This document shows, piece by piece, positions 1-64,000 of a DNA stretch of 64,000 nt. The stretch covers positions 54,937,293 to 55,001,292 of the forward strand of contig OZ024927.1 in assembly GCA_964017235.1 (NCBI GenBank), read 5' to 3'. Source of the DNA: Sabellastarte sp. h YS-2021. Lineage: Eukaryota > Annelida > Polychaeta > Sabellida > Sabellidae. Position numbers and translations under genes: made by a program. How positions within the stretch are numbered: the first letter of the stretch is position 1; every line of letters begins with the position of its first letter. Below the pieces are notes generated by a model, which saw only the letters and a program-made list of their open reading frames with translations, had not been told where the DNA came from and searched no databases.

Positions 1-1107
1 TGGAAATGGAATATGTAATACATATTGGTACCATACATATGAATACCAATTAGTGAGTTCAGTTAATTATTATTCTTTAATCGTATGACTTTAAGTTAAA
101 ACTTAAAGCGAGGGGTCCCAAGTCCACTGACCTCTAGTGATGTACGGGCACTGGACTTCAGACAAAGAATTCACACTTGTTTGAATGCAGTCTATTAAGA
201 CTTAATGGGAGTCTAAATTAAATAGGTGGGGCCAAATTACTGTACATAGAAAGGCACCAAATGTTCACCTAGATGAACTGATATGGTTTAAAATCATAGC
301 TGTAATGCATGAATGTTCTCTATATCTAAACAACATCTCATTCTACACAGCTGTGACAAAAACAATCTGTGGTGTTTGAATAAAGTTAAGTACCGTGGTG
401 AATAATCTTGCAAATGTTTGTGTGAAAATTCATGAATTTTGCTGTTCTGTTGTAGCCAACATTCCAATCGTAGCTGATACCATTTATTTATAAAATACGT
501 CAGTCTTATACTAATATAATGAGGATTTTAAAACTCTGATCCCTCAGAGATGGTACCATAAGTATTTCAACCACTAACATACAGAACTCCAAATCCCTTA
601 AACTGTGCCATTGGGGTTTTAACCACTAACATACAGATACTCTGATCCCTTGAACTTGGCCATAAATGTTTTAACCCCTGACACAGAGAGAAACCCCAAT
701 CCGTAAAACTGGGACAATAGTGTTTTAACCAATGACATGAAGAAACTCCAGTCCCAAAAAATGTCCACTGACACACAGAAACTCCTATCCCTAAAACTAT
801 GTTATTAGTGTTTAAACCACTGACATACGGAAACTCCAATCCCTAAAACTGTAACATTAGTATTTCATCCAGTTACATATGGAAAGCAAATTAAAGTATA
901 TACCTTCCCACTATCACTTACCAATTTTACTCTATAATACTGTAGAAAACAATAGGAAATTTGGGAAACAGGAGTTTTTTGTTTTATTATTTTTTGAGTG
1001 AGGTAAAATTTAACCTGATTCTTTCTGAACTTTTACAGTATTATTTAAAATTTTTCAAAGTAAGCTATTCACCAATGCATATTAAAATAATGACTGCTGG
1101 TAATTAC
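1..1107 (-). other. Protocadherin intron 2 (partial)
   Basis: This stretch lies downstream of the GT donor that ends cadherin coding exon 2, so it reads as the start of intron 2; the next exon is outside the window. Apart from the minisatellite at about 528-882, I see no coding exon or mobile element in it. Confidence 0.6.
528..882. repeat. Minisatellite, unit about 52 bp, about 6-7 degenerate copies
   Basis: A phrase of the form 'aaccactaacatacag' followed by 'aaactccaatccctaaaactg' variants recurs near 569, 621, 671, 726, 764, 814 and 867. Most spacings are close to 52 bp and one unit is shortened. The copies are diverged. A 90-codon open frame on the minus strand is a by-product of the repeat. 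Confidence 0.8.
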
Positions 1108-1398
1108 TTTGAACGAGTACTGGGCTTTCTTTTCTCTGTCCAGTTCAGACCTCACATACAGCCTCAGATGTCCACCTGACCCTTCTTCTTCAGGAGAAAT
1201 CAGCCCCAGTTCTGTGTCATTTGGCAGCAGTTTGTAGCTATGGACTCCAAACACTGGACTGTCTGGGTCAGTGGCTGGCATAAGGATTCGACTAGAGCCA
1301 ATGTTTGCTGATTCAGAAAAAACAAGCTCCACTGTTGGCTCTTTGAATTCTGGGGGATTATCATTGACATCAAGGATTTCAATCTTTGTTGTCATCAC
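1108..1398 (-). CDS. Cadherin coding exon 2 (end of EC1, most of EC2)
   Basis: The exon is 291 bp, exactly 97 codons, and phase 0 at both ends. The acceptor is 'aattttgtag' read on the minus strand, with AG at 1399-1400. The donor GTAATT starts at 1107. It encodes 'ILDVNDNPPEF', 'ATDPDSPVFG' and 'SELDREKKAQYSFK', which are cadherin linker and LDRE signatures. The reading frame continues past the donor as intron sequence, so the open frame overstates the exon. Confidence 0.85.
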
Positions 1399-3163
1399 CT
1401 ACAAAATTAGATTAGGAAAGATTAGGAAAGAAACATAAGGATCAGTAGATTGCAACTGTTTGGTCTCATAAGCTTTGATATTTGCTTGAGTACACACACA
1501 GGGAAAATATATACCCTTTTTCACAAATGCAAGGGAACGGGTAGGAAATTGGAATCTTTGAATTGTTCTACCTTTCAAAGGGACATTTAGAAAATTCAAT
1601 TACTACAGGCTGTTCTTGAAAATGACTTATTTTGTTTCCATAGTAAACTATATTCATCCTATCTTCAAACATTAGAATGTATTTAAGCAGTGGTTCATAT
1701 AATAACCCATAACTTAAGATAACACTGTTATACAGAGGCTGCATTGTTTCCTTACCTTTTGACAACCTTCGAGGTTTAATATGCTAAAGTAAATACAACC
1801 TAATTACATTTCTTCTTTAGATAAATACTCTAGCTTGTATTTCCTGAAACAATATTACAGTGTCAGCTTATGCACCTCAGATTTTGTTCCTTTGATGACC
1901 AAAAGGCTTAAAAGTATGGCCAAAACAAATTTTGAAGGGCTTGCTCCAACAATATGCAAACCCCTGCAGTTTAATGGTATCTTTACAAAAGTGTATATCC
2001 CTCCTCAATACGGAATGGGCTCTTAACCCAAACATCACAGTCACTCTAGATACACAACTTGAAAAAAGATCGTGGCACTTTTATGAGCTGCATTAAAGTT
2101 AATAAAGTGTCTTCTATAAATGGACAATTTGTATAAAATAACACTTAGGTGTATAGGTTTGTGGTCATTTGAATAAATATATCATTTATCAAATCTAATG
2201 TCTTCCAGGGCCATTTAGTCAATGGAAGAGAACAATGGTGTACAATGAAGCTAATAAGATATTTTATTTTGATCTTCTAAAATGACCCTGTGAAGCCATT
2301 TCAATTATTCACCCCATACGTTTGTAATTGATATTTCTACATTACATCTTTAAAAGCATTTTATATCAAACACAGACTGAAGCAAATAAAATAGCAACTA
2401 TAACATTATACATAACAAAATATTTACACTATTAATATTGGCAGAACCATGCAAATACTCACTACATGTATAATGTAAATGTTTCTTTGTCTATTTACCT
2501 TCCTAGACTTTTAGTAAATTAATTATAATAAGCTACTTGATATGCTTTTAGTATTTAAACTGTCTGTAATCTGCAATGATTTTATTTCTAAAGTAATAAT
2601 GACATTTAGAACAAACTAAAACAAAAACACATTTTTTATCATATACTAAAAGGTTGAGATAAAAAAATCTGTGTGGACTGCACTAGCTTTATAGCTATTA
2701 CAACTGCTTCTAGTAAAAATATTATAAATACACTTACCTGAAAATATTGTAGTGGTTCAGAAATTGCTATGTCAATGTACATATAGCATAACACAAGTCC
2801 AGTGCAGCTATCTTCACGGTCAATAGCCACTGATGTGGTAATCTCACCGGTATCTGGATCTATCTGGAAGAGTTTTGCATCTTCCTCTTGGTTTGGTCCA
2901 GGGGTCATTCGGTATTTGAACGTCATTATAGTGGCTTGATCATAGTCGGCTTTAGTGTAAAGGTAGGCAGATATACTGCCAACAAAGGCATTTGCCTGTT
3001 TTTCAGCCACAGAATATTCCAGAAAGCCAGGATTGTCTTGATTGTCCTGTGATGCAATAATTTGCAAAATTGCTACCAAAATAACCCAAAACAGTTGGCT
3101 GCAAATGGTATATCTTCCTTTACAATAATCCATCTTGCTATAACTGTCTCCAAACCACTTCAT
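1108..3163 (-). CDS. Protocadherin-type cadherin, first two coding exons (gene continues off the left edge)
   Basis: Cadherins are cell-surface adhesion proteins built of Ca2+-binding extracellular (EC) repeats. The two exons join in phase 0 into a continuous N-terminus of 142 + 97 residues. A hydrophobic signal segment lies at about residues 19-39 ('FWVILVAILQIIAS'). EC1 follows, with 'FQIDPDTGEITT' and 'IDREDSC', and closes with 'ILDVNDNPPEF', the Ca2+-binding linker, just after the splice. EC2 then runs through 'ATDPDSP' and 'ELDREKKAQYSFK'. A cysteine after IDRE and a second about seven residues later are typical of protocadherin EC1. Later EC repeats, transmembrane segment and tail are not in the window. 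The ortholog group cannot be assigned from two exons. Seen: domain motifs and splice sites. Inferred: protocadherin subtype. A second in-frame ATG at 3133 would shorten the region before the signal segment by 10 residues. Confidence 0.85.
1399..2737 (-). other. Protocadherin intron 1 (between coding exons)
   Basis: This 1339-bp phase-0 intron has donor GTAAGTG (2737-2731) and the acceptor next to 1398. It is AT-rich. I see no additional exon in it and no clear mobile element. Confidence 0.75.
2738..3163 (-). CDS. Cadherin coding exon 1 (signal peptide and most of EC1)
   Basis: The ATG at 3163 opens 142 codons ending 'LQYFQ' at the consensus donor CAG|GTAAGTG. The start carries a signal-type hydrophobic segment of about 18 residues and is followed by EC1 motifs ('FQIDPDTGEITT', 'IDREDSC'). 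The open frame runs on to 2639 but that part lies beyond the donor and is intronic. Confidence 0.85.
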
Positions 3164-3572
3164 TTCTAAATGACTATATGCCTATTTAATTAACATTTGT
3201 CAACACTATTTACTGTATAAATTAGTTCAAAATCCCTGCTTGATTTATGAATTCAGAGCAATTCTATATTTGTCTATAATGTTATTGAAACTGCTGTATA
3301 ATTGTCACTGCACAATAAGTGCAGGACGCCTTTTGTGTGTATAAATGTCCTATTTAAATATGTCATACAAAGACTGCAATCATTGATTCAATCCGTGCAA
3401 TTTAATACTTTTATATCATCATATTACAGTTCCAATAGTATTTGATTACAGTAGTGATTAGATATCAAGTAAATGTAATCTTTGAAATTACAGATGGTCT
3501 AAAACTTGTCTCAGAATCCAACTTGTCTCAGTGAAGATATTATGAAGACTGCAGAGACTTCTCCCCTCACAC
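3164..3572 (-). other. Probable 5' UTR part of the first cadherin coding exon
   Basis: A good acceptor read on the minus strand ('cctttttcttatattgcag', AG at 3573-3574) lies 409 bp upstream of the ATG. This suggests that the exon begins at 3572 and that a non-coding first exon and the promoter lie further right. It is inferred from the splice signal only. Confidence 0.4.
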
Positions 3573-6500
3573 CTGCAATATAAGAAAAAGGTTGATCAAA
3601 ATACAAGTCGCAAACGCCCAGATACCGTCTTCTCTTGTTTAAAAAAAATAGAAACTTTTCACAAGTGAAAGTCTCCTGCGTATTAAGTGACAGTCAAAAA
3701 GGTGACAACCTCAGCAATTGAAAAAAAAGATCTATGTTACCCAAAACACCTTTCTGGGTTTTTTTGGGCCAACGAAATTGTATATGTTTGCTCACTTGTT
3801 TGTTTATCCTATGATCTTCCTTTTCAAACCTCAACAAAAAAACTGGTAACATTGCATGCTTATTTCAGTGACATAAGACATGCAACAGAAACACCTAGAC
3901 TGTATGAAACAAGTTACAGACACAACACCTTCCTGAAACACTAATACCCACTTGAGAGCCCACTTTTCCTAGTCAACCACTTCAAATGCCTTTCACTAAA
4001 ATAAATATTTCACCATCCATTTGCATTGGAGTTAAGAGGACCTCCCTTTAAACAGCCACACTTGATGTATGCACGGGGTTTTAGGGGCTAATGTGACCCA
4101 ATTTTCCTCTGTATATAACGAGCTATGCCTATGATCTTTAGGCTACTAATTAATGGTCACTTCTTTTAAAGAGATCTATCCCTCCTCCTGGAGGGGTTTT
4201 ATGCAATCCAAAAGATGGCTCACTGCCTGCCTGCCAATGCCTACAATTGCTTGTTTTTGTACCCCATGCTGTGCAGCAGAGCAAGAGTTCATGCCTAATT
4301 CCAAATTCCCACTTTTTCTGGTTTAATCAGACGACAATTGTCATTTTACGTTCACCATAAAGTACACCATTTTAAGACTGACAATTATATTCATCTATAA
4401 AACTTGACTGTAGCCTCAGTCATAATATCTTTGTTATTTTCTTTGGGATTTTTAATCAATGTTTTAACTAAGTCACTAGAAAAGTATGCTATGCGTTAAC
4501 ACTGGAATAACCCAATGCCTTCACAACAGTCACGAGATATTCTATTGCAACAACACCACCCAACTGAACAAAAACTCGGGTTGAAGCAGCTCATTATCTG
4601 TCCTCACGCATCTCTACAATACCTTAACGGTAGTGTAGCCAGTCTCACTGGCTGTATTAACGAGGCGCCTCTACCTCTCAGTGGGTGATGGATGTTCATT
4701 AGTTGTCAGCACCTTTTTATGTGTATTTCTGCCTGTGCAGTCTTTATATTTGTGACGACAAGTGGGAGAGAGAGAGCTGTCATTCAAATGAACAGCCCAC
4801 CCCCATTTCCATAAAAGATAAAAGCCACCACGACATTTTGGTGGTTGCTCCCAAACTGCCCCAACCTTATAATTTCAAGAAAAAAGATTTATCAAAAGTA
4901 TTCAGCTGCATACTGCATATTCAAACTACCATATTAGACATGTATATCATATGTATATAACAAACTTATTTTAAAGAGTCCTATCCACAAATTGTTGGCT
5001 TATAACTGCCTGTGAGCATGGAAATTATTACTGAAACAATGATCTACAGTTTCTCAAGTTTAAGGTTGACAATTTTTTTTCTGTCATTACCATGCTCATA
5101 AAACTCTCACCACTAATGAAATCCAACCCATAATTTGGTCAGTCTAATCATAACCGATCATGGCTTATGCTCGATTAACTATTCGTCTTAATGTACCTTT
5201 CTTTTTTCAGCAGGACTTACTCATTGTACATGATCCAAAAGGTGGGATTTTCCACCCAAAGCACCAAATTGGACATAACAAAAATAAATCTAATCCCACA
5301 TCATACAGGTCACAAGAAAACACCATTAAGGCAGTACCTTTAATTATTTTTGATGAGGGAGATTTTTTATTCAAATCCAGTTATAAGTTTCTGTGATCTG
5401 ACCATAATTTGACCAGTACACTTATGCATAATTTAGCATTCTGCATAATTACTCACAATATGGCCATATATATATATATATATATACAACCTAATGAATT
5501 GATGTGAGACTCATTTAATCATTTTATTTGTCTGGACCCTGATAATTAGCAGCATTGGGCGTTTGACAATATTTAACGACTGGCTTAGAATAAACACACA
5601 GCAAATATGTCAGGGTGGGTTTGTGCTAACAAAGGTTATGTAACACGGAAACAACAAAATCCACCTATCTCACACACCATCCTAAGTGTTTGTCCAAGAG
5701 ATAGTACAATTTAGACAGCAATTTATCAATGAGGTGCCACGTCTATTAGCCTACTTTGTAGATAGTCACTGGGCATTAGACTGTCTAAAGTGTACATATC
5801 TTATCAACGTCACAGAGCTATTCCCTCAAAGCCTAAAGCTGTAATGTGTCATTGTTGTTTGATCAAATTTGGCACACTCTTATTGACATGTGTGGAGGGG
5901 GTCAGTAGTTTATTAGCCTTATTGTTGAATTAAGGTTGGTCAAGCTAAACCTGAAAACATAGGATTTTGGCAGAAACTTGAAAAACTTATGATACAGGGT
6001 AGGTGTTAGTTTAATAACAAAACACTTCAACTTGTTAAAATACATAGAAAATAGTTCACACGAATCCATCTGCATGAAAATTTTCATGTTTTAATATTTT
6101 TTACCTTATTTTAAAAACTTTTTACTTCATAAGACTTCAACAGTTCACACTTCAAGTGTTGTTTGTTTATAGGAGCATAAATATTTATTTTCGTGTAAAT
6201 TTGCCAAGTGTGTATTAAACCTGTCTTACTTTGAGATATTGTTGCACAACTGGCTACAACAATGATACCCTTCTTTTCCAAATAATTTAGTAAGTTACTA
6301 GCTTTGCATCTTTTCTATTTTAATATAATTTCACTTTCCTTCATTGAGTTAAACACATCTAACATCATATCGGTAAGCTATATCCATTGCATATTATCTT
6401 TAGATAGTTCCATAAACAAAGATAGTGACACATTCTTTTGGCCATCATTAAATGTGCACTTTTGACATGCTAACCTTTCACCAATATCATCCCCTTTATA

Positions 6501-7060
6501 TTTAGCCTCACAAAAGGAAATGTCCACAGATAAATACACATACTGAAACCTGACATAAAGCAATAGGGAAACAGACTAACATTCCCCTTATGTTTTCTTG
6601 CAAGTTTTAAAATGTTCCTTAATTAGTAGTTACTTTTTTCTATCTAGACCTCTGTCCTTTCATTTCTTTATCTTGTACTCTATAGTTTAATAAATTTCCA
6701 ACATGTGGTGGAAAATACTGGGGTAATTTTTGAAAAAGACTTGATGAAAGTTTAAATTATAGGATGGCTTCATACATGACTCTAAATGATGACTCATGTA
6801 ATTGTGGCATGAGGCTTGAATTTCACCCAAAGGTGTTTGATGTACAGGGTTCTGCTATCACCAAATGAGCCTTATTCTGTGTTTGTGTTTTAAGAGGTGC
6901 CATTCTAATTTTCTTTTTTTTTCAGTATTTTTAGGTCAAGGGTGGCCTGGTATGGAAGCCATTAATTTATCACATGAAGAAAAGTCCCTTCATGTTGGCA
7001 TTTTATTTTAGTTTTAATTAAATTTGGAATACTTCACAGTATCCATGGAGCTAGTGTTTT
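3573..7060. other. No gene recognised
   Basis: AT-rich sequence upstream of, or in the 5' intron of, the cadherin gene. The only clear structure is the TA microsatellite at 5466-5487. Small open frames here lack composition or motifs that look coding. Confidence 0.5.
5466..5487. repeat. (TA)n microsatellite
   Basis: An uninterrupted AT dinucleotide run of about 21 bases. Confidence 0.9.
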
Positions 7061-7074
7061 CTATAGACTGTTGG

Positions 7075-7300
7075 GCTGATTTATTGATTTGAGTGCAGTG
7101 TTTACAACACACTATATAGGTGGTATCACGATACATAGTAGAAAGGGTGGAGGAAAGCAATGCAAGCCAGTTAGTAAAGATTCTGTACTGAAAACTATTA
7201 CACACTGATAAGCGACTTACCAACTTTACCACTTCAGGTCTAGCTGGGAATCAAACCCAGGTCGTAAAAGGTAGGAGGTGGGTGTGTTAACCAATACTTC
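7075..7300 (-). mobile_element. Old tRNA-derived SINE copy
   Basis: Read on the minus strand, it has a B-box-like 'GGTTTGATTCC' (7258-7248) after 'CACCCACCTCCTACC', then 'AAAGTTGGTAAG' and a diverged body. This is the same layout as the better copies at 23984, 24720 and 59427. The head is eroded and no target duplication is visible. Confidence 0.5.
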
Positions 7301-9077
7301 CCCATATATAGGTGAAGTATGCTTATATTCTGAAGGACTGTCAACTTTCTGTGGGTTTTAGAAAGACTAGATCAAGGTCCTTGTGGCCTGTCTTTAATCT
7401 TCTGATTGTTCTATCTAGTGTTGATGCATGTTGATAACTTGCTGTAAATTACCAGTGTATATAATCCAGGGGTTTGGTGTGAATTTCTTTATGCAGGATA
7501 CTGTTGAAGAAATAACAGCAACCCTTTTTAAGAAACGGGTTTAGCAGATAAACATACTTTTAAATTTAACCTGGCACTTATATAAACGTTTTGCACGTAG
7601 AGTTTAAAACTGTTAAGAGTTTTTTTTATTGTTTTATACGCCCAAAAATGTGAACATTTCCTAGATTTTTGCACATTTACATTCAAATTCAAACATGATG
7701 ACAAGGTGATAAGATTTATATTGGTTACAATGAGCAGGTTTTAACCACAGATAAATAACTGGATATAAAAATACCTCATGCTTTGTCCAAATTTTATCAA
7801 CAACTACAAAATTACATGTTTCGTCGCCTCCTTTATTAACTACTTGAAACACAGTCTGGAATTTTATACAAAAAAACTTGAAGCTAGTGCATCTGCATAA
7901 TTTAAACTACAACAAACCTTTTTGTTATGTCCCATCCCTGTTTACTTTTTTCTGGTAATCGTGTATTTACACAGGTTTTCCATACACTTCATACTTCAAC
8001 AGTTGATTATTCATCCAGTGTTTTGCCATCTTTCAAATCCTTTCCCACCAGCCGTCACCACTAACTTAGGATTGTAAAATAAGCTTATTTACCACAATAT
8101 GCAAATACCCTGGTCAGTTTTTAATCCTTAAAGAACACCTTACTAACATTGATAAATATCACTAAGAAATTCATCCTTGGTAACATTTGTACTTGTAACT
8201 GAATAAGTTTAAGAAGCTTTTACATGCACTTCTCAATCCTATGTGTTTGGTTGTAGAGTAAATCAGACGTATATTGATGGCTGTGAAGTAATAAGCATCA
8301 AAAACGACCGTCTTGAGAACCACTTTTGTATTCCTGTAAAGATGGTCCCCATTTTCTCTCCGGAAATCTTAAGTTTTAGTGTGCACCATTCACTACCTCT
8401 TCTGCACTACAAAGTTATTATTATACTAAATATCTGTAATTAATAGTATCGTTTATTGTGGCAGAGAATTACATTTCAGGCATATAGATAACTTACCCTT
8501 TTTACTTACTATAAAATATCATAAAATATTTATCCAAAGTCATCCTTAAAGTAACTTCATTGGTCTAGGTTTCTGACCTGTATTCTACAAGAAGATAAGT
8601 AGCTGTGTTGAAAGAACCCTCTTTCATTCTGTTAAATCTCTTTCACACTTCATTAATTGCCCAGAAAAAAATATGCGGCAATAAAAGAACATCTATACCT
8701 TACAGAAAAACCTATGATAACACCACTCCAGGAATCCTTGAGGTACTTCACTTTTGTACGCAAAAGAGATTGAGTTTATATCTAATCTTGAAAATGCCTC
8801 AAAGCTATCCACTATTTCCGCTGAGGCTGTTCAGTTTATAATCCCAATGTACTGAGATTTTAATCATGCTTTTTAAATGTTATACACTGATACTTGATAT
8901 GTGCCCATTTGTGCACTAAATCACATTAAACATAGCATTACCGTTGTATAATTTCTGCAAACTCACCATCACTCACTGTGTTAGATAATTGTTAGTTTTC
9001 GGGTTGTAAACCATCAAATGCTTTAGTAAATTCTAAAAAGACGAGCAACTCACAATTGGCGAAGTTTTCAATCAAAA
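7301..9077. other. No gene recognised
   Basis: AT-rich sequence with scattered short open frames only. Confidence 0.5.
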
Positions 9078-9080
9078 TAC

Positions 9081-9134
9081 TGGTTTTTTTTTTTTGGTTT
9101 TTTTTGGTTTTTTTTTTTTGGGGGGGGGGGGGGG
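9081..9134. repeat. Poly-T/G tract ending in a 15-base G run
   Basis: T runs interrupted by GG pairs are followed by an uninterrupted G run at about 9120-9134. Copy length may be unreliable in the assembly. Confidence 0.85.
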
Positions 9135-9990
9135 TCCCTGTCTACCAGCCTTCCCCACCCTCTTGAAATTATTATGAATATTGAAGGAACTTACAAAAAA
9201 AATACCATTTGAGATTGCCAATTGAATCCCAATCATTTCATAAACAGATTTGCTTGAATTATGCTCCTTTTCAAAGGGTACAAAATGGTTGGATTTTGAT
9301 TTACTAAAGAACGCATTTTTTGCCTACTATCTCTTTCCTCCATTTCAAATGCATCTTATTTTCTTATCAAACAAAACCCTTTGAGTAAAATGTTATTAAG
9401 CATGGGCAAGATTTCTTCTTTCAATAAATAAATAGGCCTGTAAATATTGCCCCAGGCGCCTTATTTGTGGCAGACAGATTGTATTTTAAAATATAACAAA
9501 AGCACCAACATATTTTAAATTGGTCAATGTTTTTCTGAGGTTCATTAAAAAGCTATTCATTTTTTTCTTTACTTATTAAATACCCCTTGTTATTTTCACA
9601 CTTTTGATGCCTTTAATGGCAGCTCAAAATGATTGTTGACAAGATATAAGTTTAAGCTTGACAATCTTGTATGGATAACCTTTTGGGTCACTTTATGTTA
9701 TGCCAGGTTTGCCTCCTGCTTTTGACAAGAAATCCCTATGATTCCATACCACTTAGACCATGTTTTGTTATGTCCATTCCATTGTCCTTACAAACAGGTG
9801 GATTTTCTGACAGTTTCACAGAAGAGTTTCCACTCCAGAAACTGTCCAGGCGCAAATTATTAAAAGTAAGTATGTATACAAGGCAAACATGGATGAAAGC
9901 CAAAGACGTTTTATGTTGTTTTTATTCCTTCTTTAAATCCCCCCTTCACTTCTCTGATTTCCTTATTCTTCTGGGTATTGTCCAGTACAA

Positions 9991-10026
9991 ACCCACCCCC
10001 ACCCCCCCCCCACCCCCCCACCCCCC
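9991..10026. repeat. C-rich tract, possible G-quadruplex on the minus strand
   Basis: CCCCC runs are separated by single A bases, including a run of about ten C. An open frame through it (9671-10069) reads a proline string from this low-complexity DNA and is not supported as a gene. Confidence 0.8.
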
Positions 10027-10069
10027 AATTTACTGGTTATACGAAGATGTCTATTTATGGCCTAAATAA

Positions 10070-13000
10070 ACTGATATCATGAAGTGTAATAATTTTCTGT
10101 TGAAAGTATCAGATCAATGATAGTCTTAATCCAAGGATTATCCCCATTCTTGTTATGATTACCCATTGTAACGTGAAGTAGATGGAAAGTAAACAGGAGC
10201 ACTCTTGTGTCAGCTACATTTACCGCGCTTTTGTGTACACCAGACGACATTTGACAAAGTCCGCAGTTTCGTACTTTTTGCTAATTTGATTTCTAAATTA
10301 AATCTTTATGGTAGAAACTAATAATCTAATAAAATCTTTTAAAGATGTACTGTTTTTATTAACATTTTCTTCCGAGGAAAAATGACCTGTGTCTTAATAG
10401 TTGTGAAAACTTATTGATTGTAAAAAGACCCACATCTATGAAGAATGAATTTAAGTTGAGGCTTTATTTAATATAAACCATAATATCAAACATAGGCATA
10501 AAAACTCAGATCATTTTCCCAGAGGGTGCTTCAAAGTGCTTCAGCTATTACTACAGGAAAAACACAACCTGTGCAGAACAATGACTGCCTTTGTGACGAC
10601 AATTCATGGATTCAACAGGAGCTGAAACAAGACTAAGAGAAAGGACAGCAACCAATTACTAGTTCCAGTGACTGAATAGATCAAAAAGTAACCAGACCAC
10701 TTACAACTCCTTTCAGCAATATCCTGTGGGTAATCTGCATTTTAATAATAAAAATAATATTGCCATGTGCTTCACATATTGTTTAAAGCCACTTAGACAA
10801 AGAAAGAACCAAAAATAACAAGCCATTCTTGTACATTAGTTTCACAACTGTCTACACTTCATCATTTTTCTGTATACCTTCCTTTAGCAAACTTGTAAAT
10901 TGAATGCTTTAAAATTAGATAAATATTCCTTCTTCTTTTAATATTTTCAAATACCTTTAGTCCACACATATATATAGAACACAGTTATTTTGCATTCCAA
11001 ATATACCCATTCTTTTGTCATAAGTAAATTTGCATATATCTTCTCAATAAAACAAGAATTATTCTGTCAGCATGTATACTCTTAACCGAAAATTCAAAAT
11101 ATAAATACAGCTGTAGACATTTTGTTAACTTAACTTTAATATTTTTTATGTCTGAATTCACACAGCTTCATTTTTCTCAATAACACCAAACGCCTGCTGA
11201 CATGTCATGTAAAAATGCAGACGACTATTACATCTGAATTGCTATTACTAAGTCCAGAAATTCCACATTACAATATACTCACCACAGGCTATATATTACT
11301 GTGTCCTGTACTTGATTTAAATTCCATATAACTCTAAACACTCCCTGTGACAAACATTTATATATACACACTCCAGCAGTCCAGAGAGTGACATTCATCT
11401 ACTCATTCAATACTTTCCCCACCATCTCAAAGTGTGACAAACCCAATTAACTTACAAACAATTGTCTGCTTTAATTATTGTATCAACCTATTTTCTCCCA
11501 GTTTGTCTAGAGTAATCAAACCCCAACACCACTTTTCTCTTTCGTCATTCTAAATTAGCTGTACTTTCATTATACCCTTTGCCCCACCCTATTTTTGTCT
11601 GCATCACTCATTGTACAGACAATCCCAAACAATGGACAGATCACAATAGACACCTGCGTCCATGTATAGACATTTGTAGCTTGTTTGTTTTTAGTTTGTT
11701 TTACTCACCTAATTATGTCACACATAGACAAACACCATTTTTCTAGCACTTTTTCCTCTCCTGAGTTAACCCTGCCTTCAACCATCGGTATTTTTGTATA
11801 TATCACCTGTCCGCTATTGTCTCATCAGCAGACAAAACAATGACCTTCAATGACCTCTCTATTGTAGGTCACACTCAGACAAACTTTCAGTAATTTCTCC
11901 ATGTACAATGGCCAGCTTGTATGTGTCTGTTTCTGATATAATTAATCCAATTACCGTTATGTGGTAAGGAATCCCCAGAGGATTTCTCTTCACTTATATG
12001 GTAATTATAAAATCAGAGTTTATGAATCAAACTGCAAAGAAATGTCACTTTTTACACAATTAAATTCAATAAACTTAATCAGTGTCATTTCTGTTTTCTC
12101 AGTTATGTATTTGTTTAAACTGAGAAAGACTATGTATATTCACCGTTTGGTAGGCAATCCTAACTTGGCATGCCTAATAAATACGTGCTCTGATTCTTCA
12201 AAGAAACTTTAATACCTGATCTTCAATCCACCTTTTAAAGTATAATGCATGTCACTTTTAAATAACAGATCTGTTGCAAAACATACCCTCTAACAATGTT
12301 TAGTTTAACTTTACCTTGTTCACAGAATGTCCATCCATCACTTTTGATGTTTTAACAAAAGGACGTACAAACTAAAATAGAGAGTATCTATATCACGTGT
12401 TGACAGAGCGCCAGCTGACGTACGTATCAGTAATCCAGTCACATGATTTGCCGGGAGCTAGGGTTGTATGTGTGCCAGCAAGGACCTCACTGTTTTAGCA
12501 TACGCTGGATTAAACAAAATGGCAATATATGCATGGTGATTTTCAAGGCGGGAAGAAATGTCACAACCTTAAACCAGGAATTTAGTTTTAGTTAAGCTCT
12601 GATCTAAAATCAATGCATTTCAACAATAACTTGTAGTTTTCTTACAAGGTTACTTATTATAAGATTAGTTAAATGATTAAGTAACCACATGTAGGTATTA
12701 TTTTGATGTTCAAAATTCAGCAAAAAACCCAAGACTTGTTTAGGTTAGACTTAAACTAAAAGAGATAGTCTTGAAGGTACCTGATCTACACAGTAATTCA
12801 CATCACGTATGTCTCAGCATCCCTGCTGTATATCATAAAGGACTCTTGCCCTGGGGATTTTAAGGGAATTACATAACACAGTGGGCAGGTAAATATCCCC
12901 ACTGTATTATTAATAGGACCTATTTCCTTCAAATTATATTTTACAACATCTTGCTATTTTTCCTCAGAATACAAACTATTTAATATATGCAAAATGAAAC

Positions 13001-16000
13001 AGTTCCTCAGTGCTTCTTTATCTTGAGGGTGTTGGACATTAGCAGCTTTGATGCATTTACATGAGGCTTTCGATCAAGTGGACCTAATGCGGTTTTAAGT
13101 GATCATTATTACGAACGATTCATCACATGATTTCTTGGCTTGAGGCCTGTGATAAAAAAATATATGTATATAACCTTTTAAGGGTAAGCAGTGAAATTTG
13201 TTGGTGGCATTCTTTTGTGACCCTGATGGGCGGGATAATACGTCCCAGTGGGAGTTGTCAATGGGGTGAACTGGTGAATACCACATCTGCTTTTTCATAA
13301 TGTTGATTTTCTTCTTTAAAAATATATAGCTGGAAATGGATGCAACAATATGTGCTGGGGTGTATGTGAATATGTGTACCCAAGCTCTTTTTTATGGGAC
13401 TATATGCTACACATTCTACTTACAGTCATTTATAAAAGTGTGTGGCTCCAAAATGTTTTATGTGGTGCTGAAAAATTTCACTCTCAGAGACCTTTGTCTC
13501 CAGGGGTAACATATCACATTTCCTGCATAAATAAACCCCTGGGTTAAAGAGTAAAGGGTGTTAAAAGCACAAAAAGTCACATCATTAAGAAGATAGCCTT
13601 GCAGAGGATAAAGTCACGTTTAAATCCCCCTTCAAAAGTATGTGTTACATAAGTGAGACATAAGAGTCGTCTTTGTTTTGATCTTGTTCTTTGATGTATG
13701 TTAATCTCATATTTCATTTGTTAATGTGCTAAAATGTAGACCTTTAATATACTTCTTTATTTATACGGATTGAACAGATTATAATGTATGGACAGGTAAA
13801 AAAATAGGCCTTTTACATTTTTAAACAGCAATTGATGGACACTGGATTTGCACCCACCACTACAGCAGAAAGAGTCAAGTGATTCAATGCCAGACTTGTT
13901 AACAAGCAACTCGGGTTTCTGTATGTACAGTTACGAGAAAAGGTTGAAAAAAACAAAGTACCAATGACTGAAAACAAAGCAAGGGTAGGATCACTGGTTT
14001 TAGAACAGTTCTTTCAGTTCCCATAAAAGTAGCAAGCACTTCCTATGGTGCATTTTTATGTTATCTGCTCTTAACTTGAACATATATAGCACTATAAACA
14101 TAACAGAATCTGTCAAACAACATGTAGAAAATTTATAGAAATTGTAAATGCAAGAGGCTAGGTTAAGACTGATGAAATATTTCCTGAAAAAAGGGTAAGA
14201 TGACAATAGTAGAGTGATGGATGGGACATGAGTGAATCTCGTGATCTACGACTGCTATGGCATTAAGGGAGTCTAAAGACTTGTGCTACCTTTTCAAGAA
14301 ATGTCAAATTAAAACACTAGAGAGACCGATAAAGCGATGAAATTACAATTACAGTAATGCCATGCAAAAAAGTGTCTATAACCTCTTAGATTACCTGGCC
14401 AGAGAATTTTTAATATAATTGTTATCAGAAGCACAGATAACAGCTATACTTTCTGTGCTGCATGCTTATTGTATATTGTAATTTGGGATAACTGCATTGC
14501 ATATATTTTGTAGTCCTTTCACAGTGATTATAATATCAGAATATTCTTTTGTTTTACAAAAGGATTGAATGTTTCCACTTTACAGCTTCTGATTCTTAAA
14601 GAGTTGTGGTTTTTGTCTTGTGGTTATATTTGTGGTTTTTAAGTGTTTCCTCAGTGTTTCAAGTGATGTCCCTCAAATGCACGGAATCTAACATGTGAAA
14701 AAGAGAGAAACATTATTTTCCACACTCTTGCTTCATTAGTTTAAAGAAACCTTTGTCTTTTAATTCTACCAACAGCATACAGGTATACATGACTTGTTGT
14801 TTTGGCTATGTACGCACAGAATATACCTTACTACAATGAATTTATGCAGGACAACCCGAAGTCATCAATAATTAAAATTTATAGGAATAAAGCAAGGGCA
14901 TTAAAGCAAATTATCAAATGAGAATCAAGGTAGTAGTAAAAAGCATCCAATGACAAGGGAGATGTAGAGATTATTTATAGCAGTCATTCAGACAGGTAGC
15001 AGTTGGGAATATTGATGTCCTTGCCATAACAACCCTCGTGCTATTGATTCAGTTACATTGATTAGTCATTTTAACTAACCGACAGCTGTTTTGCAAAGGA
15101 ACATTCGTGTTTAAGACACATTTGATGAACTATCATTGGACAGTTCATTGGAGTTAATTTTACAATCAGTATGATTACATTTAATTGATACAGCGGTAAC
15201 TGTGCCTTAAACTTTGACTTGGCAATTTTACAGTCATCTTAAAACAAATATCTTGTGAAATGCATAAAATTACAATGTATTGATACCGACTGATAGTTTG
15301 TTTTATTAAATCAAAAAAGGATTAATTATTATTGCTTTAAACAACATACATTGCTCTCAAAGGTTGTTTTCATAGAGTTGCATACCATCACTTTATCACA
15401 CGAAAATGTCTATTTTTTAACATCCAAATGTTTTTTGTTACTTTTAAGTGGTCCACTTTTACCAAAATATCTTTAAAGCTATATCAAAAACCACACAGTT
15501 ATAAATCATAAAATGCCAAATAACATAAGACTATATTATAGAGGTTTACAGTAAGGCAGAAAGAGCATCTCAAGTGCCTTAACACTGATAAGCCATCTTA
15601 TCTCTGCCCTTCTTTGTCACTCAGATAATTTCAGATAGTATAATGTCATTAAGATCTCCCCTAATTTTAAAACATGGTCTTTTAAAATGGGCCTTGCTAT
15701 TTTTGTATATATGGAATGTCAATTACACATAAATATATACACCGGTCACAGGTACCATAACCCACCAGGGACATAACTTTCTGAATTATCACTTTAAGTT
15801 TATACTTAATCTCATAAATAGCCATTAAATTATTTTATATTCATTTTGCAAGTTCACTGGGAGAACTTTTCATTAAAATCTTATATATGACACTGAAATA
15901 CAGTGTAACTTTATCTATTCCACATATATATTCGTATATATATCTTATAAATGTGTAACTGGGTTACATTTTCTTCTTAAAAATCTTTATAATATTTCAC

Positions 16001-16625
16001 CAGCATGGCTCTGTACATCTAGGGATGCATAGACATGTCCTTGGAAGGTACGGGCAAATTACATTCATTAGCCCTAAGAGATGTGGTGAAATATATAATT
16101 AGGCATTTATATAGATGACAGGCTAGTGAATAGGCGAGCATATAGCTCCTCTTAATAACTGTCAGTATAAGACAAACAGATGACAATATGTGAGCCTGTG
16201 AAAAAAAGAGGATTTTTCTGTAGCCTTTCTTATGGCGCAGCTATAGACAGTTGACACACAGTGTAGTACTGGCTCATTTATATTGATGTATATTTATGTT
16301 GATACATGCTATATTTGAAACAAAAAGATCATGTTTTGATAATTATATTCTTGATTGTATCCATAAAAACAAATAGTTGCGCGATTGGTTGCCAGCCGAA
16401 TATGAGGATATCAAATAAATACCCTGCACTTAGTTTTTTATTTTAAACTCAACACTAGACATTCAACAGCTGATTTGCTATTTACAAGGATAAGTCGCAT
16501 ATCAGACAAAGACACATGTAAACATCCTAACATAAATGAAAGTTTGGTAAAATCCCTGTCACAAATTGTGCATCAGATATCAGAAGCCGTAAGTATATGT
16601 ACATAGAATAAGTCTCACGTGATCA
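10070..16625. other. No gene recognised
   Basis: About 6.5 kb of AT-rich sequence. I found no domain motif, transposase or reverse-transcriptase signature, and no clear repeat structure. Confidence 0.45.
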
Positions 16626-16630
16626 CTAAA

Positions 16631-16790
16631 TGTGGCCACAGTGGCCTGGTGGGTGTAAAATGAAGAAATGATCACTTGATCTCACCTATATGATCATGGG
16701 TTCGATTCTAACTTATGGCAAAAATTGTGGAATACTGATGGACTGTAAAAGTGTGATCCTCCAATTGTTAAAAAGGAAATAAATATAAAC
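16631..16790 (+). mobile_element. Old tRNA-derived SINE copy
   Basis: 'GGCCACAGTGGCCTGGTGGG' resembles the A-box head of the local SINE family, and 'GGGTTCGATTC' (about 16700) is a B box. The tail is diverged. No target duplication was found. Confidence 0.5.
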
Positions 16791-16799
16791 TTTATAGTC

Positions 16800-19700
16800 A
16801 TAAAGCCGTTTGAACAGAGGGCCTTGGTCAAGGCTTATACAGCTGGTGCTCTGAAGGTATAGCGCAAAGTCATAGCCTTACTTAAATGGAAGTTGCACCA
16901 AATGATTTTTCCAAAGAAGTATGCAATTATTTGATATTCATAAAACACTTTTATATAATAGCAGATGTAAGCTCTCAGGCTTAACAGCATGTTGATGCAA
17001 ATACAAATACTAGTATGTGTGTAAGAATACATTATGCAAAGCGAACGAGTTTTCCTAATTAAAAAAAGAAAGTAGAGCCCTGAGAAAGGCTAGCAAAGTC
17101 AGAGATAGAGGTCTCAGACTACATTTACAGTACTACACCATTTGTCAACTGTCTCTTAAATGATTTCAACTGGTAAAATACGCCAGTAAATCTCAAGTCA
17201 TGGTCAGTCTATCCATTTATTTACCCTTTGGTCCTGTCTTGGTTACTTTAATCTAGTATGACAGCTTAATTCGTGGGTTCTTTGTAAGTTGAGGTAATTT
17301 TCACATGATTTCATCTGCATGTGGTTTAATAGTTGTCGTCTGCATTTAATAAATTACCCAACTGTATACATATATTTGTGTCTGCATTTAATGTAAATCT
17401 CATCAGTTATGTCGGATTCTAGACCAAGCATGCCAAAAAAGATTGTCAAAATAAAGGTTTTCTAGCAGTTATATATTTGTAGCCAACATCTAAAGAATCA
17501 GCCTCCGAATGGCATCCCCAGCCAGAAACAGGGTGTTTTCAGACACCCGAAAAAAGAGAGAATTTCAACATTACTTTTTAGACAGAATGAAGCCTGTTTA
17601 TAAGTGGCATTAGCCTTTCCTAACTTAGATCTGTCCTACATATTGAAAGAAAGATTCCTCCACTTGTTTGCCTTAACTATGTGTCCAGAAGCTGATCAGC
17701 AGCAAGCTCAGAACTTCATATATAAGAATCTATAGCCCGGATCTAGGCCCCTTTCTCACAAAATCCAATAAGCGTATGTGATTGTTTACATGTCTAATAT
17801 ATTCCCCTGCAACCTTGTGAATCTGACTAAGCCCTGATATGTATTTTGGTGATATTGTTGTATTAATGGACTTGATTGAGAAAACAAATACATATTAACT
17901 GATTGTTATTTTAAACTGTAAACCATGGAACATTGGTGTACTCCAGACTACAACTGAGTTTCAAACCTGCGACTTCAAAGTTATAAGAGAATGGTATCAC
18001 CACTACATAAATGTATTCCCATTATATTCTGAATACTATCATGTAAATTTCTACATAAAAATTTAGAAATATTTGCTCACTACAGTTAGTCGAATTTAAG
18101 TAGTTTGAAATTTCAAGGAAAATATCTATGTTTTTCTCAATCAAAATTTACTTTGAACTATGATCAATTCGAACCCAAAATTTACTTTGTGCATAAGAAT
18201 ATTCCATTTTTCTTTTTCGAAAGAATTTTACTGTTTATATATAAATAAACAAACCTTTTTCCATGAGCTATTTCCAAGGAACCCTTGCTAAAATTGTACA
18301 TTAGACTGAAATACATCCGACCCTGTCATATAAATCCTGAGGTAACTTGACCGCCCAGCACCCATTTGCTCTTTTTGATGCAAAGAAAATCTGAAAACGT
18401 GTCTGACCCCACCCTATTTTGTCCATTAGGACACAACTGTTAGTGTCACACATGTGTAAGGTCATAAAAATAGGCAAATTCTACGGGGGTGAAGGGGGTG
18501 CAAAGTACCACCTTGTAAATCCATCAAAGGCTTGTAACTTTCTAAGAAATTCCGTTTAATCCCCATTGACTGTTTTTGTGCAAACTGTGAACACACACAG
18601 AACTGCCCACTTGACTCATGAATGCTAGAATGTCAGTTTACAAGTAGGGAATTTGAAATGGTTTTAAAACCTCTTACAACATGGTCGTTTACAGGCAATT
18701 GTATTTATGACATTTAAGTAAAATTGATGTCGACTGAATTTCAAGTTCATTTTATGCAAATGTAATTTGAGTGTATAGTATCTTAATAATAGATAGTACT
18801 AGTATCAGCTTGGGAATGTCATATTTGAAGTTTTGATCAATTGTTACAGCTAACATCTACGTCAGTGACACATTTCTGATTGACACTGACCAATACATGA
18901 GGACATAAATGTTGCACAATGAATTAGATCCTGTGGGGGTTTCTCTAGTCTTCTCACATAGCTGTTACACCTTTACCTAAAATTAGGTAAGCTAGTCCTT
19001 TAAAAGTTGAATAAGAATCCATCGTTTGAAAACTGGGACTAAGATTACTTTACTTATAATACACTTAAAAGGCTTGCAAACAAAACAGAACTATTATTAT
19101 TATAAACTATTTCGTTAAAATTTCTAATTGATGTTTAATTTAACACACCATCCTCCTGCATTTCTCTTTTGTCTTATCAAAGCTGTTATAGTTGTATAGC
19201 AATGCTGTAAGAATATTGCTCATATATAAGCATATCAAGAGATAAAACGTAAGCCAAAATTCAGAAAAAGAGTCAAAAGTGTGCAAAAAGTTTGAATCAT
19301 ATGTACTTTGAGTTATCACAATGTGTTACAATTGTTAAATAAATGATCACTACTTACCTGATTTTACACTTCCTTGTTTTCTAACATCCCCTAGTTGATA
19401 TCTTCATTCACTAACTCTTCATTATTTTTATTGCTTTATTTAAACATGCAAACTTCTAGGATTTATAATTACATGTAATACAATTTAATACTGTTATCCA
19501 CTTTATATCAAAGGTGTTATGCTTCCTTTGATATACAAGACAAGTTAGAACTGTTCCATTATTAAGATAACTTCTTTTAACTAGCACACCAGCCTATTTA
19601 ATCCGAGTGAAGTCCAGTGAAGGATTTTAATAAATCCAGCCCACCTCTCTAGTTCTACTGAACATGGACTACTGAAATGTTCTTGTTATATCTACATTGG

Positions 19701-22054
19701 TGTATTGCTTAATTAACCTCTCTAATCCTGCTGTATGTTTAACCAGCTAATGACAACCCATCACATTCCACAGTAAAGTTGTCAACAGTTTCCGACAGTA
19801 ATCCCTGAAAAGGAAAACTGCTCCCAAAAGATATATGGTCTGTGTGTCTTGCTAATCTTCTGTGGGGGAAATACTAAATCTTCAGTATCAATAAAAACCA
19901 AGGCATTCCATTGGCTGAGAGTGACTTTACTGTTTGGTTAGTTTTATTTGTGTTTGTACAACTGACAATTTTACTTGTTGATATTAATTTATGTTAATTT
20001 ATGTTTCTGGACCCCAGAGCTTTATTTTGATGAGCACTTTTTGACACTCTTGACATCTTGTTTTTTTTTGTTTTTGGGTTTTTTTTTTTTTCAAATACAG
20101 ATTATTGGGATGGTTAATAAGAATTAATAAGAATTGATCTCCTCATTATGGTTTGATATTTGACTTTTTAAGATACAAATAATTTTGGATAACTAAATTA
20201 TTCTTCAATAATTTTAGAAACAATGATATTGTATTTGGTTCTCTTGATTTTTAAAAAAAAAATAATGTAATTCAAAATAGATCTTTTCAAGTTTTAATTC
20301 GTTCAGTGATAGGTAACCTAGAACCCATTAGAATTGGCATGTAAACAATTTTTTTGTATCTATGTTCACAAACATTTCTAACAACAATGTTATTTCAGAC
20401 ATTGAGCTGATCTTATAAGATTTATTCCAAAGCATCAATATTAAATATCAACAAATACGGTTGTTTTTACGAAAGCCTGGAACTGCCATCCTAATTCAAA
20501 ATTTAAATTTGAAGCTGATTATTTGGAATTCCAAATTCTTACTTAGAATTCTAAATATGTATTTATATTTCAAAAAATAAATTAAATTTCAAATCATTTG
20601 CAGGCTTCTGCAAAACCCATGACTGCCTGTCCTGTTGGATATATAGTTTACACTTGGCTGTATCTGAATAACTAATAAGGTATCATCTGTAAATGTCTAC
20701 TCTCACAAAATATGATATAACATAATTAAACAGTAAAGATATGCTGGACTACATTTCTGTCCAAAAGGGCCTTTGTAAATTCTATTTGTAGCTGCATTTA
20801 TATGCTGTACCTAAATTGTCATTGTCCCAAGGCGGAAGTTTCTCACCTCCAGTAAATTAAATGAGAACAGTTACGGTACTTTTGTATAAGAGTACTTTTC
20901 TAAATGGTATTGCTTTGACATTCATGAAAAAATGAGAAGACGGGTCCAGCTTAGATCCCATTAAATTCTGAGAGTGATCACTGCCATTGTAGAAAAATAT
21001 CAAAGATTCCTATTTACTTATTACACAGCCATTCTACTTTAGAAAAAAAGAGATAAGGTTCTGGCATAAGCTATACATGATTTGGTGGAGGTCTGCGCTC
21101 TCTGAGTGATCTCGTTTGATGGTTGAATTGAACAATGTTTCTCAAAATCACACCATTTAATGTTGAACTGGTGTGTAAATAAAACTGCAGTTTATTCACC
21201 ATAGATCTTCATTATGGTGGCCAGTATTTATACAACAAAACCCATTAAACAGTCATTTTATTTCCACAATAGACTGTTATTAGCAATACTTCATAGTAAT
21301 CAATATCTTACCTTGAAAACACTTGGTCCAAATGATACCCATCAGATTGGGTTGTCTTGAAGTTAAATATCATAACATTTGCGTATTTTATAAGTGTATT
21401 CTCAATGTGTGCTCTTAATGGATATATTTGCAATTAATTCATTTAAAATTTAATATTTTAAAAGGCTATTTTAATGATATATATTCCTAGTTGGGTTTAG
21501 TTAAGCAAATATAACCTATGCATCTGTTATACTAATTAATATTTGAGTAACCTAAACTCTCTGTTGATATATTATTAATGTTACCTTTACTTCAGCTTAG
21601 TATAATTTCCCTTACCCACCAGGGAATGACTAGAAATTAGCCCCTAGGGTAAGGACCTTCATATTTTATACATTATCAGCCTCTGTATTCATACGCAGAC
21701 AGATAAATCAAATGGCAAAAATAATATTTTAACAAGCAAAGGGGGAAAATTGATGGTCTCTCTGGAAGGGAACCTTTTGTTGTCTCAACTCTTTTCAAAG
21801 TATTTCCAGTCTTTTCATCTTGCCAGTATTTTGATTGTGGGATGCTTGTAAAGCATTCTTTTTATCCCCCTTACCTTGTAATTTAATGGGAACAGGTTTT
21901 GTGTAATTAAAATTTATCGATCGGTGGTATGTGACCCTCATTTATCAACACTTGCTCGTTTCTGTTAGAAAAAAAAACTAACCAAATTTAGTCTTTGTCC
22001 TATTTGTTCCTGAATGTTTTACATGTTGAACTTTGAAACCTTAGCCTGTATTCA
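16800..22054. other. No gene recognised
   Basis: AT-rich sequence with a T-rich tract near 20061-20091. No coding signature or structured repeat was recognised. Confidence 0.45.
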
Positions 22055-23101
22055 ATAAGATTCTTATTCTCACTATTGCTCTTAGTCTTCGAATTTTCAA
22101 ATAAAACTGGGTTAAAAATTAGTAACACTACTGGTTTTGTTTTTGATAAAGACGAGAATATTATTTTTCAAAAAGAAAAAGAAAATACGAAACCGAGAAA
22201 AAATGTCTCCTGGAAAAAATGCCTCCTAGAAAAATCCCTCCTGGAAAATGCGCCTTGGAAAGAATGCTTCTTGCATATTTTGTGACCCGGAAAAATTCCT
22301 CCTCAGGAAAGCAAAATCAGTAATATTTCAAAGCAATTTATTTTCACCGCAAATAATGGTAAATGTTTTGTAAAATGTAAAATAAAGTTAAAATGTCTCC
22401 TAACGTTTAAGGAAAATTTATCAGTAATTTAAATTTTAATACTTTTAAACTTTTTTTTCTTTCATGTCTTATATTTTCATGTGGTCACACAGTAAAAATA
22501 AGTTTATTTCCATCCCGAGATTCCAGATTATTTGCAAATAGTATGACTTAACATAACCCTTCCTGAAGCGTATGTTTTCAACTATACTCAGGACCAGTTC
22601 CCAAGAAGATATGTGTTCTGAAACGTTTGTCTTGGTGGCTTGAAGTGTGTATTGTTATTAAATTACAATCCAGATTATGCCACACTTTAAGCTATTGGAA
22701 ATGTATGCAATTATTAATATAATTGCAAGGGTAGCAACCCCTTCTAATGTACTCGAAACCAGGTGTAAACAGAAATAACGTTTTGTGATTGGCACTGATG
22801 AACGTGTGTGGTAACAGTGTGCATTGATAAAATTTTAACCCTGAATAATGACTTACACGCCTAATGACAGGTACAAGTTTTCTTTAAAATATCTTCTTAA
22901 AGAACTTTTTTCCTGATGAGGATTTTTCTAGGTTGCAATTTATGCTGGAAGTATAATTCCCCGGAGGCATTTTTAGGGCATTTTTTCCAGGAGACCATTT
23001 TTAGGGGCACTCTTTCCAGGAGACATTTTTCCGAGGACCAGAAAATACTCTTTTATCGTGTTTTAGGATATTTCAGAGTATTATTTGAGTAAGAATCTTA
23101 T
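22055..23101. mobile_element. Non-autonomous inverted-repeat (foldback-like) element
   Basis: The ends are inverted: ATAAGATTCTTATTC at 22055 and GAGTAAGAATCTTAT ending at 23101. Inside each end is a matching arm in which 'CTCCTGGAAAAA' phrases repeat (about 22200-22300; inverted at about 22955-23040). The core carries no transposase. No convincing target duplication was found, so the class is open. A 69-codon open frame in the left arm (22076-22285) is an artefact of the phrases. Confidence 0.65.
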
Positions 23102-23970
23102 CGTATATCTGGCATAATTAGCTAATCAGAAATTAACTTTGTTGCAAAACACTACTATTTGAATAATTTCAACCAATTTTGGGGATGATGCAAAACAAGG
23201 TAGTGATATAACAAGAGTCGCTGAGACACAACGAATTTTCCACATAACAACTTATTTTTATCACCAGCTTGTTTTACAACACCATAAAAAGATCCAAAAT
23301 TTTGCAACCTGTGTTTTAACACAATAAGTCAATTTCTAATTTGAAATAAGCTTTAATTTTTGTCATCCCAGAACTGATTATAGCAAGGCCACAAGTTCCA
23401 AATCAGCTACACCCTCAAAGTGGAACGGCACCACAAGGAGGGTGACAGGTGTCTCACCAATGTTTGGTGAGTCAGAGTGCACAATGGTGACTATCCAGGA
23501 TGTTCTATTCTTCCCTTGACCTCAAAAATAACCAGTATGAATGAATATATCCAGTGTAGGCTGTGTTGGATACATACAATAGGGTAAACCAAATAACTTA
23601 AAATACAGAATTTTGAACAATGGCAATGATATGTTGGTCTCTAGGAACCTGTTATATATTGATGGTCTTTGTTACTATCTAGGTACTCCATGGCTTGACA
23701 GCAGGGTGCCTCTGATCTGATATCAATGAAAAAAAGACCTTTTGCTTGAGGATATAAAAACCAGGATTAAATTTGGTGACAGATATTTTCCTGTTGTGGC
23801 TCCAAGACTGTAAAACCAACTGCCAGAAGATACAACAACTCTTCAAAAAATCAACCATGCGCTGATCACACTAGCGGATTGCCCATGTTTACAGCGGTTT
23901 TATTGCTTTAACTTTGTTTCAGTGACTTTAACCTGACATGATAATTTCAGTTTTAACCTAGATAGCATAT
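23102..23970. other. No gene recognised
   Basis: Sequence between the foldback-like element and the first young SINE, with no coding signature seen. A more GC-rich patch at about 23390-23500 was examined and not assigned. Confidence 0.4.
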
Positions 23971-23983
23971 TGAACTATGGATG

Positions 23984-24216
23984 TCTTATTTATTTATTTG
24001 GGTTTTAACGTCGCTTTCAGCACTGCACAGGCCATATCACGACAGGTATTTTTATGGGCAGAGGAAACCAGTACATACAGTTGGCCAAGGTTTTGTACTG
24101 TAAACTGCCGACCATCATTAAGCAACTACCAACTTTCCCACAAAGGGTCTGGGGTTTGAACTGCAGACCCCAGAGATAGGAGGCAAGTGTGTTACCACTG
24201 CGCCACAGTGGCCCCC
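23984..24216 (-). mobile_element. tRNA-derived SINE with target-site duplication
   Basis: On the minus strand the head is 'GCCACTGTGGCGCAGTGG' (RNA polymerase III A box), followed by a B-box region 'AGTTCAAACCC'. The body has 'AAAGTTGGTAGTTGC', and the end is 'GTGCTGAAAGCGACG' with the 'AACCC' tail and a TAAA-like repeat. It is flanked by TGAACTATGGATG (23971-23983) and TGAACCATGGATG (24217-24229), a 13-bp duplication with one mismatch. It encodes no protein and depends on a LINE for movement. Confidence 0.85.
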
Positions 24217-24719
24217 TGAACCATGGATGGACCGAATACATTGATTCACTGTGAATAATGCACCCAATGTGTCTGGTAACTAAACAAAAAATGAAAATTA
24301 TCTATTACCAGAAGTAGCAGTTTAATTAAATAGTATCTGTGACACATCTCAAACTGAATAAATATTAACGGTGGTTGAAGTACACTGGCGTAAAATGATT
24401 TCCGGATTTATGGAGAAAAAGTCTTTTCATTGCTATTATCATCTGTCTTAGGAAAATATTAATAAAATTCCTCCCTCTCCCCCTCTCTTTTGAGATATAA
24501 AAGTAATGCCACAATAATTGTTATCTAAAGGAGGCAAGATGTGTTTTCTCTGTAAGCCTTTCCTGCTTGCACTTTGTAAAGCTGTGTGTTAACTATAACA
24601 TACATTCCGATTTGATTTTGGTTTTTGCCCTCAGGAAATTTGGAAAACAGGACAGGTACCTCTTTATATAAACTTTACATATTTTATTCAATATATTCTT
24701 AGATTCTTATGAAATAATC

Positions 24720-24943
24720 TGAGGCCCATGGTGGCACATTGGTAACACACTCACCTCCCACCTCTGAGGTCAGCGGTTCAAACCCCGAAACCTTATGTGC
24801 GAAGTTGGTAGCTGCTTACCAATGGTCGGCAGTTTACAGTACAAACTGTATGTATGCCTCTGCACACAAAACTACCCATTGTGATATGACCTGTACAGTG
24901 TTGAAAGCTCCGTAAATAAATAAATAAAATTTAATTAAATAAA
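24720..24943 (+). mobile_element. tRNA-derived SINE with target-site duplication
   Basis: The head is 'GGTGGCACATTGG' (A box), with B box 'GGTTCAAACCC' near 24775. The body is shared with the copies at 23984 and 59427 ('GTCGGCAGTTTACAGTAC', 'GATATGACCTGTACAG'), and the tail is (TAAA)n. It is flanked by TATGAAATAATC (24708-24719) and TATGTAATAATC (24944-24955), 11 of 12 identical. Confidence 0.85.
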
Positions 24944-24989
24944 TATGTAATAATCCAATATCATTACACCAGTGGTGAACAGAGTAACA

Positions 24990-25480
24990 ATCATTAATAG
25001 CAAATTGCGATAAAGAGAAGATACTAAGGGAAAGATGTTCAATGAGATATGATAATGAGATATGACAATGAGATATGTCTTAAGGTAAAAAATTTTGCAA
25101 GTTTGACTGATGAAGAAAAATTTGTAATAGTGTTAAAAGATTTTGAGAACTTATTAATGGACAAAGTTAGACAAAGTATAGTCAATAGATAAATTTATAC
25201 AATTTTCTATTTTCTTTTATGTTAAATTTAATACTTATTGGGGTTTTTTTTATTGTTACTACCATGTTTTCATACTTAAATCAAAAATATTTGTGTTACA
25301 TAACTAATTATGAAATTGTATTATGTTTAACCAACAAATGAAATACTGTGTATTTGAAGTGACTTATAAGCTCCTTAGGGGCTGGGCAATTAGTATAATT
25401 TATTTAAAACATGTTTTTGTGAATTGCATATGTCACTATAATAAATAAATAATAACAATAATAATAAAATAATAAAACAT
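24990..25480 (+). mobile_element. Possible 3' end of a LINE (C-terminal codons, 3' UTR, A-rich tail)
   Basis: A 36-codon frame (25085-25192) ends 'LMDKVRQSIVNR' and contains 'FASLTDEEKF'. This resembles the C-terminus of some molluscan non-LTR reverse transcriptases. It is followed by about 250 bp with 'CTCCTTAGGGGCTGGGC' and an 'AATAAATAAATAATAAC' tail typical of a LINE 3' end. The body is missing. The assignment rests on short matches and layout. Confidence 0.4.
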
Positions 25481-25499
25481 ACAGCAGCAAATAATCCAA

Positions 25500-28420
25500 A
25501 ATATATGGAAATTATACACACAAGCCTGGTAAACTTAATGTTTTGCTAAAACTAAATAAGTCTTACGACGACACAATTAACAAAAGTGGATTTCAGTAAA
25601 AACTTGTATTATCACTTGTCTGTTATTTCAGCTTCAAATGCCAAATTACATGGAGAAAAGGGGAAATTCTAAAAGTTAGAAAACGTAAAAAAATTGGGGC
25701 GGAGAAGAAAACTTCCAAAATACGGAAAGCTTTTTTAATGTATGAGAATATTACTTTTGTCGTTTTGTCCAAATGTGAAATGTTTTATGTAAACAGAAAC
25801 ATACACTTTTGTGTTCCCGTTGTTTATGTTACATCTAAGACAATAAGTTTACAAAATCTGCACACCTTGTATTTGAACTAGGCATTTTGGCAGGAACTCT
25901 CAAAGAAAAGAAACCCGTATGATGCTAGGTGAAAGTGGAAAGTATACTTTAAATTAAACTCCTAAAACAACAGTCCAATTCAATTTTGCATTCAAAATTA
26001 CTTTGAAAGAAAATGGGAGCGTGGAAAACAATTGCTCTTTACATGAAAAAACCAGGATAAATTATGTTCAAAGGTTTCTGTTTTGATAAAGATTGACTTT
26101 AACCTCTTGTAAAAGTGAGATCAACATTTTGTTGTTTGTTTTATGAGGTTCTCTAAGTTAATCTACGTTAAAAATACATTTTCAAATAGCTGTGTCCTTA
26201 AATGTATTCCAAATCTGCGAATCCAGTATAAAAGGCCTACGGATAAAATCCCTACACCTTTTTTTCAGACTGTGGGGTTAAAAGGGTTAAAAGCCCTACA
26301 CCATTTTTTTCAGAACACGAAGAAAAGCCCTACATTAGATTTTAGAGATATGTGTATGAGGGAAGTTTATTTTGTAGTAAGTAACATGCTAATTAAGAAA
26401 ATCAAATATTTTCACAAGAATTGTAGGCTTTTTTGCTATGTTAAAATGAAGATTATATATATTCAACAAAACTTTATACAATATATTGTATAACCTCAAG
26501 ATTTATCTCAGGAAATGAATTTTTGTTGAAATATTAATAGATTTCTTCAATAAATAGTCTCTATCAGTTATTTTTCGTTTTATTCATAATCATGTCCCTA
26601 CACTTAAATAACCCGTGCTGTTCAGAAAAAAAGCATTCTTATCTAAACAGACATCATCTCTTTATGTAGCAATCATTTGGAAGTGCCATTCATACATGGC
26701 TGAATTGTATAGCCCTTTTCTGCTAGTTTCGCACCTTTAAGCTTATGAATAATTTGATCATTTATCAACACAATCAAAAATTGTCCAGAATAAAGTTTTC
26801 TTTATGTAGAAATGTCAAGGCACTTCAATAAGTACTGCAGTTGGCGTGTACTGGCCTTACCGAAGGCTCACACTATCTAAGTCAAAGTTACTCAAAGTTG
26901 GGTTTTTACATCCCTCCAGCTAATGGTGTTACATTGGGACTATCAGCACGAGATCTTCTTATTTCCACCTTCCCACAAAAAGTTCTTTATCACATGAGAA
27001 TATTTTTGACATAATTTCGTAAAACAAGATGGCCACAATAGCTGTTTCTCTGAAAATAATAAACCTTTTCGTACTGACAAACTTTGGCTGCTTCTTAGCT
27101 GCAAAAGGATACCTCTCTGTATGTGTAATATGTTAAATAGATGCATATGTCCTTTATACACATGTACACATTTGACCTTGAGGTTCTTCATTCAAGGTAA
27201 TACGTTGTAAGTTAGTTAGATCTAACTTATGCCAAAGGTAATGGACCTATTAACAAATTGGCCTATATGGCGCTCATTATTGCCCTCAGCATGGTTGTTC
27301 ATCAAATTGCTTGCTAATTAACTAACGTGTTCTATCTTTCCGGTGGATATAAATGTGCAACAATTCTCCAGTGAGCTAGGTCTACTTCAGCTGGACTTTG
27401 TTTTCAAACCAATTCATACATCATTAGAAGTAGTTTAGTAGTTAAGAAAGATCGATGCATACCAGTTCTTAAAATCCGGGCATCAACTAGCGACGACCAG
27501 CTTCTCAGTGAACAACATTCAAACCCACTATCTCTAATATAGAAGGCCAGTGCATATTCCATTGTAAATTCTGGCCTCCTTCCGGGCTCATGAATCAAAG
27601 TCAAAGTTGATATTTTTGCGTCTACGTATTTTAAAAGCTGGGGTTATATATAAATCTCCATTATTTTCATAATGTCCCCCTGGTCTATAAAGTACAATAA
27701 GAAACATTCTCCCGGGGGTAAAAACACTCATGCTTTCTGCCACCAATCCAATAATATATGGAAATATCACGCTTTTTTCACTACAGTAAATTCACGAATT
27801 CATGGACGCTGGACAGAGTAAGTTGCAGTATTGAAAAGGAAGGTATGAGATTGTTAAATATTGTTAATATTTTATTAGTTTGAAATAATAAGAATAAGTT
27901 TTTCATATTAATTGCAAATTGGAGATTTCACCAAGGCTAGGAGAGAAAGGTTTTCAATGGGTCAGATTTCAAACAGGTGTATTTACTGCCAAAATCTGTC
28001 CAGAACAAAATGTCTTCTGTTTTACTGTTTGCATTTGGGCCTCGAATGGATTATTAAAACCTTGACTATATCTTATTGACGATTAACAAAGTAAACATAG
28101 ATAACATAATATAGGTAATATCAAAGGAATTACTTACTTTATTTTTTTCACTTCGGGCACTGAATTACCTTTAATAAAAGTAAAGGAAGTATTATGGATG
28201 TACATACTACACAGGTAATGTTTATTCATTAGTAGAAACCAATATTCAATTGCAATAATGGAAAATTCCCCAGATGTAATTTCAACAAGTGCATTACAGG
28301 ACTGAAGCATGCGTCAGTAATCAGATAGAAGCTACTAAAGAGCTACTAAAGAGCTTTAAAGATCCATGGGTAGTCCCCCTTTCCCTTATTTGAGCCACAC
28401 GTGTAACCATATACGGAATA
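25500..28420. other. No gene recognised
   Basis: AT-rich sequence. A decayed SINE-tail-like phrase occurs at about 26890-26940. A 116-codon open frame at 26143-26493 reads through a local duplication of a 'ccctacaccttttttcag' phrase and has no domain signature. Confidence 0.45.
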
Positions 28421-28539
28421 TCATGACAAACATGAAACACCTGTCTCCAGATACTGCAAAAGACAACAGGTCATGTCCAATGCTTCACATTCCCCCACCA
28501 CACCATTAGTCTTATCAAGAGAGGTCCTCACTGCAACTT

Positions 28540-28640
28540 TTATGTTACCATCACCAGGATTCGAGCCTACAACTACACAGGTGAGAATCAAGTGATGGCA
28601 TGCCACACTTGTTAAAGCAATTTGGCCAACCCAAACACTA
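28540..28640 (-). mobile_element. Old tRNA-derived SINE head
   Basis: On the minus strand 'GTTGGCCAAATTGCTTTAAC' is an A-box-like head and 'GGCTCGAATCC' (28568-28558) a B box. The body downstream is not clearly preserved. Confidence 0.4.
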
Positions 28641-28649
28641 CCGTCAGAC

Positions 28650-29940
28650 ACTGTAATAAGTAAATCTGAATCAAAATAAAAGGTATACTGTTAAAGTCCT
28701 GTAAACAATTATATATATTGTGTGTGTGGTATTTATATTTACACAATTACATACATATATTTAAGTATGGCAATTGTTTTAAGATTTTTAGCCATAATAT
28801 TTTTATTCCAAACCACTGTGATGTAACTATTGCTTTACACAAATGACATATATATAGAATGGAGCTGGGTGAATAGTTTTTACTTATATATATTTTATCA
28901 ATGTATTTTCACTTGGCAATGTTTGCATTTCACGATAATAAATACAATAATCAATTCTATTCTGAGACCCAGAGCTTTTAAGGGAGAACACTAAACCTTT
29001 CCCTCACAGCACATAGATGTATCTCCACACATCTAAGTAATGGTACTTGACAGTGATCGATCTATTCAAAGATTATCACATACCACTTCACACCTTCTCC
29101 CATTTCAAACATCATGGTAACAATGCATGAATGATAAGAACCACAACCATTCTGAAACTCCAGACAAAATTCTCAGTCTGTGAAATCCTGATGATAAATC
29201 ACCAGTCTTACTTTCAACTGCGTGAATTTCTTTGTCATGTGGAAGTTCAATTTTAAATCTATCTGATATGTATATACAATTTTTATTATTATTATTTTGG
29301 GGCTTTGGTAAGCCACAAGACCACACAGGGACTTTAGATCTGATATGAATGAAAGAAACTTTGAGTTTTGTGGCTTAATATAAAAAATCTCTAAAAATAT
29401 TTCGGAGGTGCAAATACGTATGGGGAAATAACAGCCTTAGGCTGGTTATATGAGAGATGTTAACAATATTCCTAGCACATTTACCTTAAGATTTGGAAGA
29501 GAAGGAGAACATAAGCACAAAGCTACCATTGTAAAAAGTGTTACTGTAATAATACTAATATTTATGCAGTGGAATCAAATTCAGTGTTGACTTAGTCTAT
29601 TACTCTTAATGATATTTGCATGGTGTAGCTATCAATTTGAAGTGACAGGCACCTCTTGTATAACATACTATCCAGAACCTGAGAACAAAAATAATATATT
29701 TAACTGCTTAATAGATCGCACACATAAAGCAACATTACACTTCTGTTCCTCGAAGTAATTTTGTAAACTGAAAAAAAGAATTGTCATTAACAGTTTCTTG
29801 GTGAAAATCAGCCTGGATTCCTTTGATTGCAGATTGCTTTGTCAAACAAATTAAGCATATTTCAAAATCCAAGTTAGGGTGTAAACTTATATGGACAAGA
29901 GAAAATACAGATGAATATATAACAAGGCCACTGCTGCAGT
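28650..29940. other. No gene recognised
   Basis: AT-rich sequence with several TATATA stretches. No coding signature was seen. Confidence 0.45.
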
Positions 29941-29941
29941 G

Positions 29942-30326
29942 GTTATCTCCCGCCTTAGAATCAGTAATAATGGAGAACTAAAGGAGATATAAGGCCTTTG
30001 TAGTAAGATAACCCCACTTGACATTGAAGAAAGGGTCAAAGGTAAAAGTCAGCAATTGGAAAAGAGTCTCAGGCCTTGACTTCCTTTAAGTTGTTTTCAC
30101 ATTTGGAACCCCTAGTAGCAATGATAAGGGAGATATAAGGCCTTTTTAATGGGATAATCCCATTTAACATGTGATATGACGGCCATTTTTGTTTTGAAAC
30201 TAGGCCAAATTACTATCAGGCTAACTTTCCCAGCCATATATACGAACGGACGGACGAACACACACACGTATAGGAGCCGTTTTATAATCTCCCGACAACA
30301 GCCTTCGGCCGCAGGCGGGAGATAAC
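29942..30326. mobile_element. Short inverted-repeat element with 3' hairpin
   Basis: The ends are perfect inverted repeats: GTTATCTCCCGCCT (29942-29955) and AGGCGGGAGATAAC (30313-30326). A second copy of ATCTCCCG at about 30287 pairs with the right end to form a terminal hairpin. Internally, 'GATATAAGGCCTTT' is directly repeated about 150 bp apart. Near the right end is 'ACGGACGGACGAACAC', a phrase I associate with bivalve repeats. No coding capacity and no target duplication were found. Confidence 0.7.
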
Positions 30327-30329
30327 AAA

Positions 30330-33300
30330 GGGAACTTATTGCAAGGTAGGGTATTTACAAGTTTAGATATTTGAAGTTGAACAAAACACATACACAATTT
30401 TTAATTCTCAGTGGCTAATCACATTGGTGCAAAAATGAAAACATATTCTATGAAACTTGTGTTTTCACGGAAGAAAATATATCTTTATATCTGTTATATT
30501 TTGACTGGCTAAAGCTTCGTTGCATTCAGGGACATTTTAGGGCATCGTAAAAATAACTAAATAATCCATGTACTTGCTATTGTTACAGTACAAGGAATCT
30601 GCATTTATGTACAAGTTGCAATAGCTATGATATAAATGAAACTCTAACACTTTATTTTCAGAATATATACATACTTCATATGCAGAATCTTTTATTTATT
30701 ATAATGACATGCAATTATTGACAAGTGTTAAGAAAGCATGATAAAATAAAACACATTTTGCCAACCTCATTGGATATCCTATGTCTCTTTCGTATAAGAG
30801 CAGTTTCAAGTAACATTATAAATACAAAATAACTTTTGAATCAGTGTCAGACTTCCGACCAGATGTACATAACAATAACATGAGTTTAACAAGTATGTCA
30901 AGTATGAAAATAAGAAGAAAGCACAGCATAAGTGTGTTAATTCAAAACTTTATAAATAAATGCAGTTAAAAGTTTATAACCTAACAGATACTCATTTGGT
31001 ATTTACATTTTGTGAATCACAATGTAAAAATTACAAGTTCCTTTTCATATGATTTCAAAATAAATTTAAGATTGTCTTCATTATGTAATAGTTCATTTGG
31101 CTGCACAGGGAAAACTTTTAATTTGCACTTGATTTGGTAAGCTTTAAAAATTTCTGCAATTTCATCTTGTCTTCCTGGCTAAAATTCATGAAATAAACAT
31201 TGCCAGGACTGAAGGTAACTTTGTCACTTCTGTAAACTGGAAAACCAGACAACTGATTTTCAGTTTAAAAAGAGATTTCAGTAGTTTAATGCCTGTTCAA
31301 ACAGTAGATTTAATGACATAAAGTACCAGTTATTTCCTGTTGAAATGACAAAAATCAAAGTACAGAACACACTGTTGTTTTTCTGTGTGACCTACACTCA
31401 TGCATGTTTTGCCCTGCGTGTAAATTACAGGGTAGCCGTGCATTTTTCTGTGTCGGCCTTACGTCTTCCATGCAGGGTACCAGCTTAATTTGACTGATTC
31501 TAGAAGTGATAGTTATTAATAAAGATCCACCTGGGGAATAATCAGAATGATGCACCTTTTCATCTCCAATTTTTTATCTCCCACCATATGGACATTTATA
31601 TTCTCCCTTACCAAATAAAAGTAATATTTAATTTTTGCTCCTAATTTTTAGAGACTTGAATTTGCAATGCTATAGTAATAAAAACAATAACATCGGCTTG
31701 TGTTGGCTGAAGCTTAAGTATCTCCTAAAACATATTCACATGTCAATTGGTGGACTTTCAAAGTGTCCTTTTTATGTCAGTATATATACTACATAAGTTG
31801 AAATTTTCACTAGGCATTAATCTTAGCTATTTTAGCTAATGAACTTGGATAGTGAAAATTAATTCATATTGAATTTTTAAATCTGTACTAATATCTCAAG
31901 TGGAAACTAGCCCTTAGTGACAATTATTCTAGTGAAGTTTATAAAATGAAGAATTAGTGAAATTTTCTTCTCTCCAATATTTCTGCTTGTACACTATGTC
32001 TTAGTTATTGAAAAGGGAATTACAAAAACCCTACTTTCACCTTTAGCCTTAAGAATATATTGAACCCCATTAACTAACGAAATGGGACAAGAAGGTTGAT
32101 CCCTAATGGGATATATTTCAAAGCAAGGGGGCTGATATATACTTAAACAAACTAAATTTAAACTTGCTCAAATGCATAACAATGAACCTTCCACAAAAAA
32201 TGGAGTCAGGATTATTGGATATTGATCTTAATCGCATCCAAGGTCTGACCCTGTTGGTTTCAAATGCAATGCAGATACTATTGGTAAAGTTGATATGTTT
32301 ACAGTTGGTTCAGATGCAGCACCTTGACCAAGTAGTTTGATAATCCCCGTTTTTACCATCGGAATAAACCACCACAAATCAGAAAATAAAAGAATGTATT
32401 GGATCAAGCAAAAAACTGTTGCACACTTACATAAAGTGAATATATTCACTTAAATTCACTTTATCTATTGTTCCTTCTATAAATGATGGACATTGGTCTT
32501 TTCTTCACATTTCTCCAGGTTCAACTTAATAAAATTATTTATGCCAAAGAAAATTACAGGGGAAAGTGATTCTCTGAAGAAACACTCGTGTTCTTTAAGT
32601 CTGCTGGTGGTTTTTACCCCTCCAGGTATGAAATGCTACACCAAAGTAAGGGGTCTGTCCACCACAAGAATGATAGATGCTGCATTTATGTTCTTAAATT
32701 TATTCATGAAAAAGTCTCACTACAATCATTTTGTACAAAAGAATATACACGATACACAAAGTGCAAATAAGCAAGAGTATTAATTTTAAATGGTATATAT
32801 TCAAGGGATTTATGTACATATGTCTGATGTTCATAGTATTGGCGGTATTGTGATATAAAGGTTATTTCTAAATAAATAGGAGAGCAGTAAGTTAAAATAT
32901 TAATTTCCAGTAGATAAGTCATCTTAAAGACGTGTAAAAAGGTCAAGACTATTTTCACAATCATTAGAATACATCAGATATAAATAATAAGGTACGTTTC
33001 AGTTGTGTAATTAGCCTTAAATGGTACCTACTGCAATTAATATCCCACCGAGTGGAGTTCTTTGATGACAAAACAAGTGATTTACATTTACTGCAAAAAC
33101 ATGGGCAAACTTTAAACTTCTTTCTTTTAAACAAAATGTGCCATAGCCCGGAATTCTTTCAACTTTTATGGCATTCAATTTGCAACAAAAAGGCCTCATA
33201 TTGTTGATTTAAAAGGAACATTTCAACACCAATACATTTTCCATTTAGGGACATTAATTCACCAAGACAGACTTTATAATACCAAGTATCTTTGACTTCT

Positions 33301-33589
33301 ACAGGTGATGTTGATGTGGCGGCAAATGCTCTCTACTCTAAACCACAGTAAACATGGAACACGTATCAGACATTGGCTCCCGATGATGACTTTAACAATA
33401 AACAACAAAGGTAGAGACTTAAATGCAAAAAGCAACCAGTAAAATCAGCGTATAGTAAAAGGGACACACCAGAAAGGAGTTGGGGGAGTTGTCAGATCCA
33501 CGATGGACCCAATTCACAATCACTGAAAGATTAGATTTTTGAGCAAATGTTTGAGGGGTATGTTTCCATATGTCTCACATGGCCGACCC
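30330..33589. other. No gene recognised
   Basis: AT-rich sequence with small open frames only. A frame of about 96 codons at 32493-32783 has no recognisable domain. Confidence 0.45.
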
Positions 33590-33860
33590 CATGACAGACT
33601 CGTCCTAAGTGATTCAAATATAGATCTACCTAGACTTGCTCCAAGTCTTTGTATTTCTCATTCCAGCAAATCTGACATACATGAAATCATTATGAACCCA
33701 CTTGATGAGTAAAAAAAGCTTCTGTCTAGAGAAATACGTTTGTCAGCCCCACATTCTGGTTAAAAAGTCATTCAGTCCTCATATAATACCTTAGACAAAA
33801 GGACTTGATGAAAGTCTAAGATCTACCTGGATGTTGGGTAAAAGATCCCCCAATACCTCT
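33590..33860 (-). repeat. Dispersed repeat, inverted copy of the 45490-46370 family
   Basis: 'GACTTGCTCCAAGTC', 'GTATTTCTCATTCCAGCAAA' and 'GACTTGATGAAAGTCTA' match, in reverse complement, sequences at about 45500-45570 and 46160-46200. The element class is unknown, and neither copy has coding sequence or clear ends. Confidence 0.55.
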
Positions 33861-35084
33861 GGGGTAGTGGGTTCATGACCTCATAAAGGTATTTGCAAAT
33901 AATCTGCCCTATATGACCCTAACTGTTAAAAGGGATAGGAAATCCCAGCTATGGCACAGGCCACACTTTCAATTATCAAGTAGTCAACAGAGAATTAGGA
34001 GAGCAGCCCTCACGCCTTATCTAGATTTAGACATCCTCGTTTTACAACTTAGTTATAAGTTGGGTCATCAGAAAACTTCAAAGAACATCCGTGAATATTA
34101 AATCTAAAAAGACTATTGTATTCATCTGTATTTTTGTATGCAGAAACATGTTTTTATAAATAATCTACTAGACCACATGTTGACAGAACTGTGTACAAAC
34201 TATTTTACTTTCACTTGCCAACTATGGAGAAAATGTGTTGATTTCATTGATAATCTTGAAAAAAATGATTTGTGTTTAATATCATGGTATTTTGTGAAAT
34301 CACAAACCTATAAAAGGGAAATTTATTGTCAAAATTTAATGTCATCCAATAAATCTCGCTTTTACTTGCACAATGATTCCAAAAGTCAAGATCAAAGGGA
34401 ACTTACTTCCAAGCTGGTTCACCCACACAAAGAGGAATTATTTTATTGTTAGCACAAACATGTTTCTTCAATGATTAAACTATACTCTGTTGAACCAAAT
34501 AGTGAAATAAATCAAGCCTGTTTCTTCCACACAAAACAAGACAGGAATTTTCTCTTTCCTATGAATGAAGAGTCTGATGTTATTAACTGGCCTCCAGCTA
34601 CAAGAATTATTAAATCATAAGTCTCAATATTTGTTCATCAAGCAGTTGTGTTGCAGCTGTGTCATTAGAGGAAATATGTTGTCATGCACCCCAGGTTATA
34701 AGACAATACACCACTATTGAGACATTTTTGATTTGCACTTATGACCCAGACTGAAATCTTGTATTCTGAGTATATTTTCTTGCAGCAAAATTACTGGCAT
34801 TGAAAACTTCATAATAGTTTACACACATATATATCTAATTAAAACAGCATAACATTTTATTAGTTACCCAGCATATTATGATAAATCATAAAAAATAGAA
34901 ATGTATATTTTATGGCCATTCATAAGGTTCAGTTTCGAGCCAATAACTGCGTAATAAAGCATGTATTAGTCAAAGGAAGAAGTTTGTTTGATCAAGAGTC
35001 AAGAACCATGTTTTTGAACATTAAAAAAAAGTAATTCAGTATTCCCATTTGAAAAGATATCTGGAATAGAATTAGATAACTGAA
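33861..35084. other. No gene recognised
   Basis: A 104-codon open frame at 34138-34452 is lysine/asparagine-rich, as expected of AT-rich DNA. It has no motif I recognise. Confidence 0.4.
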
Positions 35085-36374
35085 CAAGTAATCAGAGCCT
35101 GTGAACGGACTCTGTGTCAGCTGACTGTGTGTTTTGAGTTTGAAAGCAGAAAAGGACACAAAAGTTGTGTCCTGCAAATGGTAAAGTACAAAGTTAACTG
35201 TTACATTGTAAAAAGTAGATGAAAAACTATTGAAGCAAAATATTGTAAATGCAATAGTTTTGAAGTTACAACTGCTTTACTCAAGAGTGAGAACCTCAAT
35301 GTAGCTTTTGCTCAGATTTGCAAAGAACTACAGGTCTGCAATTTTACTACGTTATAGTTGCCCCAAAAGTACGTGAAGACACACATGCAATAGTTTTGAA
35401 GTTGCAACTGATTTACTCAACAATGAGAAGCTGAACCTTAGAACTTCATCTGTGCAATAAGCTACAGGTCTGCAATTTTACTATGTTATAGCTGACCCAA
35501 AAGTAGATGAATAACATATTTTAACAAAATTCTCAAATCAGTGATAACCTGAAAGTAGCTATTGCTCAGCTATGCAATGAGCTACAGGTTTGTAGTTTCA
35601 CTATGTTATAGCTGACTAAAAACTAGGTATATAACATATTCGAAGAAAATACTCTAAATGCAATAGTTTTCAAGTTACAACTGATTTACTCAACAGAGAT
35701 AATCTGAAAGTAGCTATTGCTCAGCTATGCCATGAGCTACAGGTCTGCAATCTCACTATGTTATAGCTGATCCCAAGGTAGCTGATTAACATATGTAAAC
35801 AAAATTCTCTAAATGCAATAGTTTTTAAATAACAAGCGATTTACTCAACAGTGAGAACCTGGAAGTAGCTATTTCTCAGTTATGCAATGAGCTACAGGTC
35901 TGCGATTTTACTATATTATAGCTCACCAAATAGTAGTTGAATAACATATGCATACAAACTTCTCTAAATGCAATAGTTTTCAAGTTACAAGTGATTTTAC
36001 TCATCATGGAAGATACTGAAAAGTCAGAAATTACCTATTACTCACTTAGCTCCACAGTTACTCACCATGTTGTAGCTATGAAAAAAGTAGCTGAATAACA
36101 TGCTTTAACAAAATTCTCTAAATGCAATACTTTTCAAGTTACAAGTGATTTAGTGCATCATTTCATGACTTTTAATGCATTAAAATTTTTTCCATTATTT
36201 CATAAAAAATAATTAAGAAAGATCCAGGCCTGATACTCACACAAGGGAATCTACTTGTGACCTAGTACAATGCAAGATAAGAGAGAAATCCCTGCAATAG
36301 TCAATGAGAAAATTGTGATAAAGCGTTGAAATTTTTACACTTTGGGTAGGATTACCTCACTTGTAATGGCTCTG
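35085..36374 (+). mobile_element. Pearl-like non-autonomous element, long copy (about 6 internal repeats)
   Basis: Three parts match a second copy at 38905-39643. The head contains 'CTCTGTGTCA', 'GTTTTGAGTTT' and 'AAAGGACACAAAA'. The middle is a tandem array. The tail contains 'AAGATCCAGGCC', 'AATCTACTTGTG' and 'GAGAGAAATCCCTGCAATAG'. Unique flanks around a variable number of core repeats is the layout described for bivalve pearl elements, which are regarded as Helentron-related and non-autonomous. No protein is encoded and no autonomous partner is seen. The exact ends are set only by comparing the two copies. Confidence 0.65.
35248..36150 (+). repeat. Internal tandem array of the pearl-like element, unit about 140-158 bp
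   Basis: The unit starts with 'AAATGCAATAGTTTT' and contains 'TTTACTCAACAGTGAGAA', 'GAGCTACAGGTCTGCAAT' and 'CACTATGTTATAGCTGA'. Starts fall near 35248, 35387, 35657, 35814, 35967 and 36120. One unit near 35535 has lost its first part. Confidence 0.85.
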
Positions 36375-36439
36375 TGGAACTCCCAGCCCATGATTTTCTT
36401 TCAGTTTGTTTCACATTGCAAATCTCTAGGACCAATAAC

Positions 36440-36800
36440 AAGTGAGTTATAAGCACTTTTAAGTTTGGCTATCCGCGGTTGACCTTGAAGGAGGACCCAA
36501 GGTCAAATCTTGGCGAGATGTCATACCCCCAAATTCATGCACTAAATATAAAATAAATTTGAAGAAACTGTACCCTACAGCTTGAACACAAGCAACAGTC
36601 AAAATTTTTGGCGTTTTTGATTCCACAGAGCATAATTTTGACTCCTGGGCTACCAAAACAATAGGGTGGCCAGATCTCTGCCATAGCAAGCCACTTGCAA
36701 AGTTTAAAAGAAATCCCAAACAAAATGTGGCCTGTAGGTTGAACACAAGAAAATCTTGCAGATGATGACCATGCATGATCCATAATATCTTTGTTAATTG
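36440..36800. repeat. Dispersed repeat of unknown class (weak)
   Basis: Two internally similar segments, 'CAGCTTGAACACAAG' (about 36580) and 'TAGGTTGAACACAAG' (about 36735), follow a 'GGTTGACCTTGAAGG' lead. The composition is like other molluscan interspersed repeats. Overlapping open frames on the minus strand are not supported as genes. Confidence 0.35.
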
Positions 36801-36919
36801 GTCAAGATGAGGCCAGTTTTGTTAGAATCATACTTTGGAGGAAGTTATACCAAAACCCTAATTTTATTCATCCCATATCATTTTATCAAAGATTTAGGTT
36901 TATTTAGATTTATGTTTTT

Positions 36920-37106
36920 GTTCTATGTCGCGTTCAACAGCCAGGGTCATATCATGATGGGTAGTTTACAGATGGAAGAACCACTGCATACTAGTTGGTC
37001 AAGATCCTGCAAGTAACTCCCAACTTTCAAACATGAATGGCCTGGGCCGAGATTCACACGGGCAACATCAGTGGTTGAAGGCAAGCACTCTAAGTGCTAC
37101 CCCTCA
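36920..37106 (-). mobile_element. Old tRNA-derived SINE copy
   Basis: On the minus strand the tail part is 'ATGACCCTGGCTGTTGAACG' and the head is 'GGGTAGCACTTAGAGTGCTT', followed by 'GTGTGAATCTCGG' in the B-box position. This is the family's layout, with the tail at the left and the head at the right. Confidence 0.55.
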
Positions 37107-37531
37107 TAATATTGAGGAACATATTTTTATACAGAACAAATATTTTTAGGCATATCACTTTTTTTATACATAAATCAGAATTTTATTTGCCATGCCTGCC
37201 TCATTTTTAATAGGTATGTTGATTACTTTCACAGCCATGATCCAGAACATGATGACACTCATGCAGCTGCGGATGAAAGAAGAGGCACCGATCTGGGGTC
37301 ATGTTGTGGGCAGGCCCAGAGCTAAGGTTAGGGTAATCATCTGGAGACGCAGGCTTCCAGAGTGTGTAAGAGGACCTGGGTTCAAGAGAGACACACATTT
37401 TCACTATATAGATTTACTGTCAGACCTGGCCACTAATAATTTACAACTGTCAGGACCCAGATCTATTCAACAAGATGCCCAAAAATTTGCAGGATAGGCG
37501 GCAATGGGTCAGAACATAGTTTTGTGCCCCC

Positions 37532-38278
37532 CTTGGAAGCTTGACTGAGGCTGGCAGTGGTGTCGATGTTTCTGGCCACAGGGGACTGAACAAGCAGCTT
37601 TGCTTCTGACTTTAGAATGCAGAAGTCCAGTGTCACTCAGATGATCAGGAAGTGTGCAAAGCTGTTATAGAAGAATATACCCGTAGATTGACTTGCCCCA
37701 CCACCCTGAATTAATGGAAAGAGTTTGAAGGCTTGTTTTGCAGCAGGTGGAATATGCCAAATGCCTTTGGTGAGCTTGATGGCCAGCAAACGGCAAATGC
37801 AGCAGAAGCAGAGGTCAGTATTTCAACTACAAGGGATTTCACTCTGTAGCACTAATGGCCCTGATGGCCAACTACCACTTCCGCTACCCTGGGTGGATGT
37901 TGACAGCAGCGGTTCCTAGTCTGACTCAAAGATCTTCATTCATTGCGATCTGTGGGATATGATAGCAGATAGCTCAATATGTTTCCCAACACCACAACAA
38001 ATCAGTCCCAACAGACCTCCACTACCTTTCTTTATCTTGGCTGAGGACGCATTTCCACTGAAACTCTGGTTGATGAAACCATTCTCATGATGAGGTATGT
38101 CTCCAGAATAAAAGATTTACAACTACCTAATGGGTAGAGAGAATAGGCTGGTTGAGAGTGCTTCCTGATTCTCAGAAACTGGTGGTGGGTATTCCTGTGA
38201 ACCACACAAGAGCCAGAACTGGCGGCCACCACCACAATGGAATGATGTGTCTTGCATAATGTTTTGAAGACCAGATAC
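37532..38278 (+). pseudogene. Degraded PIF/Harbinger DDE transposase
   Basis: PIF/Harbinger transposases cut and paste DNA elements at TWA targets. Conceptual translation across frameshifts and stops recovers the family's order of motifs. 'LRLAV' and 'FLATGD' lie at about 37545, and 'EVCKAVIEEY' follows. 'WNMPNAFGELDG' (usually ALDG) is near 37750, then 'YFNYKGFHSVALMAL'. 'VDVDSSGS', 'FHCDLWDMIAD'-like text and 'PPLPFF' precede 'AEDAFPLKLWLMKPF' near 38040. 'KIYNY' and 'ENRLVESA' follow, and 'CVLHNVLKTRY' ends the core. At least two frameshifts and several stops make it inactive. Related but weaker text extends upstream to about 37230. The terminal repeats of the parent element were not identified. 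No MADF/Myb partner gene is visible. The family assignment is firm; the element's extent is not. Confidence 0.85.
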
Positions 38279-38659
38279 AGTCATCTAACCATTGAGGGAT
38301 ATACTAGACAGTGATAACCATGCTGTTACCAGGATAAACTCTAGCAAAGACCAGCGGGTGTGCTGGTCCAGTATTTCAACACATCTTTTAAGTATATCTA
38401 CTCTGGGTGACCATCACACAGCCAGGAGGTCACCTCTGGTAACCATCATATAAATTGGGGACAGTGGAAGCCACTCTAAACCACACAGGGGAGGGGGTCT
38501 GCTTTGATTGAGGAATAGACACAGAATACTCAGAGTGAACTAATATCACCAATGATGACAGGCCTGGTCCCCAGATCATTTAGAGCATCCTTTTACCAAA
38601 TTGGGGCAGTTTTGAAACATGTTGGACTTTCTTGTCGATCCTGATTTTACAACACAGAC

Positions 38660-38735
38660 AATTCTAATTCTAATTGGACTTTTATAGTGCTTAATCTCCC
38701 ATACAAGAGGACTCGACGGCACAAAATTACAGGAA
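38660..38735 (-). mobile_element. L2-like LINE 3' tail fragment
   Basis: 'AATTCTAATTCTAATT' followed by 'GGACTTTTATAGTGCTTAAT' matches the 3' end of the L2-like element at 40193 ('GTACTTTTATAGCGCTTAAT' after a TTCTA repeat). Only the last 75 bases or so remain. Confidence 0.6.
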
Positions 38736-38904
38736 AAGCAGAGGTCAGTATTTCAACTACATAACTCCAAGCCCGAAAGACACCCAAGATGATGCTATCC
38801 CAAATTTGCATGTGAGAATCTGGGATACTGGTTCAGGTAAATGTTTGAATTGCCTCTAGTTTTAAATTGTCACAATTGTTGTCAGTTTCTAAACAACCAA
38901 TAAA

Positions 38905-39643
38905 TTGTATCAAACAATCAGTGCCCATGAGCAGGCTCTGTGTCATCTGTGTTTTGAGTTTCAAAGTAGACGTGAAAAAAGAAAAGGACACAAAAATTGT
39001 CCCCTGCTAATGGTATTCAGAAGTAAAGTACAAAGTTAGCTGTTGAGGTGTAAAAATAGGTGGAAAACCTATTTAAAAGAAATACTGTAAATGCAATAGT
39101 TTTCAAGTTACAATATATTTACTCAACAGTGAGAATCTCAAATATGCTTTTGTTCAGCTTTGCACTGAGCTATATGTCTCTTTTTTACTATGTTATAGCT
39201 GACCAAAAAGTAGGTGAATTACACATTTAAACAAAATTCTCCGAGTGCATTAGTTTCCAAGTTACAAGTGATTTTACTCATTATGGAAGGCACTGAACAG
39301 TCAGAAACAAGCTATTACTCACTAAGCTATTGGGATACACTCCAAAGTTACTCACCATGTTGTAGCTATAGAAAAAAGTAGCTGAATAAGATATTTTAAC
39401 AAAATGCTCTAAATGCAATACTTTTCAAATTATAAGTGATTTAGTGCATGATTTCATGAATTTTTCTACATTAAAAAATATTTTTAAAATTCATAAAAAA
39501 GATCCAGGCCCGAGACTCACACACAGGAATCTACTTGTGTCCTAGTACATATATGCAAGATAAGAGAGAAATCCCTGCAATAGTCAATGAAAGAAATTGT
39601 GATAAAGTGTTGAAATGTAATGGCTCTTGTAATGGCTCTAGCA
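38905..39643 (+). mobile_element. Pearl-like non-autonomous element, short copy (about 2 internal repeats)
   Basis: It has the same head, core and tail as 35085-36374, in the same orientation. The core has unit starts near 39090, 39247 and 39415 only. The tail repeats 'AAGATCCAGGCC' and 'GAGAGAAATCCCTGCAATAG'. The 'CTTGTAATGGCTCT' phrase near 39630 marks the shared right end; the long copy has extra bases before it. Confidence 0.65.
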
Positions 39644-40124
39644 AACAGATCAACGAACAGATTTGCATGCCTTGAACAATTTTTCATCCTCGATAAATAA
39701 GGTATCTTTTAAGAAAATAGCATATCTCTGGTCCTTGTAGTTGCATATGCGTATGCCCATGCCGCAGAGTGAGGACATAATGTCAGCTGACATAAAAACT
39801 GGTTTTTGAAATATACAACTGTCTTTAAAAGCTTATAGCTTCTTGAATTTCATGAGTCGCTGGTAATTTTGAGTAAATAGGCACAAGGTGTAGCAAGTCA
39901 TTTATAACATTATAATAATATAACAATATACCTTATTAACTATTTTTATTTGAGGTTTTGGCAGAAACTAAGTCAGTAATATTTCAAACTAAAAGCATCA
40001 ACTATATTTAAAAATTTACAAAATGGTGTTTGTTATCACCAACATCACCTACCAGATACACCTAATCGTGATTGCTAAGTCTGGTTCTAACAAGAGGAAA
40101 TTAATACGCGTTTGATGAAATGTC
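39644..40124. other. No gene recognised
   Basis: AT-rich spacer between the short pearl-like element and a SINE tail. Confidence 0.4.
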
Positions 40125-40174
40125 AAAGTTGGGGTTTTACATCCTGTTCAACAGCCAGGGTTATATTGGGACAG
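40125..40174 (-). mobile_element. SINE 3' tail fragment
   Basis: Read on the minus strand: 'ATAACCCTGGCTGTTGAACA', then 'GGATGTAAAACCCCAAC'. It is the conserved tail shared by SINEs in this window, with no head. It lies directly beside the 3' end of the L2-like LINE. Confidence 0.6.
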
Positions 40175-40192
40175 TTTTCAACATTGACACTT

Positions 40193-41761
40193 TTCTATTC
40201 TATTCTATTCTATTCTGTACTTTTATAGCGCTTAATCTCTGCAAGGCAGACTCTAAGGCGCAACACCAAAAATCAAGTTTAAGAAATCATCTGTCCATAG
40301 CCGTTGCCAAGTCCAGTACCACGGAGACGCTGGATAGAGTGTATGCTAAGGAGGGAATGCCTTGTGGAAGAGATATGATTTTAACCTTTTCCTGAAACAG
40401 GTGAGAGTTGGGGCAGAACGTACCTCATTAGGCAAATGATTCCAGATTGTGGGGGCATCAAAAGCAAAGCTGTGGCCAAAGTGATTTTTGGATTTATGTA
40501 CAGATGGACAGAATTGAGGAACCTCCAGGAACCTTTTATCTGGATGGTTGTATCTTGTACTATATCTTCCGCAATGAGTGGGCAGAAGAGGACCAAAGTA
40601 ACTGGGATGACCACTGTGAAGAAACTTATAAACTAGAGTGGCAGTTTTGAAGATACAGCGAGATTCAACTGGGAGCCAATGGAGTCGTTTGAGAATAGGA
40701 GATGCCCGCGTGTATTTGTTACAGTTTGTGACAATCCTGGCAAGTGTATTTTGAATACACTGTAGTTTACGCATATTTAGACTGGACAGACTCCTGAAGA
40801 GAGAGTTGCAGTAATCAAGGCGACTGCTCACCAAGGCATTAGCTGCCAGGATAGCAGCCTCATCAGTCAAGTGCTTTCTAACCCGCCTGAGATCACGAAT
40901 TTGAATGAAGCACGTCTTACAAATATTGTGGACATGGTTAGCAAAGGAAAAATTAGCATCAAACCAGACACCAAGGTTCTTAACAACAACTGCAGGATGC
41001 ATGAAATTACCAAATATCTTAACTGGGAGATAGGGATCTAATTTCTTGAGTTGTGCATGGGATCCAAAGATGATAAACTCTGTTTTGTCAGGATTCAGTT
41101 TGAGCATACTTGACGACATCCATTTTTGAACATCCAGAAGACAAGAATTCAGTTTGTTAAAAGCCAGGGCTGCATTTTTGTGAGAGATATGAATAAACAA
41201 CTGCGTGTCGTCTGCATAAAAGTGGTATTTGATTTCAGGATGCGTTCCAATAACCTTACTCAAAGGAGTGGTGTATAAGGAGAACAGCAGAGGACCAAGG
41301 ACGGAGCCTTGTGGTACTCCAAACAACAGCTCATGCAAATCAGAGAGGGTTGACCCAATTTTAATTGCCTGGAAACGGTGGCTGAGATAGGACGTGAACC
41401 ACTTCAAGGCTGTGCCAGACACACCAAACCATGATTTAAGACAATTAAGAAGAGTCGGGTGGTCAATTGTGTCGAACGCAGCTGACAGATCCAGTAAGAC
41501 CAATGCAGTAGGCTCGCCCCGTGATAGTGAGAGATGGATCTCATTTTTGATAAGCAGCAGGGCGGTTTCTGTGGAGTGACCACTTTTGTATGCAGATTGC
41601 CTAGGATTATCAAGATTGTTACTGTTGATATGTTGCATGAGCTGTTTAACAACTACACGCTCCACCAATTTTGACATGAAACATAGTCCTGATACCGGTC
41701 GATAATTTTGTGAGAGTTGAACCCACACAGAAGTGCCAACCTGTGATTGGATGCCAAGCAT
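40193..41761 (-). mobile_element. 5'-truncated L2/CR1-group LINE
   Basis: On the minus strand the element begins inside the reverse-transcriptase domain and runs through its stop at 40346. A 3' UTR of about 150 bp follows, ending 'GCGCTATAAAAGTAC' and an AGAAT pentanucleotide repeat, the short-repeat tail usual in L2/CR1 elements. The endonuclease and first open frame are missing, consistent with incomplete reverse transcription. No clear target duplication was found. Confidence 0.85.
40346..41761 (-). CDS. L2-like non-LTR reverse transcriptase, uninterrupted 471-codon fragment
   Basis: Reverse transcriptase copies LINE RNA into DNA at a nicked target. Motifs in order: 'NYRPVSGL' (residues 19-26), 'STETALL' (63-69), 'LDLSAAFDTIDH' with the first catalytic Asp (90-101), 'GVPQGSVLGPLLFSLY' (148-163) and 'YADDTQLF' with the catalytic Asp pair (182-189). 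Next come 'LNPDKTEF' and 'LGVWFDANFSF', then a C-terminal thumb and tail with 'LHWLPVE' and 'WNHLPNEVR'. A full protein would carry an N-terminal apurinic endonuclease of about 230 residues or more plus the first RT blocks, all absent. The first ATG is simply the first in frame; 'NYRPVSGL' sits only about 18 codons in. There are no internal stops, so the copy may be young, but it cannot be autonomous. The clade (L2 versus other CR1-group) is inferred from motif wording. Confidence 0.85.
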   Translation of the reverse strand: MLGIQSQVGTSVWVQLSQNYRPVSGLCFMSKLVERVVVKQLMQHINSNNLDNPRQSAYKSGHSTETALLLIKNEIHLSLSRGEPTALVLLDLSAAFDTIDHPTLLNCLKSWFGVSGTALKWFTSYLSHRFQAIKIGSTLSDLHELLFGVPQGSVLGPLLFSLYTTPLSKVIGTHPEIKYHFYADDTQLFIHISHKNAALAFNKLNSCLLDVQKWMSSSMLKLNPDKTEFIIFGSHAQLKKLDPYLPVKIFGNFMHPAVVVKNLGVWFDANFSFANHVHNICKTCFIQIRDLRRVRKHLTDEAAILAANALVSSRLDYCNSLFRSLSSLNMRKLQCIQNTLARIVTNCNKYTRASPILKRLHWLPVESRCIFKTATLVYKFLHSGHPSYFGPLLPTHCGRYSTRYNHPDKRFLEVPQFCPSVHKSKNHFGHSFAFDAPTIWNHLPNEVRSAPTLTCFRKRLKSYLFHKAFPP

Positions 41762-41929
41762 GCAAAATCTCTAGGCCACTGAGAACCTCTTCAAGATTTG
41801 TTTAATTCTGTATCACAAATCTCATTGCGATGCAAAACTGAAGTAATAAATAACATCATCTTGTGATGAGATATCAAATGTAATTATAAAGCAACACTTT
41901 AATAAGTTTTTTGCATCTTCATCAGCCAT

Positions 41930-43556
41930 TGATGAATCTTCTGGGTGGCTCCCTACCAATGTTGAATGCAAAGTTAAAATACTTAATAGTATAGAAGTCC
42001 AGGAAACAGAAGTGTTTGACCAGATAAAAATTCTAGACTGTAATAAATCCTATTGGCCCAGATGGAATCTCACCTAAATTTATTAAATTGTCAGGACAGT
42101 CATTGGTCAGACCATTAACTAAACTGTTCAATTTGTCACTTAGCAAGAGAATTTTTCCTTCAAACTGGAAAAAAGCCAATGTCTTGCCATTGCACAAAAA
42201 AATTATCAAAGCAGTATGCCGACAGCTATCATCCTGTATCGTTGCTTTCTATCTTGGGGAAAATTTTTGAACAAGTAGTATTCAAACATGTATACAATCA
42301 CTTTATGGATAATAAGTTAATAAGCCCATGGCAGTCAGGCTTCATTCCTGGTTCTTCAACGATCACACAGTTGTTAGAACTATACAATCAGTTCTCCTGT
42401 GCAGCAGAACAAAGTAAAGACATACGGATAGTGTTTCTAGATATCTCAAAAGCCTTTGACAAAGTATGGCACAGGGGTCTCCTTTATAAGCTACAGCAAT
42501 TTGGCATTCAAGGGTGTTGTTGAAGTGGTTTGAGAACTATTTATCAAATTGTGTGCAACGATTTGTCATAAATGGCCATGTTTCAGTTTGGCAAAGAATT
42601 TTTGCTGGAGTCCCTCAAGGTTCTGTTTTGGGCCCTCTTCTGCTTCTAGTTTATATCCATGACATAACATCAGTGGTAAACTATTGCAACATGTGCCTTT
42701 TTGCAGATGACACTTGCCTACTTGTATCAACCAATAACCACACTGAAGCGGCAATGTTTATTAATCAAGACTTAAACCATATTGAGGAATGGGCTAAACA
42801 ATGGATTGTAAAATTTAGTCCTTCAAAAACTGAGTCTATGGTACTCTCACTGAAAACCAAATCTAATAAACTTTATCCAAGACTGTTACTTAGTAATACA
42901 CCAATAGCAAATGTGCAATCCCACAAGCACATTTCACTATGGATCTTGATTACCTTCAAATGGGATACTCACATCAATAGTTTGGTTGACAAGTGTTCAA
43001 GACGTCTGGGAATCCTCAAAACATTAAAGTATAAACTGCATTGAAAAGCACTTGAAACAATCTTTACTTTATACGTAAGACCAATTTTGGAATATGCAGA
43101 TATCACCTGGTAAGGGGCACCTTAACACCTACTTTATAAGCTAGATTATATAACAAACAAGGCAATGACAGTTCTAACTGGCGCTCCAGTGAGATCAAGT
43201 ATCTCAGATTTATATAGCAAAACATGATGGCTTTCATTATCTAAAAGAAGAGAAATACATGTTTTAAAGATGATGTTTAATGTTGCAAATAACTTAAGTC
43301 CTTCATATTTATCACATATTGTGCCTCCAATTATAAGAAAACATGCTCCACAAGTCGGAAGTTTAAGGAAGCATATCAACTCGAGGACAAATTGTGGGGA
43401 CTTCCCTTCTACAAGAATACGTCTGAAGCCTCTTGATAATCCCTTTCCAGCAATTGGCACAAAGCTGTGGAATGCTCTCCCTCCAAAACTCAAATCACTG
43501 AACTCAATACGCTCATTTAATCAAGAACTACATAAATTGTTGTAAAAGTAAATTCT
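41930..43556 (+). pseudogene. Jockey/CR1-like LINE reverse transcriptase, frameshifted
   Basis: A second, distinct LINE fragment lies head-to-head with the L2-like one. Text is spread over at least three frames: 'PDGIS' and 'LSLSKRIFPSNWKKANVLPL' (near 42060-42190). Then 'HPVSLLSILGKIFEQVV' and 'LDISKAFDKVWHRGLLYKL' with the first catalytic Asp (42179-42523). 'AGVPQGSVLGPLL' and 'FADDTCLL' with the catalytic Asp pair follow in the next frame (42514-43044). After stops near 43044 and 43112, a C-terminal part has 'GTKLWNALPPKLKS' (43270-43545). The shift near 42514 comes just after 'FGIQG'. Endonuclease is absent. It is clearly inactive. Confidence 0.85.
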
Positions 43557-43562
43557 TAATGA

Positions 43563-43625
43563 ATTCTAATATGACTTTAACAGTGCTTAATCTGCATCAA
43601 AAGACAGATCCAAAGGTGCAACAAG
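43563..43625 (-). mobile_element. L2-like LINE 3' tail fragment
   Basis: 'AATTCTAATATGACTTTAAC' then 'AGTGCTTAATCT' and 'AAGGTGCAACA' resemble the 40193 element's 3' end in the same (minus) orientation. It is squeezed between the plus-strand LINE and the satellite. Confidence 0.5.
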
Positions 43626-44500
43626 ATTTTAAAGGTCAAGGTCACTATGACAAGGTCAAAGGTCAAATCAAGGTCACACCATGATGGTGCACACCTACAA
43701 CCTCTAACCAATGTCCCTACCAAGCATCAACTTCCTACACCTTACGGTTTCCAACATATAGCCTGGACAAGATTTTATAGGTCAAGGTCACTACGGCAAG
43801 GTCAAAGGTCAAATCAAGGTCAGACCATGACGTTGCACACCTACACCCCCTAACCAATGTCCCTACCAATATCAACTTCCTACACCTTACGGTTTCTGAG
43901 ATATAGCCCAGACAAGATTTTGTAAGTCAAGGTCACTACAGCAAGGTCAAATCAAAGTCAGACCATGACGTTGCACATCTACACCCCCTAACCAATGTCC
44001 CTACCAAGTATCAACTTCCTACACTTTACGGATTCCGAGATATAGCCCGGACAAGATTTTATAGGTCAAGGTCACTATGGCTACGTCAAAGGTCAAATCA
44101 AGGTCAGTGATGTTGCACACCTTCACCCCCTAACCAATGTCCCTACCAAGTATCAACTTCCTACACCTTACGGTTCCGAGATATAGCCCTGACAACATTT
44201 TATAGGTCAAGGTCACTATGGCAAGGTCAAAGGTCAAATCAAGGTCAGACCATGACATTGCACACCTACACCCCCTAACCAATGTCCCTACCAAGTATCA
44301 ACTTCCTACACCTTACGGTTGCCGAGATACAGCCCGGACAAGATTTTAGAGGTCTAGGTCACTACGGCAAGGTCAAAGGTCAAATCAAGAACAGACTATG
44401 ACTTTGCACACTTACACCCCCTAACCAATGTCCCTACCAAGTATCAACTTCCTACACCTTACGGTTTCTGAGATACAGCCCGGACAAACTTTTTCCCGCC
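43626..44500 (+). repeat. AGGTCA-rich satellite, unit about 139-147 bp, six copies
   Basis: Each unit runs 'GATTTTATAGGTCAAGGTCA', 'AAGGTCAAAGGTCAAATC', 'TTGCACACCTACACCCCCTA', 'CCAATGTCCCTACCAAG', 'ATCAACTTCCTACACCTTAC', then 'GAGATATAGCCCGGACAA'. Unit starts fall near 43633, 43780, 43925, 44064, 44204 and 44351; the array ends in 'TTTTTCCCGCCTCCCGCCCA'. The copies are highly similar. Copy 3 has lost one half-site and copy 4 has a change in another. No coding function is suggested. Confidence 0.9.
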
Positions 44501-45489
44501 TCCCGCCCAACAGGACACCATGGGTGAACACAAAAAATCTTAGACTAACCCACCACTTTATTTCAACTGACAGTATGCAGTGGCACACTAATTCTGACAC
44601 AAAGGAAACTATTTTTTCTGCACAACAATAATGTCCTCTCAAAGTCTACAGAACCTGGATTTTTTTCCATTTAACTATATGCGAATACTTTGAAAAAGTT
44701 TGGTAATATCTCAGAAGCAGAAAAAATGATTTATTTCAAGTTATAAACTGGTGACCTTTGGTTGACTACAAAAGTAGTGAACTAACATAAGTGTACTTGA
44801 ATTATTGCGAATATCTGAAACTTGGGTGAATGGAAAACATGAACTCAGAGAAGAACCAGTCATTTGAACTTAAACCAACACCCAAGTTAAACAGGTAATA
44901 ATGCCAAATAATAAAATGTAGACTCATAAAATAGTAAAAAAACCTTGATTAAAACTGAAAAAGAAATAAACTTCTTCTCTGAGAGGTCCTTGAATCAACC
45001 AAGATTAGTAAATGGACACTTAGATCGGACTCCTGTGGCCATGGGTTTGAATCACAACAATGTGTATTAATATATTTACTTGGGACATACTAGCAGCCTG
45101 TCCACACATACAGAACTGTAACTGTTTAAAGCAATGTAAAATCACAATTTGAACTTTCATTTCCACATGTGCTGGTTCAAATTTTCAGATGGACTTCCTG
45201 TCTTGGATGATTTCCTAGTGAGAAGATGTTATGCACAGAAAAGTGGCTTGCTGTGTCAGTCACAGGTCAAGATTTCAGCCTGCTCCATCACTGTGGAGAT
45301 TTTGTACATTATTTTCTGCACATACTGTACAGATCAAAGTATCCAAAAGAACACAGAATTACTCTTTCAAGTCCACATAGACTTTCCTCAAGTAGTTTTG
45401 TCTTAGGTATTATTACTGAATGACTTTTTTTTTCAAGAATTTGGTGCAGACAAAAGTTATATTTCAGACAAGTCTTTGTATTTTGTACC
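44501..45489. other. No gene recognised
   Basis: AT-rich sequence. A possible decayed SINE head with B-box-like 'GGGTTTGAATC' lies near 45045. The open frames at 45149-45423 have no domain signature. Confidence 0.4.
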
Positions 45490-46370
45490 CATCAGATGGG
45501 TTCATAATGGTTCCATATATGTCAGATTTGGTGGAATAAGAAATACAAAGACTTGGAGCAAGTCTAAGTCCACAGGACCACTGACAAATACTTCTTAGCA
45601 TCAGGCAGTGGACTATGCCTGTGGTCCTTTGGGTATGGTAGCTTCAACAAAAGGTTGTTGCAAAGGTCCATTTATATATGACAGATCTAAATAATTTGTG
45701 CAATATGGCCTCTTGCATCTTTAGTCTAACAATCTATTATCCAACCTTACATTATCCAAAGTCCAAAATTTGTACATGTATTTCCCCAATATCTCCCGAC
45801 AGCAACCTTCGCATATATGCATTTATCACATTTTCATATTTTGACACCTTCTTCAAAACTCATTTCATGGATATCAGTCAAATTTAGTGTGTAGGTCTAC
45901 TTGAGCATCAGGGAGATGTCCATTTTTTGGTAGCCACAAGTCCAAAGGGAACTCAATTCTAGTGACTCTGAGGTAACTGCTTCAATGGCCAATATTCAAA
46001 AATGTCATGGCACTCCTATTTTGTACACCAGTATACATACACCTTAGAAAGAAAGGGGTGAAACTCGGAGCAGTTTCTCATCTATGGTTACTTTAAGGTT
46101 GTTACTAATTTAAGAGCCTTAAATTTAAAAGTTTTTAGAATTCGACATTCAGATATGTTAAATAGGTGTGCTTGGGCATCTGGGTAGACTTTCATCAAGT
46201 CTTTTTGTGTAATATATGGGTACTTTGTGATTTTGGAGAACCAGACAGCCCTGAAAATATCCCCCTTACTCCAGAATGTTTGAGGTATGATGCATTCCTG
46301 TAGGTTTCCAACTCAGATTTAACCATTCAGTTTAACAATGGCTACAAAAACAGACCTGGAGCAAGTCTAA
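45490..46370 (+). repeat. Dispersed repeat block, family shared with 33590-33860
   Basis: It contains 'AAGACTTGGAGCAAGTCTAA' near 45550 and 'GACCTGGAGCAAGTCTAAC' near 46355, plus 'GACTTTCATCAAGTC' near 46185. These match the 33.6 kb copy in inverted orientation. A fragment 'ATATCTCCCGACAGCAACC' near 45790 matches the hairpin end of the 29942-30326 element. Confidence 0.5.
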
Positions 46371-46939
46371 CCTCATGAAATGTCAACTTTGAAGTCCAAA
46401 TCCAAAACTAATTGTAGTGACAAATGTCGCTCCTAAAATAATAATGTTTTCTCACATATGGAGTGAGACAGAGTGATTCTGAAAAGATTTTGGAACCATT
46501 GGGTACAAAGAATTTCACATTAAACAACAAAAAAGCTTTTTTTTTTAATTTTGGCAACCATCTTCGATTTCTGCAGAAAAATATAAATTTGTGTGTATCC
46601 TGTGATTTTAAGTGAATTTTTGATCAGTCTGGCAAAATACCAGCATGCATTAAACATCCACAAAAATTGATCTTCTTAAAATTTGGTGGCCACCATGGAT
46701 GTATGTCAAAAATATAAAATCATGGTAATAAGATAAATAGAGCATTTCTAGTGAATGTTGGAGCCACAGGCTATGAGCAATTGCATATATGGAAAGGTAA
46801 CAAATAAGAGACACAACTAAAAATCAGGAATGTTCTTGGTAACTGTTGAAAATACAAAACCCTGACTGTCAGGTAGATTGGTTTTAAAATCAGTAATGAA
46901 TAAATCATGACTTTAACATAAACAAGCAAGAATTTTCCA
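46371..46939. other. No gene recognised
   Basis: AT-rich sequence downstream of the EMC7 3' end. Confidence 0.4.
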
Positions 46940-47592
46940 CAAAAAAAAAAATCATTTTATTGACAAGTTGATACCACATAAAAACTTCAGTACATGCGTA
47001 ACTCGATCTTTGACATCATTTTTGACAAATTCTGACATTTAATCCACAGAAACTTGAATTCACCCTTTTTCAAATATATTAACACTGGAAAGATAATGAA
47101 TATGCCTCTGGACACAGGCAATTGACAATACACTTAAATTAGAACCAAAAAACAACATCTAATATATATACACACACTAAATTTACCATTATGATAAAAG
47201 CCTAAAATAAAAAATGAAAAATTACAAATTTGAAAACAATCACACAGTAATGCTGTTCAAATCTTTTGTACATAAAACTGTCTACAGTAATTAACTTGGG
47301 ATCTTGTGCAAAAAAAAAAATAAATAAATAAATTTGATTTTTATGTACATAGTGGTGCCATTTGTCTCTTCGCCCTCTGTATAAAAGATAAAGAGTACCA
47401 TTTTGTGACAAAATATTTTCAGCCTAATTTAGATGTATACTTTAAAGATATATGGTGTTATGTATTTCAATAAATACATTATTTGAGACAATAATTTCAC
47501 AAACAATATTTTGCCATGTGTATGTTGAGTAAATTTTGAACATCTCTTCTTAAATGACTTAGCTTGCATAAACTATGCCACACTTGGAGCAA
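46940..47592 (-). other. Probable EMC7 3' UTR
   Basis: This runs from the EMC7 stop to just past the first good minus-strand AATAAA, about 630 bp downstream. The length is inferred; an alternative unrecognised poly(A) signal closer to the stop is possible. Confidence 0.4.
46956..46961 (-). promoter_or_regulatory. Candidate EMC7 poly(A) signal AATAAA
   Basis: TTTATT on the plus strand reads AATAAA for EMC7. A T-rich run follows on the minus strand (46941-46951). Confidence 0.35.
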
Positions 47593-47727
47593 TCACCGCT
47601 TTTTATTTTTATTCTTGATAGCTTTTGGTTTCTGTGGGGTCTTTCCTCCCAGGAGTTTAGTCAACATTTCACTCATATCTGGCATACCTTGCTTTGGATT
47701 CAAAAAGTTCATAGAATTTTGCATCTG
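47593..47727 (-). CDS. EMC7: EMC7 coding exon 5 (cytosolic tail and stop)
   Basis: 45 codons including TGA at 47595-47593, after acceptor TTTCAG|CAGATG. It encodes '[20 protein letters not shown]' and a basic tail. An alternative acceptor three bases downstream would remove one Gln. Confidence 0.9.
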   Translation of the reverse strand, partial: QMQNSMNFLNPKQGMPDMSEMLTKLLGGKTPQKPKAIKNKNKKR

Positions 47728-50700
47728 CTGAAATGAAAAAGTGAATCCTCTTAACATTACAATACACAATGACACAATGTCAATTTTCAGGAATACTTGT
47801 TTTCATAATTAGTGGAACCTTTAAAAATTATTCAAGCTTTGATTCTCTATCCATAAGATTGCCACAACGAGCATGCACATGAAGTTAGTCAATATAACTT
47901 TTCCTCTCTAAATATGTTTTATCAGTTAACATTTTACAATATTTATCCATATACAAAAGCAAAAGTTGGGGCTTTTACATCCTTTTCCACAGCCACCACC
48001 TTCCAGGATGACATAAAAAAGAGAAGTATTTGTGCCTCACTAACTGCATTACCACTTACAGGAAATGGACAAAAATAAAAAAAGAAACATGGCAGCTTTG
48101 ATAGAACGCTATAAAAGATACAAAAATACAAGATAAAAGTGTATAATTTCTTCAGATTTAAGGTTTTTTTTCTAATATTTTTAGTTCTCCCACAATAATA
48201 TGTGCTGGCAATTGAGATACAGGCTGTAAAGTATCATTATTGCCCATTGCCACCGGATTCGAGAGCTGTTTTCCTATCTGTAATAGTCGCACCCCCCACC
48301 CCCCTTCTTTTAAATGCATCGCCCCCCACCCCCACCCCCACCCAGGGCATTTAATAATATAAATATGGTACCATATCCAAATTCCAAAGCACTTGTTCTT
48401 TCTACAAATGCACATTACCTTTTGCATGTCAGGATCCTCGGAATTTATCAGTTTGGGAATTACTAACATCACAAGTAGTGGCAATACCATCATCATAACC
48501 TGAAACAATAATGATTCAAAGCAATTAATGTAACTAAACACACAACATGAATGAGCACAGTAATTTTCTCTTCCAACAACCATTTTATGTATGTGAGCTA
48601 AATCAGAGATACAGACTAAATACCATAACAATTTAACCAATCCTGCTGTGTAAGATATTGAGCAATGATTTATCCGACCCATGTTTTGCTTTGAACATGT
48701 TACTATCAAAAGCTACTACCTAGTATTTTATAACAAAGACTATTTAGCAAATATTTTTGACTCCAGCTTTATATGTCAAACGCTCTTAGGAGAAATCTTG
48801 TGCATACCCAAAAAGGGCTATTTTAGTACAAAACTCAAACATGTAAGAGCATAGTTATGAATATTTCTTATGAGACTTATGAGAAGTAAATATTGAAGGT
48901 GAATAATTAATGCTGAGGTAAAGCATATTGGCTATGGTTTGAAATATATTAGGTTTATTGTCAGATAATATATCAATGATATTTATCTTAATTTTTGTAT
49001 GGTTTCTTTACATATATATTAAACAAATGGTCATGCTAAGCCAAATACAATTTTGAAATTTTGAATGCACAGTTCTAAGACAACCTGACATGAATAAAAT
49101 TTTATGATCTGAGGATTAATTTTCGGGCATTCGAGTCTACTTCCATACTTAGCATATATTCAACCAATATACAAACCCTCCCTCACTCCAAATAATATAT
49201 GCCATGTGTTGTTTTTCATTTGGCAAAACACAAGCCTATATATTTACACCTGTCTCACCTTTAGCTGAAATGAATAATCTATAAGTATCCCAAATATACA
49301 AACCATAGGACTAAATAGGAAATCTGTTATCCTCCATTGTTCCCTTTGCTGGAAATAACTGGCTCTGCCTTTTGCTTTAAATTTTAAAGGATATGCCAAT
49401 GAGTCCACTGCTGAAGGATTTACTAAATTCAATCTTCTAGCCCTCATCTTTCCTAAAATACATACATGGTTAATAATTGGTGGCAAAGAAACTTATGAGA
49501 TTTGACTGCTTTCAGAAAAGTACCAAAAATTTGAAAATTTCTACATATAAATTGACCAAGAATATTATTATATATATGTTTTTTCCACAATTATACAAAG
49601 TATAGTTAATAAATAATTTGTTAAACAAAGAAACTTAGTTATTGGTACATGGCACATTTGCTCCAGTAATAACTTTTTCATAGCCTCAGAATGTATATCC
49701 TCTTGCAGCAAACTCACTTTTCTGAGTTATCATTTACTCAAACTACATGCACAGCATGAATCATCACCACAAACATTTATATGTGAATATCTTGTCTGGG
49801 AATGCCACCCCTAGTGTCATAAAGTGAAACAATAATAAACATGAAGATCACAAGTTTTTACAGTTTTCATACAATTCATGAACTACTTCCTCATATTTCT
49901 GATGTTTTACCTTTTGAATTGACATCTACTCTTACAGGTTCAAAAACAAACATTGGGTGAATCACTTCAACGATATAAGACCCATGTGCAATATTAGAAA
50001 CTGTGAAGGATCCATCACTCCTAAAACAAAACAAAATAATACCAGCTAGGATTAAAAGTTTAAAATGACCCAAATATCATCCAGTGGGATAATTTAACAA
50101 ACTGGAAATGTATCAAGTGATGTGATGTCCGAGCCTTTTACTGATTCCTCCCTCAGGTTTTTTAAACAATCAACACAAGAAACACAAGTACTAAAGAAAA
50201 GCAAGACTGCTAATCAGTTAATTGCAATTCTGTGTGGACAATATATGGGTTAACTCCCAATAGTGATAGAGCTTCTTTGAACTTTTTAAGACGTATCTGA
50301 TGTGATGTAATATTTTGATATATATGTTTATATATTTTATGTGTTCCAATATGTTGCTATATATGTCTGGACTATTTATAAAATACTGCAAATTCCACAA
50401 GTATACTTGGGACAAATTAAGTATCATAAATATTTATGTCTCTTTTATGTATTCACAATTTCCTTTTGAACTAGATATTGCGTCTTGATGCAGTGTATCC
50501 CCGGACGGAACATGGTTGAAGCGTGAATGTGTCGGGCTTGAGCCTTTTTCCTGGAGCACCAGGTCAGGATTCTCCATAGTAGGGCACAAAGCCACAAAGA
50601 GGGCCCGACTTAATCCCCCCCTCCTTAAACAGGCAACCACCATGGTGTTGTCCGTAGCTATGGTAGCAATAAGGTTCAAGCAGAGGTCTTGGAACTCCTT

Positions 50701-53700
50701 TAGAGCCAAAAGATCGCCTTGGTTCCAGATATTTAGGTGTAACCAATGACTGGTATAAGAATTTCTCTGTAACCAATTTCCTCGTGCAGTAACTGGTTGA
50801 TCTGAGACAGCCACTTGGACCCTTAAAAGGCTACTGCTGGTCTGTTAGCCAGTTCTGTGGACCTGCCCAGTACCGGGGTCTAACCGGCTATAGGTGAAGC
50901 AATCCTCTGTAACCAGTTCCTGTTGGCTCCATAGTTCTGCGAAAACTCATTGGAGCTGGCAGAACTGGGCGAATTAGAATATATCTCAGCAGGCATAGGC
51001 TTATATGAAATAACTCCCTTCTTCCTGTCCATAACTGTGGAATCAGCAGAATTTCAATATAACCAATGATCCTCTGTAACCAGGAAGTCTGGATACTGGT
51101 ACTCCATCATGTACTCAACCTCCAAAGCGATTTTCAATAGTTTGCATGCAATATAGTCAGCAATCAGTGTGAAAATATCTCCAAAAAGGCCAAAAATGGC
51201 CTCGGTCAGGTACTTTAGGCAACTTGTAGATGACCTTCAAGGTCAAATTTCAGCATGCTTATAGAGGACATATGTATGTATTATATATACCAGCCATAGG
51301 ATGATCTAACCTTCTGTATATGAGAACTGGGCCAAATGTGAAAAAATGGCCAAAATCTGACATTTAAGAGACCACCAGTGACCTTGAGATTGAAGATCAA
51401 GGTCACAAAACAATAGCATTCGTGGCATTGCCCACATATACCCACATACCAAATTTGAAAGGTCTAACTAAAATATTTTTAAGCTATCGCATCCAAAAGA
51501 AAATCTCTGCGGCGGCGGCGTGACCGTACTGAATTCAAAGTATCCCCAACTTTCGTCCGGGGATACAATAAAAGACCTCCAGATAAATATATTTCTGAGC
51601 AAATCATCTGACAAATAATCGGGTGTGTCTGTGGTACAGTAATCTGCCCTGTAGAAAATATGCTACAGTACGGATTGCCACACTCAAGAAGTTTGTCTCG
51701 AGTGGGGTTTTAGTAACACTTTCCTAGCTGGTGTACCCACCACTTTTTTCAATTTCTGCACCATTACTACAGTGGTTTGCTCCAAATAAGAAGTGATAGA
51801 AAGTTAGAAACTATAATTTCCCTTGAAAATGGGGTGAATCAATAATAAAGAGAAGTATAATACCTTTAGCAACGATACAATATTGCTTTCTGAAAGTGAA
51901 ATGAACCTGCAGAGAAATATAAATGCTTTGTCAAATTTGCAACATGCAGGTCTAGTTTAGGATACCAGCCTAAACCACAATCTAGTTAATTTACTGGAAC
52001 ATGGCAAATGAATGCTGCTGTAGTTTAGCACTTATTCTCCAGTCCATTAAATCACCATACTCCAAACACTTTGTAAATAATTGGGGATCTGGGAGAATTT
52101 ACTGGATAGTGGATACTGTATTATATTTTGTGCACAAATGAAAAATCTTTTTTGAACAGTGTAAATATAACAGAGTGTCTTCAGAACCGGAAGGACGGGT
52201 CATACTTCTCTTGATTTCAGAACAGTCATGTCCACATCATAAAATATTTTACAACTTCACTTATATTGGCTGCTGTTGTTGGTGAAAATCAATACAATCA
52301 AACAACAATCAATATTTAAAATAAATGGAGTTTTATTTTCTTTTAAATAAATGTTACAAATCATTCTGTCTTTTACAAATTACTTTAGTGGATAAAATTT
52401 GCATATTTTATGGAAATTCACGAGTGTTGCCAATGACAACTAAATTTTATTTATGTTCAAAATTCATGTATTATTTCACATAACAAAATCAGGATTTTAC
52501 TGACCCTTATATTATAAAACTTTATTTTATCAAATATATATATTTTTTTGTGAAAGACATGAAGGGGAAGGATGTTTTTTACAACAGGTCATGAAGCAAA
52601 TCATTTGTAAAACTGTTTGCGGTACCCAAATTGATTGTTTTCCTATCCATCAGTGACTGTTCTGAAGCCACACCATAAATATAATGCAATTTGAGAAAAT
52701 GAACTGGATACCACTTTATTTTCTTTGGATGTCAGTACTTCCTGATGCTTAATCATGGCTTTTTTTTGTGTGTATGTGTGTGTGAATAATGTATCACTGT
52801 TTTTTATGTAACTTTGGCCCATACACAACTTATTGCACATTTGTGTACTTCTACCGTATCCAAGGAGATAAAAACATTTTAAAGTCATTTATAATGTCTA
52901 AAAACAATGGACTCTTCTAATTTATTTCATAAATTATTGTAATTCCGATGTGTTCACGTAATATTGATTAAGTTAGTATATTTTCTATATTTTTGACAGC
53001 CTTTTTAAAGACGTTGTTATTTCCAGTAGTTACGACAGGAAATCCATGATTTCATTGGGATATTTTTGAGCAAGGGCTATTCTACTCTTTAAAATGGCAG
53101 TTTTAAATTAAATATTTGGTAAAATACAAGTGGGAAGACATTAGGTGTCATTATGTTGCTTCATTTTCATGCAGTTTTTATATATACATAATAGGCTGCT
53201 TATAGACCGAGTTTCTGTCCCGTCGCGTATTGCTGTTGATATTTCTGATGGTACGCAATGGCGAGGGACAGAGTTCATATGTACCTGTTTTCTGTGTAAA
53301 GTTTGGACGGCATATTTGTACACATATTATCACAAATATAAAGTGCTATTTGGTTTCTTTAAGGTATGTACATGTGCCGTTCACTTATATTTCATGCCAA
53401 TCAAACTGGCATGTATATATTTCAACCAATTTTCAAAATGTAAACAAACCTTTAACATTACATAGTTATCCACAAAAATTCCTGGCTTCTAAAAGCAGTT
53501 TACTTTAACAACATATGTATTGGAAACTGGATACAGCTGTAATAGACATAACAATAACTTTTTAAAGTGAATGCAATAATTCCCCACAGTTCAAGATTTA
53601 CACAGAAAAAAGCAACATGTGAGCTCTGTCCCTCGCCATTGTGTCCATCAGTATATCAATAGCAATTGGCGACGGGACAGAAACTCGGTCTAGGCTGCTT

Positions 53701-54725
53701 AGTACATTTAAGTTACATAGGAACACCATATTCTCAGAGGAAACTGGTCAACTCGGACCTTTGTCAACTCGGACCTTTGTCAACTCGGCCCCCGCCAACT
53801 CGGACTCTTCTATGCAAACTCGGCCCCATTCAATTAGAAATTGAAATGGACATAAAATCTTTATTTATCTATGGATTTTGACAATCTTGGTGTCATTGTT
53901 TAGAGTTTTTAGTGGTGGTGGATCAATTCACGCCCGGGTACCAATTCACGCCCACCCCTAAATTTATCCAAAACAATCACAGTTAAACAATCAATTACAA
54001 GTGTAAATGATCCATTTGATGATTATCTATGATGTGGTAAACATCTTCTCTATGAAAAATTATAAATCTTCAAGAAAATTGAGGGTGGGCCTGAATTGGT
54101 ACCCGGGCGTGAACTGGTCCACCACCACTAGTGGTGGATATAACAGTAACACATAATATTGAATCAGGTTTACACATTAAGAGAAACATGTATAAAAAGG
54201 ATTTATCAGATCCATTGGTGACAGTTTTAACAGTTTAATATTAATTTTAATAGTCATTCCATTGATATCAGATAATTTAAAACATATTTCGGCTAATTTA
54301 TCTCATAAAACACATAATACATGATAAATATACAGTGCATAGAGAAAAATTATATTTGGAAATGAGCTTCACACGAGGCCCAGTTTGTATATGAGTGGGC
54401 CGAGTTGGCAAAGGTCCGAGTTGACCATGATTAAACAAAAAATGTGAGTTTAATGGTAGGTTATAGTCTGATAGTTTAAATCTATGAACACATTATTTTT
54501 GTGTGTAAAATTCAGCTTTAATAAAAATTCGTACCTGAGGAATCCCAGATGATCTCCCCCATCAACCAAAACTCTTGTCTTTGAAATCCACTCAGAATCT
54601 TGTGTGTTTGGAATCGAAACTCGGCCATCTATTTTGAACATTTTATAGCCATTTTCTTCACAGTGAGTAAGTACTGCCAGAATTGGTAAGGCGAAAATAA
54701 CACCAACATAATGTTTTAAAAGCAT
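47593..54725 (-). CDS. EMC7: ER membrane protein complex subunit 7, five coding exons, complete
   Basis: EMC7 belongs to the ER membrane protein complex, which inserts tail-anchored and multipass proteins into the ER membrane; its beta-sandwich faces the lumen. Exons 54725-54535, 50020-49911, 49452-49304, 48499-48419 and 47727-47593 have GT-AG junctions and sum to 666 bp, 221 residues plus stop (human protein 242). From the N-terminus: a signal peptide ('[14 protein letters not shown]'), then '[10 protein letters not shown]' and '[14 protein letters not shown]'. Across splice 1 comes '[19 protein letters not shown]', then '[14 protein letters not shown]' across splice 2, 'ITDFLFSPM' and the membrane segment '[18 protein letters not shown]'. 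Next are 'NSEDPDM' and a lysine-rich tail ending 'KNKNKKR'. Motif order matches the EMC7 family throughout. The start at 54725 is chosen because it places the signal peptide at the N-terminus; an in-frame extension to 54866 exists. Intron 1 is 4.5 kb and full of mobile elements. Confidence 0.93.
47963..47996 (-). mobile_element. SINE 3' tail fragment in EMC7 intron 4
   Basis: On the minus strand 'GGCTGTGGAAAAGGATGTAA' then 'AAGCCCCAAC', a diverged copy of the family tail. Confidence 0.45.
48291..48344 (-). repeat. G-rich tract on the EMC7 sense strand, quadruplex candidate
   Basis: Runs of three to six C on the plus strand (GGG-GGGGG on the transcript) lie in intron 4, about 75 bp downstream of the exon 4 donor. 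At least six G runs occur within 55 bases. Confidence 0.6.
48419..48499 (-). CDS. EMC7: EMC7 coding exon 4 (transmembrane segment)
   Basis: 81 bp, 27 codons, phase 0 at both ends. The acceptor is TTGTTTCAG|GTTATG and the donor CAAAAG|GTAATG. It encodes the single membrane span '[18 protein letters not shown]' and 'NSEDPDMQK'. Confidence 0.92.
49304..49452 (-). CDS. EMC7: EMC7 coding exon 3
   Basis: 149 bp, from acceptor TTTTAG|GAAAGATGAGG to donor CCTATG|GTTTGT. It encodes '[20 protein letters not shown]', '[14 protein letters not shown]' and 'ITDFLFSPM', ending in phase 0 just before the membrane segment. Confidence 0.92.
49911..50020 (-). CDS. EMC7: EMC7 coding exon 2
   Basis: 110 bp, from acceptor TTTTAG|GAGTGATGG to donor CAAAAG|GTAAAAC. 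It encodes '[19 protein letters not shown]' and 'PVRVDVNSK', the core of the lumenal beta-sandwich. Confidence 0.92.
50494..51567. mobile_element. Inverted-repeat element in EMC7 intron 1 with terminal hairpin
   Basis: TGTATCCCCGGACG (50494-50507) and CGTCCGGGGATACA (51554-51567) are perfect 14-bp inverted ends. GTATCCCC at 51540-51547 pairs with GGGGATAC at 51559-51566, a perfect 8-bp stem with an 11-base loop. The right half has 'GATCAAGGTCAC', 'CATACCAAATTTGAAAGGTC' and 'GCGGCGGCGGCG', which I associate with bivalve interspersed repeats. The left third carries an RNase H fragment. No target duplication was found. MITE or Helentron-type non-autonomous element are both possible. Confidence 0.65.
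50510..50815 (-). pseudogene. RNase H fragment of a DIRS- or gypsy-type retroelement
   Basis: RNase H removes the RNA strand during retroelement reverse transcription. On the minus strand, '[11 protein letters not shown]' and '[15 protein letters not shown]' match the 'ATDNTTVVAY-NKQGG' RNase H block of DIRS/gypsy pol. After a frameshift the next frame reads '[14 protein letters not shown]' then 'ARHI', the expected continuation up to the 'ARHIPG' motif. Several frame changes and a stop make it non-functional. It lies entirely inside the inverted-repeat element. DIRS versus gypsy origin is not resolved. Confidence 0.65.
51568..53193. other. EMC7 intron 1 sequence, nothing recognised
   Basis: AT-rich, with a GTGTGTAT-type short repeat near 52765. 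No transposon ends or coding text were identified. Confidence 0.4.
53203..53691. mobile_element. MITE with about 110-bp inverted ends and 9-bp target duplication
   Basis: The ends start TAGACCGAGTTTCTGTCCCG on both strands and stay similar for about 110 bp, through 'CAATGGCGAGGGACAGAG' and 'TTTTCTGTGTAAA'. GGCTGCTTA lies immediately outside both ends (53194-53202 and 53692-53700). A 9-bp duplication fits Mutator-like elements; the assignment to that group is inferred. No protein is encoded; small frames inside are by-products of the arms. Confidence 0.85.
53744..54427. mobile_element. Host MITE with repeated 'CAACTCGG' ends
   Basis: The left end TGGTCAACTCGGACCTTTG and the right end CAAAGGTCCGAGTTGACCA are inverted. 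The left arm repeats the 'CAACTCGGACC/CCC' phrase four to five times. A second element (53912-54128) is inserted in it. No target duplication was seen. Confidence 0.65.
53912..54128. mobile_element. Nested 217-bp MITE with TA target duplication
   Basis: The ends GTGGTGGTGGATCAATTCAC and, inverted, GTGGTGGTGGACCAGTTCAC continue through 'GCCCGGGTACCAATTCA', giving arms of about 45 bp. TA lies on both sides (53910-53911, 54129-54130), as in Tc1/mariner-type insertions. It sits inside the 53744-54427 element. Confidence 0.8.
54535..54725 (-). CDS. EMC7: EMC7 coding exon 1 (signal peptide, first beta-strand region)
   Basis: It encodes 63 codons plus two bases and ends 'HLGFL' + AG at donor CTCAG|GTACGA. 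The first base of exon 2 completes an Arg codon. Confidence 0.9.
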
Positions 54726-54866
54726 TTTGTATGCGAGTTTTTCATCAAATGACTTCCGCAGTCCTGACAAAAATGGGCGATAATAAGTAACCCCAAATCC
54801 AAAAGCGAAGAAGATAGCGACAGCAAATAGAGTCACTCGGCCCACTGGGTCGTTTTGTTCATTCAT
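54726..54866 (-). other. In-frame 47-codon extension upstream of EMC7
   Basis: An upstream ATG at 54866 opens the same frame as EMC7 with no stop. It encodes a charged start, a hydrophobic stretch 'VTLFAVAIFFAFGFGVTYY' and 'RPFLSGLRKSFDEKLAYK' before the signal-peptide ATG. I do not recognise it. Both ATGs have A at -3. It could be 5' UTR that happens to be open, an alternative N-terminus with a membrane anchor, or a separate small protein. A two-codon upstream frame (ATG AAA AAA TGA) just precedes it. Confidence 0.4.
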
Positions 54867-54918
54867 TTTTTCATTATCAAAATTCTTATTGGTCTACAAA
54901 AACTCAAATGGACTAGGC

Positions 54919-55610
54919 GGGATTCACAAAATGTTTTAAGTCTAAGACTTGTCTTAAGTCTAACATAAAAGTCTTAAATGTTAAAAACTGTTATAAAGTT
55001 AAGACAAAATTTATGCTTAGACAAAATGGGATTCACAAAAAGTCTAAGACAAAATTTTATCTTCAATTTTGTCTAAACTTTAAAACCACTGCAGGGCAGA
55101 CTTAAGTCATTTTTGAAATATTCCATTGCATGTATTTACATTTTACCCTTTGTTATGCCAATAAAAAATATACTATGGGGATCTATACTTCCTATGAAAG
55201 TAATTTCTGTGGATTGCAATAGAAATTTACAACATTCAGTTTCCTATAAATTTCCATATTTTACCTCCTTGTGGCAAAAATACTGTCATAAAAATGGCTG
55301 ACTCACAATAAAACACTATGATTACTATTTTTACATAATTTTACAAAAAAGTAACAAATCTGTTTTATAATTTTGAAGAGCATGTTTGGTGTAATTATTG
55401 GTGAAAAATATTTTTGTTTTGTTTAAAATTTGTTAATTTGGATACAAAAGAATTAAGACTTTTGCATAAATTTTCTCTCACCTAATATTTTGCTAAGCCC
55501 TTTTTGTGAATCCCAACTAAAGATAAAATCTCAGCTAAGACAAAAGTCTTAAACTTAAGACTGGTCTTAACTAAAATTTTGTCTACAATTTAAGACCCTT
55601 TGTGAATTCT
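54919..55610. mobile_element. Inverted-repeat element with 'GTCTTAAG' arms, next to EMC7
   Basis: The left end GGGATTCACAAAATG and the right end (inverted) GAATTCACAAAGGG are followed by arms rich in 'GTCTTAAGTCTTA' phrases; the phrase 'TGGGATTCACAAAA' recurs just inside each arm. The core shares about 280 bp with 57084-57475. There is no coding frame with any signature. It begins about 50 bp upstream of the EMC7 frame. Confidence 0.65.
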
Positions 55611-55619
55611 AGCTCTGGT

Positions 55620-56964
55620 TTCCAAATAAACATATAAAGCAGTAAATAATAGAAAAATATTTTCCCCACCAGTCACCAGTTTACAGGAAATTGAGAAAAT
55701 CAGTTCAACCACACGCCTTTGAATAAATTAATATAGCATGTAATGTAAAAATACATTAGGTTAAAGGAGCCTCACTCGATTTATAAGATGATCTATTGAG
55801 TATATGAACTACACTCAACAAGATGACTGAATGAGCACATAATCTATTTCAGGGACGACCTAACCAGCACCATTTCCTACAAATTGAGTGGGATTAGGTG
55901 GGTCTTTAATTTCCAAGTTACAAAATGCCCCATCTTGAAATAATTCTCGTACAAATACACACCTCAAAACACTCAAAAGGTTATCATACACATGGACAGA
56001 GCAGCATCTTCTGGAGGCCTCAGGTGGTGTGTTTGGTGGTGCATGTGACTGTAGCTGTTGCTGTTATGTTTTTTGGCATTCTTCCAGGTCATTAAGATAC
56101 TGTGATGTCTTGAACTATGTCATTATCTTGGCAAAAAATTCATAAATAATAAGAGAAACCATAACAAAGAACTTGTATTCATTGAATTTGTGTATATATT
56201 AAAAGAAAATTTAAAAATCTTGCACAGAATTGAAAAAAATAATGAAAAATTAAATTTTTATGAGCTTTTGAATAACAATCCTTCCTAAAAATATGTGATG
56301 GTTTACTCGGGCTGGCACACAACTGCTGAATTGTTTGATATGTATAGTATTGTCTTTTCTTTCTTTTCACTTTGTGTATATCTAATGTGTTGTTTATGTC
56401 TTGGATTGTATTTGTATATACATAGTGTATTGTACCTGTAGATATATTGTGTGCTGTATATGTTTTCTTGTTACAATAAAATAATGAAAAAAAAGATACT
56501 GTGATGGGGTCCGATTTTATGACATGTCCATCTTATTTTTAGACAGTTGCATGCTATACATGGCATCATATATATTTAATAAAATTGTATACTATACTTT
56601 TGCTCTTCTAAATGGATTTTATGTGAAAGCTCTACATTAAATAGATTGAAAATCCACCATGCAGTGTATATTTGTACTAAATAGGGACACAGACAGATAA
56701 GCAGTATGTATCACAGAATATCTGTGGCCTGAAACTATATTTTCAGGATTTCGAGATATATTTACGTCCAACTTAATAAATTAATATGGTTTGACTTCAA
56801 TAATACCCAACAACATACTGAAGCTGTTGTTTTGTATGTAATTTTACCTGTCAACATTTGTGTTTGTTGACTCACAATTCCTCAAAACAGCAGATATTTA
56901 GTTTAAAAATACTGAGGCCTTGTAGTTAAGGTAAAAATAAAGTGTGTCTTTCTAAAGATATGTG
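55620..56964. other. No gene recognised
   Basis: AT-rich. A segment at about 56370-56495 ends 'ACAATAAAATAATG' plus an A run and could be the 3' end of a retroposed sequence, but no body was identified. Confidence 0.4.
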
Positions 56965-57080
56965 AGGTTGTCAGTGCCCTAGTGGTTAGCAAGTTTTGCA
57001 TCTAATCACAGGCTGTCACCTCTGTGTGGTTCGAGTCCCACAATTGGCAATGCTGAGGACCTGTTCCAATATGACCCTGG
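56965..57080 (+). mobile_element. tRNA-derived SINE, tail cut off by an inverted-repeat element
   Basis: 'TGCCCTAGTGGTTAGCAAG' is an A-box head and 'GTGGTTCGAGTCCCACA' a well-kept T-arm with B box. 'CCAATATGACCCTGG' is the start of the family tail. The expected 'CTGTTGAACAGGACG' does not follow; the 57084 element begins instead. Confidence 0.6.
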
Positions 57081-57083
57081 CCA

Positions 57084-57475
57084 GGATTCATAAAAGATCT
57101 TAGACAAAAAATTGTCTTAACTTTAAGAGAAAAGTCTTAACTGTGCAAGAATATTGTCTTAAAGTTGAAACTTTTTTTTGCTTAGACAAAATGGGATTCA
57201 CAAAAGGTCTTGGACAAAAATTTGTCTTAAATTTTGTCATAACTTTAAGACCACTGCAGGGCAGACTTAAGCCATTTTTAAAATATTCCATTGCATGTAT
57301 TTACATTTTATCCTTTGTTATGCCAACAAAAAATATACTATGGGGATCTATACTTCCTATAAAAGTAATTTCTGTGGATTGCAATAGAAATTTACATCAT
57401 TTAATTACCTACAAATTTCCACATTTTACCTTCTTGTGGTAAAAATATTGTCATAAAAATGGCTGACTCACAATA
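57084..57475 (+). mobile_element. Second, right-truncated copy of the 'GTCTTAAG' element
   Basis: It shares with 54919-55610 the left arm 'GGATTCA-AAAAG', 'TTAGACAAAATGGGATTCAC' and the core from 'GACCACTGCAGGGCAGACTT' to 'AAAATGGCTGACTCACAATA'. Orientation is the same. The right arm is missing. Core similarity is high, with substitutions but few gaps. Confidence 0.65.
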
Positions 57476-57479
57476 AATA

Positions 57480-59129
57480 ATTACAATAATGACTCACAAT
57501 AATAATTACAGTTTTAGCAGTTTGTTGAAATAATAGTAAACAGATAAGCATTTGGGTGTAAACCTGTGGTGAGTTTGAAGTTTAGGTCATTATATAATTC
57601 CTCATCCCAGGCAAGTGGAGGATAAAATTTACAGCTGATCATGTTGAAGTGATAAACTGTATACTATGTACATGCAAAGCTTTTAAAAAGTGTTGGGCTA
57701 CATGCTATTGCATAAAGGAAATTGCACACAGGAGTGGTGTGATATGGTGAAGACTGAGGGTATTTGGGGAAAATTTTGAAAATGCAGAAAAAGTGAATTG
57801 AAAGTACCATTTGCATTAGATAAGATTTATCACAGAGATATTTAGTACATTTATGTGTTTCAATATACAGTTTAGATACGCCAAAAGGATATTAATAAAT
57901 CCTTTTCGTATGTAGATATATTGCCTCTCTTGTGCATTAAGATGACTGCAATCTTAATTCAGTTGATTGATTTCTTCTTATACCATACCAAATTACAATC
58001 CTTGATCAAACTGCATTTAGATGTAAGTAAACATAGCAATAAAATATACATGACTTTTTCAAAAATTGGTTGTTTTTTTCATGGGGTGGGGAGAGGGGTT
58101 AAATAATAAAATTTGAATACAGAAACAATAGTGCTACACTACTTATACCTATACCTCAAGACGATTCAGTATTTCATTTATTACTCATGTTTTAGCCATA
58201 CCACTCCATCCCGCATACATGTGCAAAGGGCTTAATACTTTTACTGTTTGACTGCTTTCTGGCTCCAATCTGCAGTTCCAGGTGTAGGGAATGGAAAAAA
58301 GCTCTAAGTGAAATGAAATGCAAGAAGCCCTTAGGAAAAGACCCCCCAAATGACACCTATTGGAAGAAGCTCTAAACCTATATTGTGTATGTTGAAAAAA
58401 ACCCTCAACTTATTTCCCCCAAATCTTCATAATAAATGTTTTCATTTAAAAAAATACTGGCACTGAAAAATTAAAACACTATATCATTATAATTTAAATA
58501 ATTACAGATATATTTAAAGAATTCTCAAAGCAAGAATCTTAAAAACTATTTAAATATTAGTGTATTATTTTGTTTTGAAAGGCAAAGTAATCATAAATCT
58601 AATGGGGGATTTAGTAATGAGAATGGATTAGGGTTTCCTTAAGTTTAGGGGTTAATGACTATGGGGATTAAGTTACATCATCAGTTTATGAAAGTATTTC
58701 TGCTTAATTCCAATCAATTTTATAAAATTATTAGAAAGTACACCAAGAGTAAGGGCTTTTTTCCACAAACAAAAATATAAGTTTTCTTCATATGCTTCAA
58801 TTTATGTGGACAGCTTCTCTTGCGTAGGTGTCTTTATTGAGGGCTTCTGGCCTACTTTAATTTCTCTTAGAGGCTTTTTTCCTAGATTCCTAGGTGTGTG
58901 TATAATTTTTAGGACACTTCTACTGTTGAAGTAGTTTCAAAATTTATAGTACCGGTTGAGCATGATGTAATTTTTACCTTTTTTTTTATTTTTCAAAACT
59001 AATGTATGTATTTCTTTTCAAATGCAAGCACTCCACTGAAGTGAATTCACTTTCTGTATAGATATATAAGAAGCTTGTTTTATGACTGAGTACTGATCCT
59101 TGTTCAGTATCAACCCAGCTATTTCATTG
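57480..59129. other. No gene recognised
   Basis: AT-rich, with no domain, splice-bounded exon or structured repeat recognised. Confidence 0.4.
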
Positions 59130-59149
59130 TGTGTACAGTGTAAAATCTC

Positions 59150-59182
59150 TGGCTGTTGAACGGGACGTAAAACCCCAACTTT
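59150..59182 (+). mobile_element. SINE 3' tail fragment
   Basis: 'GGCTGTTGAACGGGACGTAA' then 'AACCCCAAC', the family tail in its least diverged form, without a head. Confidence 0.65.
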
Positions 59183-59426
59183 GACCTTTGTGTAAAATCT
59201 CTACCATAAATTATGATATTTTTCCCCATTATAAATTGACTATATAATCAACAGACGAACCAAATATATTAATAAAATCCATGTTAATTTGAATCATAAT
59301 ATTTATCATCTTAACTCATAAATTAAATAACTTATTGCCAACAAATAAAAATAGAGAAATTACAACTTTTTCTGGAGAATATGGCACATTTTAAAATGTT
59401 ACTTTCAAGATTACCACTGCAGCATC

Positions 59427-59649
59427 AGGGGCCACGGTGGCAGAGTGGTAACACTCTCGCCTCCCACCTCTGAGGCCGGGGTTCGATCCCCGTGATGGCC
59501 TTAAGTGGGAAAGCTGGTAGTTGCTTGCCGTTGGTAGGCAGTTTACAGTACACAACCGTAGCGAACTCTATGTACTGGTTTCCTCTGCCCTTCCAACTAC
59601 CGTGGTGATATGACCTGTATAGTGTTGAAAGCGACGTAAAACCCCAAAT
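59427..59649 (+). mobile_element. Young tRNA-derived SINE with perfect 11-bp target duplication
   Basis: The head has A box TGGCAGAGTGG (59438-59448) and B box GGTTCGATCCC (59480-59490), both near consensus for RNA polymerase III. The body contains 'GTAGGCAGTTTACAGTAC' and 'GGTGATATGACCTGTATAG', and the tail 'GTTGAAAGCGACGTAAAAC'. ACTGCAGCATC flanks it exactly (59416-59426 and 59650-59660). It is the best-preserved member in the window and may be transcribable. Confidence 0.9.
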
Positions 59650-59876
59650 ACTGCAGCATCCTAATTTTAAACAATCCTGACAGGTGTTGATAGATTTATT
59701 GGTGCACACAGCATGTGAAGGGGGAAAGAAAACTGTATTTAAAGGTTCCCAACGACACTTATTCCATAGACTGTAATTTTCTTAGACTTAGTAGCATCCA
59801 TGAATTCACCTGTCGTTTCCGCCGTAGTTTGTTTTGTTTTTGATACTTTACGTAGTGCACTACCACATTCTACGGT

Positions 59877-59980
59877 GAGACATACACAATTTGCGAGTTT
59901 CGATCTGCGCATGTGCAATGGTAGTTGTTATCTTCCGCTTCTACTTCCTGGTGGAGTAAACAAACGTTTCAGGATATAGA
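59877..59980. repeat. Left partner of a distant inverted repeat
   Basis: 'CACAATTTGCGAGTTTC' and 'GGAGTAAACAAACG' match, inverted and in the same order, 'GAAACTCGCAAATCGTG' and 'GTTTACTCTCC' at 63196-63300. Identity is patchy between these blocks. Confidence 0.45.
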
Positions 59981-59984
59981 CATT

Positions 59985-60479
59985 CACGTGATGGAATTTT
60001 ATGATTTCTGAATGTTTTCCATACATATTTTTGTTGAACTCTCCTCAAAAGTTTGTTCTGAATTTATTTGGGGTAAATAAACGTTTTTGTGGCTTAAGTC
60101 ATGATATATAGTTTATATTTAAGTAAAATCATGTATTATCGCCCAGTGTATATGCAGTACGTATGTATATATATATATGTATATATGTGGCAGGGGTTAT
60201 AAAATGTTGAATAACTTTGGCATTTATCGATCAATTTTGGCCAAATAAAGACCACAAGAAAGTACATTTCCAAGGCTTTCTAAATATAAAAGTTTAACAG
60301 ATATAAGTTCAACAACTGATTTTTGAGTAATTTTTTTTAAAAGCTTAAATGTCAGATTTCAACATATATAAATTACTTTAACATGAGATGGAAACATGGA
60401 TCCACTACTGTAAATCGATTATGCCTTTGCAGGTTTGCATGAAAAAAAAATTATAATTTTTTGAGATGCAGAACTATTT
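59985..60479. other. No gene recognised; TA-rich microsatellite at about 60165-60187
   Basis: AT-rich spacer with a 'GTATGTATATATATATATG' run. No coding signature. Confidence 0.5.
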
Positions 60480-60520
60480 TTTGGAAATTGTTTATCTATT
60501 CTTATAAAAAATTAAGTGTT

Positions 60521-60608
60521 ACCTCAGACTGAGAGGCCTGGGTTTGATTCCCAGTGATGTGTAAATCAAGACATCATAGCTTAGTGATAGAGCACTCAGT
60601 CTGGGTGT
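60521..60608 (+). other. Permuted tRNA-like cloverleaf, left arm
   Basis: In DNA order: 3' half 'CCTCAGACTGAGAGGCCTGG' with T-arm CTGGGTTTGATTCCCAG (B box) and acceptor strand TGATGT. A 10-base loop 'GTAAATCAAG' (60561-60570) follows. The 5' half then begins ACATCA, the acceptor partner, with D-arm 'AGCTTAGTGATAGAGC' (A box), and ends at anticodon strand CTCAGTCTGGGT. Joined the usual way round, the halves give an alanine-type tRNA fold. As laid out, the acceptor is closed by a loop and the anticodon stem is open and extended. Not expected to yield a normal tRNA without circularisation. Confidence 0.55.
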
Positions 60609-61322
60609 TTGCAATTGCGAGCCAATTAAATATTAGTTAAATCTAGAATGTGAACCACCACTTAACAAATAAAAAACTCGAAATTTTTTTTAATGTTTTC
60701 ATGCATATTAATATTTTTAGAGGTGATAAGATGTTTTGTTAAAAAATAGAAAAAATACTTGCTAAAAAGCATGCAATACTATGGCCCAGGGAACACGTGT
60801 TTCCCTGAATTCTGATATTGAAGTCTAATATCATGCACAAAGAGCAACATGGTGTTGTGTGTTAAAAAGCACCAAGTTACATGTTGGACTTGACAAAAAT
60901 TCATCATAACTTGATATTACAAAGGTTGCAAGATAAAATTTGGAGATATTATTTATTTGGTTCAAACCCATGGTCTTTACATATTACATGGCCACCCACA
61001 AATCTGTAATGATTTTAAAGTAAGTTCTTTTTTATGTGAGGGGCGGGAAAATGTATTATTTATCTTTTTTTTTGGGCCACATTATTTACTACTTCACTTT
61101 TTTGACTAAGTTTTTCTGTTTACTAAATTATTTGGAATAAGGACCAAAATTCACTGAAGTACCTTACTGGAGGGATTTTACTTTAAAAATTTTGTGGATT
61201 ATTTTGCATTTGTACTGTCGAACTTGTATTTTTTTAGTTCTATGTGTTTTCGAGTGTATTTTTTTTGTTGGGGACTGTCTTATGTATTTTGACTAGTATG
61301 GGTAGATACATCCCAGATAACA

Positions 61323-61510
61323 TTCTACTGGTGGCTCACCAGTGTACGGTCGGCAGATTTTGCCACCGTTGGGCCACTTTGGCCCACCGGTGGCTTTTGC
61401 TTGTATAATTAGCAGTTTGTCACCATTGGGCCAATGGTGGCTTTCGAACCAATCTTCATGTCTGTAGAATGTGCCACCAGTGGGCTATCAGTGGTTTTGG
61501 TTGAAGATAG
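61323..61510. repeat. Ladder of short palindromes around 'GGGCCAATGGTGGC'
   Basis: About three spaced units of roughly 70 bp contain 'GCCACC-TTGGGCCA' and 'CCAATGGTGGC' phrases. CACCATTGG and CCAATGGTG flank one base, a near-perfect hairpin at about 61424-61442. It lies in the middle of the 60480-62105 element. Confidence 0.6.
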
Positions 61511-61982
61511 TTCAAGTCAGCAATAATAAAGGATTTTGGGAAACTTAGTAAAAATTTATTCATAAGTGTGTGTCTAACAATGAGATTTCAGTGAGCCCAC
61601 AATTTTTAACTCATTATTTATCAATTTTAGACATACAAACAATATTTTTATTATAAATTGACAATACAAAAGTTGTCACCTATTAGTTAGGGAGTGCAGG
61701 TGTACAACATCTTGGTAGACTTTGATTTGACCTTTCACCATGCTGCAGTGACCTTGACCTTTAAAATCTTTTCTGGGCCACAAATGTAGGTTTACTTAAC
61801 TGTGCCATTTCTATAGACACTTACACCTGAATACATTGTACAGCTTCATGTATTGTCTTGTATTTATGTTATGTACATAATCATGATGTAAAAAGGTAAG
61901 AAAATACAGCTGTATAATTAATATGGCAAGGTCTAAAGTCAATGTAGATTTAACTTAATATTTATTTTGCTTCCATTTGCAT

Positions 61983-62070
61983 ACACCCAGACTGAGTGCT
62001 CTATCACTGAGCTATGATGTCTTGATTTACACATCACTGGGAATCAAACCCAGGCCTCTTAGTCTGAGGT
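61983..62070 (-). other. Permuted tRNA-like cloverleaf, right arm
   Basis: Same layout as 60521-60608, on the opposite strand, with two differences in 88 positions. D-arm 'AGCTCAGTGATAGAGC' is closer to a normal tRNA A box. The 3' anticodon strand is CTAAG instead of CTGAG, which weakens one pair. Confidence 0.55.
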
Positions 62071-62579
62071 TGCACTTAATTTTTTTTTTAATAAGGATAA
62101 AAATTTCCACTGACTTTTATATCTTAAAAACTGTTCTTAATTTCTCTAAGCTATGTAACAAATGCGCACAAACTGTAAGTTCTAGTAACACAGAGACAAT
62201 ATCTGAAAGGTCAAGGTTGCTATGGCCTGACCTCAGGTGGGATTAAATGTACATGGATTAAATATATAGTCAACAAAAATGTTGCTCATGAATATTCATA
62301 TCTGTATCTGATTTCCTAAATTACCTTCCAAAAGACTTTACAAGAGTATAATAGATAAGCAGATAATAGGGAATTTTGGCGAAATTGACCTATATATGAC
62401 CTCAGGGTCTGTGGTTTTAAATTAATTTTTAAACTGCGATTTCTCATCCATTTCTTTTGATTTTGATGCAGCAAAAAACGAGCAGAAGCTCTGTAAACAT
62501 ACCTCTCTATTTATGTATGCAACATATTTGTAGGTTTCAGAAATATCAAAGAAATATTGGCACTTGTTAATAGTACTAA

Positions 62580-63009
62580 TGCTGCGTTCTTACCGGCCGT
62601 AAACCCGACTTCACAGCCTGTAAATTTGTCAAGAACGGTCTCACAGGTGGTATATACCACTGGTGAGTTGGGTGTCACCAGAAACTTTCCAAACTTTGAC
62701 CTTCACCTCTAGTGACAACAAAGATGCAGAATACATGTGCTTTTGTTATAAAAAACCTGCTAAATGAACTGTTTCGGTACTCAGGATTTTTATAAATAAC
62801 CTCAGAAAACGAATAACGAATGAAATATATGTCTTTTCTATGGTGGATAGCGAAGTATTGTGATTTCTTTTATTTCTTTCTCTTTGTCATTTGTGTTTGT
62901 TTATATCCACACATAAACACACCAGCGGTAAATTGTGAAGAACGGTCAAAACTTTCCACTGGTGGGTACCAACTCACAGGTCGTGTGCACAGGCTCTCTG
63001 AATGCAGCA
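62580..63009. mobile_element. MITE with TAA target duplication, probably Harbinger-type
   Basis: The ends TGCTGCGTTC and, inverted, TGCTGCATTC are flanked by TAA on both sides (62577-62579, 63010-63012). A TWA duplication of 3 bp is usual for PIF/Harbinger. Internally, related 'AAGAACGGTC' and 'CCACTGGTG' phrases recur. No coding capacity. Confidence 0.65.
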
Positions 63010-63195
63010 TAATTTGACAAGAGGCAGTGGGCGAAAATAGGAGATATTATACTAAAACTGCAGCATGTAATTTTCATAAATTCCGTAGTATATACAGAAC
63101 GAATTTATATAATTTATTCCTCCATTTCCAGTAATAATTTTAATAATATATATGTGTTAATGTGGAGTCTCCACTGAAATTGATTTTCGCTACTT

Positions 63196-63300
63196 CCTGG
63201 TTCTTCTGTCGCAGACGTTTTTTGTTTACTCTCCCTAATTAAATATTCAAAATGGCGGATGAAACTCGCAAATCGTGTATTGACACACATCTATATATAC
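63196..63300. repeat. Right partner of a distant inverted repeat; promoter-like motifs
   Basis: It is inverted relative to 59877-59980. It also holds 'ACTTCCTGG' (ETS-like) and 'AAAATGGCGG' (YY1-like), with an ATG opening a 20-codon frame 'MADETRKSCIDTHLYILNAV' (63252-63314). It could be a first exon or simply repeat. There is not enough evidence for a gene. Confidence 0.3.
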
Positions 63301-63572
63301 TCAATGCTGTGTAAAATATTTATGTACACGTGCGTTTTAGGAGATTGGCAATTTTAAGCATAAAACTTTAGGTGATTCGTGGGGGGGGGGGTCTGTTTGC
63401 AGTAATCACCAAACTGAGACTCTTGGCCGCCAAACGGAGACTTACCCGTGGCATACGTAGAAATATGGGTCCTAAATACGTTTATTAATATTTAAATCAT
63501 GAAAGGAATTATTCAAATTGATCAAGTAAAATACCGGTAAGAGGCACATTCAGTCGAAACGAAACATTTTTC

Positions 63573-63597
63573 GGGGGGGCGGGGGGGGGCGGGGGGA
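63573..63597 (+). repeat. G-rich tract, quadruplex candidate
   Basis: Three G runs of six to nine, separated by single C bases. A second G run lies near 63380-63391. Confidence 0.7.
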
Positions 63598-63599
63598 CT

Positions 63600-64000
63600 C
63601 TTCCGTCAGTTTTTTTGAGTTGCGCTTCAATCTTCCCTTATCCCCAAATTGAAAAGGTATCCTCGTGTTCAGTTGATTCGACAATTTAAGAAAACCTTAT
63701 TGGAGTTCCGGCAACTCAGTTTACGAACGAGAATGTGGAAAAACAATCCCCACGTGCGAACAAGAATATTCACTAATTATCGTCATCTGATGTAACTTCG
63801 ACGCATATGTAACTTCGACATAATATGCATATCGTCGTTTTTGGAATGCTTCCAAGGGGTTTTAAATTGATTACAGATATATTTTGGACGATAATGCATA
63901 TTTTTAATGTAATGTTTTTTACAAGTTTTCAAAGAAAACCCACGAAAATGTGATCCAAACATGTAATAACATTATGCGTTATTGCGTTATTGCGTCGAAG
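63600..64000. other. No gene recognised; possible start of another inverted-repeat element
   Basis: 'AACTTCGACGCATATG' is repeated as 'AACTTCGAC' near 63795-63820. The window ends in 'ATTGCGTTATTGCGTCGAAG', whose reverse complement starts CTTCGACGCAAT. The structure is cut by the window edge. Confidence 0.3.

Follow-up and report, generated by a model that had tools for sequence, protein, structure and literature searches.

The window, by which we mean the whole 64,000-nucleotide stretch of Sabellastarte DNA analysed here, contains a non-autonomous element with sharp ends, short terminal inverted repeats and two inverted subterminal arms, each of which carries a tRNA-like module with its halves in permuted order. 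The features are as follows, with the basis of each in brackets:

59882..63280, + strand (arbitrary): whole non-autonomous element (sharp ends common to L010, L012, L014, L018 and L025)
59882..59901, + strand: left terminal inverted repeat, ATACACAATTTGCGAGTTTC (end comparison among copies)
60482..60645, + strand: left subterminal arm (arm-to-arm inverted alignments)
60523..60603, + strand: left permuted tRNA-like module (RNA fold; rotation test; 490 genome junction copies)
60525-60533/60595-60603, + strand: basal stem of the left module (RNA fold)
60538-60554, + strand: T-arm of the left module (RNA fold)
60555-60560/60571-60576, loop 60561-60570, + strand: acceptor stem of the left module (RNA fold)
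60579-60593, + strand: D-arm of the left module (RNA fold)
60604..61987, no strand: inner segment, in inverted orientation to the outer flanks by comparison with other copies (flank typing; marker switch between 60581 and 60608)
61682..61778, no strand: part of a unit of about 146 bp (tandem in relatives such as L009 and at window 43621-44487)
61945..62109, - strand: right subterminal arm (arm-to-arm inverted alignments)
61988..62068, - strand: right permuted tRNA-like module, inverted (RNA fold; rotation test; arm typing)
62581..63009, no strand: insert of 429 bp (missing from aligned relatives, with a 3-4-bp overlap at the edges, e.g. L010 1667-1032 then 1035-764)
63261..63280, - strand: right terminal inverted repeat, differing from the left one at one position (end comparison among copies)

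Without the insert, the element is about 2.98 kb long. Copies extend on both sides of the tRNA unit into longer element sequence with ATACACGATTTGCG ends; the terminal inverted repeats measure 20 bp, and the 165-bp inverted arms are subterminal, not terminal. The first-pass annotation had suggested a possible mobile element whose ends are the permuted folds. A repeated, mobile and paired sequence it is, but its termini lie about 0.6 kb and 1.2 kb outside the modules, and the coordinates of that annotation fit the arms but not the mobile unit, which is larger. Two copies from a subfamily (L109-L112) have ATACACCAGTTTACGGTTTC-like sequence at each end instead, and this matching change supports the terminal repeats being real. 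One copy, L015, stops before its right end in the comparison.

The window element has no frame of at least 100 amino acids between stops, and its relatives have small frames only, except for one of 212 amino acids in L024; four small frames of relatives gave no Pfam match. Sharp-ended terminal inverted repeats and many dispersed copies, with no transposase gene in the window element and the examined relatives, are the features of a non-autonomous TIR DNA transposon (MITE-like), and the element shows those that we tested besides target duplication. No target duplication longer than 2 bp was seen; the copies compared read ATACAC...GTGTAT, where a TA duplication in a fixed ATAT site is indistinguishable from none. 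Spy elements insert between AAA and TTT. Such flanks, AAA on the left and TTT on the right, were not found here, the left flanks being mixed (gtt, gca, gga, tat and others). An excerpt of PMC10294476 describes Spy elements as making no target duplication. No empty site with a repeated flank was found among the loci collected, and a search by the terminal repeats yielded no autonomous partner. The one long candidate retrieved, L092, was rejected as such a partner, being long only through a nested retrotransposon (2758-7572, with a 1604-residue open frame) that lies inside a relative of the element and that we take from its motifs to be Gypsy-type. Tandem arrays of the unit related to 61682-61778 sit between the modules of relatives such as L009, and MITEs containing tandem repeats are reportedly present in the bivalve Donax, a likeness that goes by title alone. 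Elsewhere in the window, 43621-44487 holds six copies of a 146-bp AGGTCA-rich unit.

The two arms are 89% identical in inverted orientation over 167 aligned bases (87% over 154 nt in a second alignment). In the minimum-energy RNA fold, both form a basal stem, a 5-bp T-arm, a 6-bp 'acceptor' stem with a 10-nt loop and a 4-bp D-arm, which confirms what had been proposed for each arm, namely a cloverleaf with the T half ahead of the D half and acceptor strands closed by a 10-base loop. The 11-bp closing stem described at the same time is roughly right: in the left arm, the basal stem is unbroken for 9 bp (CAGACTGAG/CTCAGTCTG) and continues with further pairs beyond a 1-nt bulge, and in the right arm a change from CTGAG to CTAAG costs one basal-stem pair. 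The fold energies of the two sense arms correspond to z = -3.6 and -3.3, with none of 200 shuffles equal to either arm. Because the antisense strand of the right arm folds too (z = -3.4, 1 of 200 shuffles equal), a hairpin at the DNA level is also compatible with these results. The B and A boxes reported for the arms are present as a B-box-type motif, GGTTTGATTCC, at 60541 (+) and 62050 (-), and an A-box-type motif, TAGCTYAGTGATAG, at 60577 (+) and 62014 (-). B precedes A on both strands, and consensus patterns revealed no A-then-B order on either strand of the element.

When searched in native order, neither the arms nor any other part of the 64-kb window gave a tRNA with ARAGORN. After the halves had been re-joined with D before T, a tRNA was called in 58 of 432 joins for the left arm and 36 of 432 for the right, and dinucleotide-shuffled arms taken through the same rotation test gave no call at all (0/100 for each arm). 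Because ARAGORN calls the re-joined halves and never the native order or the shuffles, the tRNA-likeness and the permutation of the modules are real. Rfam showed nothing tRNA-like within 59500-63000. Permuted tRNA genes are described from red and green algae and Thermofilum in part of a review (PMC4033280), in which the table row on permuted tRNAs names no animal. Like these genes (PMC4033280), the module has its 3' half upstream, a short loop joining the acceptor ends and the anticodon strands outside; unlike them, it is multi-copy, has no definable anticodon and no bulge-helix-bulge, and stands in inverted pairs inside a transposon. The bulge-helix-bulge motif (two 3-nt bulges around 4 bp) is absent from the joined ends, where a 9-bp uninterrupted stem takes its place, as judged by eye on the left-arm and consensus-like folds with their 9 pairs across the anticodon-stem boundary. 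The likeness of the module to a permuted tRNA gene is thus limited to the order of its halves; it lacks the defining splice motif, and the earlier suggestion that it is processed in the same way is not borne out.

Searched with up to 2 mismatches, the 32-nt permuted junction occurs 490 times (248 + 242) in the 1.79-Gb genome, in which the reversed junction pattern, used as a control, does not occur; the element is therefore repeated, as had been supposed. The D half has 385 + 386 matches when up to 3 mismatches are allowed, and a 101-bp left-arm query gave 1080 candidates, the best 40 scored being 98-100% identical. IMG/VR and GTDB contigs gave no match to a gapped version of the junction pattern. 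The exact normal-order pattern has no occurrence in the genome, and among the 40 scored of 725 candidates for a 70-nt normal-order query none is a contiguous copy, and in 38 the T half lies upstream, about 10 bp from the D half. Of twenty small loci sampled, 19 were taken at D-half places and one, L037, came from the junction search. The permuted module is complete in 17; L042 is permuted but has lost its T-arm to a deletion, L043 and L046 are truncated, and none has normal order. tRNA-derived SINEs carry A- and B-box tRNA sequence in many copies, in head-body-tail order. The element shares with them A- and B-box tRNA sequence in high copy and differs from them in the wrong order of its halves, in its DNA-transposon ends and in that no head-body-tail order was seen here; a head in A-then-B order was found by neither pattern, query, sampled copies nor box scan.

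The modules occur mostly in convergent pairs, in agreement with the inverted pairing anticipated for the core. A convergent partner is in view at 18 of 20 larger loci (L009-L028, 7-9 kb); L019, one of the two others, has a deletion at that place, and L013, the other, is 99.98% identical to L016, where a partner is visible 3.5 kb off. Five of eight 3.1-kb loci (L001-L008) have a partner, and L002, L003 and L006 have none within about 1.5 kb. Among the first 100 exact junction places, neighbours less than 10 kb apart form 25 convergent (+ -), 3 divergent (- +) and 2 parallel (- -) pairs, the convergent ones 930-4498 bp apart; half of these places (50/100) belong to a convergent pair of exact copies, in a list that excludes partners carrying any mismatch. 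On separate contigs, L013 (C6:62249841) and L016 (C5:147131702) share 6.1 kb at 99.98% identity, which may be read as a long non-coding form that was transposed or duplicated very recently. L027 (C4:116072315-116081315) is a large inverted duplication with four modules in the order + - + -, parts of which match window 51073-51572.

The module is usually intact across different flanks. To avoid selection on the module itself, we picked copies with the outer flank 62110-62260 as query (181 candidates, 40 scored) and collected 20 of the 40, the rest being already sampled, identical or not taken. The module is kept in 18 of these 20 copies and lost in two, L058 being broken inside the basal stem and L068 outside it. 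Across the 18 copies and the window copy, 18 of 1539 positions in the 81-nt core are off consensus (1.2%), compared with 34 of 1101 (3.1%) in the adjoining outer flank of the same 19 copies. The next 30 inner bases of these copies are off consensus at 192 of 519 positions, as this is where several inner sequences start; at least five kinds begin 0 to about 12 bp past the end of the basal stem. In all 28 pairs formed from eight representative right arms, core similarity exceeds that of the outer flank (means 95.3% vs 73.7%), a comparison biased to conserved cores by finding the right arms through core motifs (left arms were picked by query); since arms were located by module motifs, cut modules are under-counted in this wider comparison.

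Three high-copy module classes are present in the genome, and their candidate lists may overlap. Class D (query L020:5570-5697) gave 970 candidates, with the best 40 scored at 93-100%, and class C (query L031:60-230) gave 1041, with the best 40 scored at 96-100%. All ten collected copies of class C lie inside a longer repeat, with one module within the 1.77 kb viewed; pairing in this class was assessed in L011 alone. Class D keeps the cloverleaf and a 7-bp acceptor, with a different, long basal helix, and the commonest class has a 6-bp acceptor with the seventh position unpaired. The acceptor loop varies in length and sequence, and the acceptor and T-arm are mostly kept.

The hairpin receives moderate support from helix tests, strongest in class D. 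In 23 close variants, covariation was at shuffle level (118/500) and not significant. In a wider set of 25 variants, with more class D members added, 95.0% of cells are paired (0/500 shuffles), 13 cells are changed on both sides (0/500) and covariation is 0.125 (14/500); three pairs are changed on both sides (118/500 shuffles), and the number of pair types is below the shuffles (500/500). Because 11 of the 13 both-side cells represent a single class-D change in the D-stem, mainly in one lineage, and the structure slid by -3 columns likewise gives 13 such cells, the covariation amounts to few events. The G-U changes in the 25 variants fit the sense strand. We also tested 16 modules, with 500 shuffles each, for complementarity beyond the 5-bp anticodon stem, counting the 4 stem pairs that follow it. 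In 12 of them at most 23 of 500 shuffles were as good, with 0, 1, 2 and 1 for the class D members; the other four are not notable (75 for the window left arm, and 191, 212 and 272).

Arm pairs were then compared by the types of their outer and inner flanks, pairs with an untypable arm being set aside. In ten fully typed pairs (L010, L012, L014, L015, L018, L021, L028, L069/070, L071/072 and L085/086, several near-identical and so representing fewer independent elements), outer-L goes with inner-L and outer-R with inner-R. The window copy has outer-L with inner-R and the reverse, and its inner segment, a 97% minus-strand match to L014, is inverted. Its diagnostic positions show one switch per arm, between the D-arm T/C marker and the GGGTGT marker, an interval of 26 bp within the D half of the module that falls in a block identical between the arms. 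L089 is inverted too, its left arm switching upstream of the T/C marker and its right arm just outside the core. Outer flanks of the R type stand on both sides in L091 and, with less certainty, in L090; the near flank of L090 is weakly L-like (52 vs 39), which makes it the least certain exchange case. L077/078 was considered as a third inversion and rejected, as in the full piece, L090, the further right flank aligns with the right flank of L021, pointing to outer exchange. The window copy, L089, L091 and less certainly L090 thus show repeated exchange at the module or within it. Homologous recombination between the inverted arms suffices to account for it, as no near-identical block of theirs is longer than the module, and switch points in the most conserved block are expected from homologous recombination alone as well.

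On the basis of the copy number, pairing, half order, ends, intactness of the module and exchange or inversion of its neighbours at or within it, we give an even chance to the reading that the feature is a retained subterminal tRNA-derived hairpin, acting as cis element and recombination site of a high-copy non-autonomous DNA transposon with short terminal inverted repeats. Two convergent hairpins, each derived from a tRNA with its 3' half ahead of its 5' half, are typical of a copy, which would be mobilised by a transposase acting in trans and binding the terminal repeats; direct binding at the modules is not indicated, because the ends are 0.6 kb and more away. Copies bearing the hairpin would be favoured, so that it would be retained as a cis element acting through its structure, as DNA or as RNA; in this step we infer 'needed' from 'conserved'. 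As the longest near-identical block between arms and families, the hairpin might further lead to template switching in recombination or gap repair, and such switching would turn the inner segment round and create new subfamilies by joining outer and inner parts in fresh combinations. We consider it improbable that the permuted hairpin is, beyond this, a selected and portable cis element, present in three high-copy classes, in convergent pairs and at the point of inversion and recombination (or else an RNA processed in the algal manner).

Passive hitch-hiking explains much of the same data and is a close rival to the cis-element reading: a tRNA relic long trapped in the transposon would owe its near-identity to recent master-copy bursts with recombination or gene conversion, and its hairpin would be functionless. 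We regard this as a serious possibility, short of an even chance. The candidate counts of the three classes (1080, 970 and 1041, with possible overlap) allow homogenisation, the window switch lies inside a block identical between the arms, as homologous recombination predicts, covariation is weak, and two of the 20 flank-picked copies lack the module. However, a mere passenger fits less well with the same module in unlike flanks in 28 of 28 pairs, even if picking by core motifs leans towards conserved cores, with an inner junction beyond the stem in 18 of the 20 flank-picked copies, and with a class D that retains cloverleaf and 7-bp acceptor despite its different basal helix. As to origin, two tandem tRNA-derived SINE heads or tRNA genes may have been truncated to one 3' half and the next 5' half and trimmed into a hairpin, a derivation that we find rather unlikely although the half order and short linker match a head-to-tail junction and both halves fit one tRNA shape in the ARAGORN rotation. 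The sampled loci (17 of 20 permuted and whole, one without its T-arm, two truncated, none in normal order) give no support to the relic of two tandem SINE heads offered as an alternative in the first-pass annotation. The missing halves are, by eye, not beside the module in the contexts inspected, and the absence of normal order from the exact pattern (0), the scored candidates (0 contiguous in 40 of 725) and the sampled loci (0/20) stands against it too, in searches that would miss an ancient, diverged tandem ancestor.

A function at the RNA level appears very unlikely to us. Sense transcripts from either strand would carry a permuted pre-tRNA-like fold near their 5' side, to be cut by RNase P and RNase Z of the host at the acceptor loop into a processed or circular small RNA. 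Convergent pairing would place one 5'-proximal sense module on each strand, and the fit of G-U changes to the sense strand and the variable loop between a mostly kept acceptor and T-arm are consistent with this; against it are the missing bulge-helix-bulge motif, the acceptor of only 6 bp with its seventh position unpaired in the commonest class, the B-then-A order, which rules out an ordinary type-2 Pol III promoter within one module, and the absence of any A-then-B order from both element strands in the consensus scan. It is most improbable that the inner part is an invertible or exchangeable cargo, with a recombinase crossing over site-specifically at the module. Such a cassette would account for the inverted window copy and L089, for the outer exchange in L091 and probably L090, and for the change of inner sequence near the module base, but the switch points differ among the window (26 bp, in the D-arm half), the left arm of L089 and its right arm, the inner junctions vary by about 0-12 bp, ten fully typed pairs have the other orientation, and no recombinase was found.

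tRNA-derived sequences are classic retroposon heads, and here a permuted tRNA sequence is a conserved subterminal part of a DNA transposon, located at the switch points of part exchange between subfamilies. A hairpin required for mobility or repair would make this a defined example of transposon evolution being shaped by a structured module, and if it is transcribed and processed, it would represent permuted tRNA-like RNA in animals. Should the selected cis-element reading be true, no earlier case of a permuted tRNA structure playing a role in an animal would be on record in the open-access PMC papers searched, in which, including excerpts of PMC10294476 and PMC8905726, we found no description of such an element. 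The closest parallels are partial. MER6 is described in part of PMC6887750 as a MITE carrying a SINE V domain, and the element resembles it as a non-autonomous DNA transposon with a conserved SINE-type module; in place of the SINE core domain of MER6, it has a permuted tRNA hairpin, usually two per element and inverted (PMC6887750). The Galileo or Foldback-type elements of Drosophila have, according to an excerpt of PMC3573991, chimeric copies, 7-bp target duplications and exchange in long repetitive terminal repeats. As in Galileo, outer and inner parts from different subfamilies are re-combined (PMC3573991); unlike Galileo, the present element has 20-bp terminal repeats, and its exchange takes place at a tRNA-like subterminal module (PMC3573991).

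Some further repeats touch on the element or its parts. At window 7244-7261 (- strand), an exact 18-nt match to the T-arm lies in a tRNA-derived repeat whose order is normal by eye. Just outside the element, window 59582-59650 holds a piece of about 70 bp that recurs in the loci of twelve relatives at 79-94% identity and is apparently another dispersed repeat. On the unplaced contig C588, fifteen right termini stand at a regular spacing of about 4.55 kb between 1284 and 65086, with seven left termini listed between them, which may be read as a tandem array of the element plus flank.
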